The translations under genes and the position numbers were made by a program. The notes beneath the pieces are model-generated. The model searched no databases and had not been told where the DNA came from. It saw only the letters and a list, made by a program, of their open reading frames with translations. From NCBI GenBank assembly GCA_009773515.1, contig WSXX01000005.1, forward strand, positions 1 to 64,000: a stretch of DNA of 64,000 nucleotides. Reading direction: 5' to 3'. Source of the stretch: Bacteroidota bacterium. GTDB lineage: Bacteria > Bacteroidota > Bacteroidia > Bacteroidales > Lentimicrobiaceae. Positions within the stretch are counted from its first letter, which is position 1. The number at the start of each line of letters is the position of its first letter. Shown here one piece after another: positions 1 through 64,000 of the stretch.

Positions 1-1110
1 TTAGCAAGCATCGTATAAAATGATTAGGATGTTAATATATTGAACAAACGCTAAAGCTGAGCGGCATTTGCAATGCCGCTCTGAACACTGGATAATTTGC
101 AATTATCCATTAGCTGAAAATATTTATTGAATTATAAATTCAATGATTTTACAAGCGGCATTGCAAACGCCGCTTAGCCAGCATCGTATAATATTGATCA
201 GGATGTAAATAAATTGAACCAACACTAGAGCTGAGCGGCATTTGCAATGCCGCTCTGAACACCGGATAATTTGCAATTATCCATAAGCTGAAAATATTTA
301 TTGAAATACAAATTCAATGATGTTACAGGCGGCATTGCAAATGCCGCTTAGCAAGCATCGTATAATATTGATCAGGATGCAAATAAATTGAACCAACGTT
401 AAAGCTGAGCGGCATTTGTAATGCCGCTCTGAACACTGGATAATTCGCAATTATCCATTAGCTGAAAATATTTATTGAATTGCAAATTCAATGATGTTCG
501 AAGCGGCATTGCAAATGCCGCTTAGCCGATCGTACGGCAAAGTAATAAGCATTAGTATGAATTGATCGCCGAACGGTTTTACAAATGACTGCGTATAATA
601 TTTAGTACGATGAAAATATATTGAACAAACGCCAAAGCTGAGCGGCATTTGCAATGCCGCTCTGAACACCGGATAATTTGCAATTATCCATTAGCTGAAA
701 ATATAATGCCGCTTAGCCGAGGATGTAAATAAATTGAACCAACGTTAAAGCTGAGCGGCATTTGCAATGCCGCTCTGAACAATGGATAATTTGCAATTAT
801 CCATTAGCTGAAAATATTTATTGAATTGCAAATTCAATGATGTTCGAAGCGGCATTACAAATGCCGCTTAGCCAGCATTCTATAAAATATATTACGATGA
901 AAATATATTGAACAAACGCCAAAGCTGAGCGGCATTTGCAATGCCGCTCTGAACACCGGATAATTTGCAATTATCCATTAGCTGAAAATATCAAGCGGCA
1001 TTGCAAATGCCGCTTAGCCGATCGTGCGACAAAGGTATAAGCATAAATAATGATTTGATCGCTAAAAGCTCAGCGAAGCTAGATGCCGCTTAGCCGAGGC
1101 AAAATATATA
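1..1110. repeat. Array of six ~174-bp palindromic repeat units
   Basis: Units begin with AGCTGAGCGGCATTTGCAAT at about 55, 229, 403, 636, 749 and 923. Four of the five intervals fit a 174-bp period or a clear insertion or deletion of it (174, 174, 233, 113, 174). A full unit holds four palindromes in a row: GAGCGGCATT-TGC-AATGCCGCTC, GGATAATT-TGC-AATTATCC, TTGAATT...AATTCAA, and AAGCGGCATT-GCA-AATGCCGCTT. The first and last hairpins have the same stem core. Units 4 and 6 lack the third palindrome. Single-base differences inside stems show that the copies have drifted. There is no coding potential. The array lies directly downstream of the lptD stop codon and runs off the left edge of the window. 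Confidence 0.9.
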
Positions 1111-1140
1111 CATTAAAGGTGATTTGATCGCTGAAAAACC
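525..1140. repeat. Second short dispersed repeat inside the array (GATCG...TTGATCGC)
   Basis: Three related stretches interrupt or end the palindrome array. They lie at about 527-570 (GATCGTACGGCAAAG, then TTGATCGCC), 1019-1065 (GATCGTGCGACAAAG, then TTGATCGC) and 1097-1135 (ending TTGATCGCTG). The first explains the longer 233-bp spacing between units 3 and 4. They have no coding potential and their role is unknown. Confidence 0.5.
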
Positions 1141-1145
1141 GATCC

Positions 1146-3827
1146 TTAATTATCCCTGAAATCCTTTTTGCGGTTCAGTTTCAGATCCTGCAATACGCTG
1201 GCCTTTACCTTTATATAAAAATTCCAGCTTTTGTAATACCCTATCGGAATCCAGTTAAAACGCATTTCCCAGCAATGCAGATCACGGTAAACATTCACTG
1301 AAGTGTATGACAGTTTATTTGCTTTAAAGTCATAGCCCGATGCCAGAGAAACTTTCCACTTCGGTGTAAGGCTGATATCTCCGTTAAAACCAAATGTCTG
1401 CACCACTTCACTCTTAACGGTTTGTGTGGCAGGCATATTTCGTCCGGTGTAATTCAGATTGTACCTGAATCCGAAGTTCCATGGATTGCTCCAGTCGATG
1501 TAATTTTGTGGGTTCAACACAAATTCCTCTTGCTCCTGCTTTGCTTCATCTGATTTAGGTGCCGGAGCTTTTGTCTTTTTACCGGAAGCAAAATTATAAT
1601 CCAGCGAGAAACTCCAGGCGGAATTGTCGCGGCGCAGCAGCCTCCGGTTTTTATCCCATTCAAATTGGTTTATCCTTCGTCCCATTTCAGTAACCACATA
1701 AGGGTCCCACACACTTGAATAGGATATCTGCACCTTTTTAAAGAGTGTTGTTCGGGCATTTATACTCACCAGCGCCCATTGCAGAGAATCTTTGGCAAGA
1801 TCATATGAAGTGCCGATTGAAAAACTCTCAATCAGCATAATTTTTTTTGTTCCGGTTACAGTATCGCTTTTTGATCGGACTTTCATTTCGAGGTTATTGC
1901 TGATACTCATGCTCACCCTACCTGAACGCCCATCGGGAGGCGAACCGTAGATGGAAGAAAAGTTAGTACCGTCACCAAAAACTGAATAACGCTGAAAATT
2001 TCCGAGGCTATCCACCTGAACTTCTTTGTAATAACCAAACTCAGGTCTCCCGAAATCGGGACGAAGTGAAAATGAAACCGATGGTTTTATGACGTGACGG
2101 ATTGCCCTTACCGGAGTCCTTTTGAACTGTACCATTCCATAAAGGGTGGTACTCAGCGAAGAGGTAAACCCGAAATCGCGGCCGGCTTTAAATCCGTTAA
2201 TGGTATCATTTCGCACATAACCCGTCTGGTAAGTGGTATCATCCACCCTAAAACCCTCAACCCATGTTCTCTGCAGACTTTGCGAATACCACCTCTCGGT
2301 GAAATCCATTGTATTGCTCATGGTCAGGTGCTTCAGAATTTTAACGCTTGACGAAATCGGCAACTTGTGCTGCATTCCATTGCGGAAAGCATTAAACATG
2401 GCCGGTTTAAACAACATGGTATCAATTACCGATACATCATTGCGGGCTGTCATTGAGTAGTTTACACTGATATTGTCATACCATTTGAGGTTGGTGACTT
2501 TGCCGGGCCTGCGAAGCGGGTAAAACCGGTTTGCCGACATCGAGATGCTGGGCAGCGAAAGGTTTACCAGCTTTGTTGATGTATTCTGACTGTGGCTCAA
2601 TGCACCGCTGAACGAGATCTTATCCTTGAAAAAGCTGGTCTGGTAACTGATGCTTGATTGAAAAGTATTCGAGAGCAAATCCTCCGTGGTAGTAGGATTG
2701 TATCTGTTATACTGGCTGGAAACAAAGTTTACGTTTGCACTGAAGCGCGACTTCGGTCTAGCCCGTGGGTCCTGACTGTGGGTCCATGCAACCCTGAAAT
2801 CCCGGTTTTTTTTGAAGCTTTCCGTTTCTCTGATGCCTTCGGTATTTATGGCATAGCTGAAATTGAATGAACCGTTGTATTTATATCGTTTTCGGTAATT
2901 AAAAAGCGGTTTTATTGCCCAGCTTCCGCGCGAATAGATATCACCAACCAGGCGCAGTTCCATGTAATCGTTTATGCCGAAGTAATAACCGCCGTTCTCA
3001 AGGTAAAATCCACGGCTGGTTGATTCGCCATAAGTTGGAATAATGATACCGGATGTCTGCCCGCGTTTGTTCGGGAACATCCCGAAAGGCAGTACCAGTG
3101 GCAAAGGAACATCTTCGATGGTAAGAAATGCAGGCCCTGTAATGATTTTATTGTTTGGAATTACCTTGGCTTTGGTAAATTTTATACTGAAGTGAGGGTG
3201 TTCGAGGTTGCAGGTGGTATAACCGCCATGCCTCATATTGCTGATGTTGTCCTGAAGTTTCTTAACTACTTCACCATGAAGATACCCCTCCCCTTCCTTG
3301 GTAATTACATTCTTGATAAGACCTTTGGTGGTTCGGAAGTTATAATCAATCTGGTCGGATGAAAAAGACTGATCGCCTTCGATAAATTCTGGCTTGCCGT
3401 ATGATTTTCCGGCAGAATCGAGCAACGGTCGTGCTTTGAGCATATTAGTGCCAAAATCGATTTCGATAAATGCAGCCTTCTGATGAATTTTATCATATTT
3501 AATATCGGCATCGCGATACATAAAAACCTTCTGGCTTTCCAGGTCGAGGCTGATGGAATCGGTGGCACTGTATTCTACCTTGCTTGTAATGGAACTTTTT
3601 TTCTTTGGGCGTGTCTGACCTGTTTTAAGTGTATCAGCGATCTTATCTGCATTAAAAACAGAGGTATCAACCACCATCCGGATAGTATCAGGCGTAATCA
3701 GGAGAGATGAGTCTGCCTCCTGTGCATAGGCTTTGCCCGGCAAAACCGCAAAACAAAAAAATAAATTCAGGGCAAGCAGAAAGTTAAAAATTAAAACCTG
3801 CCTTATTTCAGTAGCGGTGTATTTCAA
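1146..3827 (-). CDS. lptD: LPS assembly outer-membrane protein LptD (Bacteroidota type)
   Basis: An 893-residue precursor with an N-terminal signal peptide (hydrophobic stretch at about 12-30, cleavage near AYA-QEA). A domain of about 150 residues follows that resembles the OstA/LptA fold, with phrases such as 'YDKIHQKAAFIEIDFGTNML'. The remaining ~600 residues are rich in alternating aromatic beta-strands, as expected for a large outer-membrane barrel. LptD forms the outer-membrane end of the Lpt bridge and inserts LPS into the outer leaflet. The family assignment rests on domain order, length and the motif 'PLPLVLPFGMFPNKRGQTSG', which is typical of Bacteroidota LptD homologues. The predicted start is a non-ATG codon. 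The gene is transcribed alone, divergent from the amidase gene, and its stop abuts the repeat array. Confidence 0.85.
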   Translation of the reverse strand: MKYTATEIRQVLIFNFLLALNLFFCFAVLPGKAYAQEADSSLLITPDTIRMVVDTSVFNADKIADTLKTGQTRPKKKSSITSKVEYSATDSISLDLESQKVFMYRDADIKYDKIHQKAAFIEIDFGTNMLKARPLLDSAGKSYGKPEFIEGDQSFSSDQIDYNFRTTKGLIKNVITKEGEGYLHGEVVKKLQDNISNMRHGGYTTCNLEHPHFSIKFTKAKVIPNNKIITGPAFLTIEDVPLPLVLPFGMFPNKRGQTSGIIIPTYGESTSRGFYLENGGYYFGINDYMELRLVGDIYSRGSWAIKPLFNYRKRYKYNGSFNFSYAINTEGIRETESFKKNRDFRVAWTHSQDPRARPKSRFSANVNFVSSQYNRYNPTTTEDLLSNTFQSSISYQTSFFKDKISFSGALSHSQNTSTKLVNLSLPSISMSANRFYPLRRPGKVTNLKWYDNISVNYSMTARNDVSVIDTMLFKPAMFNAFRNGMQHKLPISSSVKILKHLTMSNTMDFTERWYSQSLQRTWVEGFRVDDTTYQTGYVRNDTINGFKAGRDFGFTSSLSTTLYGMVQFKRTPVRAIRHVIKPSVSFSLRPDFGRPEFGYYKEVQVDSLGNFQRYSVFGDGTNFSSIYGSPPDGRSGRVSMSISNNLEMKVRSKSDTVTGTKKIMLIESFSIGTSYDLAKDSLQWALVSINARTTLFKKVQISYSSVWDPYVVTEMGRRINQFEWDKNRRLLRRDNSAWSFSLDYNFASGKKTKAPAPKSDEAKQEQEEFVLNPQNYIDWSNPWNFGFRYNLNYTGRNMPATQTVKSEVVQTFGFNGDISLTPKWKVSLASGYDFKANKLSYTSVNVYRDLHCWEMRFNWIPIGYYKSWNFYIKVKASVLQDLKLNRKKDFRDN

Positions 3828-4006
3828 TTAATGTTAAATTTGTCTGTTTTTCATGCCATTTTTCCACAATAATCAGGCTAAAAAGCAGTTCTGATAGTGT
3901 GTACAAAAAGCTGATTTACGTAAAGGCCTGTCTTCCAACATTCTGAAGCTGCGAAAAATATCATTTGCCATATTGGAAAACCGTGTCAAAACTAACGAAA
4001 ATATAG

Positions 4007-5182
4007 ATGGAGTTCAAACGTGCATTTCTCATTTTTATTCTGCTTTCATGCGGAATAATTTTGTTGCCTTCTTTTTCAACAGCTCAGAAGGTGCAAAGGG
4101 TTGTTATTGATGCTGGTCACGGCGGCCACGACCCCGGAGCAGTTGGCAAAACAAGCAAAGAAAAAGACATTGTGCTGGCTATTGCTTTAAAAACCGGCAA
4201 GCTCATCAATGAAAACCTTAAAGATGTAGAGGTAATCTACACACGCAAGACCGATGTCTTTGTTGAGTTGCACCGCAGAGCCAGAATTGCCAATGAAGCC
4301 AAAGCTGATCTGTTTATTTCCATACATTGTAATGCGAATAAATCAACAAGTCCTTTCGGGTCAGAGACTTATGTGATGGGATTGCACCGAAGCGATGCAA
4401 ATCTTGCAGTTGCCCAGCTCGAAAATGCTTCTATTCTGCTTGAAGAAGATTATCATGTACAATATGAAGGGTTTGACCCAAAATCACCTGAAGGTTATAT
4501 ATTCTTTTCCATGCTTCAGAATGCTTACCTTGATCAGAGTCTGTACCTGGCATCAGGTGTTCAGAAATATTTCAGAGACATTGTAAACTTCTATGACAGA
4601 GGCGTTAAACAGGCAGGTTTTCTGTTGCTCTACAAAACCACCATGCCTTCAGTACTCATTGAAGCCGGATTTATCAGCAATGCCAAAGAAGAAAAACTGC
4701 TTGCTTCGGAACAGGGACAGAACAACATTGCAAAGTCCATTTATAATGCCATTCGCGATTATAAACTTTCTGTTGAAAAGGGCAATAAACCTTTCCCGGT
4801 GGCAGAGGAAATTCTTGCAAAAGATGTAAATGATGATAAATCTGAATCGCAGGAAAAGGACAAGCAACATATAGCGCCCCAGAATGGTACCGATTCCGGA
4901 ATGGAACAAAATGCTTCGGGTCTGGTATTCAAGGTTCAGTTTATGATCTCAAAAACGCAGATAGCAGCATCTGCCAAACAATTCCAGAATATACCATCGG
5001 TTGATCATTACCTGCATCAGGGCATGTATAAATACACCGCAGGAAATGAAACTTCGTTCGACAAAGCACTTAAAGTACGGGCTGAAATGGTCAGCAAAGG
5101 GTATAAAGATGCTTTTGTGGTTGCTTTTTTAAATGGAGAACGCATTGACGTGAATAAAGCACGTGAAATGTCAGCCAACTGA
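4007..5182 (+). CDS. N-acetylmuramoyl-L-alanine amidase (Amidase_3) with SPOR-like tail
   Basis: A 391-residue secreted enzyme that cleaves the amide bond between MurNAc and the stem peptide during cell separation. It has a signal peptide at 1-26. The zinc amidase domain spans about 30-240 and shows 'VVIDAGHGGHDPGAVG' (zinc-binding His), 'LFISIHCNAN' (second zinc His) and 'SVLIEAGFISN' (catalytic Glu). A charged linker of about 60 residues follows, then a C-terminal domain at about 300-385 ending 'GYKDAFVVAFLNGERI', which resembles the SPOR-like tails of Bacteroidota amidases. It precedes an MCE gene, a common pairing in this phylum. The ATG at 4007 places the signal peptide at the N terminus. 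The domain call is confident; which amiA/B/C paralogue it corresponds to is not clear. Confidence 0.92.
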   Translation: MEFKRAFLIFILLSCGIILLPSFSTAQKVQRVVIDAGHGGHDPGAVGKTSKEKDIVLAIALKTGKLINENLKDVEVIYTRKTDVFVELHRRARIANEAKADLFISIHCNANKSTSPFGSETYVMGLHRSDANLAVAQLENASILLEEDYHVQYEGFDPKSPEGYIFFSMLQNAYLDQSLYLASGVQKYFRDIVNFYDRGVKQAGFLLLYKTTMPSVLIEAGFISNAKEEKLLASEQGQNNIAKSIYNAIRDYKLSVEKGNKPFPVAEEILAKDVNDDKSESQEKDKQHIAPQNGTDSGMEQNASGLVFKVQFMISKTQIAASAKQFQNIPSVDHYLHQGMYKYTAGNETSFDKALKVRAEMVSKGYKDAFVVAFLNGERIDVNKAREMSAN

Positions 5183-5320
5183 AAGATTCTTCAATCCAGC
5201 GTCAGGGAAAACCATATCATTGTGTATGATTTGAGTGAGGCCTAGTTACGATGATGTAAATGAACAAGTATGCTTTCATTAAACTTCAGGTCTGTTGTAC
5301 CAATCTTTTTACTTTTTTCT

Positions 5321-5341
5321 TACTTTTGTCTCTTTAGGAGG
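5321..5341 (+). promoter_or_regulatory. -7 box and Shine-Dalgarno site for the MCE gene
   Basis: TACTTTTG at 5321-5328 matches the Bacteroidota -7 consensus TAnnTTTG, with a weak TTG about 22 bp upstream. AGGAGG at 5336-5341 lies four bases before the ATG at 5346. Such a good Shine-Dalgarno site is unusual in this window, and it fixes the start at 5346 rather than at the upstream codon at 5295. Confidence 0.55.
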
Positions 5342-5345
5342 TACT

Positions 5346-6353
5346 ATGAAAATATTCAAACTCTCGCGTGAAGTAAAAGTCGGCATTCTGACAGTGGTGA
5401 CCATATCAGCCTTTGTATGGAGCTATAATTTCCTTAAGGGCCGTGATGTATTCAGCAGGCAGAGAGTTTTCTATGCAGTTTATGACAATGTTGCCGGCCT
5501 GATGACAGCCAACTCCATTACCATCAACGGATTGAATGTTGGGCAGGTGAACAAGATGTATTTTCATCCTGAACACCCTGGCCGTGTGGTTGTGGAAATT
5601 TACATGTCGAACAATGTGCCGGTTCCTGTCAATTCTACGGCACGCATTTTTAGTTCCGATCTGCTTGGCACCAGGGGAATTCAGATTATCCCCGGCGATT
5701 CCCCGCAAATGGCACAATCAGGTGACACGCTGATTTCGGCGATACAGCTTAGTCTTCAGGACGAAGTAAATGATATGGTGGAACCGATTATGCGCAAAAC
5801 CGAAAATCTTATCACTTCATTTGATACCGTGCTGAATGTACTCACCGAGATTTTCAATAAAGAAACCCGCGATAATCTGACCGGCACAGTTTTGAGTCTG
5901 AGAAATACCATGCAGAATCTGGAAAGTGCGACTCTGGCAGTGGACACGCTGGTTGATGGACAAAAGGTAAGACTGGCAAGGATAATTGCCAATGTGGAGT
6001 CTATCAGTACAAACCTGAAGCAAAACAACGACAACCTGAGCCGGATAATCAGCAATGCAGCCATCTTAAGCGATTCTCTGGCGCAAGCCGATGTTGCGGG
6101 TATTATAGGCAAAGTAAACAAAGCAGTGCTCGGGCTGAACACCATTGTACAGAAAATCGAACAGGGAGAAGGCTCTTTGGGTCAACTTGTGAACAACGAA
6201 AAAATGTACAACGAGCTTGAAACCGCTTCACGCGAGTTGAATCTGCTGCTTGAAGACATGCGTTTGAATCCGGACAGGTATATACACTTCTCAGTATTTG
6301 GGCGCAGCCCGAAAAAGAACCAGTATCAGGAACCGGTGAAAGAAGTAGAATAG
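5346..6353 (+). CDS. MlaD family MCE-domain lipid-transport protein
   Basis: 335 residues from the ATG at 5346. An N-terminal membrane anchor ('VGILTVVTISAFVWSYNFL', about 9-27) is followed by one MCE domain at about 38-115 ('VAGLMTANSITINGLNVGQV', '...LLGTRGIQIIPGD') and a long helical region, probably coiled coil, to the C terminus. MlaD-type proteins sit in the inner membrane and, with an MlaE permease and MlaF ATPase, move phospholipids between membranes. The permease and ATPase are not next to it here. The motif 'IEQGEGSLGQLVNNEKMYNE' is the 'G(T/S)LG-L' signature often seen after the MCE domain. It is probably co-regulated with the amidase 160 bp upstream, although it has its own promoter-like box. 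Confidence 0.88.
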   Translation: MKIFKLSREVKVGILTVVTISAFVWSYNFLKGRDVFSRQRVFYAVYDNVAGLMTANSITINGLNVGQVNKMYFHPEHPGRVVVEIYMSNNVPVPVNSTARIFSSDLLGTRGIQIIPGDSPQMAQSGDTLISAIQLSLQDEVNDMVEPIMRKTENLITSFDTVLNVLTEIFNKETRDNLTGTVLSLRNTMQNLESATLAVDTLVDGQKVRLARIIANVESISTNLKQNNDNLSRIISNAAILSDSLAQADVAGIIGKVNKAVLGLNTIVQKIEQGEGSLGQLVNNEKMYNELETASRELNLLLEDMRLNPDRYIHFSVFGRSPKKNQYQEPVKEVE

Positions 6354-6795
6354 ATATTAATGGAGATTTTGATTCTTCACATTTCACTTTTCACTTTCCA
6401 CTTTCCACTTTTCACTTAATCCACCTCATCCCCCGTCACAAAAGTGCGACGGGGCAAGCTGCCCTTCGGCACCTTCTCCTCAAGGAGAAGGACTTTCCAA
6501 TTTAACTTTGTAGCAACTCTTAATATTCTCCTTTTTTAATTACTTCAATCTTTCGTCTTTTTTACTCCTATCAGGTATGAAGAAAACCTGTTTGGAGCAT
6601 CATTTTTTATTTTTCACTCTTCACTTTTCACTTTCCCCTTGTCCCCATCTCACCTTGTCTCCTTGTCATTCATACTTACCTTCGACTCCCCTTCGACAAG
6701 CTCAGGGCAGGCAGCTCAGGCTGACAACCATTTGAAGCATACCTCTAATCATTTGCTCTGCTCCAATTCGTCCCTCGACCCCTCGCCCCACGTCC
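6354..6795. other. Non-coding gap with low-complexity and palindromic repeats
   Basis: No gene is supported here. The stretch contains CACTTTTC/CACTTTCC tandem runs (about 6379-6418, again at about 6606-6632). It also has two hairpins in a row, CCCCGTC/GACGGGG (6431-6437 with 6448-6454) and CCTTCTCC-TCAA-GGAGAAGG (6472-6491). A 'CCTTCGACAAGCTCAGG' fragment of a dispersed repeat lies near 6689-6706. The hairpins may terminate transcription from the two convergent genes. Confidence 0.6.
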
Positions 6796-7932
6796 CTACT
6801 TCAGTAACTTAAAATAAACCGCTTCCCACATTTTTAAAGCAACCGGAATAATCTGATCGGGAAAATCATAATCGGGATGATGAAGTGGCGGATGATTTTC
6901 TCCTGCTCCGATGCCAAACAAAACAGCTTTGCTTTGCAGTCCGAAATGTGCAAAATCCTCTGACCATCTGAAAGGAAGAATTGCACTGATAAGCGCTGTT
7001 CCTGTTTCTTTTGCAGCTTCTGTCACCATTTCTACAGGCTCTTCATGATTGATGGTAGCAGGGAACTCTTCGGTATAACTGATTTCAAAATCCAGTCCTG
7101 CACTTTGCGATGCTTTGGCCACCATCTCTTCAGCAAGTTTGCACAAATATTCCATGTCCTCGTTCAGGTAGGCGCGTAGTGTTGCCATAAGCACAGCTTC
7201 ACCCGGCGAAGTTCCGAACGAAGGCTTTCCCATATTGGCATGAATAAGGGTGAGCATGACAAAATCATTGAACTTTCCAGCATTTCCATTTCTGGTAAGG
7301 CCTGGCAGACCAGACATCAACTGAGCCATGACCGATGCAGGGCTTTGTCCTTTTTCAGGTTCGGAGGCATGTGAAGTGCGGCCTTTCAGCTTGATAATCA
7401 TACCGCTTGAAGCCGCTGCAAAAGTGCCAATCCTAACCACTGCACCTGAAACCGGGAAACCAGGCAGATTATGCATGGCAAAACAATAATCAGGTTTTAA
7501 CTTATTAAAATCGGGATTTTCAAGAATTGATTTAGCACCCATACCGGTTTCTTCAGCTGGCTGGAATAAAAGAATCAGCTTCCCCTTCTCAGGACGATTT
7601 TTGGCAACCTGTGAAGCAAATCCTGCAAGTATGGCTGCATGACCATCATGTCCGCATTTATGCGAAACACCCTGATTGGCAGATGCATAAGGAAGATCGG
7701 AAGTTTCATTTATCGGAAGCGCATCAATATCGGCCCTGAACAAAACCGCCGGTCCGGGCTTACCGCTATCAAATACAGCCCACACACCTTTTTCATCTGC
7801 ACCTTTTTGAAGTAAGTCAGGTTTTAATTCATTTAACAAAGCTGAGATATATAGTGTTGTTTCAGTTTCTGAACCCGAAAGTTCAGGAAACTGATGCAGT
7901 TGATGCCTTATTTTAATTATTTCTTCTGCCAT
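6796..7932 (-). CDS. M20 family amidohydrolase (IAA-amino acid hydrolase/HipO-like)
   Basis: 378 residues from the ATG at 7930-7932 ('MAEEIIKIRHQLHQFPELSG'). I chose this over an upstream TTG because the family begins with this 'RxxLHxxPEL' motif. The metal-binding elements are visible: 'FRADIDALPI', 'HKCGHDGHAAILAG', 'FQPAEETGMGAK' (general-base Glu), and 'RTSHASEPEKG' in the dimerisation lid. The family hydrolyses N-acyl or aminoacyl amide bonds, for example N-acetyl or indole-acetyl amino acids, in the cytoplasm. No signal peptide is present. The exact substrate cannot be read from the sequence. It stands alone on the minus strand. Confidence 0.88.
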   Translation of the reverse strand: MAEEIIKIRHQLHQFPELSGSETETTLYISALLNELKPDLLQKGADEKGVWAVFDSGKPGPAVLFRADIDALPINETSDLPYASANQGVSHKCGHDGHAAILAGFASQVAKNRPEKGKLILLFQPAEETGMGAKSILENPDFNKLKPDYCFAMHNLPGFPVSGAVVRIGTFAAASSGMIIKLKGRTSHASEPEKGQSPASVMAQLMSGLPGLTRNGNAGKFNDFVMLTLIHANMGKPSFGTSPGEAVLMATLRAYLNEDMEYLCKLAEEMVAKASQSAGLDFEISYTEEFPATINHEEPVEMVTEAAKETGTALISAILPFRWSEDFAHFGLQSKAVLFGIGAGENHPPLHHPDYDFPDQIIPVALKMWEAVYFKLLK

Positions 7933-8094
7933 TGAAATTGTTTTTTGCAAAGATAAGTACCATATCAACTCAACTCCTGACAGCGTATAGTTTATATGGC
8001 GTTTAAATAGGAGATGTTGAAAATCTCAGAAAATGCTGATTGAATTATAAGACCTGGAATAGCAAGGCTGCGGGAATGATTTGGGTTGGAATTA

Positions 8095-8128
8095 AAACCT
8101 TCCAGGTTGAAAGAAAACCAGGAAGGTT
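8095..8128 (-). terminator. Hairpin downstream of the hybrid kinase gene
   Basis: CCTTCCAGGTT and AACCAGGAAGG pair over 11 bp with one mismatch, about 75 bases past the stop of the kinase gene at 8203. No clean T-run follows, so its role as a terminator is tentative. Confidence 0.35.
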
Positions 8129-8202
8129 GGGTTGGAAGCCTTGCCGCCTTGACGGGAAAACATGGAAGGTTGGAAGCGGGCAGATTTGGCCCGGAAAAAC
8201 AA

Positions 8203-11154
8203 TCAGATAAACCGGGAAATAATCTCCAGAAGAACTTCCTTTCTTATTGGCTTTGAAATATAATCATCGCAACCAGCTTCCTGACTGCGTTCCCTTTCGC
8301 CCATCATTGCAAAAGCAGTCTGTGCAATCACAGGTAATTCCGGCCTGATCTTTTTTATCTCCCGGGTTGCTGTATATCCATCCATAACAGGCAATTCAAT
8401 GTCCATCAGAACCATATGGATTGACGGATCATTTTTAGTCATTTCAATGGCTTTAATTCCATTGGTGGCCCTGATCACCTTACCGTTAAGTTTTCCGAGC
8501 AGAGAACTGATATAAAAATAGTTGGTATCAACATCTTCAACAACAAGGAAACATTTTCCTGTCAGATCGAGCTTAGGCTGAGGTGTTTCATCTGACTCCT
8601 GCGCTGCATTCAACCGATGCCGTCCAAACCTTAACGGAATTGTGAACCAGAAGGTAGAGCCTTCGCCGGGAAAGGAGTCGAGCCACATTCTGCCACCAAG
8701 CATTTCAACCAGATTTTTGGATATGGTCAATCCCAAACCTGTACCTGACAAATTGCGCGAAGCAGCTTCTTTTACCTGACCGAAACGTTCAAAAATCAAT
8801 CGCTGATGATCTGCAGGAATACCAATTCCCGAATCACGGACGTAAAACTCAATCTTATCTCCTTTGATACGGTAACCGATTTCGACAAAACCTTCATCGG
8901 TAAACTTAATGGCATTCCCAACCAGATTGGTAATTATTTGCCTGAGCCTGACAGGGTCGGTGTACACTGCAAAATCGGTGTCAGAATTTCCCGGCTGAAC
9001 ATAAAGTGTCAGGTGATCTTTGCGTAACCGGCTCAGTTCGCGATTAAACGAAATTTCAAAATCCGCAAACAACTCATTGAGGTAACAATCGGAATAAATT
9101 ATCTTTAGCTGTCCTGCTTCAATCCTTGAGATATCAATAATGTCATTGATGAGCCGCAGAAGGTTGTCGCCACTTTTAATAATAACATCCAGAAAACGGT
9201 CTTTCTCATCTATTTTAAGTTCACGATCCTGAAGCATTTCGGCAAAACCAATGATTGCATTCATCGGGGTTCTGATTTCATGCGACATATTGGAAAGAAA
9301 AAGGCTTTTCAAACGATCAGATTCTTCGGCTTTTTGTTTTGCCAGTTGAAGCGATTCTTCAGCTTTGAGCCTGAAAGCGTACAAGGCAAACATATTGATA
9401 AACCGCTGCACCACACCTTCCATTTCTTTGGTATAATCATTTTTAGCCCCGGCCAGAATAATCAGCCCGGCATATTCATTGTTGATAAACGCAGGAACAC
9501 TAAGCAATTTATCTACAGTCATTTCGCCACGGGTAACACAGGGAATCTTAAGCTTTATGCCTGATTCGTTTATACGCTCGGGATGTTGACTTTTCAACAA
9601 AGTATCAATCAGACTTTCCGGGCTTTCATCTTTTTGCTCATGTTTTTTAACGCGCTTCGACAGGTTACCATCATCCTTATCTTCATAACAATAGAGAAAT
9701 GAGCCTTGCTCAACAGAAGAAGGAGTAATAAGAATTGAAAAATCGCTGCCTGTAAAAAGTCTGGAATAATACTGAACCATGTTAGCAACCCTTTCAGGTT
9801 TAACATCATCCTTCAAAAGTTCCAGACCAATTATTGCCAGACTTTGATTTATGCTTAGTTCATTTTTTAGCTGCAATTCAGCATTTTTACCTTCAGTAAT
9901 ATCGGTAACCATACCTTCCAGCCGAATCAGATTCCCGATCTGATCAAAAACACCTCTGCCTTGTTCCAGCACCCATTTTGTAATACCATTTTTAGTTACA
10001 ATGCGGTATTCAACTTTGTAAGGCCTCTGCCTGCTGATAGCATTCTGTATTTCATTCCATACACTTTTACGGTCTGCTTCAAGCATCAGATCTCCAAAGT
10101 GAATTTTTTTATTGTTTATAAGTTCTTTGGCGCTGAATCCCGTTAACTTTTTACAGCCCGGACTCACATATTCCATTGTCCAGTTGGCTTCATTCAAACA
10201 TCTGAAAGCCATACCCGGAAGATTATTCAGCAGGTTATTCAGTGCCGACTGATATTCACTGATTTCGATTTCTGTTCGCTTCCTTTCTGTGATATCTATG
10301 GAGTACTGAATTATATACTGCATACTTCCATGACTATTAAAAACCGGATAAGCGAATACCTCGTGAATACGATTTTCGCCGGTTTTACTTACAAATTCGT
10401 GTTCAATCCTGACTGGTGTTGTTGATGAATTTACCATACTTAATGCGCAGGAACCGGGATTTCCTATACAATTTTCGGGCTTCTCGTTCATAAAACAATG
10501 AACAAATTCCAATGTACTCTCAAATTTTATTGCAGCCAGATTTTTCAGTAAAGGTTTATGGGTAACTGCTTCAGTTACATAAAAAGGATGTGGAAGAGAA
10601 TCAATAATTGTTCTCAGAAAACCATTTTCAGCATATGTTTGCGTAAATTCCTGAAAATCAGAAGCAAGTAATGTCTTTTCATCAGACATGGTTGAAATAC
10701 CCAGCCCGATGCCAATGGTTTCAGTTGTTTGGCTGCTGATCGGAATAACCTGAAACAAGTAATAAACCTCTGAATGGAGTATAATTGAGGAAATATCTAT
10801 TTTTAAGTGACGCGCAGAAACTGCTGATTGCCCGGAAATACTGAGTGCACCTGACAAATTTTTGACCAACTTCAGCAATTCTTCTGCACTTCCGGCATTT
10901 CTGAATATTATGAAATCCTGCATCGACTTTCCGCAGGCTGAATCTGAATTATTTGACAAAAGAAGATCACCAGCCTTATTTGACCGGAGGATTATAAGGT
11001 TGCTATCTGTCAGGAAACACGCCTGATTGAGAAAATTAAACGCTATATTTAATAACTCATCTGACAACCCTGGTGGGTTGTCGGACGAAGATCTGACCTC
11101 CATATCATTCGGCAGAGGGTTATCTTCTCTAATGTATTTCTTTGAATCAGCCAT
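8203..11154 (-). CDS. PAS-PAS-PAS-GAF hybrid histidine kinase with C-terminal receiver
   Basis: 983 residues with no clear transmembrane segment, so probably a cytoplasmic sensor. PAS-like domains lie at about 30-150, 178-292 (ending 'SIDITERKR') and 300-425 (ending 'VTDITEGKN'). A GAF-like segment spans about 435-595. The HisKA domain has phospho-acceptor His625 in 'SNMSHEIRTPMNA'. The HATPase shows the N box 'NLVGNAIKF', G1 'DSGIGIP' and G2 'GTGLGLTIS'. The receiver at about 867-983 has phospho-acceptor Asp918 in 'VLMDIELPVMDGY' and the invariant Lys in 'YISKPI'. It has no output domain of its own. It is the last gene of a three-gene signalling block and lies 134 bp after the preceding kinase. 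Its ligand and downstream partner cannot be inferred. Confidence 0.9.
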   Translation of the reverse strand: MADSKKYIREDNPLPNDMEVRSSSDNPPGLSDELLNIAFNFLNQACFLTDSNLIILRSNKAGDLLLSNNSDSACGKSMQDFIIFRNAGSAEELLKLVKNLSGALSISGQSAVSARHLKIDISSIILHSEVYYLFQVIPISSQTTETIGIGLGISTMSDEKTLLASDFQEFTQTYAENGFLRTIIDSLPHPFYVTEAVTHKPLLKNLAAIKFESTLEFVHCFMNEKPENCIGNPGSCALSMVNSSTTPVRIEHEFVSKTGENRIHEVFAYPVFNSHGSMQYIIQYSIDITERKRTEIEISEYQSALNNLLNNLPGMAFRCLNEANWTMEYVSPGCKKLTGFSAKELINNKKIHFGDLMLEADRKSVWNEIQNAISRQRPYKVEYRIVTKNGITKWVLEQGRGVFDQIGNLIRLEGMVTDITEGKNAELQLKNELSINQSLAIIGLELLKDDVKPERVANMVQYYSRLFTGSDFSILITPSSVEQGSFLYCYEDKDDGNLSKRVKKHEQKDESPESLIDTLLKSQHPERINESGIKLKIPCVTRGEMTVDKLLSVPAFINNEYAGLIILAGAKNDYTKEMEGVVQRFINMFALYAFRLKAEESLQLAKQKAEESDRLKSLFLSNMSHEIRTPMNAIIGFAEMLQDRELKIDEKDRFLDVIIKSGDNLLRLINDIIDISRIEAGQLKIIYSDCYLNELFADFEISFNRELSRLRKDHLTLYVQPGNSDTDFAVYTDPVRLRQIITNLVGNAIKFTDEGFVEIGYRIKGDKIEFYVRDSGIGIPADHQRLIFERFGQVKEAASRNLSGTGLGLTISKNLVEMLGGRMWLDSFPGEGSTFWFTIPLRFGRHRLNAAQESDETPQPKLDLTGKCFLVVEDVDTNYFYISSLLGKLNGKVIRATNGIKAIEMTKNDPSIHMVLMDIELPVMDGYTATREIKKIRPELPVIAQTAFAMMGERERSQEAGCDDYISKPIRKEVLLEIISRFI

Positions 11155-11288
11155 GTTTTCTTTACGGTATTAAACCTCTATTAAAGAGTTAAGTATAAAC
11201 AACCAATAATGCATTCAGAAGTTAAGAAACATCATTCTGGTTAACCATTTTTAACAGCAGTTATGGCAGATGACTCGCCAGGCTGAAG

Positions 11289-13793
11289 TCAGCTCTTTTT
11301 TGAGCTACCGTTAAGCAAGACTGCCATTTTCCTCAGCAATTCCTTTGGATTGATTGGTTTTGCAACAAAGTCGTCGAATCCGGAATTAAACACCCTTTCT
11401 CTGTCATCAACAGAAGCAAAAGCCGTTTGAGCAATAACCGGAATCATGGGATTAATCTTTTTGATCAGCGCAGTTGCTTCAAATCCATCCATAACCGGCA
11501 ACTGTATATCCATCAGCACAAGGTCTATTTCGGATGAACTTTTAAAAATCTCGACAGCCTGAAAACCATCGCCGGCAAAAATCAGGTCGATGTTACTTTT
11601 TGAAAGCAAGGACTTAAGGTAAATCGCATTGGGAATTTTATCCTCAACAATTAAAACCTTCTTACCGCCAAAATTAAAGACTTCGGGGGTTGAGGTTAAC
11701 TGATTTTGTCCTTTTGGCAAAATACCTGATTTAATTAATGGAATAGTGACAAAAAAATCAGAACCTTTTCCCAATACCGATTTAACACCGGTTGATCCTC
11801 CTGATGCTTCAATAATGCGTTTTACAATTGCCAAACCTAAGCCGGCACCACCAAACTTACGGGTGAAGGGATCTTCAATCTGACGGAATGATTCAAAAAT
11901 AAAAGCAGTTTTATCATGTGGAATACCTATTCCGGTATCTTTTACATGAATTGAAATCATTGGTTCGCCACTAACAGTGTCATGGATAAGCGAAGCTACC
12001 AATTCAATGGAACCGTGGTCGGTAAATTTAATCGCATTATGAATGAGATTGATGAGCACCTGACGTAACCTGAGCCGGTCGGCAATAATTGAACTTACAT
12101 GACGGGGATCAGGCAGCATCAGACTGGTGGTAATTGAGGTATTTTTTAACTTAAGCCGGAGATCTGACACCAGATACAAATAGATATCATTCATAAACTC
12201 AGCCAGATCAAAAGCCTGAGGATTCAGCCTGAGCGTTTCACTTTCAAGTTTTGAAAGATCAATAATATCATTGATCAGATTAAGTAACACTTCACCATTA
12301 GAGGCAATCATTTCAAAATACTCCTTACGTTCATCCTCGGTGGTTGAATACTCCTGCATCAGACTTACAAAACCAAGAATTGCATTCATGGGGGTCCGTA
12401 TTTCGTGCGAAACGTTTGCCAGAAATGCGGTTTTCAATCGTTCTGATTCTTCTGCTTTCTCCTTGGCTTTCAATAGCTTGAACTGGCTCAGCTTGTGTTC
12501 GGAAAAATCGCGGATAACAGCAACCATCATAAGCTGAGTACCAAACATGAATGATGAAAGAGACAACTCAATAGGAAAGGTAGCGCCGTCAGCTTTTAAT
12601 CCGAGCAGTTCATAGTTTTGCCTTATTTCCGGCTTTGAAAATTTTCCGGATTGCTTTGACATGGCGAACTTCAGTTTCTCGCTGTTTTCGTCACTGGCAA
12701 ATAAATCCATCAAACTGAGTTTATAGGACTCATCGGTGTTATACCCGAACAGTTTATTAAAAGCTTCGTTGTAATAATCGATTGTACCGTCCTGGTTAAT
12801 GAGAAGTATGCCATCGTGGGCATTGGAAGCAATCATTTCAAATTTGAGTTGAAACTCGCTTAGTGCTTTTTCAGTATTTAACTGCCTTGTAATATCCAGC
12901 GCAGCAAACGTAATGCCCATAGCCAGGTTGTCGGCTTCGATGGGTGCTGAGCTTATCAGAACATCAAGTATGCTTCCGTCTTTATGCCTGAACCGGCTCA
13001 CCATTAATCCGATACCCTCTCTTTCGAGCATGGCATACTTTTCTGTTCCAACCTTAATATATTCTTCCTCGCCCGGGTATAGAATACGAGTGCTCTGACC
13101 AACCAGTTCACTTTGATCATAGCCCAACATTGAGCACATCCGATCGTTGACCATAACGATTTCGCGGTTTGTAACAACGCCGATTCCAGCAGGTGAGGCC
13201 TGAAAAATACTGTTTATCTTTTTTTCATTTTCCTGAAGCTGGTTTATTGCTTTTGTCCGCAATGAAATATCAATAAATGCCGATTTAACACCTTTTCCTG
13301 AATCATCGCGCGAACTGATAAACTGAAGGTAAATGGGATTTATATTTGATTTCTGATTCTTTAAACAAAGCTCCGTTGTAACCTTTTCGTCGGTTTGATG
13401 AACATGACGCAGATGAAAATAATATGCATCCTGATAATCAGGATGAATAAATTTAGAAATAGGCTGGCCGATAATCAGATGCCTTTCAATGCCTAGCAAT
13501 TCAGCTCCTGTCAGATTTATCTCCCTAATATAATCACTTTCGTCAGTGGTGAGATAGCCGATAGGAGCAAAATCAAACAAGGAAGTATATCTTGATGTTG
13601 AACTCTCAAGATCAGCATAAACACGTTGCATTTCCTCATTCTGAGTCTCAAGTTCAATCTGGTAAATCTGAAGCTCTTCAATTAAATGCTCAATGTTTCC
13701 AGGATCATATGCCTGAAATCCAGGCATTTGTCTTTGCCTGAGCATTTTTTCAGCTTTCTCACGTAAACTTCTGCTCTTTTCACTTGAAGACAT
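11289..13793 (-). CDS. Triple-PAS hybrid histidine kinase with C-terminal receiver
   Basis: 834 residues, soluble. A short coiled coil at about 34-66 ('LQIYQIELETQNEEMQRVY', a stretch also seen after CheB-CheR fusions) precedes PAS domains at about 68-185, 193-305 and 313-435. HisKA carries His463 in 'ANVSHEIRTPMNA'. The HATPase has 'NLIHNAIKF', 'DTGIGIP' and 'GAGLGLAI'. The receiver has Asp762 in 'VLMDIQLPVMDGF' and the Lys in 'FVAKPI'. The start lies only 6 bp after the stop of the CheB-CheR gene, so the two are almost certainly co-transcribed. It shares its overall plan and motifs with the next kinase, suggesting paralogy. Phosphate is presumably passed to a protein outside the window, or the methylesterase-methyltransferase neighbour is regulated directly. 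Confidence 0.9.
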   Translation of the reverse strand: MSSSEKSRSLREKAEKMLRQRQMPGFQAYDPGNIEHLIEELQIYQIELETQNEEMQRVYADLESSTSRYTSLFDFAPIGYLTTDESDYIREINLTGAELLGIERHLIIGQPISKFIHPDYQDAYYFHLRHVHQTDEKVTTELCLKNQKSNINPIYLQFISSRDDSGKGVKSAFIDISLRTKAINQLQENEKKINSIFQASPAGIGVVTNREIVMVNDRMCSMLGYDQSELVGQSTRILYPGEEEYIKVGTEKYAMLEREGIGLMVSRFRHKDGSILDVLISSAPIEADNLAMGITFAALDITRQLNTEKALSEFQLKFEMIASNAHDGILLINQDGTIDYYNEAFNKLFGYNTDESYKLSLMDLFASDENSEKLKFAMSKQSGKFSKPEIRQNYELLGLKADGATFPIELSLSSFMFGTQLMMVAVIRDFSEHKLSQFKLLKAKEKAEESERLKTAFLANVSHEIRTPMNAILGFVSLMQEYSTTEDERKEYFEMIASNGEVLLNLINDIIDLSKLESETLRLNPQAFDLAEFMNDIYLYLVSDLRLKLKNTSITTSLMLPDPRHVSSIIADRLRLRQVLINLIHNAIKFTDHGSIELVASLIHDTVSGEPMISIHVKDTGIGIPHDKTAFIFESFRQIEDPFTRKFGGAGLGLAIVKRIIEASGGSTGVKSVLGKGSDFFVTIPLIKSGILPKGQNQLTSTPEVFNFGGKKVLIVEDKIPNAIYLKSLLSKSNIDLIFAGDGFQAVEIFKSSSEIDLVLMDIQLPVMDGFEATALIKKINPMIPVIAQTAFASVDDRERVFNSGFDDFVAKPINPKELLRKMAVLLNGSSKKS

Positions 13794-13799
13794 AGAATT

Positions 13800-16700
13800 C
13801 TATTTTTTTATTTTCTTCTTCTGGCATTCAGAAGTAATATCAGTAAACATAAAAACCAGACCGGCTAATTCAGCCTGCAGATCAAAGATGGGGACACCTT
13901 TTAGGCTCAACAGTTTTTCACTGTCATTCATCGTTTTATATTTTAGCGTTCCGCGGTAACCATCACCCGGATCGGCAAGTATTTCCTGCAAAGGCATGCG
14001 CAGAATTGGCATAACCGAACCTTTGTTTTCTCTGCTGATCCATTTTATTGAATCAAAGTGTTTCCCAACAAATTCCGCGGTATTTAAACCGAGCAGCTCA
14101 CCCATTGCCTTGTTGGCATAACTGATAATTCCTTCCAGATTAATAATTATCTGACCGATCGGACTTATATCAAGTGAACGCAGCAAAAGATCTCTTTCAG
14201 ATCTTATCCGCTCCTCAAGCCGCTTCCTTTCTGTGATGTCAATAAGAGTCAGCACAACGCCATCAACAGCATTCTCAACTGTTCGGTAAGTCAGCATGCG
14301 AAGCAGATACCAATTGCCAGCTTTATCCTGAACTTCAACTTCACGGGGAACCAGCGTTTGAAGTATCTTTTCAATATCCTGCTGAAAATCATCGTAAATC
14401 AGATTGTGCGAAATATGAAATACCGGCCGCCCTAAATCCATTTCCATAACATTGATGGTTTTGACAATGGCAGGCGTGTATCTCCTGATTCTAAGAAACT
14501 TATCGAGGAAGATTGTTCCTATGTTAGTATTTTTCAGCAAATTATTCATATCGTTGGAGAGTTGTGTCAACTCTTCAATTTTATTCTGATACTCTGAATT
14601 TACTGTATATAGCTCTTCATTCACCGACTGCAACTCTTCATTGGTTGATTGCAATTCTTCGTTGGAAGCAATCAGTTCTTCATTGGTCGATTGAAGTTCT
14701 TCATTGGATGTTTCAAGCTCTTCAATGGTTGCCTGCAGGTTTTCACGGGTAAACTGCAGTTCACGTTCAAGCTCGCTGAAACGTTCATTGTAGTGGGTTT
14801 TCAGATCAAAATTATCTACTTTAACCGTTTCCGCTTCATTAACCTGCTTTTCAATAAAAGTTACAAGAAAATAGAGGTTTTTACCACGTCCCTCCTCTAT
14901 ATATCTGCATCCGATGTCGATATAAGTAAGCACGCCACCGAGATTTATTTGTACTTCTCTGAATGTCAGCTCTTTTTTCTCCTTGGAAACCTTGTGCAAC
15001 AAACTTCCCAGTACAACTGAGATTTCAGGAAGCACCATTTTAAGGATATTCAGGTTGGCTCTGCCCTGTGGAATCCGCAAAAACCTGTTAACATCCTTAA
15101 ATGCATGAATCAGATCAAACCTGCTATCAAGCAAAACACCCGGAGGCAAAAATCCGGCAACAATCTCCTCGTAAATATTTTCCACTCTAAATCCTTCACT
15201 CACTGAAATTGAAGGACTTTCAGGTCTGTTCTTATAGCGGTTTTCGCGCAGCGAGGTAATGGTATTGTGAAAAGTATATTGAGCCGGTAAGCGGTATCCT
15301 TCCTTTATCCTGTAAACTTTCCATTTAGAACTGATGGTTGAATAACCTTCGGCAATATCGCCCAGCGTTTCGCTGCTGCCCAGAAACAAATTGCCGGTCT
15401 GAATAAGTGCATAATAAAACATTGCCATTATTCTGCGCTGCATTGCCGCATTAAGATAAATAAGCATATTGCGGCAAACGATGAGGTCAAGTTTTGTAAA
15501 TGGAGGATCTTTAAGGATGTTGTGTGAAGCAAAAATCACCATGCGGCGAATCCGCTCATTGACGATGTAACTACTCTCACGCTTAACAAAATACATCTTC
15601 AGCCTTTCCGGAAGTACATCTGAAATTATGCTTTCAGGGTAAATTCCGGCACTCGCAAATTCAATAGATTCACTGTCAAGATCAGTAGCAAAAACCTTAA
15701 CATCAAGATCGAGTTTGTGCTCATCCATATATTCCCTGAAAAGAATAGCCAGCGAATAAGCCTCTTCGCCGGTTGAGCAGCCAACACTCCATATTCTTAT
15801 TCGACCGTTGACCTCTTTGCTCTTAAAAATTTCAGGAATCACTTTTTCGCGCAAAACATTAAATGAATCCTGATCGCGAAAAAACTGTGTTACACCTATC
15901 AGCAGTTCTTTGTAGAGGATTCTGGCTTCATTCGGCGACTGTGCGAGGTAAGAAATATAATTTTCAATTTTACTTATCTGATTGATACTGATGCGTTTCT
16001 CAAGTCGCCTGATGATTGTTGCCGGTTTATAATATGAAAAATCAACACCTACTTTTTCTCTGACTATTTTGAGAATTTTAGCCAGAATATCCTCATCCTT
16101 TGAGATAATATTATCAATCCGGCCGGTTTTGTTTATGTATGGATGCTTGACGTATTTTACCAGTTCTTCCGGCATTTTATCGGGCGACAAAATATAGTCA
16201 ACCAAACCGGTTGCAATTGAGCTCCGGGGCATACCATCAAACTTGGCGCTCTGATCATCCTGCACCATTACCATTCCACCCGCTTCTTTAATGGCTCTTA
16301 TACCAAGCGTTCCGTCAGAACCTGTTCCTGAAAGTATGATTCCGATCGAATCTTTACCTTTATCCTGAGCCAAAGACCTTAAAAAAATGTCGATAGGAAG
16401 GTTTAGCCCCCGATTGGTATCCTGCTCCGTCAGAAAGAGTTTTCCATGGAACATAGTCATGTTTTTCTTTGGTGGTATCAGGTAAATTGAATTCGGTTCA
16501 ACCTGAATCCCATCCTCAGCTCTGTAGATTTCCATGGTGGTGTAGCGCGAAAGCAACTCACTCATCAGACTCTTGTAATCAGGTGATAAATGCTGAACCA
16601 CAATAAAGGCTACACCGCTGTCAATAGGCATATTTCTGAAAAAGATCTCCAATGCCTCAAGCCCGCCTGCCGATGCTCCGATTCCAACACAAATAAGTCG

Positions 16701-16823
16701 TTTATCTTCCGGCAACCCAAGGTTAACTGTCAACACCTTATCTGACAAATCATCTTTAACCAGGCGCTTTGTCTTTTTAATTCGCCCGTTACTTGTTAAA
16801 GGCTTCTCTTTTTTGGTAACCAT
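13800..16823 (-). CDS. CheB-CheR fusion with coiled coil and PAS domains
   Basis: 1007 residues. The CheB methylesterase domain (about 42-225) keeps the catalytic triad: Ser51 in 'GIGASAGG', His78 in 'VVQHLSPD' and Asp170 in 'SGTGSDGTLG'. The CheR methyltransferase domain (about 240-500) shows 'RRLEKRI', the SAM-binding 'WSVGCSTGEEAYSL', 'FATDLD' and 'LIVCRNMLIYL'. A PAS-like segment is followed by a striking coiled coil of repeated 'NEELQS(T/V)' heptads at about 680-740, then two PAS domains, one ending 'LIDITERKRLEERI'. The N-terminal receiver of ordinary CheB is absent. Such fusions are widespread in bacteria without nearby chemoreceptors and probably modify non-chemotaxis targets. It heads the operon with the two hybrid kinases. 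Confidence 0.9.
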   Translation of the reverse strand: MVTKKEKPLTSNGRIKKTKRLVKDDLSDKVLTVNLGLPEDKRLICVGIGASAGGLEALEIFFRNMPIDSGVAFIVVQHLSPDYKSLMSELLSRYTTMEIYRAEDGIQVEPNSIYLIPPKKNMTMFHGKLFLTEQDTNRGLNLPIDIFLRSLAQDKGKDSIGIILSGTGSDGTLGIRAIKEAGGMVMVQDDQSAKFDGMPRSSIATGLVDYILSPDKMPEELVKYVKHPYINKTGRIDNIISKDEDILAKILKIVREKVGVDFSYYKPATIIRRLEKRISINQISKIENYISYLAQSPNEARILYKELLIGVTQFFRDQDSFNVLREKVIPEIFKSKEVNGRIRIWSVGCSTGEEAYSLAILFREYMDEHKLDLDVKVFATDLDSESIEFASAGIYPESIISDVLPERLKMYFVKRESSYIVNERIRRMVIFASHNILKDPPFTKLDLIVCRNMLIYLNAAMQRRIMAMFYYALIQTGNLFLGSSETLGDIAEGYSTISSKWKVYRIKEGYRLPAQYTFHNTITSLRENRYKNRPESPSISVSEGFRVENIYEEIVAGFLPPGVLLDSRFDLIHAFKDVNRFLRIPQGRANLNILKMVLPEISVVLGSLLHKVSKEKKELTFREVQINLGGVLTYIDIGCRYIEEGRGKNLYFLVTFIEKQVNEAETVKVDNFDLKTHYNERFSELERELQFTRENLQATIEELETSNEELQSTNEELIASNEELQSTNEELQSVNEELYTVNSEYQNKIEELTQLSNDMNNLLKNTNIGTIFLDKFLRIRRYTPAIVKTINVMEMDLGRPVFHISHNLIYDDFQQDIEKILQTLVPREVEVQDKAGNWYLLRMLTYRTVENAVDGVVLTLIDITERKRLEERIRSERDLLLRSLDISPIGQIIINLEGIISYANKAMGELLGLNTAEFVGKHFDSIKWISRENKGSVMPILRMPLQEILADPGDGYRGTLKYKTMNDSEKLLSLKGVPIFDLQAELAGLVFMFTDITSECQKKKIKK

Positions 16824-17262
16824 AGTTAATTTTTTTTTATTTTGACTTCCAGGCTAATGAGCTGTTGCGATTTAATAACAACAAAAAGGTTGAAATTGTT
16901 AGCACTATTCAATAATTTTCATATTTAGGTTGTTGAATATATTCATACCAGTATTTGCGGGACAAAAAAGCGCATATGCTGTTATTTTGCAAACAGTAAA
17001 ACGACGAAGGTTTCAGCAAGTGTTTTATATCCGGCAAGACCAGCAATCAGTTTATTATCAATATCTTCATCAGCAAAATAAAACCTTTACATTGCAAACG
17101 GACAAGCTTAACCAGTTATAATACATACATTGGTGTTGAATTTATATAATTAAAAAGCTGGTTTTGAAAAATCAGGCAAACTTCACAACTGCTTTTTTAT
17201 AAAATCATGCTAAATTTGCGCCCGAAAAGATTTCGTTTTACAATCAGACAATACAATATACC
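16824..17262. other. Divergent intergenic region between the CheB-CheR and yebC genes
   Basis: A 439-bp A+T-rich gap with no convincing gene; a 63-codon frame at 16930-17121 has no recognisable features. It should hold divergent promoters. On the plus strand TAAATTTG at 17211-17218 fits the -7 consensus and lies 45 bp before the yebC ATG, but no TTTG is present at the -33 position. Confidence 0.45.
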
Positions 17263-17973
17263 ATGGGAAGAGCATTTGAATTCCGCAAAGCACGAAAAAT
17301 GAAACGCTGGGGCAATATGGCCAGGGTATTTACCCGCCTCGGAAAAGACATTGAAATAGCTGTTAAAGCCGGCGGTCCCGATCCAGCCATGAATCCGAAG
17401 CTTCGTTTGCTTATTCAGAATGCCCGAAGCGAGAACATGCCCAAAGAGAATGTTGAACGTGCCATAAAAAGGGCAGTTTCAAAAGATTCAACCGACTACA
17501 AAGAAGTGGTTTACGAAGGTTATGGCCCTCACGGAATTGCTGTGGTGGTTGAAACTGCCACCGACAACCCAACCCGCACCGTAGGCAATGTGCGCAGTTA
17601 CTTCACCCGCAACGGAGGCAGTCTGGGAACCATGGGAATGCTCGATTTCCTGTTTGAACGCAAATGCTCTTTTAAGGTTGCCATGAAGGAAGGCATTGAA
17701 ATTGAAGACCTTGAACTCGAAATGATTGATTACGGAGTTGAAGAGATTTTTGTGGATGAAGGCGAAATACATATTTATTCAGAATTTACCAGCTTCGGCC
17801 CGATTCAGAAATATCTTGAGGAAAATCACTTCGAAATCAGAAGTTTTGCCTTTGAAAGGATACCCAACGATACCAAAGCCCTCACACCTGAACAGCAGGC
17901 TGATTTCGATAAAATGCTGGAACGTATGGATGATGATGAGGATATCACCAATGTGTTTCATAATATAAAGTAG
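17263..17973 (+). CDS. YebC/PmpR family protein (TACO1-like)
   Basis: 236 residues, the usual family length. The N terminus 'MGRAFEFRKARKMKRWGNMA' is the Bacteroidota variant of the conserved 'AGHSKW..I..RK..' opening. The central domain includes 'NARSENMPKENVERAIKRA', 'YEGYGPHGIAVVVETATDN' and 'TRTVGNVRSYFTRNGG', all family signatures. Members have been described both as transcriptional regulators and as translation factors that relieve ribosome stalling; the sequence does not decide between these. It is a single gene with its own promoter-like box upstream, convergent with the malY-type gene. Confidence 0.93.
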   Translation: MGRAFEFRKARKMKRWGNMARVFTRLGKDIEIAVKAGGPDPAMNPKLRLLIQNARSENMPKENVERAIKRAVSKDSTDYKEVVYEGYGPHGIAVVVETATDNPTRTVGNVRSYFTRNGGSLGTMGMLDFLFERKCSFKVAMKEGIEIEDLELEMIDYGVEEIFVDEGEIHIYSEFTSFGPIQKYLEENHFEIRSFAFERIPNDTKALTPEQQADFDKMLERMDDDEDITNVFHNIK

Positions 17974-17994
17974 GGATTGGATTGAAGCACGAGT

Positions 17995-18142
17995 TAACTG
18001 AGGCACTGAGGCAAGCGTTGATTGAGGCACGCGACGACTGAGGCACGCGACGACTGAGGCACGCGTCGGGGGACGCGCGCCAGCGTCGGGGGACGCGCGC
18101 CAACGTCAGGGGACGCGCGCCAACGTCACGACGTGCGCCAGC
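17995..18142. repeat. GC-rich minisatellite (16-bp and 20-bp tandem units)
   Basis: Two perfect copies of GCGACGACTGAGGCAC lie at 18031-18046 and 18047-18062, preceded by degenerate GAGGCA-containing copies from about 18000. Then a 20-bp unit, GTCGGGGGACGCGCGCCAGC, repeats at 18065-18084, 18085-18104 and 18105-18124, with a decayed fourth copy to 18142. Base composition is far richer in G+C than the flanks. It sits between two convergent genes and has no coding potential. Confidence 0.9.
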
Positions 18143-18176
18143 GATGCGCGTATAAAAGATGGGCGTCGAATTAGTT

Positions 18177-19352
18177 TTATTTCAGTCTGTCAAACGCATG
18201 TTTCATTTGATTTAATGCTTTTTCAACTACTGATCGTGGACAGGCAAGGTTTATGCGCATAAAACCTTCACCGCCCGGACCGAATTGTTTGCCTGCATTT
18301 AAACCCAGCCCTGCCTCATTTACCATAAATTCCATAAGTTGGGTATCGGTCATGCCGGTTTCCCGGAAATCGAGCCACGCTATATAAGTTGCTTCAGGGC
18401 GCATTACTTTGACCATTGGCAGATTTTCGCCTGCAAAGTTTATCAGATGACTGATGTTTCCATCGATGTAAACAAGCATCTCATCAAGCCATTGATCTCC
18501 ATGCGAATAGGCTGCTTCGGCAGCTATATTGCCGAACAGATTGCCCATTTCAACATGCAGGGATTCAATCACACCTTTAAACTTTTTCATCAATACAGGA
18601 TTGCTGATGACAACGGAGGCAGTTGACAATCCGGCGAGGTTAAAGGTTTTGCTCGGTGCAACCAGGGTAATGGTCTGTGCTGCGATTTCGGGTGAAATGG
18701 CAGCCAAAACAGTGTGTTTGTAACCAATATTCACCAAATCACTGTGAATCTCGTCCGACACCATCAAAACATTATATTTCAAACAAATACCAGCCATTTT
18801 CTCCAGTTCATCTCTGGTCCATGCAGTTCCTCCCGGATTTTGCGGATTACAAAGCATCAGCACAGATGCACCTTCGCGACACAACTGCTCAAGGTTTTCA
18901 AAGTCCATCTGATACCTGCCATTTTTCAAAATCAAAGGATTGTAAACCAGTTTGCGGCCATGTTTTTTCACTGCATCGAAAAAAGGAAAATAGACCGGCG
19001 GTTGAACAATAATTCTGTCGCGGCGACGGGTAAACGCCAGTGTACACATATTCAGGGCAGGCACAATTCCCGGTGAAAATGTGATCCAATCCTGTTTAAC
19101 ATCCCATTTATGCCTTCTGGACAGCCAGTTAATAAGCGCAGAAAAATAGGAATCAGTTCTTATTGAATAACCCAGAATTTCATGCGATGCCCTTTTAAGG
19201 ATGGCTTCCATTACAAAATCAGGTGTTCGGAAATCCATATCGGCAACCCACATGGGCAGCACAGATTCATTTTTGAAAAACATTTCCCGCAAATCGTATT
19301 TCACGCTGGCAGTATTGCTTCTATCAATTATTTCGTTGAAGTTATATGACAT
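18177..19352 (-). CDS. MalY/PatB family PLP-dependent C-S lyase or aminotransferase
   Basis: 391 residues, class I/II fold. The PLP-binding lysine is in 'LVAPSKTFNLAGLSTA', the MalY/PatB signature, and 'VSDEIHSDLV' supplies the cofactor Asp. The opening 'NTASVKYDLREMFFKNESVLPMWVADMDF' contains the typical 'PMWVADMDF' of the family. Members cleave cystathionine or cysteine conjugates to a thiol, pyruvate and ammonia, so a cystathionine beta-lyase role in methionine synthesis is likely. A pure aminotransferase role is the alternative. It is a single gene. Other sulfur amino-acid genes (cysE, cysK and a Cys/Met PLP enzyme) lie elsewhere in the window. Confidence 0.88.
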   Translation of the reverse strand: MSYNFNEIIDRSNTASVKYDLREMFFKNESVLPMWVADMDFRTPDFVMEAILKRASHEILGYSIRTDSYFSALINWLSRRHKWDVKQDWITFSPGIVPALNMCTLAFTRRRDRIIVQPPVYFPFFDAVKKHGRKLVYNPLILKNGRYQMDFENLEQLCREGASVLMLCNPQNPGGTAWTRDELEKMAGICLKYNVLMVSDEIHSDLVNIGYKHTVLAAISPEIAAQTITLVAPSKTFNLAGLSTASVVISNPVLMKKFKGVIESLHVEMGNLFGNIAAEAAYSHGDQWLDEMLVYIDGNISHLINFAGENLPMVKVMRPEATYIAWLDFRETGMTDTQLMEFMVNEAGLGLNAGKQFGPGGEGFMRINLACPRSVVEKALNQMKHAFDRLK

Positions 19353-19577
19353 AATGGGTTTTTAAAGTCTGAGAAAATCAAATCACGATCCCTCCCGCAA
19401 AAATAGTTAATGACAAATAGAAACGTGGTAATACATACAGAGTTTTTAATTTTATCCCTCTTTTTGGTTTTATAAAGGATTTTTATAACGGAAGAGTTTC
19501 TTTTCTGCCTTTGGAATTCAAGATATGTTTATAATACTATTTTTTTCATTTTCAATGAGATGACCGATGGAAAGGCG

Positions 19578-19585
19578 TATTTTTG
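19578..19585 (+). promoter_or_regulatory. -7 box TATTTTTG upstream of the SNF2 gene
   Basis: TATTTTTG fits TAnnTTTG. Transcription would begin near 19592, downstream of the first in-frame TTG at 19583. That supports a start at one of the later ATG codons, 19610 or 19628. Confidence 0.45.
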
Positions 19586-19627
19586 CAGAACGTCATGATT
19601 GCCCTTTTCATGGGAAATTCCAAAAAT

Positions 19628-22615
19628 ATGCCACGCAAATCACTTGATTTATCAAAAGCACCTCCCGAGACCACAACCGTTTGTATTCTAAAGCAGGCAG
19701 ATCCTCAGGGTTTTACCATTTATCCATACCTGTGTACTGTCAATCCCAGCGGTTACCTTGCAGCCAAAGGACGAATATCAGAAGATGAGCAAATCAACCC
19801 GGAAACAGGTCATGACGCAGGGGCCCAGATAGCGACTCTGGCGAATTCCATCGAAATGCAGGCGCTGGTAAAACGATTCGCTTCCGGAAAAACCAAATCG
19901 GGCAACTTCTCAAAAGAAATTGACAAAGATTATATGAAATCAGTGGTGATGCCATTTATTGACAACACGCTTTCAGAAATCATAAAACTTATCATCGCCA
20001 ATAACATACAGGTTTACAAACACGAAACACTTCCAAACCTATACAGCAACGAGCAGGTAGTTATTGAACCGATACCTGCAAGTGCCCGGCTCAGATTTAC
20101 CCGCACCGACGAAGGAACCAGTTACACCCTGAGTGCGTTTATGGGAAACCGGCAGATAGACCTGATGAAACCCGGCAATGCCATCATTACCCGGGAACCC
20201 TGCTTATTGCTTCATGAAAAACACCTTTTATTCTTTGACTCTGAAATTGATGGAAATCTGCTGAGTCCCTTCCTGAAAAAGCAATCCATTGAAATACCCA
20301 AACGTATTGAAAAAGACTATTTCGGTAAATTTATCCGGAAACTTGTCAACCGAAGTGAAATAGAGGCAGATGGATTCAAAGTTGAAAACATCAACCCAAT
20401 ACCTGTGGCTGTTGTTACGCCCGACATCGACTGGCAGGGCAAACCTGTTCTGCTGCTTTCGTTTGCGTATGGCGATAAAAGCATACAACCCTCCAACCCC
20501 AATAAATCCATCACCTCAATGTATGCGGATAAAGATGGATTTGTTTTTTCGCGCCTGAAACGCGAAATGAGCTGGGAAAAGGAGATGCAGAAAAAGCTGA
20601 AAAGCTTCGGACTTGCACATAGTGTGGCAACCTATAAACTTCCGGGAGAAAGCAGTGCTTCATTTCTGGAGCTGATCGACTGGCTGATTATAAATCAAAC
20701 TGACCTGGCAGAAGCCGGCTTCAAAATAAGCCAGCATCCGGAAAGGGGATTTATTCTTGCAAAAAGTACAGTCAGAACCAATATCCGCAGCACCAATGAC
20801 TGGTTCGATCTGAATGCAACAGTCGAAGCAGGCAGCTATTCTTTTCCGTTTTTCAGACTAAGGGAAAATATCCTGAACGGCGACAGAGAATACATTTTGC
20901 CCTCGGGCGAAATTTTTCTGATTCCCGAACCATGGATGGCAGAATACGCTGAGTTGATGCTGTTTGCTGAAGGCGTTGGTGATAAACCGCGCATCAGAAA
21001 GCATCATTTTATGCTGCTGAAGCCGTTTCAGTTTCCTGAAGCTGAAGAACTCGCGGCAATCGTTCATCCTGACTTATCTTCACCTCTTCCCGAATTGCAG
21101 AATGTTTCCCTGCGGCCCTATCAGATTTTTGGCTATCGCCGGATTTCAGGGCTTTTCAGCAAAAACTTCGGGAGTATTCTGGCCGATGACATGGGTCTTG
21201 GAAAAACCTTACAGGCAATTGCGGTGCTTGCTGATTTGTATCCCCAAACTGAAGAAGTTCAGATTCCTGAAACAAATCCTGAAAAACAATCAGGGCCCGG
21301 ATTACAACTCGACATTTTTTCGGCAATGGCGCCAGAGTCTGACGTTGCGATTTCGGATTCCAAAGCAATATCCGTGGCTTCAAAAGCAGCCAGCCTGATT
21401 GTTATGCCTGCTTCGCTCATACACAACTGGTATTATGAGCTCAAAAGATTTGCGCCCTGGATAAGAATCCACGTCTATACCGGACCAAACCGTAAGATCA
21501 ATCAGCCCATGCTGAAGCGCGCAAATGTTATTCTTACCACGTATGGCACACTCCGCAACGACATTGAAAAACTTGAAACATTTAACTTTACTGTTGCTTT
21601 GCTCGATGAAAGTCAGCAGATAAAAAATCCGGGGTCATCAACCGCCAAAGCAGCATTCAGGATAAAATGCAAAAACCGTCTTGCTATGAGCGGCACCCCT
21701 GTCGAAAACAGCTTATCGGATTTATGGTCGCAGATGCAGTTTGCAAATCCAGGAATGCTCGGAAGCCTGAAAACATTCCAAACGGAGTTTGTCAATCCAT
21801 CGCGAAAGCAAATAAGACAGGATGCCACAGAAAAGCTGAAACTGATGATTTCACCTTTTATCATCAGACGTACAAAAGCTGAAGTAGCTCCTGAATTACC
21901 ACCGGTAAGCGAATCAATAGCCTGGTGCACAATGACCGACCAGCAGCAAAAGCTTTATGAAACAGAAAAATCAGGCATAAGAAATACCCTGCTGAGTCAA
22001 TTGGCTTCCGGCGAACAAAATATTACTGCCACATTGGTACTCAAAGCTTTGATGAAACTAAGGCAGATCGCATGCCACCCATCACTGGCAGGTTATGATG
22101 ACAATAACAGCAGCGGAAAATTTGAAGATGCAACCGAGAAACTGGAAACCCTGATTGCTGAAAATCATAAAGTTCTGATATTTTCTTCATTTGTAAAACA
22201 TCTTGATCTTTACGAAAACTGGTGTCAGGAAAATGAAATAAAATACTCGAAACTCATTGGCTCGACCACAAACCGCGAAGAAGTTGTAAATTCATTTAAA
22301 GAAAAAGATGATATTCAGGTATTCCTCATTTCGTTGAAAGCAGGAGGCGTCGGACTAAACCTTCAGGAAGCTGGTTATGTATTTCTGCTCGATCCATGGT
22401 GGAATCCTGCGTCTGAGAGTCAGGCCATCAGCAGGGCACACCGAATTGGTCAGGACAAAAATGTGTTTGTTTACCGGTTTATTTCTTCCGGAACGGTTGA
22501 AGAAAAAATCATCAGACTACAGGATAAAAAGCGCAAACTTGCCGATAGTGTGATTCAATCCGAAGAATTTCTGGCCAATCTGAGCACTGAGGAAATCAGT
22601 GAATTGTTTGAATAA
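19628..22615 (+). CDS. SNF2 family DEAD/DEAH-box helicase
   Basis: 995 residues from the ATG at 19628 ('MPRKSLDLSKAPP'). An ATG at 19610 is possible, but the upstream TTG at 19583 overlaps a promoter-like box. The N-terminal ~500 residues are not recognised. The C-terminal half is a full SNF2 ATPase: motif I 'DDMGLGKTLQAIAV' near residue 520, Ia 'VMPASLIHNW', II 'LLDESQQIKNP' (DESQ in place of DEAH), III 'MSGTPVENSLSDLWSQ', IV 'VLIFSSFVKHLDLYENW', V 'ISLKAGGVGLNLQEAG' and VI 'ISRAHRIGQDKNVFVYRFI'. Bacterial relatives remodel protein-DNA or RNA polymerase complexes. No cysteine-rich SWIM motif is obvious. It stands alone between a divergent and a downstream gene. Confidence 0.9.
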   Translation: MPRKSLDLSKAPPETTTVCILKQADPQGFTIYPYLCTVNPSGYLAAKGRISEDEQINPETGHDAGAQIATLANSIEMQALVKRFASGKTKSGNFSKEIDKDYMKSVVMPFIDNTLSEIIKLIIANNIQVYKHETLPNLYSNEQVVIEPIPASARLRFTRTDEGTSYTLSAFMGNRQIDLMKPGNAIITREPCLLLHEKHLLFFDSEIDGNLLSPFLKKQSIEIPKRIEKDYFGKFIRKLVNRSEIEADGFKVENINPIPVAVVTPDIDWQGKPVLLLSFAYGDKSIQPSNPNKSITSMYADKDGFVFSRLKREMSWEKEMQKKLKSFGLAHSVATYKLPGESSASFLELIDWLIINQTDLAEAGFKISQHPERGFILAKSTVRTNIRSTNDWFDLNATVEAGSYSFPFFRLRENILNGDREYILPSGEIFLIPEPWMAEYAELMLFAEGVGDKPRIRKHHFMLLKPFQFPEAEELAAIVHPDLSSPLPELQNVSLRPYQIFGYRRISGLFSKNFGSILADDMGLGKTLQAIAVLADLYPQTEEVQIPETNPEKQSGPGLQLDIFSAMAPESDVAISDSKAISVASKAASLIVMPASLIHNWYYELKRFAPWIRIHVYTGPNRKINQPMLKRANVILTTYGTLRNDIEKLETFNFTVALLDESQQIKNPGSSTAKAAFRIKCKNRLAMSGTPVENSLSDLWSQMQFANPGMLGSLKTFQTEFVNPSRKQIRQDATEKLKLMISPFIIRRTKAEVAPELPPVSESIAWCTMTDQQQKLYETEKSGIRNTLLSQLASGEQNITATLVLKALMKLRQIACHPSLAGYDDNNSSGKFEDATEKLETLIAENHKVLIFSSFVKHLDLYENWCQENEIKYSKLIGSTTNREEVVNSFKEKDDIQVFLISLKAGGVGLNLQEAGYVFLLDPWWNPASESQAISRAHRIGQDKNVFVYRFISSGTVEEKIIRLQDKKRKLADSVIQSEEFLANLSTEEISELFE

Positions 22616-23234
22616 AAATCAATTGAAAATGAGGTTCTGAATTTGACAGATTTCTTTACTTTGCGTCTATGCGACTTTGCGTGATTCTTAAACTGACTGA
22701 ACAATAAAAAGTATCCATCCCCATCAAAAAAGAGCCCCAAAAACCCTGAAAAAAAATTCCTGATTTTCATGGCTTAATTCCAAGTCTTTGTTTACTTTCA
22801 CCACCTGAAATGCAAGGCATTTTTATGCAAAATTATTTTCATAATCGGAACCTGACCACAACCTCCAGAAACACTACAAGACACTCAGGAACAAAGTGTT
22901 ATCCATTATTTCCCGAAACAGATGTAGTATTTTTTGAAGTGGGGAAACCTTTCTGGTTTTTGCCTGGCCGGAGTCATTTCACGAAGAAATTGAATGCTGA
23001 TGCAATCGATTTCTGAAAACAAAAGACAAAGTAAAAAGAAATGAACGGAAAAAGTGCCCGGAATTTTTTAGAATTACTGTTGTCCGATTAAAAGTTAAAA
23101 AAAGAGAATGCCACAAAGAAACCAAGACACTAAGCCTGCCTGCCTTCCGGCGAAACAGGGTTGGTGGCAAAAAAAACAACCAACTGAATCAAACAAAAAC
23201 AACATAAACAGGAACTTAATTAAAACAACCTGAA
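22616..23234. other. 619-bp non-coding gap with dispersed repeat pieces
   Basis: No convincing gene. It contains 'TTTGCGTCTATGCGACTTTG' at about 22660-22679. An imperfect inverted repeat has TGCCAC at 23109-23114 and GTGGCA at 23164-23169, enclosing 'CCTGCCTGCC' and 'AAACAGGGTTGG'. The same kind of piece recurs near 29428-29456. The region should also hold the promoter of the aminomutase operon, which I could not pinpoint. Confidence 0.45.
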
Positions 23235-24818
23235 ATGAGCAACACCATTTTGACAGCCACCTCTGAAAAAGTACTTTTCAGCCAGACTGATGTAGAAGAA
23301 CTGATGCATCGCTTTCATTATTCCGATGAAACAAAAGCCATTATCCGAGAAGAAGATCTGCTGCCAACCGGCGTATTGAGTCGTTTGCATGCCACATTTC
23401 CACAGCATTCGGGCATGCGTGAAAAGGAAGAGTTTCATTTCAACGACAAAAAACACTACACCGGATTAAACGGCTTCAGAGAAATCAATGCCATTCTTGA
23501 AGAAAACGGCATCCACATCGGACATCTGGAAGAACGCGAACTGTTCATTCATGTTTACCGTTTCATGGCAACAAAACATGTACTGAATACAATTAAATGG
23601 GCAAATTTTGAAAAGGATTCTGTTTTTCAGCTCGTTTTTCCTCAACCGGGTATGATTCGCCCCGATGTTGCAAAAGCCTATCTGAGTGCATCTTCAGAAG
23701 AGGAAAAAATGAAGATTGTGAAAGATTACATGAAGGAAACCAATCCCCATGATGGCAAACAGCAGATCAACAAACCTACTTTCATCAATACCGAAGGCGA
23801 GGCAGTAGTGGTTGAAGGCAGTCAGCATAAATATCCGCAATGCCAGCTGATTTTCGATGTTCAAACCCAGAATTGTTTTGCTTTCTGCAATTATTGTTTC
23901 CGTCATGCACAGGTGCGTGGAGATGAGGATATGTTTGTGCAAAAAGACATCACTCAGATTCATGATTATCTGAAACAGCACAAAGAAGTAAGTGATGTGC
24001 TGATAACCGGTGGAGATGCCGGATACATCAGTGCCGATCGCTTTGAAAGCTACATTACACCTATTATCGAAGATCCTGAACTAGGCCATATCAAGACCAT
24101 CCGACTGGGAACCCGCGTGCTGACTTTCAATCCCGAACTGGTGATTATGCCATCTTACAACAAGATGCTCAGTTTGTTTCAGAAGTTGTACGACAATGGA
24201 ATACAACTTGTTTTCATGTCGCATTTCTCCACCCCGCGCGAATTGATGAATCCCAGCACCGTAGCTGCAATCCGCAGGCTTAAAGCGCATGGAGCAACAG
24301 TAAAAAGTCAGAGCCCCATCATGAACCACATCAGTCTGTTCTCCGATGAAAACGGCGAAGTGGATGTTGACCGCTCAGCACAGAGCTGGATCGACCTCGG
24401 CAACCTACTGGCTATGCTGGGCGTGGGATTCCACTCCATGTACTGCGCCCGACCAACCGGCGAACATCATTACTTCACACAGCCATTGGCCAAAATCAAT
24501 GAAGTGTTCAGTAAAGTTTACAGGTCGCTTTCATCTATCAATCGCCCATCAAGGTATATCACCATGACTTCTTCGGCAGGTAAAATTTCGTTGCTGGGAA
24601 CTGTTGATCTCCACGGTGAAAAACTGTTTGCCCTTAAGTTCAATGAAGCCCGCAATATGGAATGGATGGATAAGGTTTACCTTGCTAAATACGATGACCA
24701 TGAAAATACCATTGCAAATCTGAAGCCTTTTGGAGCTGACCAACACTTTTTTGAGGAAGAATTGCATGCCATTGAGTCACACCTGGAGTCATCCATTGAG
24801 ACTACCCGCAAAAAATAG
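23235..24818 (+). CDS. KamA-like radical SAM/PLP amino acid 2,3-aminomutase
   Basis: 527 residues, about 100 longer than clostridial lysine 2,3-aminomutase, mostly from an N-terminal extension. The radical SAM iron-sulfur motif CxxxCxxC is at Cys214, Cys218 and Cys221 ('NCFAFCNYCFRH'). 'DVLITGGDAGYIS' matches the family 'LLSGGDALL' segment and 'RLGTRVLTFNPE' the 'RIGSRTPVVLPQ' segment. Lys450 in 'SSAGK' aligns with the PLP lysine. The two aspartates that bind the side-chain amine of lysine (Asp293 and Asp330 in the clostridial enzyme) align with Ala405 and Thr443, so lysine is unlikely to be the substrate. The enzyme should move an amino group from C2 to C3. It heads a run with CoA-transferase and aminotransferase genes, 19 bp before the next gene. 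The family is confident; the substrate is open. Confidence 0.85.
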   Translation: MSNTILTATSEKVLFSQTDVEELMHRFHYSDETKAIIREEDLLPTGVLSRLHATFPQHSGMREKEEFHFNDKKHYTGLNGFREINAILEENGIHIGHLEERELFIHVYRFMATKHVLNTIKWANFEKDSVFQLVFPQPGMIRPDVAKAYLSASSEEEKMKIVKDYMKETNPHDGKQQINKPTFINTEGEAVVVEGSQHKYPQCQLIFDVQTQNCFAFCNYCFRHAQVRGDEDMFVQKDITQIHDYLKQHKEVSDVLITGGDAGYISADRFESYITPIIEDPELGHIKTIRLGTRVLTFNPELVIMPSYNKMLSLFQKLYDNGIQLVFMSHFSTPRELMNPSTVAAIRRLKAHGATVKSQSPIMNHISLFSDENGEVDVDRSAQSWIDLGNLLAMLGVGFHSMYCARPTGEHHYFTQPLAKINEVFSKVYRSLSSINRPSRYITMTSSAGKISLLGTVDLHGEKLFALKFNEARNMEWMDKVYLAKYDDHENTIANLKPFGADQHFFEEELHAIESHLESSIETTRKK

Positions 24819-24837
24819 TTGACCTTAAAACTCAGAC

Positions 24838-25551
24838 ATGATCAACAAAGTAGCAAAAACAGCCGCTGAAGCTGTAGCTGACATTTTTGACGGGGCCACA
24901 ATAATGATCAGTGGATTCGGAGAAGCCGGCAGCCCGATTGAACTTATTCATGCCCTTATCGACCACGGCGCTAAAAACCTTACCGTTGTAAGCAACAACA
25001 CCGGCAACGGTCACATTGGTCTGGCAGCGCTTATCGAAAATAAGCAGGTAAAAAAAATGATCTGCTCTTTTCCAAGGACAGCCAATTCAATCGTTTTTCC
25101 TGAACTTTATCGTCAGGGCGAAATTGAACTTGAGCTGGTTCCTCAGGGAACACTTGCTGAGCGCATCAGAGCCGGGGGCGCAGGAGTTCCGGCCTTCTTC
25201 ACCCCTACTTCTGTAAATACACCGTTGGCTGAAGGAAAAGAAACCCGCATTTTTGATGGCAAACCCTATGTGATGGAATTCGGAATTAAAGCCGATTTTG
25301 CTCTGGTAAAATGCAAAACTGCCGACCGCTACGGAAATCTGTTGTTTAATAAAACAGCCCGTAATTTTGGTCCGGTGATGTGTATGGCGGCTAAATCAGC
25401 CATTGTACAGGCTTCGGAAATCGTTGAGATCGGCAGTATTGATCCTGAAATAGTGGTCACACCCGGAATATTCGTAAAAAAAGTAGTTGAAATTACCAAC
25501 CCTGTCAGCGAAAATCAACTGATCAGGGAGAACAGGAGGTACCCATGGTAG
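24838..25551 (+). CDS. pcaI: 3-oxoacid (3-oxoadipate-type) CoA-transferase subunit A
   Basis: 237 residues, the alpha subunit of a family I CoA-transferase. Glycine-rich 'MISGFGEAGSPIELIHALI' and 'VVSNNTGNGHIGLAAL' match the CoA-binding region. 'CSFPRTANSIVFPELYRQGE', 'VPQGTLAERIRAGGAG' and 'DRYGNLLFNKTARNFGP' are close to PcaI of the beta-ketoadipate pathway as I remember it. Related families are ScoA and AtoD. With subunit B it transfers CoA from succinyl-CoA to a beta-keto acid. Its 3' end overlaps subunit B by 7 bases, so the two are translationally coupled. The symbol reflects family resemblance; the true substrate depends on the neighbouring aminomutase. Confidence 0.85.
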   Translation: MINKVAKTAAEAVADIFDGATIMISGFGEAGSPIELIHALIDHGAKNLTVVSNNTGNGHIGLAALIENKQVKKMICSFPRTANSIVFPELYRQGEIELELVPQGTLAERIRAGGAGVPAFFTPTSVNTPLAEGKETRIFDGKPYVMEFGIKADFALVKCKTADRYGNLLFNKTARNFGPVMCMAAKSAIVQASEIVEIGSIDPEIVVTPGIFVKKVVEITNPVSENQLIRENRRYPW

Positions 25552-26195
25552 CAGAAATCAAAGGCTGGAACCGCGAACAAATGGCACAGAAAATTGCCGG
25601 CGATATCCCCGATGGAGCATATGTAAACCTGGGCATCGGTCTTCCGGAGCTGGTTGCCAATTACATTCCCGAAGGCAGAGAAGTAATTTTCCATACCGAA
25701 AACGGATTGCTTGGCGTTGGCCCTTCACCAGCTAAAGAAGATGAAGACGACGAACTGATCAATGCCGGCAAAAAACCGGTTACCGCAATAAAAGGAGCAT
25801 GTTTTTTTCATCATGCCGATAGCTTTGCAATGATTCGCGGCGGACACATCGACATTTGTGTGCTTGGCGCCTTTCAGGTATCAGAAAACGGTGATCTTGC
25901 CAATTGGTCAACCGGTGAGCCGGGTGCAATTCCTGCGGTTGGCGGTGCAATGGATCTGGTGGAAGGTGTAAAAACCATTATCATCTTTACCCAACATACG
26001 ACCAAAAACGGCGAACCTAAAATTGTAAAGGAATGTACCTATCCCCTTACCGGGAAAGGAGTAGTCAGCCATATTTACACCGATTATGCCGTAATTGATG
26101 TCACCGATAACGGAATGTTTGTGCGGGAAATGGCCCCCGGAATTGATTTTGAATTCCTGAAAAGCTGCACAGAAGCAGAACTGAAACAATATTAA
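25545..26195 (+). CDS. pcaJ: 3-oxoacid (3-oxoadipate-type) CoA-transferase subunit B
   Basis: 216 residues, the catalytic beta subunit. The catalytic glutamate lies in 'VIFHTENGLLGVGPSP'. 'AYVNLGIGLPELVANYIPEG', 'CFFHHADSFAMIRGGHIDI', 'LGAFQVSENGDLANW' and 'IPAVGGAMDLVEGVK' are PcaJ/ScoB signatures. It forms the alpha-beta enzyme with the preceding gene, whose end overlaps its start. The aminotransferase follows after 28 bp, so all four genes from the aminomutase on are likely one transcript. A plain acetoacetate role (ScoAB) is the main alternative to a 3-oxoadipate role. Confidence 0.87.
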   Translation: MVAEIKGWNREQMAQKIAGDIPDGAYVNLGIGLPELVANYIPEGREVIFHTENGLLGVGPSPAKEDEDDELINAGKKPVTAIKGACFFHHADSFAMIRGGHIDICVLGAFQVSENGDLANWSTGEPGAIPAVGGAMDLVEGVKTIIIFTQHTTKNGEPKIVKECTYPLTGKGVVSHIYTDYAVIDVTDNGMFVREMAPGIDFEFLKSCTEAELKQY

Positions 26196-26223
26196 ACCAA
26201 CCAATCAAAAATATCTACAAGCC

Positions 26224-27567
26224 ATGTCAATACAGCATAATGAATTGATAAAAGCCAAAGAAACCGAGGAAGAACTTTATAAAAAAGCCTGCGAAGTTAT
26301 GCCGGGCGGCATCAGCCGAAATGTGGTGTTTCGCAAGCCTCACCCTTTTTATGTTTCTGAAGCAGCCGGCTGCTATGTAACCGACATTAACGGAGTAAAA
26401 AAGGTTGACTTTGCCAACAATATCGCTTCACTTATTCATGGTCACGCTCATCCGGCCATTGTGGAGGCTGTCTGCAACCAGATAAAAAAAGGTACCGCTT
26501 ATACCATAGGCACCGAAATTGAAATTGAGCATGCTAAATTACTGTGCGACAGGGTTCCCGGATTCGACAAAATCCGTTTCATGAACTCAGGAACAGAAGC
26601 GGTAATGGCAATGATCAAAGCAGCCCGCGCCTTTACCGGCAAACCTAAAATTGCAAAAGCCGAAGGCGGTTACCACGGAAGTTTCGATACCGCTGAAGTA
26701 AGCCAGAGTGCATCACCAGCAACCTGGGGCGACATCAACAGCCCGAACAGCGTGCCGCATGTACCCGGAACCCCGCAAGGCGTTCTCGACAATGTTGTGA
26801 TTTATCCTTACAATGACATTGAGCGTACAATCAGCATACTGAACCGCAACGCTGCTGATATTGCCTGTGTTATCATTGATCCCGTTCCGCATCGCATCGG
26901 CATGGTTCAGGCTACCCCTGAATTTGTGGAAGCAATTTACAACTGGACACGACAAAACAATGCATTGCTTTGCTTTGATGAGGTAATCTGTTTCAGGGTA
27001 GCCTATGAAGGTGCTCAATCCAATTACAAGGTGAAACCCGATCTTACATCGCTCGGAAAAATTATTGGCGGTGGATTCCCCATCGGCGCATTTGCCGGAA
27101 GAAAAGACATCATGGACATACTTGATCCGGGTGGAAGTGACTACAGATTCCCGCTTTCAGGAACATTCTCGGCCAATCCGGTTTCTATGACTGCAGGAAA
27201 AGTTGCTATGGAAATGCTCAACCGCGAAGCCATGGACAAACTGAACAGCAATTCTCAGATCGCCATCAACCAGATTTACGAAGCAGGTAGGCTTGCAGGA
27301 ATTCCACTAAGCATCACCGGAAAAGGATCAATGTTTAAAGTCCATTTCAGGGAAACTGCACCCACAACCTACCGCGATTGTTATGAAGATGCACACACAA
27401 AAAAGATCATGAACCTTTTCCTCGAGAAAATGTACGAAGAGAATGTAATTATGATCAACTCATGTTCTTGTGTACTCTCTACAGTAGTTACCCAGACAGA
27501 AATTGATATGCTGAGTGAGGCTATGCTGAAGAGTTTCAAACATATTAAACCTCATCTGGAAGTTTAA
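26224..27567 (+). CDS. Class III PLP aminotransferase (glutamate-1-semialdehyde-like), putative beta-amino acid transaminase
   Basis: 447 residues. 'EVMPGGISRNVVFRKPHPFY' and 'VDFANNIASLIHGHAHPAIV' place it in the glutamate-1-semialdehyde aminomutase-like branch of class III. The PLP lysine is in 'TSLGKIIGGGFPIGAFAGR', the cofactor Asp region in 'LLCFDEVICFRV', and the substrate-entry 'MNSGTEAVMAMIKAARA' is intact. It is not a haem-pathway hemL on context. Characterised beta-amino acid transaminases belong to the same branch. Its position after an aminomutase and a CoA-transferase suggests that it converts the beta-amino acid to a beta-keto acid, comparable to yodT in the Bacillus subtilis kamA-yod cluster. 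The family is confident; the substrate is inferred. Confidence 0.83.
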   Translation: MSIQHNELIKAKETEEELYKKACEVMPGGISRNVVFRKPHPFYVSEAAGCYVTDINGVKKVDFANNIASLIHGHAHPAIVEAVCNQIKKGTAYTIGTEIEIEHAKLLCDRVPGFDKIRFMNSGTEAVMAMIKAARAFTGKPKIAKAEGGYHGSFDTAEVSQSASPATWGDINSPNSVPHVPGTPQGVLDNVVIYPYNDIERTISILNRNAADIACVIIDPVPHRIGMVQATPEFVEAIYNWTRQNNALLCFDEVICFRVAYEGAQSNYKVKPDLTSLGKIIGGGFPIGAFAGRKDIMDILDPGGSDYRFPLSGTFSANPVSMTAGKVAMEMLNREAMDKLNSNSQIAINQIYEAGRLAGIPLSITGKGSMFKVHFRETAPTTYRDCYEDAHTKKIMNLFLEKMYEENVIMINSCSCVLSTVVTQTEIDMLSEAMLKSFKHIKPHLEV

Positions 27568-28051
27568 TCAGGGTCTGCTTAAAAATATTAAGAGCCATAT
27601 TTTCAGCGACTTACAGAGTTAATTAAGAACAAAAGTGCATAGTATTAATGAGGTTGTCACATTTTTCCATGCACTATATAATGAACTGAAGATGCAAAAT
27701 CCCGCAGGGATTGCCCATCAATAACCCCCAATGCAATTGGGGGTCGTGCAATACGAACTGAAAAACAGAACCCTGTAAGGGTTCCCCCATGATAAAGGGC
27801 AACCCTTACAGGGTTGTTTTGTTTGATGATCCATTAACCCCCGGTTGGGCAAGCCGCACCGGGGGTTATTAAAGGGAAACTCCTAACGGAGTTTTTTAGC
27901 ATATCTTAATTAGTTGACCAATAGTAAAAAATGTTTGTCACACTGAGCGGAGATGAAACAGTGTACACTCTAAGCGAATGTCACACTGAGCGGTTCCGAT
28001 AGCTATTGGAACGAAGTAATTTAACACCTTTTTTTAAAGTTATATCCCACT
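27568..28051. repeat. Stack of palindromes between the aminotransferase and thiolase genes
   Basis: No gene here. Four hairpins stand in a row. ACCCCCAAT-GCA-ATTGGGGGT lies at 27724-27744. AACCCTGTAAGGGTT lies at 27769-27783 with its inverted copy at 27801-27815. TAACCCCCGG/CCGGGGGTTA lies at 27835-27844 and 27859-27868. AAACTCC-TAAC-GGAGTTT with a T-run lies at 27877-27897. A dispersed TGTCACACTGAGCGG element follows at 27979-28025, with an inner palindrome around TCCGATAGC. Confidence 0.8.
27877..27897 (+). terminator. Rho-independent terminator-like hairpin
   Basis: AAACTCC (27877-27883) and GGAGTTT (27888-27894) pair perfectly around TAAC and run into TTTTTT. It could end the aminomutase operon, leaving the thiolase on its own transcript. 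Confidence 0.6.
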
Positions 28052-29254
28052 ATGAAAGAAGTATTTATCTGCGATGCAATACGCACACCAGTTGGCCGCT
28101 ACGGCGGATCGCTGGCCTCTGTCAGAACTGACGATCTGGCTGCCCTGCCCATCAAAGCCATTCTGGAGCGTAATCCCGGCATCGACCCTGCATTGATCGA
28201 CGATGTGATTTTTGGTTGTGCCAATCAGGCTGGCGAAGACAACCGCAACGTGGCGCGTATGGCTGTGCTTCTTGCAGGTCTGCCTTACGAAGTTCCGGGG
28301 GTAACCGTAAATCGCCTTTGCGGATCAGGAATGGAAGCCATTGGTGCTGCAGCCCGCGCCATCAAAGCAGGCGAAGCAGAACTGATTATTGCCGGAGGTG
28401 TTGAGAGCATGACCCGCGCTCCTTTTGTCATGGGAAAAGCTACCGAAGCCTTTGCCCGGCAGAATGAAATTTATGACACCACCATCGGATGGCGTTTTGT
28501 GAATAAAAAACTTGCACAGCTCTATGGCGTGGATTCTATGATAGAAACTGCCGAAAATCTGGCTCAGGAGATGAACATCAGCCGCGAAGATCAGGATCTT
28601 TTTGCGTATCGCAGTCAGATGAAAACGAAGGAAGCAAAAGAGAAAGGTCTCTTCAACAGTGAAATCATTCCTGTCGCAATTCCTGTGGCAAAATCAGAAC
28701 CTGTTATTTTCAGTGAAGACGAATATCCAAGACTTACTCCGCTTGATAAACTGGCTGCATTGAAAGTAATCACCCGCCCCGGAGGAACCATTACTGCCGC
28801 AAATGCTTCAGGTGTGAATGATGGTGCTGCTGCATTGATTATTGCTTCTGCTGAAGCTGTTAAAAAATACAACCTCAAACCACTTGCCCGCGTTATTGCC
28901 ATGCAGAGTGCGGGTGTTCCTCCCCGAATTATGGGAATCGGGCCGGTGCCGGCTACTCAAAAATTACTGAAACTTACCGGACTTTCTCTTGGCGATTTTG
29001 ATGTGATTGAACTGAACGAAGCCTTTGCTGCGCAATCTCTTGCCTGCACCCGCCAACTGGGACTTGCCGATGATGATCCGCGCATAAATCCGATGGGTGG
29101 AGCCATTGCCATTGGTCATCCGCTGGGAATGAGCGGTGCGCGTATTGTAACTACAGCAGTTCACCAGCTTCAGCAAAATAAGTCTGGCAAAGCACTGTGC
29201 ACAATGTGTATTGGTGTTGGACAAGGGATTGCTATAGCTATTGAAAGGGTTTAG
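28052..29254 (+). CDS. pcaF: Thiolase, PcaF/PaaJ (3-oxoadipyl-CoA thiolase) type
   Basis: 400 residues. The nucleophilic Cys is in 'VNRLCGSGMEAIGAA', and the catalytic His and Cys lie in 'AIGHPLGMSGAR' and 'CTMCIGVGQG'. The stretch 'GCANQAGEDNRNVARMA' and 'VESMTRAPFVMGKA...TTIGWRF' are diagnostic of 3-oxoadipyl-CoA thiolases rather than generic acetoacetyl-CoA thiolases, as far as I recall the family. The reaction is 3-oxoacyl-CoA plus CoA giving acetyl-CoA and a shortened acyl-CoA (succinyl-CoA if the substrate is 3-oxoadipyl-CoA). It lies 484 bp after the aminotransferase on the same strand. It probably completes that pathway, although a terminator-like hairpin lies between. Confidence 0.88.
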   Translation: MKEVFICDAIRTPVGRYGGSLASVRTDDLAALPIKAILERNPGIDPALIDDVIFGCANQAGEDNRNVARMAVLLAGLPYEVPGVTVNRLCGSGMEAIGAAARAIKAGEAELIIAGGVESMTRAPFVMGKATEAFARQNEIYDTTIGWRFVNKKLAQLYGVDSMIETAENLAQEMNISREDQDLFAYRSQMKTKEAKEKGLFNSEIIPVAIPVAKSEPVIFSEDEYPRLTPLDKLAALKVITRPGGTITAANASGVNDGAAALIIASAEAVKKYNLKPLARVIAMQSAGVPPRIMGIGPVPATQKLLKLTGLSLGDFDVIELNEAFAAQSLACTRQLGLADDDPRINPMGGAIAIGHPLGMSGARIVTTAVHQLQQNKSGKALCTMCIGVGQGIAIAIERV

Positions 29255-29643
29255 GTTAGTAGAGTACAATTTCACCCATTGTTAATGTATTTCGCCCTTT
29301 CAGAGCTTAATTTTATGTTCAGCCCTGAAAGGGCGAAATATGTTAACACAGTGGCGAAGCCCTGTGATATCAAAGTGTCATAACGAAAAAAAGCCCTGAA
29401 AGGGCGCAATAACTTCTCACGATGAGCCTGCCTGTGTGCCATGGCAAACAGGGTTGATCCTGCTCAGTAGAATGACACACTTAGCATTCCGATGGCTGAG
29501 GGAACAAAGTGTTTTAAACATTTAAACTCCTGATGTAATCTTTTTCCTTTTTCTTCGTCTAAAAATTTACACATCCCCGAATCCTTCCGGGGATTTGTTT
29601 GTTTTAATTAGTTAACCACATTTCCTAACCAATTCCAACACAT
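29255..29643. repeat. Non-coding gap with dispersed palindromes
   Basis: TATTTCGCCCTTTCAG at 29288-29303 has a perfect 16-bp inverted partner at 29325-29340. A further GCCCTGAAAGGGC palindrome lies at about 29393-29405, and CACAG...CTGTG pairs around 29347-29366. At 29470-29517 there is another copy of the GACACACTTAGC...GAACAAAGTGTTTTAAAC element. No gene is supported. Confidence 0.75.
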
Positions 29644-31680
29644 ATGAAAACAATCCTGTTACTTCTTTTAACCATGACACTGACCTTTGCAGGCTTGCAG
29701 ACTTCAGCTCAAACAAGCCAGATGCCTCCCCTGCTCGACCGTGAGCTCTTCTTCGACAATCCGGAAATATCCGGCGGACAACTATCACCTGACGGAGCTT
29801 TTATCTCATTTGTAAAACCTTTGAACGGGGTAATGAACATCTGGGTAAAAAAACTGGATGAACCCTTTGAAGCTGCACGACCACTCACCGCTGACACAAA
29901 GCGCCCGATCCGTTCCTATTTCTGGTCGAGAGACGGAAAGTATATTTTATATGTTCAGGACAAAGGCGGAGATGAAAACTTCAACATATACGCAGTAAAT
30001 CCGGCTGAGAATCCACAGCCAGGCGCTGAAGTTCCGCTCAACCGCGACCTTACCAACCTTACAGGGGTCAGGGTTCAGATATATGCCGTTCCAAAAACCG
30101 ATCCTGATGCCATTTACATCGGACTGAACGACCGCGACCCGGCCTGGCACGACCTTTACAAAATGAAACTTTCTACCGGAGAGCGCACGCTTATTCGTCA
30201 GAATTCTGCTGAAGACCGCATTACCGGATGGATTTTTGACTGGGACGACAACCTGAGAATGGCCAGTCGCTCCAATATGGATGGCAGCAACGATCTGCTC
30301 AGGGTTGATGAAAACGGGTTCACCCCGATTTATTCAACCAATGTTTTTGAATCAGCCTATCCTGCTGGCTTTCATAAAGATAACCAACGGGTTTATCTTG
30401 TTACCAACAAGGGCGACAATGTGGATCTCACCCGCTTGATTCTATTTGACCTGAAATCACTGAAAGAAGAGTTTATTGAAGACGATCCGCTGAAACGCGT
30501 TGATCTTGGTGATGTTGCTTTTTCGGATGTAAGACGCGAAATACTTTTCACTACCTACGAAGATGATCGCACCCGATATAACTGGAATGACAAAGAATTT
30601 GAGGCTGACTATAAACTGATTGAAGAGCGGCTTCCGGGTGTTGAACCTTACTTCGCCCGCACCACTGCCGATGAGCGCTTCTGGATTATTGGTTCATACA
30701 GCGATGTTGATCCGGGAACTACTTACCTTTTTGATCGTGAGACCAAAAAACTAACTTTCCAGTATCGTCCGCGCCCGAATATTCCTGTTGATCAAATGGC
30801 AAACATGCAGGCCATTCGCTACAAATCTTCTGATGGGCTTGAAATTCCGGCATTCCTGACATTGCCTAAAGGCGTGGAAGCAAAAAATCTTCCTTTGATT
30901 GTTATGCCTCACGGCGGTCCATGGGCGCGAAGCGGATGGGGATTTAATTCCTATGCACAGTTTCTGGCAAACCGCGGTTATGCGGTGCTTGATCCCAACT
31001 TCAGGGCATCCACAGGTTATGGAAAAAGTTTTGTAAATGCAGGAAACAATCAATGGGGCCGCAAAATGCAGGATGACATTACCTGGGGCGTTAAATACCT
31101 GATTGATCAGGGAATTGTGGATGCCAAAAAGGTCGCAATTATGGGTGGATCTTATGGCGGATATGCAACACTGGCTGGCCTTGCATTTACTCCTGATGTA
31201 TATGCATGTGGCGTTTCTATTGTTGGTCCGTCAAATCTGATCACACTGTTAAACTCAATTCCGCCTTACTGGGAATCCATACGCAAGGTATTTCATGTAC
31301 GCATGGGCGACCCATCCACACCGGAAGGACTGGAAGATCTGAAAAAGATGTCACCGCTTTTCTCCGCTGATAAAATCACATCGCCTTTGCTGGTGGTTCA
31401 GGGAGCCAACGATCCCCGGGTAAAACAGCACGAATCTGACCAGATTGTAGTTGCTTTGCGCGATCGTGGTTTTGCTGTTGAATACATAGTTGCACCCGAT
31501 GAAGGCCATGGCTTTGCCAACCCTGTAAATAATATGGCTATGCTGGCTGCTACCGAGAAGTTCCTGGCCAAACATCTGGGTGGCCGGTATCAGGAAAGTA
31601 TGAAACCCGATGTTGCTGCCAGATTACCGAAAATTACCGTTGATCCGAAGACCGTAGTTTTGCAGGAGGTGGAGAAATAA
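29644..31680 (+). CDS. S9 family prolyl oligopeptidase/dipeptidyl aminopeptidase
   Basis: 678 residues with a signal peptide at 1-22 ('[19 protein letters not shown]'), so secreted or periplasmic. An N-terminal WD40-like beta-propeller spans about 35-400 ('[14 protein letters not shown]', '[20 protein letters not shown]'). The alpha/beta-hydrolase domain follows, with nucleophile Ser in '[17 protein letters not shown]', Asp in 'QGANDPRVK' and His in '[10 protein letters not shown]'. The propeller gates access so that only short peptides are cut, usually after proline or releasing dipeptides. It is a single gene and is followed by a strong hairpin. Confidence 0.92.
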
Positions 31681-31705
31681 AGAAAACCAAGCGTCTGCTT
31701 TAAAA

Positions 31706-31739
31706 CAACAACGCCCGGGAGTGATTCCGGGCGTTGTTG
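31706..31739 (+). terminator. Strong 13-bp hairpin after the S9 peptidase gene
   Basis: CAACAACGCCCGG (31706-31718) pairs perfectly with CCGGGCGTTGTTG (31727-31739) around an 8-base loop, 26 bases past the stop. No T-run follows. It is probably a transcription terminator or an mRNA 3'-end stabiliser. Confidence 0.65.
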
Positions 31740-31973
31740 GTACATGACAAATGAAACTTTTGATCAGGGCACTAACTCTTCTTACAAACAATTTGTGTTG
31801 CCGAAATGCCGGATCACATTGAATTAACCGGATTTTACTTAATTCCAGGAAAAATAGTTGTTTATTTCATTACATTCGTATTGGCATTGCCATCTCACCG
31901 TTTCAGAAATCAAGTTTTGGTAAAAACTCATCAGCCAGAATCAGTCAGAACACCTTTTTTACAACCTCACCAA

Positions 31974-32381
31974 ATGAAATACAGCGAGCCGGATCATTTC
32001 GAAACGCATCACCAGAGTCTTCGTTTCTATAATGCACTTGGACTTCCGGTTCTGAAAAAAGCAATCATGGCTACCATCGGAAAATTTGTGCTTCAGGTAA
32101 ACCCACGCGAGAAAATGCCCTCATATTTTATCGGGCATCCATTCAGTGTTGAATCCATGAATTTAACAATAAAATGGCTGTATTTCAATGAAATTGTTCA
32201 TTCGGGCCTCATTGTTGTCTGTGCCGCTTTAGGGCAATTCTTTTGGACAAAAGGCTATTCTGGGGGCGTTGTTTTTATGGCTCTCTCAATATTACTTAAT
32301 ATGGCCCTAGCACTTATGCAGCGCATGAACCGCATAAGAATAAAGCGGACCATGGAAGCCCTGAAAAAAAGGAAACATTGA
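31974..32381 (+). CDS. Hypothetical membrane protein with two transmembrane segments
   Basis: 135 residues from the ATG at 31974 ('MKYSEPDHFETHHQSLRFYN'). An upstream frame from 31806 adds 56 residues that look unlike a real N terminus. Two hydrophobic segments ('IVHSGLIVVCAALGQFF' and 'GGVVFMALSILLNMALALMQ') are followed by a basic tail 'RIRIKRTMEALKKRKH', suggesting an inner-membrane protein with a cytoplasmic C terminus. I do not recognise the family. The next gene starts 100 bp downstream on the same strand. Confidence 0.55.
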   Translation: MKYSEPDHFETHHQSLRFYNALGLPVLKKAIMATIGKFVLQVNPREKMPSYFIGHPFSVESMNLTIKWLYFNEIVHSGLIVVCAALGQFFWTKGYSGGVVFMALSILLNMALALMQRMNRIRIKRTMEALKKRKH

Positions 32382-32481
32382 ATCCCGGTCTGCAATCCCC
32401 TGTGAAGTTGGGATAAATTAACAAAAACAACAATATTGAAAATCTATTACCACAATATAAGATTCAATCAAAGAAAAAATC

Positions 32482-32778
32482 ATGAACACAAGCAACAAAA
32501 ATGAACCGGTTGTCGTATTTGCGGGCAATACATGGCAGGCCGGATTGCTCAAAAGCCTACTGGAGAATGCAGAAATAGAAGCATTTTTGAAAGATGAAGT
32601 CATTGGAACCTTAAATCCGTGGTGGACAGCTTCTGGTGGTGTGGGTTCGGTTAAAGTGGTGGTTGATTCGGCAAATTATGATAAGGCAATGCTTGTCGTT
32701 GAAGAGTTTGAAAAAAATCTGAAACAAGAGGAAAATACTGACCCCAACTACTACAACGAGCCAGAAACAGATGCTTAG
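32482..32778 (+). CDS. DUF2007 small protein (putative signal-transducing protein)
   Basis: 98 residues. 'VVVFAGNTWQAGLLKSLLEN', '...EAFLKDEVIGTLNPWWT...' and 'VKVVVDSANYDKAMLVVEEF' are the core of DUF2007, a small ferredoxin-like fold domain common in Bacteroidota. Its function is unknown, though a regulatory PII-like role has been proposed for the family. The C terminus is acidic and low in complexity. It may share a transcript with the small membrane protein upstream. Confidence 0.75.
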   Translation: MNTSNKNEPVVVFAGNTWQAGLLKSLLENAEIEAFLKDEVIGTLNPWWTASGGVGSVKVVVDSANYDKAMLVVEEFEKNLKQEENTDPNYYNEPETDA

Positions 32779-33165
32779 ACCTTCCCGGGAAAGATTACTT
32801 TCGTGTTTTCAGATACTTGTTTATTGTAAAATGCCTTGCCAGCAGGTTCTCCCCCGGTGCCTGAGCGCAGTCGGAGGCTGAGGGGGAGTTAGAGTGGGTA
32901 CTCATATAGGGAAGTTATTTTAATAAAAATTTACACTATTGTCCGGTGAAAATTGAAAAGATTTTTGCCACCAAATCTCCAAGACTCCAAAATACACAAA
33001 ATGAATTAATTAAATTGGTGCTTTTTGGTGATTTAGTGCATTGGTGGCATATTTAATAACGTAAAGTACTGTTCTGCAACTTTTGCCAAAGAGCAACAAT
33101 ATCAGTTATTTGGAATATTATTTGAAACTTTTCCCGGACAACAATGAAAAACTTATTAAACAATT
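32779..33165. other. 387-bp gap with an imperfect inverted repeat
   Basis: TGCCACCAA at 32966-32974 pairs with TTGGTGGCA at 33041-33049, and the sequence between them also has partial dyad symmetry (CTCCAAAAT... against ...TTTTTGGTG). This resembles the TGCCAC...GTGGCA element at 23109-23169 and may be a small non-autonomous repeat. A short frame at 33083-33271 overlaps the next gene and is not supported. Confidence 0.5.
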
Positions 33166-33699
33166 ATGCAAAATAAAATTGAAACTGCCAGACTCATCAT
33201 CTCAGATGCAACGCTGGATGAATGTGATGAACTTCAGTCCATCTGCGAAAGCTGGGATGATAAAAAGCTGATGGAAGGTGATGATTTTGATCCGGGCTTT
33301 ATAAAAAAATGTCTGACAGTTGGCGATCTTCCTCCCCTACCCGATGCTACTAAGGATAATTACAGACTTAAGTCAATCAGGCTTAAAGAATCTGAAAAAC
33401 TGATTGGTTTTACTGATTTGTACTTCGGTTACCCTGATAAAGACACCGCCTGGATAAGCATCTTTATGATTTCAAAAGACTATCGCAAAAGCGGCTATGC
33501 ACAGGAAGCCATTGAGTCTGTTTTTACTGAATGCACCAGAGATAATTTTAAAAACATCGGCATCGGGGTTTTTCTGAAAAACTGGCGGGGATTAAGGTTC
33601 TGGACAAAAGCTGGCTTCACAGAAGTACATGGAATCTCAGGTGATGCGGATTACAGCGAAAATACATTTGCATTTATCAGGCTTATGAAAAGATTATAA
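33166..33699 (+). CDS. GNAT family N-acetyltransferase
   Basis: 177 residues. It opens with 'IETARLIISDATLDECDELQ', typical of RimJ/RimL-like GNATs. The acetyl-CoA-binding core is seen as 'DTAWISIFMISKDYRKSGYAQEAIESVF', and 'NWRGLRFWTKAGFTE' gives the final helix-strand. It acetylates an amino group of an unknown small molecule or protein. It has no clear partners; cysE lies 340 bp downstream. Confident to fold level only. Confidence 0.78.
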   Translation: MQNKIETARLIISDATLDECDELQSICESWDDKKLMEGDDFDPGFIKKCLTVGDLPPLPDATKDNYRLKSIRLKESEKLIGFTDLYFGYPDKDTAWISIFMISKDYRKSGYAQEAIESVFTECTRDNFKNIGIGVFLKNWRGLRFWTKAGFTEVHGISGDADYSENTFAFIRLMKRL

Positions 33700-34041
33700 T
33701 CTGCTTCATTTCACTGATCTATAATCCCTGACATTGAACAAGGCTGCAAAATGAATGTTTAAACAGGTAACCAAACGGAATACCCTTCTGTAAAAACAAA
33801 ATAACAGTTTTTCTGCGCTTATGGCTGACCAATCCGCAACCAATGTTTACTTCCCGCACAAGGCAGTGTGCTGCTGTCCTTTTTCGGATAAACGGAAGAT
33901 TTTTGCTTTGCGGCGTTGAGAAACCATTAACATAGCGCAACAAAACAGCAAATGCCCTTCCGTAAAAAACGAGAGGGCATTTTTTGTGACACATTTTTTA
34001 AATCGTGACTAAAACAACCAAAAGAAAGGAAATATAAACAC
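33700..34041 (+). promoter_or_regulatory. 342-bp leader before cysE with terminator/attenuator hairpin
   Basis: No gene. AAATGCCCT (33950-33958) pairs perfectly with AGGGCATTT (33974-33982) and runs into TTTTTT, ending about 56 bases before the cysE ATG. The 5' arm and loop (CCCTTCCGTAAAAAAC) have a near copy upstream at about 33782-33797 (CCCTTCTGTAAAAAC). This may be the terminator of the acetyltransferase gene or an attenuator in the cysE-cysK leader. I do not recognise a known riboswitch class. Confidence 0.5.
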
Positions 34042-34857
34042 ATGGCACATCCTGTTTTTGCAAACAACTCCAGGTTCGTCAAACTATCTTTCGACAGAAA
34101 ACTTCTGTGTAATTGGGCAGATGAATTGTTTGAATGGCTTTTTTGCATTCATCCGGCTTACACCGATGAAAATACCTTTATCTACAAGGAAATTGAATTG
34201 AAACAAAAGCTCACTGAGTTTATTGATCAGACAAATCAATGCAATGTCAGCCCCGAGGTATTTATTGAACCGTTTTTCAATCAGTTGCCCCGGATTCATG
34301 CCATGTTAAGGGATGATCTGGAAGCTTTTTTCAGATTTGATCCTGCGGCAGCTTCAATTGATGAGGTTTTATATGCCTATCCCGGGTTTTACGCAATTTC
34401 CATTCATCGGCTGGCCCATGAACTGAACCGCCTGAATGTGCCGCTTATTCCCCGGCTTTTGTCGGAATATTCTCACTATAAAACCGGAATTGATATCCAT
34501 CCTGCTGCATCCATCGGTGAGCGTTTTCTTATTGATCATGGAACCGGTGTGGTCATCGGCGAAACCTGTGTTATTGGAAACGATGTAAAAATTTATCAGG
34601 GAGTTACCCTTGGAGCCTTAAGTGTGACAAGGGAAAGTGCAGATACCAAAAGGCATCCGGCCATCGGAAACAGGGTGGTCATTTATGCCAATGCAACCAT
34701 TCTTGGCGGAAATACAGTAATCGGAGATGATTCAATTATCGGTGGAAATGTCTGGATCACACATTCAATTCCACCTCAATCGCTGGTGTTTCACAAAAGT
34801 GAAATCGTCATCAAAAACAACTCCGTTTTTCCGGAACCGCTGAACTTTGTCATTTAA
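34042..34857 (+). CDS. cysE: Serine O-acetyltransferase
   Basis: 271 residues. An N-terminal helical domain (about 1-150) with '[16 protein letters not shown]' precedes a left-handed beta-helix of hexapeptide repeats: '[19 protein letters not shown]', '[20 protein letters not shown]', 'VTLGALSV'. The catalytic His is in 'IDHGTG' and the '[20 protein letters not shown]' segment is typical. It makes O-acetylserine from serine and acetyl-CoA, the first step of cysteine synthesis. cysK follows after 15 bp, so they form an operon. This longer type with the extended helical N terminus is common in Bacteroidota. Confidence 0.93.
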
Positions 34858-34872
34858 CAAAAACTCAAAATC

Positions 34873-35787
34873 ATGAAAGCAAACAACATTCTTGAAACCA
34901 TAGGAAATACGCCACACGTCAGAATCAATAAGCTGTTTGGCACTTCGCATAACGTCTGGATCAAACTTGAACGCAACAATCCCGGCAACAGCATCAAAGA
35001 TCGTATTGCGTTTGCAATGGTTGAGGATGCCGAAAAAAGAGGCATTCTGACCAAAGACAGCACCATCATTGAACCTACTTCCGGCAATACCGGAATTGGT
35101 CTTGCCCTGGTTGCTGCAGTTAAAGGTTATAAACTGCTTCTTGTTATGCCGGAATCGATGAGCATTGAACGCCGCAAGTTAATGGCGGTTTATGGTGCTC
35201 AGCTTGAACTGACGCCCCGCGAAAAAGGCATGAAAGGTGCCATCGAAAGAGCAACCGAGCTGGTGCAAACCACCCCCAATGCCTGGATGCCGCAGCAATT
35301 CAACAATCAGGCAAACGCTGAAATTCACCGGAAAACAACCGCGCTGGAGATATTATCTGATTTTCCGGATGGACTTGATTACATCATTACCGGCGTTGGA
35401 ACCGGAGGACACATTTCAGGCGTTGCTGAAGTGCTGAAACCAAAATTTCCCCGATTAAAAGTTTTTGCTGTTGAGCCGGAACTTTCGCCTGTGTTGAGTG
35501 GCGGTGCTCCCGGGCCTCATCCCATTCAGGGTATCGGCGCCGGATTTGTGCCTCAGATTTACAGAAACGATCTGATAGATGGTGTTATTCAGGTTGGAAA
35601 AGAGGAAGCATTTGAATACGCCCGAAAAATCGCTTCGCAGGAAGGAATTTTTGTTGGAATTTCAACCGGTGCTTCTCTGGCTGCTGTCGCGAAAAAATTA
35701 CCGGAAATTCCTGATGGCGCTAATATTCTGACATTTAACTACGATACCGGAGAAAGGTATCTTTCGGTGGAAGGCCTTTTTATCTGA
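34873..35787 (+). CDS. cysK: Cysteine synthase A (O-acetylserine sulfhydrylase)
   Basis: 304 residues. The PLP lysine is in '[17 protein letters not shown]', the phosphate- and substrate-binding loops in '[12 protein letters not shown]' and '[16 protein letters not shown]', and '[11 protein letters not shown]' matches the CysE tail-binding region. It converts O-acetylserine and sulfide to cysteine and may form the cysteine synthase complex with the adjacent CysE. Length and motifs are complete. Confidence 0.95.
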
Positions 35788-36000
35788 AGGGTATTGATTA
35801 TAAATGTCTGGTCTTCCTGGCTAATTCCGTTTGATAACCTTCAAGATCAATTGAAAGTTTTCCAATAAGATTTTTTGCTGAACCTGTTTTTTGTCGAACC
35901 AAAGAAACTTATGCAGATATTTGCATATGAATTTTCAGCCCTCGTTCTTTCCCGGAAATGGCTATCAGATTTCGGGGAAACACATTAAATCCATTAAGCA

Positions 36001-36855
36001 ATGAAAAAAATAATCTTTGCATTGATTATATTGAGTATCGGCTTTCAGGGATGTTACAAAGAGATTGTTTATGAAGACAATCCGTTTCTGGTAAGAACCA
36101 GAACGCTGGATTATCAGAGCCTTATAATGTCGAATTCCAGTTTATTTTTGGGCGACACCCTGAAAATTGAAGCCAAAGCAAGCGGCGATTCTCTGCAGTA
36201 TCTGTGGTCATCTACAGGTGGAATTCTGACCTTTAGTAAAGGAACCGCATTTTTTACTGCCGATTCCTCAAAGCTATACACCATCAGTTGTCAGATTACT
36301 GACAAATACGGCAATTCAATGGAAAAATCTTCGGATGTTCAGGTATCTACTGAACTTATTTTCTCAGGAATTGAAAGTATGGATGTAATTATTCCGGTAA
36401 ATCACACCACACAATTCACAGCCTTGGTTTCTGGTGAAGGTCTTACTTACAATTGGTCTGCATCGGGTGGAACTATGATGTTCGACAACCACATTGCTCT
36501 TTTTTATGCTCAGGATACCGGTATTTATAAACTGAACTGCGTGGTTACCGACAAGTACGGTGTTTCGGAAACCAAAGTTATATCAATTGAAGTTGCCGAA
36601 AGTTTCATTTACAAAAGCCTCACAGCAACCCAATTGCAGATTGATGCCGGTCAGTACACCGAAATTACAGCCGATGTGCTGGGCGCTGATCTCACCTACA
36701 CCTGGAAATCAAATCCTCCCGGAAGTATTGTCGGCGAAGGAAACATTGTTTTGTTTACCATTTGCCATGCCGATACGTTTGAGGTATCCTGTCAGGTAAC
36801 AGACCGTTTTGGCAATAGCGAAACCAAATCCGTTTTGATTAAAGTTGTTCTGTAA
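36001..36855 (+). CDS. Lipoprotein with three Ig/PKD-like repeats
   Basis: 284 residues. The lipobox is 'GFQGCYKE', with lipidation at Cys18. The mature part is three ~85-residue repeats, each with a W in 'L(Q/T)Y(L/N/T)W' near the start and a closing 'DKYG-S-(E/M)-K' segment: 'SCQITDKYGNSMEKS', 'NCVVTDKYGVSETKV' and 'SCQVTDRFGNSETKS'. Each repeat has one Cys before the DKYG motif. The repeats look like PKD or immunoglobulin-like domains, suggesting a surface or periplasmic adhesion or scaffold role. The stop codon is followed at once by the ATG of the next gene, so the two products probably work together. The function is not known. Confidence 0.72.
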   Translation: MKKIIFALIILSIGFQGCYKEIVYEDNPFLVRTRTLDYQSLIMSNSSLFLGDTLKIEAKASGDSLQYLWSSTGGILTFSKGTAFFTADSSKLYTISCQITDKYGNSMEKSSDVQVSTELIFSGIESMDVIIPVNHTTQFTALVSGEGLTYNWSASGGTMMFDNHIALFYAQDTGIYKLNCVVTDKYGVSETKVISIEVAESFIYKSLTATQLQIDAGQYTEITADVLGADLTYTWKSNPPGSIVGEGNIVLFTICHADTFEVSCQVTDRFGNSETKSVLIKVVL

Positions 36856-37821
36856 ATGACAAAGTCGTTTCTTGTATTGCTTGGAGCACTTCTGATACAT
36901 GGTTTCGCTGGTGCCCAGTGTTGTTCCATGGGAAATCCGATTGTTGGAATGTCCCCCACCGCTGACAACTTCAAAGGCAGGTTAAGTGTAAACCTTTATT
37001 ACAAACAAGGCTATAACGAAACCTATTTCCGGAATAACATAAAACTGGTCAATTATGGAATCTACAATTTTTCGGGATACGATTTTGCCGGTCTTTCTGT
37101 TTCCTATGGGGTAAATTCCCGCTTGCTGATTGAGCACGAAACCGGATACTACCCGCGTAAAGAAGTCAATTTTGCCGATCCCGATCTTGAAGCACTCGCC
37201 AAAAATGGATACGGACTTTCCAACGGATTGCTTTCATTCAGATATTCAGTCATTCAGCCGAAGGACAAAAAAGCAGGTGTTATGTTGGGGGCTGGTGTTA
37301 AATATCCTTTCAAAACTGAAAAATTAAGTCTGGCAAATGTTGAACTTCCCATGGAGCTTCAGCCATCTACCAATGCATGGGGATTGATTGGTCAGTTCTT
37401 TGTTACCAAAGAAACCGCTTTCAAACAGAATTTCTCTTTTGCACACCGCTCTGAAATCAACTTCCGGAACAAGTACAATTACAAATACGGCAGTCTGCAT
37501 ACCACCGCTTTTACTTTATCAGGAAAATTATTCCGCAACTTTCATTCTGCTATCACCCTCCGCAATGAACTGAAAATGAGCGACGACACCAAAACCGGCG
37601 CCAGACTTGCTTCGCAGGGCAGTAATGTGGTTATCCTAAACCCTAAATTAGATTACAGACTACCAATGGATTTTGGTATTTATGTTTTTGCTGATCTCCC
37701 GGTTTATAAGTACTATTTTGGCGAACAAATCAGCATGCAATATGCGTTTGGCATTGGCTTGACCAAATCTTTCCAGTTGAAAAGACAAATCAATCCAGCC
37801 ACAATTACAACAGATTCTTAA
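36856..37821 (+). CDS. Outer-membrane beta-barrel protein with Cys-Cys after the signal peptide
   Basis: 321 residues. The signal peptide ends at 'GFAGAQ', followed at once by 'CCSMGNPIVGMSP'. The rest is alternating aromatic and polar strands ('RLSVNLYYKQGYNETYF', 'FSFAHRSEINFRNKYNYKYG') ending in 'AFGIGLTKSF', as in a 12-14 strand porin-like barrel. Bacteroidota have a family of barrels with a CC-S-G motif in this position, often near metal or thiol genes; I recall this only generally. It is translationally coupled to the lipoprotein gene, with no gap. The substrate is unknown. Confidence 0.68.
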   Translation: MTKSFLVLLGALLIHGFAGAQCCSMGNPIVGMSPTADNFKGRLSVNLYYKQGYNETYFRNNIKLVNYGIYNFSGYDFAGLSVSYGVNSRLLIEHETGYYPRKEVNFADPDLEALAKNGYGLSNGLLSFRYSVIQPKDKKAGVMLGAGVKYPFKTEKLSLANVELPMELQPSTNAWGLIGQFFVTKETAFKQNFSFAHRSEINFRNKYNYKYGSLHTTAFTLSGKLFRNFHSAITLRNELKMSDDTKTGARLASQGSNVVILNPKLDYRLPMDFGIYVFADLPVYKYYFGEQISMQYAFGIGLTKSFQLKRQINPATITTDS

Positions 37822-37887
37822 TTCCGGCATGGGCCTGATACACCTGAACTGACTGTTTCGGCAAGAAACTGCAGCATCTCCTTTCGC

Positions 37888-38730
37888 TTACTTGCTTACC
37901 ACATCAACATTTGCCCCAAGTTCAGAAATGGTAAACCATACCATATAAGGTTGATTTGAGTGATCAACCCTGTGAATGGTCAGCAAAAAGTTTTTTCCGT
38001 TGATGTTATGAAGGTTGGAGCCCCGCTGATAAATCTCGCTGCTGACGATGGTTTGATCCCCGTCCATTATCTGGTAATAGGTGGTTTCATCATCAAACAA
38101 CACCGGCATTATCTGATAAGGAAACCACGAAAGTGCAGTGGTTCTGGATTGCAGCGCCCTTCCGGTCATAAAAACCTGACTCTGTTCCAGCACCATCTCT
38201 ATCTGACCTTCAAATGCTTTTGTGACCTTTTCGGTATTCAGGCTGCCCAGCAAATTGTTTTCATGTCCTTTAACAAAGACATTAAACCGGTTATCGGTGA
38301 TCACGAAATCAAGATCAAGGTTACCGGGAAGTTTATTTTCGGCAAGTTCATAATCAAATTTAGGGAAACCGAGCCGGATGGGCTGAAGTGTACCTTTATC
38401 AACTGCCATCCACTTTTCGTAATGCGGGAGTGTGATTTCGTCGATGCTGGGCTTACTTTGTTTCTCCAGAATCGGATTGATAAAATAGATAAACGCGAAC
38501 AGAAAAGCAGCACTTCCGGTAAGTTTAAAAACGGGTGTAGAAAACATGCTGTTGCTGATGCCTCCCAAAAACTTATAAAACAGCGCGGTAATGGAAACCC
38601 CTAAAAAAATCAGCAGCACTATAGGCCTGAGGTTAAGCTGAAAAACCTCCACCACAAGTGTTACCAGCAGGCCAAATACAATCAGCCCAAGTATAACTTT
38701 GGCTTCCAGATCAAATTTATTGTTTTCCAT
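37888..38730 (-). CDS. Hypothetical membrane-anchored protein
   Basis: 280 residues. Three hydrophobic segments at the N terminus (about 12-30, 35-52 and 68-86, e.g. 'VILGLIVFGLLVTLVVEVF' and 'LTGSAAFLFAFIYFI') are followed by a ~190-residue soluble domain of mixed strands ('NLDLDFVITDNRFNVFVKGH', 'QTIVSSEIYQRGSNL'). The soluble part should face the periplasm or cytoplasm; topology is ambiguous. I recognise no family. The gene is convergent with the barrel gene and lies alone on the minus strand. Confidence 0.6.
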   Translation of the reverse strand: MENNKFDLEAKVILGLIVFGLLVTLVVEVFQLNLRPIVLLIFLGVSITALFYKFLGGISNSMFSTPVFKLTGSAAFLFAFIYFINPILEKQSKPSIDEITLPHYEKWMAVDKGTLQPIRLGFPKFDYELAENKLPGNLDLDFVITDNRFNVFVKGHENNLLGSLNTEKVTKAFEGQIEMVLEQSQVFMTGRALQSRTTALSWFPYQIMPVLFDDETTYYQIMDGDQTIVSSEIYQRGSNLHNINGKNFLLTIHRVDHSNQPYMVWFTISELGANVDVVSK

Positions 38731-39119
38731 ACCCTGAACTGATTAGATAATAATTTAATAAAAACCATTAAAGCGCGCCGGCACCGTAAAAATCAGGTTT
38801 TCTTCCGTTGCCGGAAAGCCATTTAATTTACATTACCGGATAAATTACCTGATGATAAACAAAGGTAAATGGATTTTGTCAGATAAACACGAAGCCGGGA
38901 ATATATTGGATGGGAGAAGCAGCGGAAATCAGTTGTTCAACTTTGAACGATATTTGAGGCTTTCATGACCTGAATATTATAACTTAAAACAAACTTTACA
39001 CATCATCAATTGTTATTTGATACACCCGGAAAAGTAAACTTCTCCTCCCTCCTAGTTTCTCTACCTAGCCCGGCAGAACGAATTACCTGACATTAAGCAA
39101 ACCTCAAAACCAAGGCTTT
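38731..39119. other. 389-bp divergent intergenic region
   Basis: A+T-rich stretch between divergent genes. It has no gene, no strong hairpin and no repeat that I can recognise. It should contain promoters for both flanking genes. Confidence 0.4.
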
Positions 39120-40247
39120 ATGAAGCTAACTACCTGGAATATTGAGCACCTGAAAAAGCCATTGCTTAGTCCGCAGACTCCTGCAAACAGAGTAAGGTTA
39201 CTCAGCATCTCAGATCAGATTTTTCAGATGGACTCCGATATACTTTGTATTCTGGAAGCGCCCGGCGACATTTTACTGATGCAAAACTGGATCAACCTTC
39301 CCCGTGAAGCAGGTGGACTGAACGGGAAATACAAAATCGCTGTGATTCCAGGCACTCAGGAGGTGCTGGATACAAACCCGGCCAATGTGCGAAAAGCACT
39401 GCAAAGTCTCTATTTGATGCAAGGCAACGACCTTACCGGCGATCAGTGGATATGGTTCCTGATAAAAGAACCGCTGTTTCACGAATCATCAGCATATGTG
39501 CAAAGCCCCAAAATATGGCAAGGCATGACAGGCCGCAAAAACTGGGCGGTGAACTACTGGGGAAGCTATGAATCTACTGCAGCCGATCACTGGCGCCATC
39601 CACAAACACTTGTGTTAAAGTTAGGCAAGTTTACCATCGAAATTATTGGCTTGCATCTGAAAAGCAAAGTCAATATGCAACCGGCTTTTGACACCAATGG
39701 CAAGCTTTCGCACGCTTATGTAAACGAAGCGCTGAGAGCCCGTGTAAGGCTGGCCACCGAAGCATATGATGTAAGAATGTACATTGAGCAACGTTTCCAC
39801 CAGGAACGCAAACCTTTTATTATGGTATGCGGCGATATGAACGATGGCCCCGGCCGGGAATTTTTCGAAAGGCAGTTTCTCTTTTTCGACCTGATTTCAA
39901 ACATTCAGGGCGATGTATTTTTCTCAAGCCGTTTTCTGAATCATGCCTTGTTCGATTTTGAAGAGCACCTCAGGTGGACCACTGAATTTAACGATAAAAT
40001 AGAGATCTGGGCACAGTCAAATTTCCAGTATTACAAAGAAATGCCATCCGGAATCGACATGACACAGCGGCAACTGATCGATCATATACTTTTTACCCAG
40101 GCATTTACGGGGCGAACCACAGGCCCCAAGGTCAAATCGCAGGCCGGTTTTATTGAGCACACCATTCATGAAAAAATAAACTCCATATTGCCGGCTTCCC
40201 GCAAAACCAGCGACCACCGTCCGGTATCGGTAGAAATAACTCTTTAG
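39120..40247 (+). CDS. Endonuclease/exonuclease/phosphatase (EEP) family protein
   Basis: 375 residues. It opens 'MKLTTWNIEHLKKPLL', the EEP 'WN' strand, followed by the metal-binding Glu in 'SDILCILEAPGD'. The later motifs 'VCGDMNDGPG' and C-terminal 'TSDHRPVSVEI' supply the Asp-Asn and Asp-His catalytic residues. The family includes nucleases, sphingomyelinases and phosphoinositide phosphatases; no signal peptide is present, so a cytoplasmic DNA or phosphoester substrate is likely. The last ~110 bp of the gene and ~50 bp beyond it recur as a degenerate copy at 40929-41091. Confidence 0.82.
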   Translation: MKLTTWNIEHLKKPLLSPQTPANRVRLLSISDQIFQMDSDILCILEAPGDILLMQNWINLPREAGGLNGKYKIAVIPGTQEVLDTNPANVRKALQSLYLMQGNDLTGDQWIWFLIKEPLFHESSAYVQSPKIWQGMTGRKNWAVNYWGSYESTAADHWRHPQTLVLKLGKFTIEIIGLHLKSKVNMQPAFDTNGKLSHAYVNEALRARVRLATEAYDVRMYIEQRFHQERKPFIMVCGDMNDGPGREFFERQFLFFDLISNIQGDVFFSSRFLNHALFDFEEHLRWTTEFNDKIEIWAQSNFQYYKEMPSGIDMTQRQLIDHILFTQAFTGRTTGPKVKSQAGFIEHTIHEKINSILPASRKTSDHRPVSVEITL

Positions 40248-40300
40248 CCTTAATAAACAAAATCAGGTATTTACGGGTTGATTAAAAACGGCAAACTTTA
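40139..40300. repeat. Direct repeat, copy A (3' end of the EEP gene plus flank)
   Basis: Begins GCAGGCCGGTTTTATTGAGC and runs through the stop codon of the EEP gene into AATAAACAAAATCAGGTATT. It matches 40929-41091 with an offset of 790 bp and many substitutions. Confidence 0.85.
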
Positions 40301-40513
40301 GCTGAAGGTTCCAGTAAGGTAAAGCAACAAGGACAAACAAAAAAACACACTTCATACTTTAAAGGTGGCCCGGATAAATATAACATCCGCTTACAGACAC
40401 GGGGAAGCTGAAAGGTGTAACTTTGCGCGGAATCGGAGGGATTTGCCGGATTGTTAATCATGGCTCAGAAAAAGAAAACACCTGCCCGGGGCAATTAAAT
40501 TTCAAACAAACAC

Positions 40514-40897
40514 ATGAAAAGCATGCCATATACGCTGACGATCAACCATGAACTAAAGTTTGTGCATTATGCACATAAAGGAAAAATATCGAGAGATGAG
40601 ATTGGAGAAGCATGGAAAGAATTGTTGGGTATGAAAGAATTCAGGGAATTAAAATACAATTTATTATCAGATTACAGAGGAGGATCATTTCAGTTCAACG
40701 CTTCTGAACTTGATGTTATCGATAACTTTCTGGATTCCATAAAAACCATTTTAAAAGGGAAAAGAAATGCTGTAATAGTTGATAATCCATCAGAGGCCGC
40801 CATTTCGTTTCTGTTTGAACATCACAAAAACAAAGAAATTAAATTTCATGTAAAAACTTTCAGTACAGAAAGTGCCGCGTTCAGATTTCTGTATTAA
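40514..40897 (+). CDS. Hypothetical STAS/SpoIIAA-like small protein
   Basis: 127 residues. The pattern 'MPYTLTINHELKFVHYAHKG', 'EIGEAWKELLGMKEFRELKY', 'LLSDYRGGSFQFNASELDVI' and 'FHVKTFSTESAAFRFL' fits the alternating strand-helix plan of SpoIIAA-like (STAS-related) proteins found in Bacteroidota. The function is unknown. A second ATG at 40523 could be the true start. The gene lies between the two copies of the 160-bp repeat, so it is part of a segment that was duplicated or inserted. Confidence 0.6.
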   Translation: MKSMPYTLTINHELKFVHYAHKGKISRDEIGEAWKELLGMKEFRELKYNLLSDYRGGSFQFNASELDVIDNFLDSIKTILKGKRNAVIVDNPSEAAISFLFEHHKNKEIKFHVKTFSTESAAFRFLY

Positions 40898-40928
40898 ACA
40901 ATCGGCCTGAAATGCCGGCAAAGAAAGT

Positions 40929-41091
40929 GCAGGCCGGATTTATTGAGCAACCCATTCCTGAAAAAACAAACGCGCTGCTGCCTGTTTCCCGCAAAATAAG
41001 TGACACCCGTCAGTTAACGGCAGAAACCTCTCACCAGCCTTGATAAACAAAATCAGGTATTTACGGTTTGTTTTAAAACCGCAAACTGTAA
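40929..41091 (+). pseudogene. Degenerate duplicate of the EEP gene 3' end (direct repeat, copy B)
   Basis: GCAGGCCGGATTTATTGAGC opens a stretch that aligns to 40139-40300, including the remnant of 'AGFIEHTIHEKINSILPASR' and the post-stop flank GATAAACAAAATCAGGTATT. Non-coding flank and coding part are both preserved, with roughly one difference in five bases by eye. It is a fossil of a tandem duplication whose second copy has been lost except for this end. Confidence 0.75.
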
Positions 41092-41106
41092 ATAAAGCTG
41101 TACCGA

Positions 41107-42843
41107 ATGGAAAATGATCTGGAAGGCATACTTGATATATCGCAAAGTCTGATTGATTCTCTCACCGCATGGTCAGAAACAGCCACCTGGTTTATAGTGG
41201 CGGCTTTTGTTCTATCGGCGGCTTTGTTTATTTCCTACAGGGCACGTAAGCGCATACTTTTTGGTGAATGGATAAACCGTTATGATTCCGGACAAACAGA
41301 ACTTGGCAAAAGTATAGCAGATTTATTGTTGTTTAAACTCAGGTACATCAAGCGAACCCACGAGTTGTCGAGCGCGAAGATCAGTTTGTGGAATACTTTT
41401 GAGGATATTCCGAGTTTCCGTCAGAATCTTGACAAGGAAATCGACCTTCTGGCTTCAGTACAACTGGGAAATTACGGAAAACTCATTTCCGGCACCTTCA
41501 CTTTCCTGTTCAGGTTATTTCCATTGTTTATAAAGCCGGCATCGCTGAGCGGAAACATCAGCCTTTTCGGTGAAAAAAAGACCATCATTCACATATCTCT
41601 CGAAAATTACAGTCCCCGGAAATGGTTTAAACACGAAAACCTTTTGTGGGAAAAAGAGATTCCTGAGAAGAATAATGAAGACATCCCTGAGATGAATCAA
41701 GAAGACATTCCTGAGGTTATTGAAGAGATGGCTTACCGGATCTACATAGACCTTACGGGAGGTGATCTGTTCAAATCATGGCAATGTTTTATGTATTTTA
41801 CCAAAGGCCTGAGAAGTTATCTCAATTACACCGAACTTAAACGCGGCAGTGACCTGGAAGATGCCGAAGAACAATACCTTAAGGCTTTGGAATACGAGGA
41901 GACCAATCCCGTGGTGAAATACAACCTTGGGGTGCTTAAATATTATCAATACCAGAACCATCTGAACGATGAGGCCATTCTTTGTTTCAGGCAAGCGCTC
42001 AACTGCAACGACCGCAATCTGAGGGCAAGGGCATCGAGTGCAATGGCGAATGCGCTTGGCCAGAAATACTCAAGGTATAAAACCGGCAAACCAAACTCCC
42101 TCGACACCATAAAAGAAGCTGTTGAGTATGCCGAAAGATCAGTGGCTTTAAACAAAAAGCTTGATTCAGCTTATAAAGCGCTGGCTTACACCTACCATCA
42201 GCTTGGCGAAGCACTTGCAGCCAGAGAAGGCAACAACCCGGATGTAATCACCGACCCTGATCATCGGTCAACCGAACTCAGGACACTGGCGATACAACAA
42301 TACAAAAGAACCCTGAAGATTAACAGAAAACATTTTATGGCAAGTAACAACCTTGCCAATCTCTATCTTGAGTGGGCGATACAACTGCGGGGACAGTCAA
42401 CAGAACACTCCTGGTTCACCACCTTAAAATACCGTTTTACAGAATATTACACGCAAAAGCTTATTATTGACAGAACCTATTTCCTGAAAAAAGCGGCTTA
42501 TTACTGCGAAGAGGCACTAAAGGTAAATCCATCATACCAGTTTGCTTTCGACAACCTTGGCAATGTATGGTATGAGCGGAAAGATTACAATAAAGCTTAT
42601 TCAGCTTATCAGAATGCACTTCTTTACGCACCACTATACGCAGAAGCACACAATGATCTGGCCATGCTTTTTCTGGTGAAAGAATATGAGGGAAACGACC
42701 GTGAGAAAGCATTTGAACAGCACAAAGAGGCACTTTTATGTGTAAAAGACGAGCTGAAACGCAAAGAAAAACTTATCACCATCTTTAAAAACAGGATGAA
42801 AGAACTAAAGATTCCTTTGGAGGAATATCCGGCGCAGGATTGA
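41107..42843 (+). CDS. Membrane-anchored tetratricopeptide repeat protein
   Basis: 578 residues. One transmembrane segment near the N terminus ('WFIVAAFVLSAALFISYRAR', about 28-47) precedes a ~150-residue region with no clear domain. An acidic tandem insert follows ('NNEDIPEMNQEDIPEV'), then TPR-type repeats from about 230 to 560 ('DAEEQYLKALEYEETNPVVK', 'LDSAYKALAYTYHQLGEAL', 'YNKAYSAYQNALLYAPLYAE'). TPRs mediate protein-protein contacts, so it may scaffold a complex at the inner membrane. No partner is evident. The ATG lies 16 bp after the duplicated EEP fragment. Confidence 0.8.
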   Translation: MENDLEGILDISQSLIDSLTAWSETATWFIVAAFVLSAALFISYRARKRILFGEWINRYDSGQTELGKSIADLLLFKLRYIKRTHELSSAKISLWNTFEDIPSFRQNLDKEIDLLASVQLGNYGKLISGTFTFLFRLFPLFIKPASLSGNISLFGEKKTIIHISLENYSPRKWFKHENLLWEKEIPEKNNEDIPEMNQEDIPEVIEEMAYRIYIDLTGGDLFKSWQCFMYFTKGLRSYLNYTELKRGSDLEDAEEQYLKALEYEETNPVVKYNLGVLKYYQYQNHLNDEAILCFRQALNCNDRNLRARASSAMANALGQKYSRYKTGKPNSLDTIKEAVEYAERSVALNKKLDSAYKALAYTYHQLGEALAAREGNNPDVITDPDHRSTELRTLAIQQYKRTLKINRKHFMASNNLANLYLEWAIQLRGQSTEHSWFTTLKYRFTEYYTQKLIIDRTYFLKKAAYYCEEALKVNPSYQFAFDNLGNVWYERKDYNKAYSAYQNALLYAPLYAEAHNDLAMLFLVKEYEGNDREKAFEQHKEALLCVKDELKRKEKLITIFKNRMKELKIPLEEYPAQD

Positions 42844-42940
42844 TCTGAGTTGTTGATGAAGACAGATTTTTTGTAACAAGTCTGATAAATACGGAAGATT
42901 GCCTATATCCAAACGGTATCGGCTATTCTATGACAGACCT
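42842..42940. repeat. Recurrent spacer element, partial copy S0
   Basis: GATCTGAGTTGTTGATGAAG, then ACAGAT..TTGTAACAAGT, matches the right half of the element at 44149-44235. Its end GGCTATTCTATGA recurs at 48557-48569. It abuts the TPR gene stop codon and marks the left edge of the accessory island. Confidence 0.65.
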
Positions 42941-42963
42941 CGCCAACTATAAACAAACAGACA

Positions 42964-44037
42964 ATGAAATTAACAACACTCTTATTTATTAGCATTCTGT
43001 CCATATTGACATCCTGCAATGGGCATACCTCTAATCCAAAAAAAAACGCTGACCAGTTTAAAGACCCATTTGTAAAGGGCGACACCGTAAAAGAACTTGG
43101 AAATAACATAATGCTTATTTATCAAGACAAGAAAAATAACTACTGGTTTGGAAGTTGGGTAGATGGTTTGTATCGTTATGATGGAAAGACTATCCTTCAC
43201 TTTACAACGAAAGACGGCTTGCTAAGTAATAGAATTGATGATATTAAAGAAGATAAATATGGCAATATTTATTTCAATAACAGTGGAGAAATAGTCAAAT
43301 TCGATGGGCAAAATTTCATCACAGTCAGCCCGACAAGTAATTCGGATAGCGAATGGAAGTTAGAGCCTGATGACTTGTGGTTCAAGAGTTACCAGGATTC
43401 GGGGTTTGTTTATCGTTATGATGGAAAATATTTGCACCGTCTTAAATTTCCTGAAACCAAAGAAGGTAATGACTATTTTGCAAAATTCCCCAATGTGAAT
43501 TATAGTCCTTATGACGTATACAACATTTATAAAGACAGCAAAGGGAATGTTTGGTTTGGTACAGCTTCGCTGGGTGTATGCCTATATAACGGAATAACGT
43601 TCACCTGGCTTTCTGAAAAAGAATTGGAGTTTGATGTTGAAACCGCATTTGGCATTCGTTCAATAATTGAAGACAGCAATGGCAAGTTTTGGTTCAGCAA
43701 CTCGCTGCATCGCTTCAATGTTTACGGACAAGACAGCACAACTAATTACTTAAAAGAAAAAGGAATAGGTAGCTTAGATGGAAAGAAAGACGGAGATTTA
43801 GTTGCTATTATCTCTATGGAAAAAGATAATAATAACTTATGGATGGCAACATACAACAAAGGGGTCTCGCGTTATAACGGTCAACAAATAACACATTACC
43901 CTGTAAAATATAATGGCAAAGACATTACCGTGTTTTCTATTTACAAAGACAACAATGGTGAGTTATGGCTTGGCACACACGAAAACGGAGCATATAAATT
44001 CAATGGCAAGGCGTTTGAAAAATTTAAACCATATTGA
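42964..44037 (+). CDS. Lipoprotein with two-component-regulator-type beta-propeller
   Basis: 357 residues. The lipobox is 'LSILTSCNGH' (Cys18). The mature protein is made of propeller blades with the signature 'D-(K/S)-(K/G)-N-x-W-F-G': 'IYQDKKNNYWFGSWVDGLYRYDG', 'IYKDSKGNVWFGTASLGVCLYNG', 'IIEDSNGKFWFSNS' and 'IYKDNNGELWLGTHENGAYKFNG'. This domain is the ligand sensor of Bacteroidota hybrid kinases, but here it stands alone on a lipid anchor without kinase or transmembrane parts. It is the first gene of the accessory island, A+T-rich compared with the flanks. Confidence 0.78.
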   Translation: MKLTTLLFISILSILTSCNGHTSNPKKNADQFKDPFVKGDTVKELGNNIMLIYQDKKNNYWFGSWVDGLYRYDGKTILHFTTKDGLLSNRIDDIKEDKYGNIYFNNSGEIVKFDGQNFITVSPTSNSDSEWKLEPDDLWFKSYQDSGFVYRYDGKYLHRLKFPETKEGNDYFAKFPNVNYSPYDVYNIYKDSKGNVWFGTASLGVCLYNGITFTWLSEKELEFDVETAFGIRSIIEDSNGKFWFSNSLHRFNVYGQDSTTNYLKEKGIGSLDGKKDGDLVAIISMEKDNNNLWMATYNKGVSRYNGQQITHYPVKYNGKDITVFSIYKDNNGELWLGTHENGAYKFNGKAFEKFKPY

Positions 44038-44050
44038 CCGAAAGAAGAAC

Positions 44051-44235
44051 AGCCGATAATCGGGTAGCCCGCTCCGCCAGTAGTTACCTGATGGAATGCA
44101 GCCCGATGAATGGTCCGAATATTTGAAAAGATCTTGTATTTGATGCGAAGATCTGGTTTGTTGATGAAAACAGATGGCTTGATAACAAGTGGGAAAAATA
44201 CGTGATAATGCTTATATGTAATCATTATCGGTCAG
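44051..44235 (+). repeat. Recurrent spacer element, copy S1 (fullest copy)
   Basis: Reads ATCGGG (44059-44064), TAGCCCGCTCCGCCAGTAGTT, ...CCCGAT (44102-44107), GAATGGTCCGAATATTTG, TGTATTTGATGCGAA (promoter-like, 44135-44149), then ATCTGGTTTGTTGATGAAAAC. The 6-bp outer arms pair perfectly. The same order of blocks recurs after the esterase, YoeB and KilA-N genes. Confidence 0.75.
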
Positions 44236-44273
44236 CATAAAAGACGACACAACAAACAAGAATTAAAAAAGAA

Positions 44274-44813
44274 ATGACAGCGGCAGACTTCCTAACAATA
44301 AGGACAGAAAGACTCTTACTAAGACAGTTTGTTGATAGTGACTTATAGAACGTTTACAAAGGACTTTCAGACCCTGAAATCATAAAATATTACGGAGTAA
44401 GTTACAAGACACTTGAAGACACAGAAAAACAGATGCAATTTTTTGCAGACTTAGAAAAAGAGGGAAAAGTAATCTGGCGGGCAGTTTGCTCATTTGACAA
44501 TAAAACTTTTTACGGATCAGGCGGACTAAACAGTTTAAGCAAAAAACACAAAAAAGCAGAAATAGGATTTTGGCTTTTGACAGAGTTTTGGGGACAAGGT
44601 ATAATGACAGAAGTAATGCCGATAATTTGCAATTACGGTTTTGAAAACTTAGGACTACATAGAATTGAAGGACTTGTTGAAACAGACAATTTTAACTGCA
44701 AAAACGCTATGAAAAAACTTGACTTCACGCACGAAGGGACAATGACAGATTGGGAAATAAAAAACGAAAAATTTATAAGTTTGGACATTTACGCTAAACT
44801 TAAAAGCAAATGA
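44274..44813 (+). pseudogene. GNAT N-acetyltransferase interrupted by an in-frame TAG
   Basis: From the ATG at 44274 the frame reads 'TAADFLTIRTERLLLRQF', the standard GNAT opening, then meets TAG at codon 25 (44346-44348). It continues without a frameshift as 'NVYKGLSDPEIIKYYGVSYK' and on to the end at 44813. A TAG at this position is one base from GAG or AAG. The downstream part has the acetyl-CoA motif 'IGFWLLTEFWGQGIMTEVM' and 'NFNCKNAMKKLDFTHEGTM'. Translation could restart at the ATG at 44433 but would lack the first beta-strand. Base use is striking, with few T residues at codon ends and many GAC/ACA codons, as in its small neighbour. Confidence 0.8.
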
Positions 44814-44837
44814 CAAAAAACAAAAAACTTGAAAATT

Positions 44838-45026
44838 ATGAATAAACAAAGCAATTACTTTTTTCTTGCAGGACTTTTCTTTGTGGTATTCCTTGTAATG
44901 GAATTTACTGAAATTTATGGCGACTCAGGTTGGTTCAAAGCATTTCTGATAATTCTATCCGTGACTTTTTTGATAAGCGGAATTGCCAACAGAATGAAGA
45001 AAAACAATGACAACGAGCAGACATAA
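44838..45026 (+). CDS. Small two-helix membrane protein
   Basis: 62 residues from the ATG at 44838; an in-frame TTG lies 9 bases upstream. Two hydrophobic helices ('YFFLAGLFFVVFLVMEF' and 'AFLIILSVTFLISGIA') are joined by a short acidic loop and followed by a polar tail rich in Lys, Asn and Asp. I recognise no family. It lies 24 bp after the broken acetyltransferase gene, probably on the same transcript. Too small for a confident function. Confidence 0.5.
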   Translation: MNKQSNYFFLAGLFFVVFLVMEFTEIYGDSGWFKAFLIILSVTFLISGIANRMKKNNDNEQT

Positions 45027-45079
45027 AACAGAATGCCGAACCGATAACAGGCGTTTGGCAAACATTTAAAAAGAAACAT

Positions 45080-46279
45080 ATGAAAGTAATACTAATTTAC
45101 ATTTTCACACTGTTAATTGGGTTAGGTAATATTTTTGGACAAGAATATAGCCTTTATTCCAATGATAAACTTTCCATTGAATCTGAATACCTTCAGGAAA
45201 CTATTGACTTAAACTTACATTTACCTGAAACACAAGCCTTTTCGGCAAATACTACTAAATATCCTATCACAATCATTTTCGATAGTCAGCACGAAAGAAC
45301 TTATCCTTTAATAATTAATTCAATTGATTTACTAACCAGTGAAACACAAATCCCCGAATCAATAATCATTGGAGTGCCATTCAATTTTCAGAACAGACTA
45401 TATCTTACTTCAAGCCAAAAACGTGGAAATGATTCTCTTTCAGGTATTGAACGAATGGAGTTGTTCTTATTTAATGAACTTATACCTCAACTTCAGAATA
45501 AATACAAAGGAAATGGCTACATCTCTTTTATAGGACACTCCAGAACTGCATTTTTAGTGAATTATCTTGCATTCAAAAGACCGGATCAAATCAATCTTGC
45601 AGTTTCATTAAGTGGTTTTTTTAATGATGCCCCTCTATCATTAAATACTTTTCACAACTTCCTGGCAGACGGTTCTAATTTTCCTTATAAATTTAGTTAC
45701 TACTATACGGCAGGGACGAGTTTAGAAGAGTCGACATATTTAGTTCAATACAGAAATCTTGATAGCTTAATGAGGAAGAAATCAATTTCTGAAAATGTAA
45801 AAGTTTTATTTTCAATAACCCCTAATGCGAACCATATTACAAATTATTGGGTTTCATTACCACCAATTTTAATTGATGCATTTTCATCATATAATTCGAT
45901 CTTAGACAGTTGGTTTCACGATGAGTCAAAAGCAGAGAGTATTGATAATCCATTACAACAATTTGAAATGGATTTGGAACAAGCGGGTAAATCTATTGGA
46001 GTAAATCTTAACCCAAATTTGACTCATATATTTTCACTCGCTTCGCATTACGCAAATAAAGAAGACTATTTGACTGCAATCAAATTCTTTGAACTCGGGT
46101 TAGACTATTTTCCAGAGTACCTTGAATTATATGTTGAAATCATTGAGCTTTATAAAGTCTTGCACAACACAGAAAAAATAAGTTCTTACAAAGGCGTACT
46201 TCGTGAAAAATCAATGAATAGTTTGTATCTGACTGAAGCAGAGAAACAGGAAGTAATTGAATATCTTGATAAAAAGTAA
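45080..46279 (+). CDS. Secreted alpha/beta-hydrolase (esterase) with TPR-like tail
   Basis: 399 residues with a signal peptide at 1-20 ('ILIYIFTLLIGLGNIFGQ'). The hydrolase core (about 30-290) resembles the esterase D/Fes-IroE group: 'YPITIIFDSQHERTYPL', 'SIIIGVPF', the nucleophile elbow 'ISFIGHSRTAFLVNYL' (GHSRT), and a His in 'TPNANHITNYW'. The C-terminal ~90 residues contain a TPR-like pair ('DYLTAIKFFELGLDYFPEYL'). The family cleaves esters of siderophores, acyl-peptides or cell-surface glycans; the substrate is unknown. It belongs to the A+T-rich island. Confidence 0.75.
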   Translation: MKVILIYIFTLLIGLGNIFGQEYSLYSNDKLSIESEYLQETIDLNLHLPETQAFSANTTKYPITIIFDSQHERTYPLIINSIDLLTSETQIPESIIIGVPFNFQNRLYLTSSQKRGNDSLSGIERMELFLFNELIPQLQNKYKGNGYISFIGHSRTAFLVNYLAFKRPDQINLAVSLSGFFNDAPLSLNTFHNFLADGSNFPYKFSYYYTAGTSLEESTYLVQYRNLDSLMRKKSISENVKVLFSITPNANHITNYWVSLPPILIDAFSSYNSILDSWFHDESKAESIDNPLQQFEMDLEQAGKSIGVNLNPNLTHIFSLASHYANKEDYLTAIKFFELGLDYFPEYLELYVEIIELYKVLHNTEKISSYKGVLREKSMNSLYLTEAEKQEVIEYLDKK

Positions 46280-46472
46280 ACGTTTGGTAATCGGGTAGAT
46301 GGCGCCGCCAGTAGGTAGCTGATGGGGTGCGCCTCTGCCTGAATGCCATCATGCAGGCAGGTCCCAAACTCACGAATTCCGGAATTAAGATGTGGGGGAA
46401 TTTTCTCATTAAATCTTGCCAGCAAATTGGAAGGCCGGTAATGGCTGGATATTTAAAAGATTATTATATTTT
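46280..46472 (+). repeat. Recurrent spacer element, copy S4
   Basis: CGTTTGGTAATCGGGTAG (46281-46298) is followed by GGCGC (46301-46305) pairing with GCGCC (46329-46333) around CGCCAGTAGGTAGCTGATGG. A hairpin CTGCCTG/CAGGCAG (46335-46341 with 46354-46360) comes next. Then ATGGCTGGATATTTAAAAG and TATATTTT (46465-46472), the promoter-like core. Compared with S1 the right-hand ATCTGG... part is missing. Confidence 0.7.
46335..46360 (+). terminator. Strong hairpin after the esterase gene
   Basis: CTGCCTG and CAGGCAG pair perfectly over 7 bp and the loop side adds ATG/CAT pairing, about 55 bases past the esterase stop. There is no T-run. It may insulate the esterase from the toxin-antitoxin promoter. 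Confidence 0.45.
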
Positions 46473-46568
46473 AGTGTTGCCTAAGTCAGATTTACCAGCA
46501 ATATTGCTTATTAGCCACTCGTTGCCAACTATTTTTAAGAAAAGTCTGACGTAAATATCAAAATTCAA

Positions 46569-46609
46569 ATATTTGTACTTATATTTGTACTCCATAATGT
46601 ACAAAATAT
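46569..46609 (+). promoter_or_regulatory. Promoter and probable autoregulatory operator of the yefM-yoeB pair
   Basis: TATATTTG at 46580-46587 matches the -7 box. It overlaps a direct repeat of ATATTTGTACT (46569-46579 and 46581-46591) and an inverted repeat TTTGTAC/GTACAAA (46584-46590 with 46599-46605). YefM-type antitoxins bind such sites to repress their own operon. The arrangement favours the antitoxin ATG at 46618 over upstream in-frame starts. Confidence 0.55.
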
Positions 46610-46617
46610 TTAATACC

Positions 46618-46872
46618 ATGTTAACAACAACAATTTCCGATTTCAGAAAAGACATCAAACGGTATCTTGACCGTGTAACCGAGAACTTTGAAACCCTTAT
46701 AATTAACAGAGGCAAAGACAGCGGTGTGGTTATTATGTCGTTGGACGAATATAATTCGCTGAATGCTACATATCATGAGCTGACATCCAAGGCAAATGAG
46801 AAAAGATTAGATTCAGCCATTGAAAAATTAGGAAGAGGCTCATCCTTTCAGAAAGACATTATTGAAGAATGA
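46618..46872 (+). CDS. yefM: Phd/YefM family antitoxin
   Basis: 84 residues from the ATG at 46618. 'TTTISDFRKDIKRYLDRVTE', 'TLIINRGKDSGVVIMSLDEYN' and 'LNATYHEL' are the DNA-binding N-terminal fold of Phd/YefM; the acidic, flexible C terminus would wrap the toxin. Two upstream in-frame ATG codons (46573, 46597) lie within the promoter and operator. Its last four bases overlap the toxin start (ATGA), the usual coupling for this pair. It neutralises YoeB and, with it, represses the operon. Confidence 0.9.
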   Translation: MLTTTISDFRKDIKRYLDRVTENFETLIINRGKDSGVVIMSLDEYNSLNATYHELTSKANEKRLDSAIEKLGRGSSFQKDIIEE

Positions 46873-47126
46873 TATACATTTTTGTTGATGAGTCCTGGGA
46901 GGATTATTTGTATTGGCAAAAGAACGATAAGAAAATCTTGTCCAAAATAAATGACTTGTTGAAAGATATTTCACGAACTCCTTTTTCTGGTTTAGGAAAA
47001 CCAGAACCGCTGAAGCATAAATATAAAGGATATTGGTCGCGTAGAATTGATGGCGAACACAGATTGATCTACAGAGTGAAAAACGAGGAAATACTTATTG
47101 CCAAATGCAGATTTCATTATGACTGA
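46869..47126 (+). CDS. yoeB: YoeB/Txe family mRNA interferase toxin
   Basis: 85 residues, the usual length. 'VDESWEDYLYWQKNDKKILS', 'ISRTPFSGLGKPEPLKHKYK', 'GYWSRRIDGEHRLIYRV' and 'CRFHYD' match YoeB, with the catalytic Glu in 'GKPEPLK', Arg in 'EHRLIY' and His-Tyr near the C terminus. YoeB cuts mRNA on the ribosome and halts growth when the antitoxin is lost. It overlaps yefM by 4 bases. Such pairs are common in mobile cassette arrays, where they stabilise the array. Confidence 0.92.
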   Translation: MIYIFVDESWEDYLYWQKNDKKILSKINDLLKDISRTPFSGLGKPEPLKHKYKGYWSRRIDGEHRLIYRVKNEEILIAKCRFHYD

Positions 47127-47140
47127 AGTTGAATAAAAAC

Positions 47141-47250
47141 AGTAGCCTTCGAGTAGCCCGCTTCGCCAGTAGTTAGGGGACGAAGTACAAGCTGATGAAT
47201 GGCCTGGATATTTAAAAAGTATTATATTTGAGGCGAAAAGCTGATTTGTA
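47141..47250 (+). repeat. Recurrent spacer element, copy S5
   Basis: GAGTAGCCCGCTTCGCCAGT, with CTTCG (47161-47165) pairing with CGAAG (47181-47185), then CTGATGAATGGCC, GGATATTTAAAAAG, TATATTTG (47223-47230) and GAGGCGAAAAGCTGATTTG. The block order is the same as in S1 and S6. Confidence 0.75.
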
Positions 47251-47267
47251 ATTTTTGCTCACCAGGG

Positions 47268-47462
47268 GTGGATAGTTGTCAGATATACGCGATGTTGCGG
47301 ATATGCACTCGGTTGGGGGTCATTGAGAGGGAAGACTATTCAAAAAATAACGGACAGAAAGGTTACACTTTACAAATAGAAGCAATAGAAAATGTAATCG
47401 GGCAAACGGCATTAAAATTTCAGAGGTTCAAAGATAGGCTAACACATAATTTCTTTTTGTAA
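47268..47462 (+). pseudogene. Possible remnant ORF (64 codons) of unknown origin
   Basis: An open frame ending 'LKFQRFKDRLTHNFFL'. The part from about codon 25 ('YSKNNGQKGYTLQIEAIENV') looks more protein-like than the start, so it may be the C-terminal scrap of a lost gene. I recognise no family. The promoter-like TAAATTTG at 47460-47467 just after it belongs to the KilA-N gene. Confidence 0.25.
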
Positions 47463-47484
47463 ATTTGGAGTTACAGAAAACAAT

Positions 47485-48303
47485 ATGGCAAAAGGAAGGA
47501 TATTACAAGTTAATGAATCAACTATAGCGGTGATTCATCAAAATGAAACCGATTATATCAGCTTAACAGATATGACGGCTACTTTTAAGGAAGGTAGCGG
47601 ATTAATCGGCAAATGGATCACCAATAAAAATACTTTAGAGTATTTGGGTGTTTGGGAGAAAATAAACAACCCCGATTTTAATTACCCCGAATTCGGGGTA
47701 ATTGGACAAGAATCAGGCATAAACAGGTTCATAATGTCTGTGGGGCAATGGATTGATAGAACAAAAGCTGTTGGTATGCTTGTAAAAGCAGGACGTTATG
47801 GAGGAACCTATGCTCATAAAGATATCGCATTTCACTTTGCAATGTGGTTAAGTCCTGAATTTCAGATATATCTTATCAACGAGTTTCAACGTCTGAAAGA
47901 TGAAGAAAACAACCGCCTGAAATTAGAATGGAGCTTTCAACGAACATTAGCAAAAGTAAACTACCAAATTCATACTGACTCAATTAAGGCAAATCTTATT
48001 CCGAATGAGATAACAAAACAACAAGCTAATTTTGTTTATGCCAACGAAGCCGACTTACTAAACGTTGCTCTTTTTGGAATTGCGGCAAAAGAATGGCGGG
48101 ACAAAAATTCCGACAAAAGCGGGAATATCAGGGATTATGCGACATTGGAACAGTTGATTGTGTTAAGCAATTTGGAAAGTATTAACGCTTTACTCATCGG
48201 ACAAAGCTCTCCGCAAAACGAACGACTTATTCAACTCAATAAGGTGGCTATTGTTCAAATGAAATCCCTAACTGATAGTAATGCTATGAAGAAACTAAAA
48301 TAA
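47485..48303 (+). CDS. KilA-N domain protein
   Basis: 272 residues. The N-terminal ~120 residues form a KilA-N domain: 'YISLTDMTATFKEGSGLIGK', 'WITNKNTLEYLGVWE', then 'GRYGGTYAHKDIAFHFAMWL' and 'SPEFQIYLINEFQRLKDEEN', the hallmark C-terminal part of the domain. The C-terminal half is helical with no recognised domain. KilA-N proteins occur in DNA viruses, phages and bacterial mobile regions and are thought to bind nucleic acid. It is A+T-rich and lies in the island right after the toxin-antitoxin pair. Confidence 0.85.
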   Translation: MAKGRILQVNESTIAVIHQNETDYISLTDMTATFKEGSGLIGKWITNKNTLEYLGVWEKINNPDFNYPEFGVIGQESGINRFIMSVGQWIDRTKAVGMLVKAGRYGGTYAHKDIAFHFAMWLSPEFQIYLINEFQRLKDEENNRLKLEWSFQRTLAKVNYQIHTDSIKANLIPNEITKQQANFVYANEADLLNVALFGIAAKEWRDKNSDKSGNIRDYATLEQLIVLSNLESINALLIGQSSPQNERLIQLNKVAIVQMKSLTDSNAMKKLK

Positions 48304-48318
48304 AACAGGCTAAACAAC

Positions 48319-48569
48319 AACGACCGCTATGCGGGTAGGCAGCGCGGCTAGTATCTCACTTACGGAGAACGCCTCTCAACCAAGCCATCCCCGCTGAAGT
48401 TCATTGAGCCTTTTGGTAAGATCGTGAATACAAAGCCCGACGAATGGTCCAGGTATTTAAAAGTTGTTATATTTGATGCGAGTATCTGGTTTGTTTTTGG
48501 TTTTTATGGGAAGACAAGTCAGATATAAGCTCAGTGTTTCATAAATTCAAACTTTAGCTATTCTATGAA
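48319..48569 (+). repeat. Recurrent spacer element, copy S6
   Basis: GCGGG (48331-48335) pairs with CCCGC (48390-48394). Between them lies GGCAGCGCGGCTAGTATCTC with a GCGC.../...ACGCC inner arm. Then come CCCGACGAATGGTCCAGGTA, TATATTTG (48468-48475), ATGCGAGTATCTGGTTTG and, further on, GCTATTCTATGA, shared with S0. Confidence 0.7.
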
Positions 48570-48589
48570 AACTTTAAGTCATTAAACCC

Positions 48590-49843
48590 ATGAAAAAGCT
48601 TATCCTTATTATACTAATTCATCTATTTTTTTTATTCAATTCTGGGTTTGCTCAGGATTTCTGGGAGGTTATTGAACTACCTGATGGTATTGATCTATGG
48701 GATGTTAAAACGAATTCCAGTAATGATCTGTTCATTGGGACAAATAGAGGTGTACTTTGCAGACGGCATGATGAAATAAACTGGGACACTTTGTTATACA
48801 CAAGCAATGAAGGCATTAATGCTCTATTTATAGATGAATCGGATCACATTTTTGCAGGAAGCAGAAAACTTTACTATTCTGCTAATAATGGGCACACTTG
48901 GACACCGTTATTTGAATCTTCAGTATTCGGGATTACCAGTATTTTCAGAAATTCGGTTGGTGCAGTTTATATTGGACTATGGGGTGGAATCTATAAATGC
49001 GACACTATTGGCGCTGACTTTATACCTGTATTGACTTTTAATAATTCAGAAGTCGTTAATTCCATTATTGAAGATACTATAACCGGTGTCATGTTTTGTG
49101 GAACAATCAATTATTTCTCCGGCGGCGGCATATACATTTCCACTGATGGTGGGAATAACTGGGTGCAGGATGGACTAACGGGGCATTTCGTTTCATCACT
49201 GGCTTTAAATTCAACGGGAGATTTATTTGCTGGCACCAGAGGCGGTGATTTTGGAACCGGAGGTGTATTCAAAATGCCTTATGGACAAACAGAATGGATT
49301 CAGTTAAATAATCAGGAATTTGTTACCTCACAGGTTATTAATTCAGAGAATGAGATCTTTATCGGATGTTCCGATTTATCAGGCAATGGTGGTGTGCGTT
49401 ATTCTGCAGATAATGGTATCACATGGGAATCTAGAATTGAAGGAATGGGAGGAAAGGATATCGAAAAGCTTTCTATTAGCGAAGATGGATATGTGTATGC
49501 CGTAGCCCGCAACTCAGATGAACAGCTTTTCAAAAGTATAGGATCAACAGTTACACATGTCAAAAGTAATAGATTTGACAGTAACATTTCAATGTTCAAC
49601 TACCCAAATCCTTTTACCAATGAAACAACAATCTTTTTTTCCAAACCCATTGCTGCCAGTAATGCGCTTATGCTTTCTGTATATAATTCATGTGGCATGA
49701 AAGTATGGGAACAAAGCATTACCATTAATCATAGCATCATTCAACATATCCGGTTAAAAGGTGAACATTTGCAAAAAGGCGTTTACTTATATACAGTATC
49801 TGACGAAGTCACTCGACTTTGCGGAAAAATGGTCGTTTATTAA
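48590..49843 (+). CDS. Secreted propeller protein with type IX secretion sorting domain
   Basis: 417 residues with a signal peptide at 1-21 ('LILIILIHLFFLFNSGFAQ'). The middle (about 25-320) consists of BNR/propeller-like repeats: 'LFIDESDHIFAGSRKLYYS', 'YISTDGGNNWVQDGLTG', 'VRYSADNGITWESRIEGMG'. The C-terminal ~80 residues are a type A T9SS sorting domain: 'FNYPNPFTNETTIFFSKPI', '...LSVYNSCGMKVWEQS', 'LQKGVYLYTVSDE'. The product is therefore exported through the type IX system and probably anchored to the cell surface or released. It is the last gene of the island. Confidence 0.85.
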   Translation: MKKLILIILIHLFFLFNSGFAQDFWEVIELPDGIDLWDVKTNSSNDLFIGTNRGVLCRRHDEINWDTLLYTSNEGINALFIDESDHIFAGSRKLYYSANNGHTWTPLFESSVFGITSIFRNSVGAVYIGLWGGIYKCDTIGADFIPVLTFNNSEVVNSIIEDTITGVMFCGTINYFSGGGIYISTDGGNNWVQDGLTGHFVSSLALNSTGDLFAGTRGGDFGTGGVFKMPYGQTEWIQLNNQEFVTSQVINSENEIFIGCSDLSGNGGVRYSADNGITWESRIEGMGGKDIEKLSISEDGYVYAVARNSDEQLFKSIGSTVTHVKSNRFDSNISMFNYPNPFTNETTIFFSKPIAASNALMLSVYNSCGMKVWEQSITINHSIIQHIRLKGEHLQKGVYLYTVSDEVTRLCGKMVVY

Positions 49844-50112
49844 AAAGCTACTAACCGATTTAAAGAACAATGTAACTAAAAAAATAGTGCAACCCCTACT
49901 GCCGTAAGGCTGGCTGCCAAACATAAGGCTGGTTTGGTGTCTTTGAGGCCTTGTTGCTTTAGCAATAAAATCAGTTAACTGTAACCCCGGTTAATTGTTA
50001 TATCATTGTACAATCATCGGCAATTATCAGGCAAATCAACCCTGCCTCATGCCTTTCCACATTTTTGTGTAATTTTGTAACTTACATCCAGCCTTTCAGG
50101 GCATTAACCATT
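49844..50112. other. Intergenic region before the LpxR-like gene
   Basis: Contains TAAGGCTGGCTGCCAAACAT and AAGGCTGGTTTGGTG (about 49915-49940), a CCAAAC/GTTTGG dyad that may be another dispersed element. TAATTTTG at 50070-50077 fits the -7 box and would place transcription start near 50084, supporting the ATG at 50113 for the next gene. Confidence 0.45.
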
Positions 50113-51684
50113 ATGAACCGGTTATTCCGAATAATCCTGCTTTTACTGCTTCTCTCCGCCATTTCATGCCGGGAGAAAGCTCAGCATGTTATGCCGGAAC
50201 CGATTCAAAACACAGGCGTTCAACCGATGGATGAATTCAATGAACCGCTTGTTCTGCTTTTGTATCCCGATCAAAAAAGGGCTGACAGCCTGAAACAGCA
50301 AATGGGTATCGAAAATTTCTATGCCAGCTCTGACGAAAACAGCATTCATTATCAGGAACTTCGCAAAGTACTTTCGGAATCGGGTATAAAAGTTGTTTCG
50401 GGTGAAAGTTTAAGATACCGTTTCATCTCTGACAATGGCGCCATCACCGAAACCGATCTCAGCCGGATTGGTTCTCCCTGGCAGGTTATTATTTTTAATG
50501 GAACCGACAGTCCGGTTCTGGTTTCCCCGGATAAAGCTGCGGGGAAGCTGAAAGAGTTTTTTCCTGAGGTTAAAACTGAGAAACAAACAATTCGCGTCAA
50601 AAGGCCAAAGAAAAATGAGGCTTCGGCCCCTACCCCATCTCTTGGTGAATTTGAACGAGATGATTCCGGGGCACTGGCTGATCTTCCGGCACAAAAAGAA
50701 ACCATTATCAGACTTATCATACCTGCCGGACAACAAGCCCCTGCTGATCGCGATGAAACCTCAGGAATTCATGTGATTAACAGTTACATAAGTCCGCACC
50801 GCCGTTTCTGGCTGATGTTCGACAATGATCTTTTCTCCAACACCGACCGTTATTACACCAATGGCGTGGTGCTCGGATATTCAGCTCCGGGCATGGTAAA
50901 CATTCCGGCAAACAAACTGATGTTTTCGCTCAGGCGCAACAGCGTTGTTCATGCTTCAATCAGTCTGCATCATGCCATGTTTACGCCTTTCACCACCAAA
51001 ACACCTCCGGTTCTGGTTGACGACAGACCTTATGCATCCTCGCTGTTTCTGCGTTACAGCCAGACATCAGATGATGCACTTTCGGGCATAAGACTCGCTT
51101 CATCCATTGATGCCGGGGTAATCGGCGATGCCGCGCTCGGAAGATATTTCCAGAAATCGGTTCATGCCACCGTACCTACCAACGACGAACCCTTGGGCTG
51201 GGAAACGCAGATCAGAAACGACCTGGTATTGAATTACTCTGTCAACTTACAGAAACAGTTGTTGAAAAGCACAAATGCGGAGATTTATGCGCATGGCGAT
51301 GCAACGCTGGGCACATTGCATACGCGGGCTGGCATGGGAATTAATGCCATTGCCGGACTATTTGCTCCGGGACTCACCAATTTACCAAAGGATTACAGCG
51401 ACTTGCAAAAAGTTCAGCGGGATTGGCAATATGGCATCCGCGGAGGATTAGAATTCAGGTTGATTGGTTATGATGCGACGCTTCAGGGTGGGATTTTCAA
51501 CAAAGAAAATATCTATGCATTAAAACCCGAGGAGATTGAACGAATGGTAGCCGCAATGCATCTGGGTATTTTTGCACGTTACAGAAAGCTGGGAATCAGC
51601 ATTTCTCAGTATTACCTCAGCCCTGAATTTAAAGAGGGAAAACAACATTTGTGGGGGCAGATCGGATTGGAGTATGGATGGTAA
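50113..51684 (+). CDS. Lipoprotein-anchored LpxR family (DUF2219) outer-membrane protein
   Basis: 523 residues from the ATG at 50113, with lipobox 'LLLLSAISCREK'. The first ~215 residues are a soluble region not seen in classical LpxR ('EPLVLLLYPDQKRADSLKQQ'). The C-terminal ~300 residues match LpxR: 'FWLMFDNDLFSNTDRYYTNG' holds the catalytic Asn-Asp and Thr region, 'VDDRPYASSLFLRYSQ' is a family signature, and 'VHATVPTNDEPLGWETQI' holds the catalytic His region. LpxR removes the 3'-acyloxyacyl chain of lipid A in the outer membrane. The lipid-anchored extension is unusual. Confidence 0.78.
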   Translation: MNRLFRIILLLLLLSAISCREKAQHVMPEPIQNTGVQPMDEFNEPLVLLLYPDQKRADSLKQQMGIENFYASSDENSIHYQELRKVLSESGIKVVSGESLRYRFISDNGAITETDLSRIGSPWQVIIFNGTDSPVLVSPDKAAGKLKEFFPEVKTEKQTIRVKRPKKNEASAPTPSLGEFERDDSGALADLPAQKETIIRLIIPAGQQAPADRDETSGIHVINSYISPHRRFWLMFDNDLFSNTDRYYTNGVVLGYSAPGMVNIPANKLMFSLRRNSVVHASISLHHAMFTPFTTKTPPVLVDDRPYASSLFLRYSQTSDDALSGIRLASSIDAGVIGDAALGRYFQKSVHATVPTNDEPLGWETQIRNDLVLNYSVNLQKQLLKSTNAEIYAHGDATLGTLHTRAGMGINAIAGLFAPGLTNLPKDYSDLQKVQRDWQYGIRGGLEFRLIGYDATLQGGIFNKENIYALKPEEIERMVAAMHLGIFARYRKLGISISQYYLSPEFKEGKQHLWGQIGLEYGW

Positions 51685-51769
51685 AAAAAGTCCTTCGACT
51701 CCGCTCAGGATGACATCGAATAGGATTGATAACGTGTACAATAAAGAGAATCAATTCTGATTTAACACG

Positions 51770-51812
51770 AATGTCACGCTGAGTCCCGCACGTGCGGGAA
51801 AGTGTTTAAACG
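51770..51812. repeat. Dispersed GTCACGCTGAG element with inner palindrome
   Basis: ATGTCACGCTGAGTCCCGCA runs through the 14-bp palindrome CCCGCACGTGCGGG to AAAGTGTTTAAACG. Related copies are at 27976-28026 and 29470-29520; the outer parts are conserved while the palindrome core differs. A CCTTCGACTCCGCTCAGG piece lies just upstream at 51691-51708. Confidence 0.7.
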
Positions 51813-51850
51813 CTTAACGACAAATTTTCTTAATTAATCGTCATTGAATC

Positions 51851-52954
51851 ATGTTACCCGAATACATCAAATACCTTTTGTTAAGTGCTTCGATTTTTCT
51901 GGGAGGGAAAACCGAAGAAAATCCGTTGCCTGAACCCTTGTACGCACCGGATTCAACAGCCATCACCCTGATTTTTGCCGGTGACATCATGCAGCACGGT
52001 CCGCAGATTACCGCAGCATGGAATAAAACAGACTCTGCATACAATTATCACCCATGTTTCAGTTATGTGAAACCCATTGTTAGCTCATTCGACTTTGCCA
52101 TTGCCAACCTTGAAGTTACCCTTGCCGGGAAACCTTTTACCGGATACCCGCAATTCAGCGCACCCGACGAACTGGCCGTTGCTGCCCGTGATGCAGGTTT
52201 TGAAATTCTGGTCACAGCCAACAACCACTCCTGCGACCGGGGAAATGCCGGCTTGCTCCGTACAATCGATGTACTCGACAGCCTTGGCATCCACCGCACG
52301 GGAACCTTCCGCGACAGCAACGATCTACTGATGAATCACCCGCTGATACTTTCAAAAAACGACATTACTTTCGCACTTTACAATTACACTTATGGCACCA
52401 ATGGATTGCCGTTTTATGCTCCGGCCATTGTAAATCTGATAGATACAACCCGTATAATCAGCGATATTAAGGCAGCGAAAAGCACAGAAGTTGATTTTGT
52501 GATTGTTTATTTTCACTGGGGAAATGAATATCAGTCGCATGCCTCACCAACTCAGATAAAACTTGCAGAATTGTGCCGCAGATTTGGCGCCGATGTTGTG
52601 ATCGGTTCACATCCGCATGTATTGCAGCCAATGGTTTATAGTCCTCCCTCAGATAGTTTGCCTGGCGGACATCTTGTTGTTTATTCGCTTGGTAATTATG
52701 TTTCAAATCAACGCGACCGCTACCGCGACGGCGGTGCCATGATCAGCTTTACCCTTACGAAAACATGGAATAAAAAAACGGTAATTGACCCGGAGGTTCA
52801 CCTGACGTGGGTTTATACACCTTATGAAAAGGGTGTGAAACAGTATTATATACTTCCGGTCAATCAGTTTGAAAACTACACCTTGATGGATGGCGGATCG
52901 TTATCCAAACTCAGGCAGTTTGCGAAAGATTCGAGGGAGTTGTTTGGGCTATAG
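51851..52954 (+). CDS. CapA family metallophosphatase-fold protein
   Basis: 367 residues. Metal-binding motifs of the CapA/PgsA fold are present: 'LIFAGDIMQHG' (GD), 'LVTANNHSCDRG' (NNH), 'VIVYFHWGNEYQ' (HWG) and 'VIGSHPHVLQPM' (GxHPH). The N terminus has a short hydrophobic stretch but no clear signal peptide. CapA-type proteins take part in poly-gamma-glutamate synthesis or export, yet isolated homologues like this one, with no capBC nearby, have unknown substrates. It is transcribed alone downstream of the LpxR-like gene. Confidence 0.85.
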   Translation: MLPEYIKYLLLSASIFLGGKTEENPLPEPLYAPDSTAITLIFAGDIMQHGPQITAAWNKTDSAYNYHPCFSYVKPIVSSFDFAIANLEVTLAGKPFTGYPQFSAPDELAVAARDAGFEILVTANNHSCDRGNAGLLRTIDVLDSLGIHRTGTFRDSNDLLMNHPLILSKNDITFALYNYTYGTNGLPFYAPAIVNLIDTTRIISDIKAAKSTEVDFVIVYFHWGNEYQSHASPTQIKLAELCRRFGADVVIGSHPHVLQPMVYSPPSDSLPGGHLVVYSLGNYVSNQRDRYRDGGAMISFTLTKTWNKKTVIDPEVHLTWVYTPYEKGVKQYYILPVNQFENYTLMDGGSLSKLRQFAKDSRELFGL

Positions 52955-53024
52955 TTTTCCTGAGTTTGCAATCAAAACAAATTGAGGATAATGCGGAGAT
53001 GACAGCAGATCAAGCGTTTAGACA

Positions 53025-53125
53025 CTTCGACTCCGCTCAGTGTGACATTCGTGTTAGGGGAGCATTGTTTCATTTAATAAACTCATATTCAACCCTGTAC
53101 GATGTCCTCCTGAGCGGAGTCGAAG
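53025..53125. repeat. 16-bp perfect inverted repeat of the dispersed CTTCGACTCCGCTCAG element
   Basis: CTTCGACTCCGCTCAG (53025-53040) and CTGAGCGGAGTCGAAG (53110-53125) are exact reverse complements 69 bp apart. The same motif occurs singly at 51692-51707. The sequence between them includes TGTGACATTCGTG, the end of the GTCAC-type element. Confidence 0.8.
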
Positions 53126-53204
53126 GATAAGACGAACAATCTGTCATTGGTAGCGAAGTAGAAGCACAAAACGATTATTTTAAAACAATCTGTCATTGCC
53201 AAAG

Positions 53205-56042
53205 CTAATTCCCCGCAGCCTTATCCTTTGCCTCCTGAACAATCTTATCTGATTCCTGCCGGGCTTTAGCCATAACATTATCGGCTTGTTTCTGCGCTTC
53301 AGCAACTATATTGTCAGCCTGCTTGTTTCCTTGCTTTCGCGTTTCTTCGGCACCTTTCCTGGCAGCAATTTCAGCGATCATGCCACTCTTTTTGCCCTCT
53401 GCAATCAATTGATCAGCGCGTTTATCCGATTCAGCTTTAACGCTGGCAGCCGATTCTCTGGCTATTCGCATAATTTCATCTGATTGCTTCTGTGCTTCGT
53501 CCAATAACTTTTGTGCACGAAGATTGGCTTCCTCTATGTATTTGCCAGCCTCTTCGCGCACCTTGGCAACCGCCTCTTCCTTTTTCTCCTGAATGGTTTC
53601 GGTAATTTGCTTTTTCATGTCATCTATAACGTTCGAAGCCATACCTTTAAGATCGGTTGAAACTTTCGGATCTCTCACCGTTCCTGTTATAAGCACAGCA
53701 ATCGGCACAACATCACCAACACTGAAATTTGCTCCCTTTTTGTTGGCTTCACTCACCAGATTATTAAGTACATTGTTGGCTGCTCCACCAAACTCACTGC
53801 GGGGAATGGAAAGTTGCATGACATACTCCATGGTTTCATCAAATGAATTCCAACCCGAAATATTGGCTTTGGTCTTGCCAACAGCAGTTTCGAAGGGTTT
53901 CACAAACACCTTTCCATCAATAACTTCAAAGGATAAATTCACCTTTTCAATCACCCACTCTTTCAACTTATCCATCTTCAAAGCATCAGCAATTTTGTTG
54001 AAACTTTTGACATTGCTGAAAGTAAGCATCTGAGATCTGAGATTTCCATCGCCCATGATGGAGCTGAAAACCGGCATCATATTCCCATCCAGATCGGTTT
54101 TCAGGCTGAGTTGTGTACTGATATTCCCTTTTGCCAGACCTGCGATCGGAGCCAGTTTCTGCATGGTGTTGAAAGTCGTGAATGCTTTCTGCACATCCAC
54201 ATCATTAATATCCAACACGAAATCTACAACTGGTTTATCCGGAACTACTGTCGAGTAACTTCCATTGATACCAATGGCTCCATCAAGGGTGTTCATGTTG
54301 ATATTTTCAAGCTTTAGTTTTTGATCCTTAACCAAAAGCCGGCCTTTGACATTCCGGAGGTCCATATTGTCATAAAGCACCTGAGCAAATGTGGCATTCA
54401 TCGCGAAATCAATTCCTTTGGGAATTTCTATAACCGCCATGGAAGAAGTATCCGAAACGCCACTGTTTTCAGACGTTTCAGGCATGAAGTCGTTAACATT
54501 AAAATAAGTTGAACTCAGCTCCATTGTACCTTTCAGATCGCCTTTACTGAAAAAGTAAGCCATCGGATTATCCAGATTACCGCTGGCCGAAAGGTCGTTT
54601 TTCCCGATCTTAGCTTTTAAAACAGGCACGGCTGCCAGCGCAGGAGAAAGATTCAGTTGAGCTTCGCTAACCGTTAGTCCTTCGGGTAAAGAGGATGTTT
54701 TATAAACAACATTTGTTGCGATTATTCTACCTTCTGCAGCAAACTGATCATATTGTTTCTGATCAACGGCCGATAATTTTCCTTTGGCCATAATATCGGC
54801 ATCAAGCAACCCTGAAATCTGGTCACCTTCTTCAAGCGGGTAAAACTTTCCAACATCAGCCAGGTTAATTTTGCCTGTGATTTTGGTATCAATAAACGGA
54901 TCACTCACCGGCGTACTGACATACAACCTGACATCCACCGGGTTTTTCGCCATCTCAAAATGCAGTTGTTTAACATCAATAATGGTAGCATCCGGATCGC
55001 CGGAAGCATTGGAAACAGCGGCATTCATAGAAATATTTTCAACAGACTCCGGCAGATCAGGATATTTAAACATTGCATCAGCGATTAAAATATCAAGTCC
55101 GAATCCAGGCATGGAATTGTCGCTGTAAAGCCCTTTCACAAAGCCCTTGAACGAAAGACTCCCTTTGGCTTGTACCGATTCAAAATCCTTTGCATAAACA
55201 GCCGGAATCATAGAAAGGAAGCTTTTGAAATCATTTTTTATGGCTTCAAACTTTATATCCATATCGTAACCCTGCTCAGGCATGGCAAAAAAGCCTGAAG
55301 CAAGCAGATCGAGTTCGTTGATTTTCAGCACAGCATCAGGAAATGTAAATTTCCAGGCAATCAGGTCAGCCCCGATTTTTGATGTCAGATTGCCGGTTGC
55401 TTTGTTAAGATAGCGAATCCCCTCATAATCGGCAGTTAATTCACCTATTGAAGTCTCTGTTATAAGATCGGTGTAATCGGCTGTTAAATCACCGCTCAAC
55501 TCATGATTCACCTGTCTGGCAACGACAAGGGTATTGAGACTGGCATCGTCATAAATGATGGTTCCGTTTTTGATGAGAAGACTCCGCAGCGCAGCGCGGA
55601 AAGGTGTTTCAGTTTCTTCTGCTGCGACAGTCACTGTATCGGTGGAGGCTTTAACAATATCCCAATTGTAACGACCATCAGCCAGCACTTTGAACTTAAA
55701 GGCAGGATCATCCATTCTCACCGATTTAATTTCATACTGATCACCGCTGAAAACGCTCATCAGATTTAAAGTTAGCTGTAGTTTTGGAATATGTGCCAGT
55801 GTATCCATCTCAAAATCACCAATTCCCACAAGCGAGAGTTGCTTCATCCTGACAGAGAAATCCGGGAAGCTCCGGATAAGCGAAAGACTGACACCTTCAA
55901 AATTGAGACGGGCATTCAGGCTTTTGTTGGCTTCAGTTTTTACGGCTTCGATAATCCGTCCTTTAAATACAAACGGCAGGACGATAATGGCTAAAAGCAA
56001 CACCACCAATACAATGGCTGAAATTTTGACAGTTTTTTTCAT
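53205..56042 (-). CDS. AsmA family envelope protein with long coiled-coil tail
   Basis: 945 residues. One N-terminal membrane helix ('ISAIVLVVLLLAIIVLPFVF', about 7-26) is followed by the AsmA N-terminal region ('LNARLNFEGVSLSLIRSFPD', 'FSVRMKQLSLVG') and a very long beta-rich domain of the bridge-like lipid-transfer type. The AsmA C-terminal domain lies at about 560-800 ('YDNMDLRNVKGRLLVKDQKL'). The last ~130 residues are an Ala/Lys/Glu/Gln-rich coiled coil with repeated 'A(E/R)-K-QADN' units ('ADNIVAEAQKQADNVMAKAR'). AsmA-like proteins move phospholipids between inner and outer membranes. The coiled-coil tail is not part of classical AsmA. It is a single gene. Confidence 0.85.
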   Translation of the reverse strand: MKKTVKISAIVLVVLLLAIIVLPFVFKGRIIEAVKTEANKSLNARLNFEGVSLSLIRSFPDFSVRMKQLSLVGIGDFEMDTLAHIPKLQLTLNLMSVFSGDQYEIKSVRMDDPAFKFKVLADGRYNWDIVKASTDTVTVAAEETETPFRAALRSLLIKNGTIIYDDASLNTLVVARQVNHELSGDLTADYTDLITETSIGELTADYEGIRYLNKATGNLTSKIGADLIAWKFTFPDAVLKINELDLLASGFFAMPEQGYDMDIKFEAIKNDFKSFLSMIPAVYAKDFESVQAKGSLSFKGFVKGLYSDNSMPGFGLDILIADAMFKYPDLPESVENISMNAAVSNASGDPDATIIDVKQLHFEMAKNPVDVRLYVSTPVSDPFIDTKITGKINLADVGKFYPLEEGDQISGLLDADIMAKGKLSAVDQKQYDQFAAEGRIIATNVVYKTSSLPEGLTVSEAQLNLSPALAAVPVLKAKIGKNDLSASGNLDNPMAYFFSKGDLKGTMELSSTYFNVNDFMPETSENSGVSDTSSMAVIEIPKGIDFAMNATFAQVLYDNMDLRNVKGRLLVKDQKLKLENINMNTLDGAIGINGSYSTVVPDKPVVDFVLDINDVDVQKAFTTFNTMQKLAPIAGLAKGNISTQLSLKTDLDGNMMPVFSSIMGDGNLRSQMLTFSNVKSFNKIADALKMDKLKEWVIEKVNLSFEVIDGKVFVKPFETAVGKTKANISGWNSFDETMEYVMQLSIPRSEFGGAANNVLNNLVSEANKKGANFSVGDVVPIAVLITGTVRDPKVSTDLKGMASNVIDDMKKQITETIQEKKEEAVAKVREEAGKYIEEANLRAQKLLDEAQKQSDEIMRIARESAASVKAESDKRADQLIAEGKKSGMIAEIAARKGAEETRKQGNKQADNIVAEAQKQADNVMAKARQESDKIVQEAKDKAAGN

Positions 56043-56216
56043 AATCTTGATTTTATTCAGAAATTCGAGATGAAAGATATGCAGAAATTGGCGTCCTCAA
56101 AGGCTTGTTTTTTATAAATAACAGCGGTAAATGTGAAAAGTTGTTAATTAAAGAGGTTAAAATGAACAGATGATCTGATTCGGTCAAACTCAATTTTCAT
56201 CTACCAGATTACCATG

Positions 56217-56246
56217 CAAAAAAAAACCGCCGGTATGTCCGGCGGT
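56217..56246 (-). terminator. Rho-independent terminator of the DUF349 gene
   Basis: On the minus strand ACCGCCGG and CCGGCGGT pair around a 5-base loop (56226-56233 with 56239-56246) and run into nine T residues, about 10 bases past the stop at 56256. A clean intrinsic terminator. Confidence 0.9.
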
Positions 56247-56255
56247 CTGAATTTG

Positions 56256-58625
56256 TTATTGATTGGTTTCGCGAAGCATCTTCAGTTTTGCTTCAAGCAG
56301 CTGAAGTTCTTCTTTCGCCTTATCAATTTTCTTTTCAAATTCCTGTTTCAGCAGGTTGGCAGTTTTTGATTTTGCAAAAAAGCCGATGTTGTTTTCCCAG
56401 GTTTTAATTTCATCCTGCAATTGCTGGATTTTACCCTGAACAAAGTTGCGTTCTTTACTGATCACTCTGCCTGCATCCGGTGAATCTTTGGCCATCTTGT
56501 CAACGCGGCTGCGATAATTTGAGGCTCCCATCGAAATGCTTTCCATTTTCAGCTTTTCGAAGTGCTTGTTGATGATTGCCCTGAAATCAGCTTGCAGTTT
56601 TTCTTTTTCCTTGATGGGAACGTGACCGATCTCCATCCATTGACGCTGCATGTCTTTAAGCGCTTCCACAGCTTCATTACGGTTTTCACCTACTTCAAAT
56701 GCTTTGGCTTTTTCGATCAGTTCAAGTTTGAGTTTCATATTTTCACCTTCGTGACCCGAAACGTTCTTGAAATATTCATTTTTTGATGCAAAGAACTCAT
56801 CGCAGGCAGCTCTGAATCGTTTCCAGATTTTATCGCTTTGTTTGCGTGGCACCGGGCCGATATTTTTCCACTCGTTCTGCATATTGATCAGTTCGCGGGT
56901 GGTGTTTCGCCAATCATTGCTGGCGCGTAATGCTTCAGCCTGAACACACAAATCGAGTTTCAGGTTGTAATTGTGCATCTGCTGATCTTTCAGCTTGTTG
57001 TAGAATTCTTTTTTTGCATTGAAGAAAACATCAAGCGAATTTTTGAAGCGTGCCCATATTTCGTTGTTCTGCTTTTTGGGAGCAGGACCGAGGGATTTCC
57101 ATATCTGGAGTAGTTCGGTTACCTGATTTGTAGCATCCTGATATGCTTTAATTGAGTCATATTCAGTGGCAATTATCTGTTCAGCTTTTTCGCAAAGTAT
57201 GGTTTTGGCTGCAAGATTTTGCTCAAGGCCTTCCTGCATTTCGTTGTAATACTCGCGGCGGCGCTCGTTGATTTTTTCAGTTGCACTGCGGAATCTGTCC
57301 CAAAGTTCATCTTTTTTATCCTGAGGAACCGGACCAATCTCTTTCCACTCTTCGTGATATTGCTGCAGATTCTTGAAAGACTTTATAATGGAAGTTTCAA
57401 GCAACAACTCTTCTGCTTTACCACAGAGTTGCATTTTGGCTTCAAGGTTCTTCTTAAGATCGAGGTCTTTAAGCTCTTTATTTATTTTTACCTTATCGAA
57501 GAATTTCTCAACCAGAAAATGATAGTTCTGCCAAAGCGTATTTACCTCAGTTTTCGGAACCATTCCAATGGATTTCCAGCTATCCTGAAGTATCTTAAAC
57601 TCGTCGTAAGTTTTTTTGAGGGTTTCTTCTGAACTGATGAGCGCCTTTAATTCTTCCAGAATTTTGGTCTTGGCTTCGAGATTCCGGGTTTTTACTTTTT
57701 CCTGTTCCTCGTTGAATCTGAATTTATTGTGCTTATAAATCTGGAATGCAGCTTTAAATTTTTCCTCAACTTCATCATCAGGAATTACCGGAGTTTCTGT
57801 TTTCTCAGGAGCTTCAGTATTCTCAGGTGTTTCAGTACCTTCAACCTCTGCTTCGGGCTCTCCGGCAGACGCTGCAAGTTTCTGATATGCTTCGTGTTTA
57901 AATTCTTTGTTAAGTTTCAGAAATGCAACCTTAATTCTGGCAACATCTCCTTTAATCTTAACCACATCATCCTCTTTAACCAATTCTTCAAGCCTTGCAA
58001 CCAGCTCTTCGCGGGTCATTCCTTCAAAGTCTGAAAGGTTTTCTTCCTCTGCCTCTTCTTCCTGATCATCAGACTCATCGTCATCGCTGCTTTCGCTGAT
58101 TGAATCAGAATGGTCTTCCAATGAAACTTCAGTACTTTCAACTTCAGCCGATACCTCAGCCTCTGTCTGTTCAACTGTTTCAACGGTTTCGGTGCTTTCG
58201 GCAGTAACTTCTGCTGCAGGCTCTGCAATTTCCGTCTCCTCCACAGGAAGAGATTCTTCTGTTTCAACCTCTGCGGCTACTGCTTCTTCTGCAACATCAG
58301 CGGCTTCAGCAATTACTTCAGGTTCCTCAATTATTTCAGGAACTTCAGGCAGCTCAGCTTCTTCAATTTCAGGAATAGTAACTACTTCCGGTTCCTCAAT
58401 AACTTCAGGAACTTCGGGGAGCTCAGCTTCTTCAATTTCAGGAATAATCTCCTGAGATGGCTCTTCTGAAACAGGGTTCTCAGTTGAAGGTTCTTCGGCA
58501 ACAGCCTCTGGCTCTGCAGAAATGTTTGAATTGGTTTCGGCCATCTCTTCAGATGGAACGGAATTCTGCTCCTGAGTTGAATTAATTTCTTCAGGCGTCA
58601 GATCGGATTGTGGTTTGGTTTCCAT
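56256..58625 (-). CDS. DUF349 repeat protein with acidic N-terminal domain
   Basis: 789 residues from the ATG at 58623-58625 ('METKPQSDLTPEEINSTQEQ'); an upstream in-frame start adds 16 unlikely residues. The first ~230 residues are extremely acidic (Glu, Val, Pro) and include a 23-residue tandem repeat with 'IEEAELPEVPE'. Then come five or six DUF349 helical repeats with the hallmark 'W..IGPVP': 'SWKSIGMVPKTE', 'EWKEIGPVPQDK', 'IWKSLGPAPKKQ', 'EWKNIGPVPRKQ' and 'QWMEIGHVPIKE'. A C-terminal coiled coil follows. DUF349 proteins are near-universal in Bacteroidota and of unknown function. Single gene with a strong terminator. Confidence 0.9.
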   Translation of the reverse strand: METKPQSDLTPEEINSTQEQNSVPSEEMAETNSNISAEPEAVAEEPSTENPVSEEPSQEIIPEIEEAELPEVPEVIEEPEVVTIPEIEEAELPEVPEIIEEPEVIAEAADVAEEAVAAEVETEESLPVEETEIAEPAAEVTAESTETVETVEQTEAEVSAEVESTEVSLEDHSDSISESSDDDESDDQEEEAEEENLSDFEGMTREELVARLEELVKEDDVVKIKGDVARIKVAFLKLNKEFKHEAYQKLAASAGEPEAEVEGTETPENTEAPEKTETPVIPDDEVEEKFKAAFQIYKHNKFRFNEEQEKVKTRNLEAKTKILEELKALISSEETLKKTYDEFKILQDSWKSIGMVPKTEVNTLWQNYHFLVEKFFDKVKINKELKDLDLKKNLEAKMQLCGKAEELLLETSIIKSFKNLQQYHEEWKEIGPVPQDKKDELWDRFRSATEKINERRREYYNEMQEGLEQNLAAKTILCEKAEQIIATEYDSIKAYQDATNQVTELLQIWKSLGPAPKKQNNEIWARFKNSLDVFFNAKKEFYNKLKDQQMHNYNLKLDLCVQAEALRASNDWRNTTRELINMQNEWKNIGPVPRKQSDKIWKRFRAACDEFFASKNEYFKNVSGHEGENMKLKLELIEKAKAFEVGENRNEAVEALKDMQRQWMEIGHVPIKEKEKLQADFRAIINKHFEKLKMESISMGASNYRSRVDKMAKDSPDAGRVISKERNFVQGKIQQLQDEIKTWENNIGFFAKSKTANLLKQEFEKKIDKAKEELQLLEAKLKMLRETNQ
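58315..58452. repeat. 69-bp in-frame tandem duplication in the DUF349 gene
   Basis: Two copies start at 58315 and 58384 (ACTTCAGGTTCCTCAATTAT and ACTTCCGGTTCCTCAATAAC), differing at a few, partly synonymous, positions. Each encodes 23 residues of the acidic linker. Confidence 0.8.
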
Positions 58626-58996
58626 GAAGGATTCAAATGAATGATTAATACTGTTTAAAACTACGCATTCCAACTGAAGCCGACAACAATGAAGCTTTTC
58701 GGAAAACTTTCTGATAAAGAAGGTTGGAGGGAAAAGTCACAGAAGGTGGAAGTCAGTGGCAGGATTTTTAACTGGATATTTTTCAGTTGTTTGGGTTCTC
58801 AATTTTAAATTGGATTGCAAAAATAATAATTATTGTTTGTAATTTCAGGTAATCTGTCAATTCATTTGTGTTAATAATTGGCCAATATGACTTCCTGATC
58901 CGTTAACAACTCAATATCAACCCTATACGATTGTTTACACCAGCATTGCATCACATAGTAATTCTGTTAAAAAACCTGATTATTCAGAAATCAGCG
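58626..58996. other. 371-bp intergenic region upstream of the DUF349 gene
   Basis: No gene or clear repeat. On the minus strand TATTTTTG (plus-strand CAAAAATA at 58818-58825) fits a -7 box about 190 bp before the DUF349 start, with no matching -33 element. Confidence 0.35.
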
Positions 58997-61324
58997 TCAG
59001 AAAGGCCGTTTATTGAAGATAAGGTATCCAAATTTCAGAAAGAATGAATATGGGTTATCTTCTCCGTAAAAGTAATTAAGATTAAGGCTAACAGGTCCGA
59101 TAGGAGAATGGTAAACCAATGCTGTTGAACCCATTCCATAGAAATATATGTCGTTAGCCCGCAGCGCTCTACGGGTAAGGTAATCCTGTTGTATGGCGTT
59201 TAGCGGGAGAAAAACATGAGCCTCCAGTCTGAAATCTATATTTTTATGCAGCTCAATTACATTTTTTGATCCCACTGCAACAAATCGGTTAGCCCTGAAC
59301 TGAGGCATAAAACGTACAATTGCCTCAGGAAAAGGTTGATATGCTTTTGCTGCTAGTATACTTGAAGTGTAGTTTGAAAAATACTCCTGAGATGAAAAAA
59401 ATGCCTGAGCGAAAACGCCGAAACTAACCGGTGAAATACGTTTAAAATAATTCTCGTATGTCACATTCACCTGAACCCAGGTGTGATCATTTATCAGGCT
59501 GGTCTTAAATGGAGCCGTGCTTCCGGGTGTAAAAATCTCACGGCCGGTAACCAACCTCGATTCTGCACTTAGCCGGACTCCACGACTGGCATATTCTTTT
59601 CGGTTTAATGAATTAATCTCAAGGCTGATTCCGGGAGAAAAGAAATTAAATCCGGTTCTGTCGAGTGTATCAATTCTGGTGTAATAATTTGTTTGAAAAT
59701 AGTCGTCGCGGTTTCTGCCAATTACCATATCTATAGAAATGATTCCATTATTTTTCATTGGCAAACCGCCCGATAGAGTGAAAAAACGCTCTCTTTCAAC
59801 CAGAAAAAACGGATCTTCATCTTCAAAGAAATAGGTATTGGTTTTGAAGTAGTTAAATTTATTGAAGGTAAAACGGGCTTTAAGAAAAAATGGTTTACTT
59901 CCCGGAATGTCCATACGGCCTTCAATCATTGAAGAATTGTAAAACCTGCCGAAATAAGCATTTATATTGGCCTGCCAGGCAAACCGTGTCCAGTAATTAT
60001 ACTGAAGCTTTAGAAACAATTCGTTTACCGAACTGGAGGTAACTGCTCCACCGATGCCGGTTACCAGCTGATTTTCACGCTGAATATCAAGAATCAGATC
60101 AAAAAGTCCGGTGGCAGTATCATAGCGCATCTGCGGGTATATGTGTTCAATCTTATCTTCTGCAATAAGCTTGAAATATTCGGGCTTAATCAAAGCCAGC
60201 GGAGTTCCGGCATTACCCGGATCATCATTTACGTAAGATTGCAATGGTGTTCGCGTTTTAACACCCAGTAGCCGGTTTACATATTCATACTGCCCGCTTT
60301 TCAGACCGGTAATCTCCAGATCTCCAACCAGTAATGGCGGTTTGCTGCTAACGTATTCTTCACGTTTTTCCCGGATTTGTTCCTGGCTTACATTATCAAC
60401 CACAAACTCCCTTATATAAGGCAATGATCTTAATGCCATTACATATCCTGAATCAATAAAAGCAGATGTATTGCTGAAGTCAATCACATTTACCTCGCGC
60501 AGATTTGGCCGTATGATCACGCCGTTTTCACAATGCACTGCGTACTCTTGCTTTTGCATGAGCATATTCTGCAGCTGAGAAACAATATTATCATCTTCAG
60601 GTTCCTGATAATTGGCGGCCACCTGGCTTCCGATGATGATGTCCGGAAAGAAATCATCATACATCACATCTGTCGGGAAATTGTTATACATCCCTCCGTC
60701 GAAAAGCAATTTACCATCTATACGAATCGGCCGGAAAAAGAACGGGAAAGTCATTGAAGCTCTGATTGCACTGCCCAGATCGCCTTTGCGAAGCACTATC
60801 GCTTCTCCACGTGAAATATCAGAGGCCATGCAACGAAACGGAACCATGAGACTGTCAAAATTATAACTGGCAGCGGCACCGGCACTGGCGAAGATTTCGA
60901 GAAATGCAAAATCCATCAGAATCGGAGAAACAATATTTGTGGGGAAAAACGGTGTAAATACCGAATCAATTCTAAACTTAAACTCTGCCCATGAGGCGTC
61001 CGGCATCGGTTTCTTGAATAAATAGCTGTACTTTGCATCCACATCTCCCGAAACCCATCCTGCAAATTCCTCAGACCTGACGATTTCCTCCATCTCATCG
61101 GGTGAATAACCCGTGGCATATAAAGCCCCGATTATTGCACCCATTGAGGTGCCTGTTATATAGTCAATAGGAATGCCATTTTCTTCAAGCGCCCTGATAA
61201 CCCCGATATGAGCTACTCCTTTCGCTCCTCCGCCACTCAGCACCAGCCCGACCTTCTGGGCTTTAAGTATACCCGAAGAAATAAAAATCAAGAAAAAAGC
61301 TAGCAGTGCAAACCGGATTTTCAT
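58997..61324 (-). CDS. Patatin-like phospholipase fused to outer-membrane barrel
   Basis: 775 residues from the ATG at 61322-61324 ('MKIRFALLAFFLIFISSG', signal peptide); an upstream in-frame start would spoil the signal. The patatin domain (about 25-230) has the oxyanion hole 'LSGGGAKGVAHIG', nucleophile 'YITGTSMGAIIGALYATGY' (GTSMG) and the Asp of 'LLFDGGMYNNFP'. A POTRA-like segment follows at about 305-400 ('LLVGDLEITGLKSGQYEYV'), then a ~380-residue C-terminal beta-barrel related to BamA/TamA. This is the plan of PlpD-like type V secreted or surface phospholipases. It probably hydrolyses phospholipids at the outer membrane. Confidence 0.88.
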   Translation of the reverse strand: MKIRFALLAFFLIFISSGILKAQKVGLVLSGGGAKGVAHIGVIRALEENGIPIDYITGTSMGAIIGALYATGYSPDEMEEIVRSEEFAGWVSGDVDAKYSYLFKKPMPDASWAEFKFRIDSVFTPFFPTNIVSPILMDFAFLEIFASAGAAASYNFDSLMVPFRCMASDISRGEAIVLRKGDLGSAIRASMTFPFFFRPIRIDGKLLFDGGMYNNFPTDVMYDDFFPDIIIGSQVAANYQEPEDDNIVSQLQNMLMQKQEYAVHCENGVIIRPNLREVNVIDFSNTSAFIDSGYVMALRSLPYIREFVVDNVSQEQIREKREEYVSSKPPLLVGDLEITGLKSGQYEYVNRLLGVKTRTPLQSYVNDDPGNAGTPLALIKPEYFKLIAEDKIEHIYPQMRYDTATGLFDLILDIQRENQLVTGIGGAVTSSSVNELFLKLQYNYWTRFAWQANINAYFGRFYNSSMIEGRMDIPGSKPFFLKARFTFNKFNYFKTNTYFFEDEDPFFLVERERFFTLSGGLPMKNNGIISIDMVIGRNRDDYFQTNYYTRIDTLDRTGFNFFSPGISLEINSLNRKEYASRGVRLSAESRLVTGREIFTPGSTAPFKTSLINDHTWVQVNVTYENYFKRISPVSFGVFAQAFFSSQEYFSNYTSSILAAKAYQPFPEAIVRFMPQFRANRFVAVGSKNVIELHKNIDFRLEAHVFLPLNAIQQDYLTRRALRANDIYFYGMGSTALVYHSPIGPVSLNLNYFYGEDNPYSFFLKFGYLIFNKRPF

Positions 61325-61424
61325 ACTTAAAAGGAATAACAAGCAACGAATTGTATATTATACAAAAGTAAAGCTGCGGATATTCACTTTAACGAATCCC
61401 GCAGCTTATTGTTATAAATTTATG

Positions 61425-62606
61425 TTAAATTTTATCCAGTCCCTGTTTCAGGTCATCTATCAGGTCTTCAACATCCTCAATTCCTACTGAAAATCTCACC
61501 AGGCCTTCTGTTATTCCGGCTCGTAATCTGTCGTCGGACTTCATTTTTGAATGTGTCATTGAAGCCGGATGCTGAATCAGAGATTCAACACCGCCAAGCG
61601 AAACAGCAAGAATTGCCAGTTGCACTTCATTCATGAGAATTTTCCCTGCTTCAAGTCCTCCTTTGAGTTCGAAACTTATCATCGAACCAAACCCTTTCAT
61701 CTGGGTTTTGGCAAGTTCATGCTGCGGATGCGATTCAAGACCGGGATACTTTACCCATTCTACCTTTGGATGTGCTTCAAGAAAGTGTGCAATCTCCATG
61801 GCACTTTGCTGAGCCCTTTCAACCCTGATTCCAAGTGTTCTTACTCCCCTGATCACCATATACGCCTGATGGGGATCCATATTGCAACCCATTGCAACCA
61901 TCATGCTCCTGAGTTTCTTACCCAGTTCTTTGTCTTTGGTAATAATCATTCCGGCAACAATATCGGCATGTCCGTTCAGAAACTTTGTCATTGAATGAAA
62001 TACCGCATCAGCGCCGAACTCAATAGGTCGCTGCAGGTATGGGCTGCAAAAGGTGTTGTCAACAATAAGAAGAGCTCCATGTTGATGAGCCAGTTCTGCA
62101 CATGCTTTCAGGTCAGTAATTTCAATGGTCGGATTGGCTGGTGTTTCAATAAAGAGCATTTTTGTATTTGGTTTGAATGCAGCCTTTATTGCTGAAATGT
62201 CAGCAGTATTTACATAAGTTGACTCCACACCAAATCTGGCCCAATGTTGCTCCATCACAACACGTGAAGGCCCGTAAACAGCTTCCGAACTAATCATATG
62301 GTCACCCTGACTCAGCAAAGCCATATAGAGGGTGTTTACTGCAGCCATTCCCGAACTGGTGGCAATTCCTTCAGCACCTCCTTCAAGATCTGCCACAAGT
62401 GTCTCCAGTGCGTGAATTGTAGGATTGCCTATTCGTGTATAAATGTAACCGTCGTCTTCGCCCGAGAAACATTTTGCCCCATGGTCGGCATTCTCAAATA
62501 TAAAAGTTGATGTCTGATAAATCGGAACAGTAGCACTGCCCAATGGATTATCAAATTCTCCGCCATGTACCATTCGGGAATTAAATCCCAGTTTGTTTTT
62601 TTTCAT
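61425..62606 (-). CDS. Cys/Met metabolism PLP enzyme (cystathionine gamma-lyase/gamma-synthase-like)
   Basis: 393 residues. The PLP lysine lies in 'FHSMTKFLNGHADIVAG', with 'YTRIGNPTIHALE', 'SGMAAVNTLYMALLSQGDH' and 'IVDNTFCSPYLQRPIEFGAD' all intact. The family covers cystathionine gamma-lyase and gamma-synthase, O-acetylhomoserine sulfhydrylase and methionine gamma-lyase. The active-site Cys of methionine gamma-lyase ('TLYGCT') is replaced by Pro here ('AVYGPS'), which argues against that activity. It probably serves transsulfuration together with the MalY-type enzyme and cysE-cysK. The start ATG lies 48 bp after the DUF134 gene stop, so the two may share a transcript. Confidence 0.87.
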   Translation of the reverse strand: MKKNKLGFNSRMVHGGEFDNPLGSATVPIYQTSTFIFENADHGAKCFSGEDDGYIYTRIGNPTIHALETLVADLEGGAEGIATSSGMAAVNTLYMALLSQGDHMISSEAVYGPSRVVMEQHWARFGVESTYVNTADISAIKAAFKPNTKMLFIETPANPTIEITDLKACAELAHQHGALLIVDNTFCSPYLQRPIEFGADAVFHSMTKFLNGHADIVAGMIITKDKELGKKLRSMMVAMGCNMDPHQAYMVIRGVRTLGIRVERAQQSAMEIAHFLEAHPKVEWVKYPGLESHPQHELAKTQMKGFGSMISFELKGGLEAGKILMNEVQLAILAVSLGGVESLIQHPASMTHSKMKSDDRLRAGITEGLVRFSVGIEDVEDLIDDLKQGLDKI

Positions 62607-62654
62607 GATGTATTTACTTTAATCGCTTGAATTTCTATTAAAAACTGAATCTTA

Positions 62655-63236
62655 TCAAGGTTTCACCGGATGATGTTCGCGTATCAGCATATTTCCGCAC
62701 GACGGGCAAATAAAGCTTCTGCAAGGCACTCCAGCCTGATGCGACACCTTAAGATCACATCCCGGACAAACACAAAAACCCGTCTGATGCACTGCCGGAC
62801 GAGGCAACAAATCATTGCCTGATTGATGATTGCCTTTTTTTACCTGTTTAAAATCAGCACTTCTGCATACAGGACAACTTGCCGGCTTTTCGCCTGATGA
62901 TGGGCTGAAAGAGGAATTGCAGTCGTTACACCTGTACCATGGCTCATCAAATATTACATTCCCGCCCTCGATGTTCAGTGTCAGACCTTCTACAAGTACT
63001 TTTGCCATTTTTTGCCTTGCCATGTCATATATCCGTGAAAATGTCGGCCGCGAAACTTCCATTGATCCGGCAGCTTCATGTTGCGATAAATTTTCATAGT
63101 CGGCAAGGCGCAAAGCTTCAAATTCCTCGTAAAGCAGAGAAATACTATCCACTATACCTTTGGATGAGCCAAATGGGATGTAACCTGAAACAAGCGGTGG
63201 CCTGAATATCCTGCGGCTTATGCGGGGACGTGGCAT
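62655..63236 (-). CDS. DUF134/UPF0251 DNA-binding protein with zinc ribbons
   Basis: 193 residues. 'MPRPRISRRIFRPPLVSGYI' is the DUF134 opening. 'LYEEFEALRLADYENLSQHE' and 'AAGSMEVSRPTFSRIYDMAR' form the sigma-70 region 4-like helix-turn-helix. Two Cys clusters follow: 'CNDCNSSFSP...CPVCRS' and 'CVCPGCDLKV...CPSCGN', likely zinc or iron-sulfur sites. DUF134 proteins often lie near NifB/MRP-type genes and are presumed regulators. It has a well-defined promoter upstream and may be co-transcribed with the PLP enzyme gene. Confidence 0.88.
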   Translation of the reverse strand: MPRPRISRRIFRPPLVSGYIPFGSSKGIVDSISLLYEEFEALRLADYENLSQHEAAGSMEVSRPTFSRIYDMARQKMAKVLVEGLTLNIEGGNVIFDEPWYRCNDCNSSFSPSSGEKPASCPVCRSADFKQVKKGNHQSGNDLLPRPAVHQTGFCVCPGCDLKVSHQAGVPCRSFICPSCGNMLIREHHPVKP

Positions 63237-63261
63237 AATTTTCTGCTTTTGACGCGAGATG

Positions 63262-63292
63262 CAAAGTTATGAGCAAATGTTCAAATAGCAAA
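63262..63292 (-). promoter_or_regulatory. Bacteroidota promoter TTTG-N19-TAACTTTG for the DUF134 gene
   Basis: Read on the minus strand, TTTG (63292-63289) is followed after exactly 19 bases by TAACTTTG (63269-63262), a full match to the Bacteroidota -33/-7 promoter. The start codon at 63236 is 26 bases downstream. This is the cleanest promoter in the window. Confidence 0.8.
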
Positions 63293-63342
63293 CATTTTGC
63301 ACAAATTATTGAAAAACAGACGTGAACCTTTAGCAGGGTTCA

Positions 63343-63945
63343 TTACTTATTCTTTTTCAGTTTAAACGAAAAGTTGTCGAAAATTGTGGCTTTGCGCGTG
63401 TGCTTGAAAATACCTTCGTTGATTGCTTTTACATCTTCTATGGTATAGAATGCATTGGGATTAAACCTGTTTATTATTGAAACCACATTCTCAATATCCT
63501 TACGTTTGATGATGGTAAACACAATGTCAACCTCTCCTTTGCTGCCCTCTGCATTAACAGATGTAACCCCGTAGTTACTTTCTCTCAGATAAGCTATCAG
63601 TTCGCTGGTATCTTTTTTAGGGATAATCCGCACGAGAACATTTCCGATTGAAAGTTTCTCTTCAATCACCATTCCTATGTAGTTTCCCATAGCAAAACCT
63701 CCGCCATAAGCTATATATGCCAGCACATTGTCAAGGTGCTTCATTATCTGGCTAACAGCAATCAGCCAGATAATTACCTCAAAGAAACCGAGGAACGGAG
63801 CCAGGAACTTCTGTCCTTTTGATAAAAAAATCAAGCGGAGTGTTCCGATGGTCTGATCGCTGATTCTTGCAAGAAAAATCAGTAACGGAAGAATAAACCA
63901 TGCAAAAACAGCAGAGTCAGTATCAAAAAATAAGGAAATATCCAT
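63343..63945 (-). CDS. UPF0316 (DUF2179) membrane protein
   Basis: 200 residues. Three transmembrane helices (about 13-31, 43-63 and 68-90: 'FAWFILPLLIFLARISDQTI', 'FLGFFEVIIWLIAVSQIM', 'LAYIAYGGGFAMGNYIGM') carry the UPF0316 signature 'RISDQTIGTLRLIFLSKG'. A cytoplasmic DUF2179 domain follows at about 110-190 ('VTSVNAEGSKGEVDIVFTII', 'FYTIEDVKAINEG'). The function of the family is not established. TAATTTTG on the minus strand (plus-strand CAAAATTA at 63962-63969) is a fitting -7 box 17 bases before the start codon. Confidence 0.88.
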   Translation of the reverse strand: MDISLFFDTDSAVFAWFILPLLIFLARISDQTIGTLRLIFLSKGQKFLAPFLGFFEVIIWLIAVSQIMKHLDNVLAYIAYGGGFAMGNYIGMVIEEKLSIGNVLVRIIPKKDTSELIAYLRESNYGVTSVNAEGSKGEVDIVFTIIKRKDIENVVSIINRFNPNAFYTIEDVKAINEGIFKHTRKATIFDNFSFKLKKNK

Positions 63946-64000
63946 GAGATTGTTTTTTTTACAAAATTACCTATATTCGGTCACAATTGGCTGCATAAAC

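Follow-up and report, generated by a model that had tools for sequence, protein, structure and literature searches.

A conserved five-gene bacterial operon predicted to complete lysine degradation through 3-aminoadipate and 3-oxoadipate

Judged from their sequences, five adjacent genes in a Lentimicrobiaceae genome very probably encode the later steps of a lysine catabolic route that runs through 3-aminoadipate and 3-oxoadipate. We also consider it likely that they complete an undescribed lysine pathway, resting on an L-2-aminoadipate 2,3-aminomutase, a specificity new for radical SAM enzymes, and on a 3-aminoadipate aminotransferase, and that in Bacteroidota and some other, scattered phyla this pathway links lysine catabolism to the beta-ketoadipate pathway. 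To our knowledge, the known fates of 2-aminoadipate lead via 2-oxoadipate to glutaryl-CoA or 2-hydroxyglutarate, and we found no account of a lysine route through 3-aminoadipate in the open-licence PMC literature. An earlier note on this DNA had preferred a route from 2-aminoadipate to succinyl-CoA and acetyl-CoA; the clades of the CoA-transferase and thiolase and the conserved clustering of the genes, the two points open to computation that could have told against it, both support this route.

The five genes and their conservation

The window, a stretch of 64,000 nucleotides, carries the five open reading frames on its forward strand in the order previously proposed. The first encodes a divergent KamA-like radical SAM/PLP aminomutase of 527 aa (AM; 23235..24818), the proposed L-2-aminoadipate 2,3-aminomutase. 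It is followed by subunits A and B of a 3-oxoacid CoA-transferase, of which CtA (24838..25551; 237 aa) is PcaI-like and CtB (25545..26195; 216 aa), whose ORF overlaps that of CtA by 7 bp, is called PcaJ-like by its partner. Next come a class III, GSA-like aminotransferase (AT; 26224..27567; 447 aa), the proposed 3-aminoadipate aminotransferase, and a 3-oxoadipyl-CoA thiolase of the PcaF family (Thl; 28052..29254; 400 aa). The AT-Thl gap in the window is 484 bp long and contains imperfect inverted repeats. Directly 3′ of Thl lies a further inverted repeat (29280..29348, no strand assigned), with 31-nt arms that are 87% complementary and a 7-nt loop, at which the transcript may possibly end. An unrelated-looking GNAT ORF is found at 33166-33699, 3.9 kb downstream of the five-gene set.

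As an operon, these genes are widely conserved, recurring in many bacteria that are only distantly related. Across the 45 related loci returned by one scan, AM is followed by both CoA-transferase genes in 45/45, AT is present in 43 and a PcaF-type Thl in 36, so the arrangement is not due to chance, and the clustering is kept in relatives. AT is missing from L026, at a contig end, and from L036. Among the nine loci without Thl, L003, L004, L017, L026, L033 and L045 end at a contig edge, L035 has about 0.9 kb left, and L034 and L010 have enough room. Median intergenic gaps over 70 loci, taken from longest-ORF starts, are 11, -10, 18 and 15.5 bp in gene order. The hosts are Bacteroidota and Pseudomonadota, together with MAGs titled Sumerlaeota, Krumholzibacteriia, Desulfuromonadales and Verrucomicrobiia.

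Beyond the five core genes, no family reaches more than 10/45 loci, the most frequent being an HTH-cupin regulator; thus an acetyltransferase/deacetylase pair is not among the conserved companions of the operon, in agreement with the claim that the acetylation and deacetylation steps are absent. Neighbors recurring in 7/45 loci proved to be tRNA isopentenyl- and CCA-transferases, and others scanned (carbonic anhydrase, a PfkB kinase, and proteins of the RRM, MORN, LpxR, PGA_cap and short-chain dehydrogenase types) were likewise set aside; three of the ten in that scan matched no family. The neighbors of the Shewanella corallii locus (a TonB receptor, a PhoD-like phosphatase and glycine cleavage genes) offered no clue to the substrate.

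Enzyme families and the side-chain site of the aminomutase

CtA and CtB exceed the cut-offs of TIGR02429 (355.9 bits, cut-off 128.5) and TIGR02428 (308.1 bits, cut-off 243.55), subfamily models that span both acetoacetate and oxoadipate enzymes. A tree of subunit A only, built from the window, 21 of the 45 loci and 13 references (with reference row L113, taken from a wrong ORF, ignored and L112 unlabelled), set AtoD/ScoA-type proteins apart from CtA and PcaI (split 99/99). Thl scores 675.8 bits against the pcaF model TIGR02430, above its cut-off of 597, and its tree (window, 20 loci and 7 references) separates AtoB-type enzymes from Thl, PcaF and PaaJ (split 100/100); its best PDB relatives are 8gqh (‘Thiolase’, 554.8 bits) and 6pca (‘Beta-ketoadipyl-CoA thiolase’, 552.5 bits). 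The trees thus bear out the proposed kinship of both enzymes with those of 3-oxoadipate. CtA is PcaI-like by its clade outside AtoD/ScoA and CtB PcaJ-like through its partner, and activity on 3-oxoadipate is predicted; clade does not settle the substrate of a CoA-transferase, because a ScoA-like one sits in the catechol cluster of locus L101.

AT scores 367.3 bits against the hemL model, under the cut-off of 527.3. Arg32 in its PGGxxR motif is conserved in 65/65 sequences, which come from the window and from 64 loci out of the 67 that have AT, the short ORFs of L003, L004 and L017 being left out. An Arg with a functional role is known from beta-phenylalanine aminotransferases.

AM falls below the cut-offs of the models for the KamA family (TIGR00238; 76.5 bits vs 199.2), for KamA lysine 2,3-aminomutase (TIGR03820; 68.8 vs 525.4) and for glutamate 2,3-aminomutase (TIGR04368; 64.4 vs 650). 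A Pfam scan gave no match at E<=0.001, and the sole PDB match of the AM profile was the lysine 2,3-aminomutase (LAM) 2a5h, at 48.6 bits, no other solved structure being within reach by sequence. The description of AM as KamA-like therefore holds as to kinship, and that kinship is only distant.

We compared AM residues with those of LAM in the window and 32 of the 45 loci, and used 15 AM rows for a tree. The radical SAM cysteines of the CxxxCxxC motif are C214, C218 and C221, the first and last invariant and C218 present in at least 90% of the alignment; the PLP lysine, K450, occurs in 33/33 sequences, and R223, the counterpart of LAM R134, is kept in 32/33, with one unread. In LAM, Asp293 and Asp330 bind the ammonium group of lysine, and Asp occupies these positions in 6/6 of a comparison set of true LAMs. 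In AM, the Asp293 position is Arg in 33/33 sequences (R406 in the window) and the Asp330 position Thr or Ser in 33/33 (T443 in the window). Lysine is disfavored as the direct substrate because of the change from Asp293 to Arg, and AM is, by these sequence features, a distant KamA relative and no lysine 2,3-aminomutase. Arg alone is no marker of aminoadipate, since 9/9 sequences of another KamA-like paralogue family also have it at the Asp293 place. Many plasmid relatives, at 27-33% identity, are labelled ‘lysine 2,3-aminomutase’, and we caution against reading distant KamA relatives in this way.

Linkage to genes for 2-aminoadipate formation

The genes for making 2-aminoadipate from lysine, to which the earlier note had pointed, are present in the window genome. 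According to PMC9854754, piperideine-6-carboxylate dehydrogenase (P6CDH, or PCD) makes 2-aminoadipate in the saccharopine route from lysine. The window genome has both P6CDH (C2:50919-52343; 788.7 bits vs a cut-off of 730) and, side by side on contig C4, genes for saccharopine dehydrogenase and an LKR-type protein, as lysine degradation via 2-aminoadipate calls for. These genes lie on other contigs than the five-gene operon.

In Prolixibacteraceae (the family of G043, going by its title), where AM occurs in 26 of 140 genomes, such genes lie inside the same cluster. P6CDH follows Thl in 24/24 loci whose sequence runs far enough past it (L135-L157 and L043), and the gene after it is a saccharopine dehydrogenase in 23 of these and a PF05222 LKR-type protein in one. 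The 23 saccharopine dehydrogenases are 63-70% identical to that of L043, with Pfam checked on L144, L135 and L043, and a second, divergent saccharopine dehydrogenase lies just upstream in 21/24 of loci L134-L157. P6CDH was found in 25/26 Prolixibacteraceae genomes with AM vs 26/114 without (25 of those 26 over the cut-off), an association with a Fisher p of 1.7e-12, uncorrected for kinship; the 26th genome with AM has P6CDH inside the cluster, as two ORFs. Independent linkage comes from two further MAGs, one of Ramlibacter (L033) and one of Desulfuromonadales (L042), in both of which P6CDH adjoins the operon.

Genome-wide co-occurrence was kept as evidence only for Prolixibacteraceae. P6CDH is over the cut-off in half of the sampled Bacteroidota (196/395), so the comparison of genomes with and without AM is uninformative there (3/3 vs 193/392, p = 0.12) and was dropped, and it is weak in the genus of the window (8/8 vs 7/11, p = 0.10). 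Overall, only 28/46 genomes with AM have P6CDH over the cut-off (control 1/14). Lysine 6-aminotransferase (LAT, TIGR03251) is another way to aminoadipate; its presence over the cut-off in only 3/46 genomes with AM (G030, G039 and G045; control 0/14) rules it out as a general source. None of the three has P6CDH over the cut-off, that of G045 scoring 726.6 bits and being cut at a contig end. Neither P6CDH nor LAT over the cut-off, nor a long saccharopine dehydrogenase (>220 bits), was found in 8/46: the small MAGs G003, G004 and G010, the last of which matches saccharopine dehydrogenase in part (165.5 bits), and the Pseudomonadota G028, G034, G035, G038 and G040, among them the isolate Shewanella corallii.

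These five Pseudomonadota, lacking any of the aminoadipate-forming genes searched, favor the best surviving alternative, which we nevertheless regard as unlikely: AM would be a glutamate 2,3-aminomutase, and glutamate would pass through beta-glutamate, 3-oxoglutarate and 3-oxoglutaryl-CoA to malonyl-CoA and acetyl-CoA, or beta-glutamate would serve as an osmolyte. The side-chain-site Arg would suit glutamate as well, and the known glutamate 2,3-aminomutase reportedly (Ruzicka and Frey, in 2007) has Lys at the Asp293 position. Glutamate, which the earlier note had kept as an option, is thus compatible with the residues, but it leaves the linked P6CDH and saccharopine dehydrogenase of the Prolixibacteraceae clusters unexplained; AM also scores far under the glutamate model cut-off, and Thl is an over-cut-off PcaF, with a C6 substrate.

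It is very improbable that AM acts on another amino acid, such as saccharopine or aspartate, in a cluster for a different beta-amino acid. The specificity of AM is a prediction and the related paralogue family shares its Arg, but the PcaF family suits a C6 beta-keto acid and 2-aminoadipate is the P6CDH product, by family name and according to PMC9854754. Slightly less probable still is a variant of the Bacillus yod system, in which AM would make beta-lysine, and this would lose its C3 amino group and be cleaved with no N6-acetylation step. The kamA, CoA-transferase and class III aminotransferase gene types are shared, yet both lysine-binding aspartates of LAM are replaced in every AM sequence aligned, the TIGR03820 score is low, no acetyltransferase/deacetylase pair is kept, and beta-lysine has no need of P6CDH. 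Least probable of all is that the CoA-transferase and Thl serve the breakdown of aromatic compounds (the beta-ketoadipate pathway) or phenylacetate, the usual job of the PcaIJ, PcaF and PaaJ families, with AM and AT as unrelated neighbors. This would not fit a five-gene order preserved across phyla, and intradiol ring-cleavage dioxygenases, the only kind sought, occur in 3/71 genomes with AM (control 2/14) and not in the window genome, for which the claimed lack of ring-cleavage genes holds to that extent.

The proposed route and known systems

In the lysine route that we prefer, lysine-ketoglutarate reductase, saccharopine dehydrogenase and P6CDH, encoded elsewhere in the window genome and, for the latter two, within the cluster in Prolixibacteraceae, would convert lysine via saccharopine to L-2-aminoadipate. 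We infer the substrates and products of AM and AT, and flux through the whole route: AM would carry the C2 amino group of L-2-aminoadipate over to C3, and AT would convert the resulting 3-aminoadipate to 3-oxoadipate. The PcaIJ-like CoA-transferase would then transfer CoA from succinyl-CoA to give 3-oxoadipyl-CoA, which Thl would split into acetyl-CoA and succinyl-CoA. If true, 2-aminoadipate could be broken down without 2-oxoadipate dehydrogenase and without oxygen, directly to acetyl-CoA and succinyl-CoA, which would explain how lysine could sustain these bacteria. The radical aminomutases, a small set, would gain one more substrate, for which R406 offers a ready single-residue test.

Compared with LAM/KamA (Clostridium subterminale 2a5h and Bacillus subtilis KamA), AM has the same cysteine motif and PLP lysine and keeps the position of Arg134 but differs at both side-chain aspartates and in its model score. 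With glutamate 2,3-aminomutase it shares the acidic side chain expected from a basic side-chain-site residue; it differs in falling short of that model and in that the clusters examined link it to genes for lysine oxidation. The Bacillus cluster runs kamA-yodP-yodQ-yodR-yodS-yodT and, as here, groups an aminomutase, a class III aminotransferase and a CoA-transferase, whereas the operon described here has no kept acetylation/deacetylation genes, its own PcaF thiolase and a different side-chain site. According to PMC6522883, B. subtilis KamA yields beta-lysine in vitro, its role being undetermined. The pcaIJF genes of the beta-ketoadipate pathway (Rhizobium etli pA, Sphingobium pPBA and Chimaeribacter p353) encode the same CoA-transferase and thiolase families, probably with the same reactions, but the upstream ring cleavage of that pathway is here replaced by an aminomutase and an aminotransferase. 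Finally, the saccharopine route with P6CDH/PCD (PMC9854754) equals the upper half of the proposed route, after which 2-aminoadipate would be isomerized instead of being transaminated to 2-oxoadipate.

The five-gene operon and its spread

The five open reading frames that the earlier note had placed at 23235-29254 of the window were borne out, all on the same strand, and they overlap or are closely spaced save for 484 bp ahead of the thiolase gene (Thl). This gap (27568-28051) contains imperfect inverted repeats (e.g. 27761-27823); the median gap in relatives is 15.5 bp. The first protein (AM, 23235-24818, + strand), the proposed L-2-aminoadipate 2,3-aminomutase, had been called KamA-like, and it is of that kind but a distant member: six KamA-type models match residues 186-454, every one far under its cut-off, and the sole sequence relative found in the PDB was lysine 2,3-aminomutase (LAM) 2a5h. 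The class III aminotransferase (AT) does resemble glutamate-1-semialdehyde aminomutase, as had been claimed, but falls below that model's cut-off. Both CoA-transferase subunits (CtA, CtB) score above the cut-offs of 3-oxoacid CoA-transferase models, and the curated model matching the PcaF-type thiolase above cut-off is 3-oxoadipyl-CoA thiolase.

One genome per species (84,980 species by the tool's description) was scanned by a method that detects close relatives alone, and 45 loci carrying an AM relative at 54-87% identity were found. Clustering is conserved: AM, CtA and CtB co-occur in 45/45 loci, with AT in 43 and Thl in 36, usually in the order AM-CtA-CtB-AT-Thl. Contig ends do not account for the missing AT of L036 or the missing nearby Thl of L010 and L034, while L035 has no Thl within its remaining 0.9 kb and L037 carries a GSA-like AT, 29% identical, after Thl. 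Record titles name Bacteroidota, Pseudomonadota (including the isolate Shewanella corallii), Sumerlaeota, Krumholzibacteriia, Desulfuromonadales and Verrucomicrobiia, most loci being from MAGs whose taxon labels may be wrong. AM is rare in Bacteroidota (3/395 genomes sampled from the phylum), and was found at 61% identity or more in 8/19 genomes of the window's genus and in 26/140 Prolixibacteraceae; these counts are not additive, as the same genome sometimes recurs between samples.

Among neighbouring genes, an HTH-cupin (PuuR-like) regulator occurs in 10/45 loci (e.g. L020:9416-9964), mostly directly upstream of AM, and LysR regulators lie near AM in some others. In the window, a GNAT acetyltransferase frame (PF00583; 33166-33699) lies 3.9 kb downstream of Thl, outside the families recurring beside the operon, and tandem serine acetyltransferase-like and cysteine synthase-like frames, named by eye (34042-35787), belong to ordinary cysteine biosynthesis.

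Substrate-site residues and downstream enzymes

We aligned 33 AM proteins with six true LAMs tied to 2a5h numbering. The PLP lysine (K337 in LAM) is retained in 33/33 and Arg134 in 32/33, the other being unread. Asp293 and Asp330 of LAM, which we take to bind the ammonium group of lysine, are replaced in AM by Arg (33/33) and by Thr (21) or Ser (12), respectively; glutamate 2,3-aminomutase presumably has Lys and Asn at these places. Such a charge reversal at the side-chain site fits a substrate carrying a distal carboxylate, and it does not distinguish aminoadipate from glutamate. A second KamA-like family shares the Arg at the Asp293 place (9/9), and AM, this family and LAM form three separate groups in a tree that carries a long-branch warning. 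The second family, of about 450 aa and 32-36% identical to AM, is present in 12/19 genomes of the window's genus; the window's genome has a member at C57:123786-125018 (L087), with a NUDIX-like frame (by eye) upstream.

The downstream enzymes did not group with acetoacetate enzymes. CtA, together with PcaI from known ring-cleavage clusters, separates from AtoD/ScoA-type proteins (support 99/99), with poor resolution within the PcaI side, and Thl, PcaF and PaaJ separate from AtoB-type thiolases (100/100). Intradiol-type aromatic breakdown does not explain the CtAB/Thl pair, because intradiol dioxygenase occurs in only 3/71 genomes with AM; in keeping with the reported absence of ring-cleavage genes, this type was not found in the window's genome at 1e-15. 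The Arg of the PGGxxR motif is retained in 65/65 AT proteins, diverged L037 included; a similar Arg binds the carboxylate in beta-phenylalanine aminotransferases.

CoA-transferase pairs were also seen in other settings. On Tistrella mobilis pTM2 (L102, 1-6391), first among the plasmid matches listed (CtA 65.5%), an aldehyde dehydrogenase and a 2-oxoadipate dioxygenase/decarboxylase (PF07063) are found close to the pair, again an aminoadipate setting. On Rhizobium phaseoli pRetR611d (L110, 1552-5334) the neighbours of the pair are a 3-keto-5-aminohexanoate cleavage protein and a gene resembling saccharopine dehydrogenase.

Linkage to genes forming 2-aminoadipate

Piperideine-6-carboxylate dehydrogenase (P6CDH) forms L-2-aminoadipate. 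In L043, from a MAG titled Prolixibacteraceae, Thl is followed by P6CDH (NF050084, 804.1 bits against 730) and directly thereafter by saccharopine dehydrogenase (PF16653, 264.4 bits). Downstream sequence sufficed in 24 of the 26 AM-bearing genomes of this family, and P6CDH follows Thl in 24/24 (split over two frames in G528). Immediately beyond it, 23 carry a saccharopine dehydrogenase with 63-70% identity to the L043 protein, and the remaining one has an LKR-type protein (PF05222). Of the loci L134-L157, 24 in number, 21 have a second saccharopine dehydrogenase upstream in divergent orientation. Within the family, P6CDH occurs in 25/26 genomes with AM versus 26/114 without (25 of those 26 above cut-off), a single lineage in which the co-occurrence p value overstates independence. 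Co-occurrence alone proves little in Bacteroidota, because 196/395 sampled genomes have P6CDH.

Two other MAGs, one of Ramlibacter (L033) and one of Desulfuromonadales (L042), likewise have P6CDH next to the operon. Outside the family, the aminoadipate-forming route seems to vary: P6CDH accompanies lysine-ketoglutarate reductase (LKR) and saccharopine dehydrogenase in G024, LKR in G015 and an FAD oxidoreductase, which it adjoins, in G036, and lysine 6-aminotransferase (LAT) occurs in G030, G039 and G045. The first 46 genomes with AM include 28 with P6CDH above cut-off, 30 with a long saccharopine dehydrogenase (>220 bits) and three with LAT; eight lack all three, and the five Pseudomonadota among these may use other enzymes or have an AM acting on a different substrate.

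For 2-aminoadipate as substrate, the window's own genome contains candidate genes leading there from lysine: P6CDH on contig C2 (788.7 bits), which in L056:4679-9356 comes after a neighbouring glutamate-semialdehyde dehydrogenase (TIGR01236, 773.8 bits), an SBP_bac_11 solute-binding protein and a 124-aa HTH_1 protein, and saccharopine dehydrogenase on C4 (PF16653, 252.6 bits), adjoining an LKR-type protein (PF05222). With the operon, these provide a candidate gene for each step from lysine to acetyl-CoA and succinyl-CoA, scattered over several places. LAM (TIGR03820) was not found in this genome at 1e-100, nor LAT at 1e-90.

Comparison with known routes

Within the open-licence PMC literature, outside which most subscription papers and bioRxiv fall, we found no mention of 3-aminoadipate and no paper joining 2-aminoadipate, an aminomutase and 3-oxoadipate, or a radical SAM enzyme, aminoadipate and lysine degradation. 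Titles and the openings of abstracts on beta-aminoadipate, on saccharopine together with beta-ketoadipate, and on aminoadipate in lysine degradation revealed no such route; the single match to "beta-aminoadipic", in PMC9854754, is a cited title about lysine 6-aminotransferase that apparently means alpha. An earlier description in subscription papers or on bioRxiv is possible. The proposed pathway from 2-aminoadipate to succinyl-CoA and acetyl-CoA draws on known enzyme families and would involve two new specificities.
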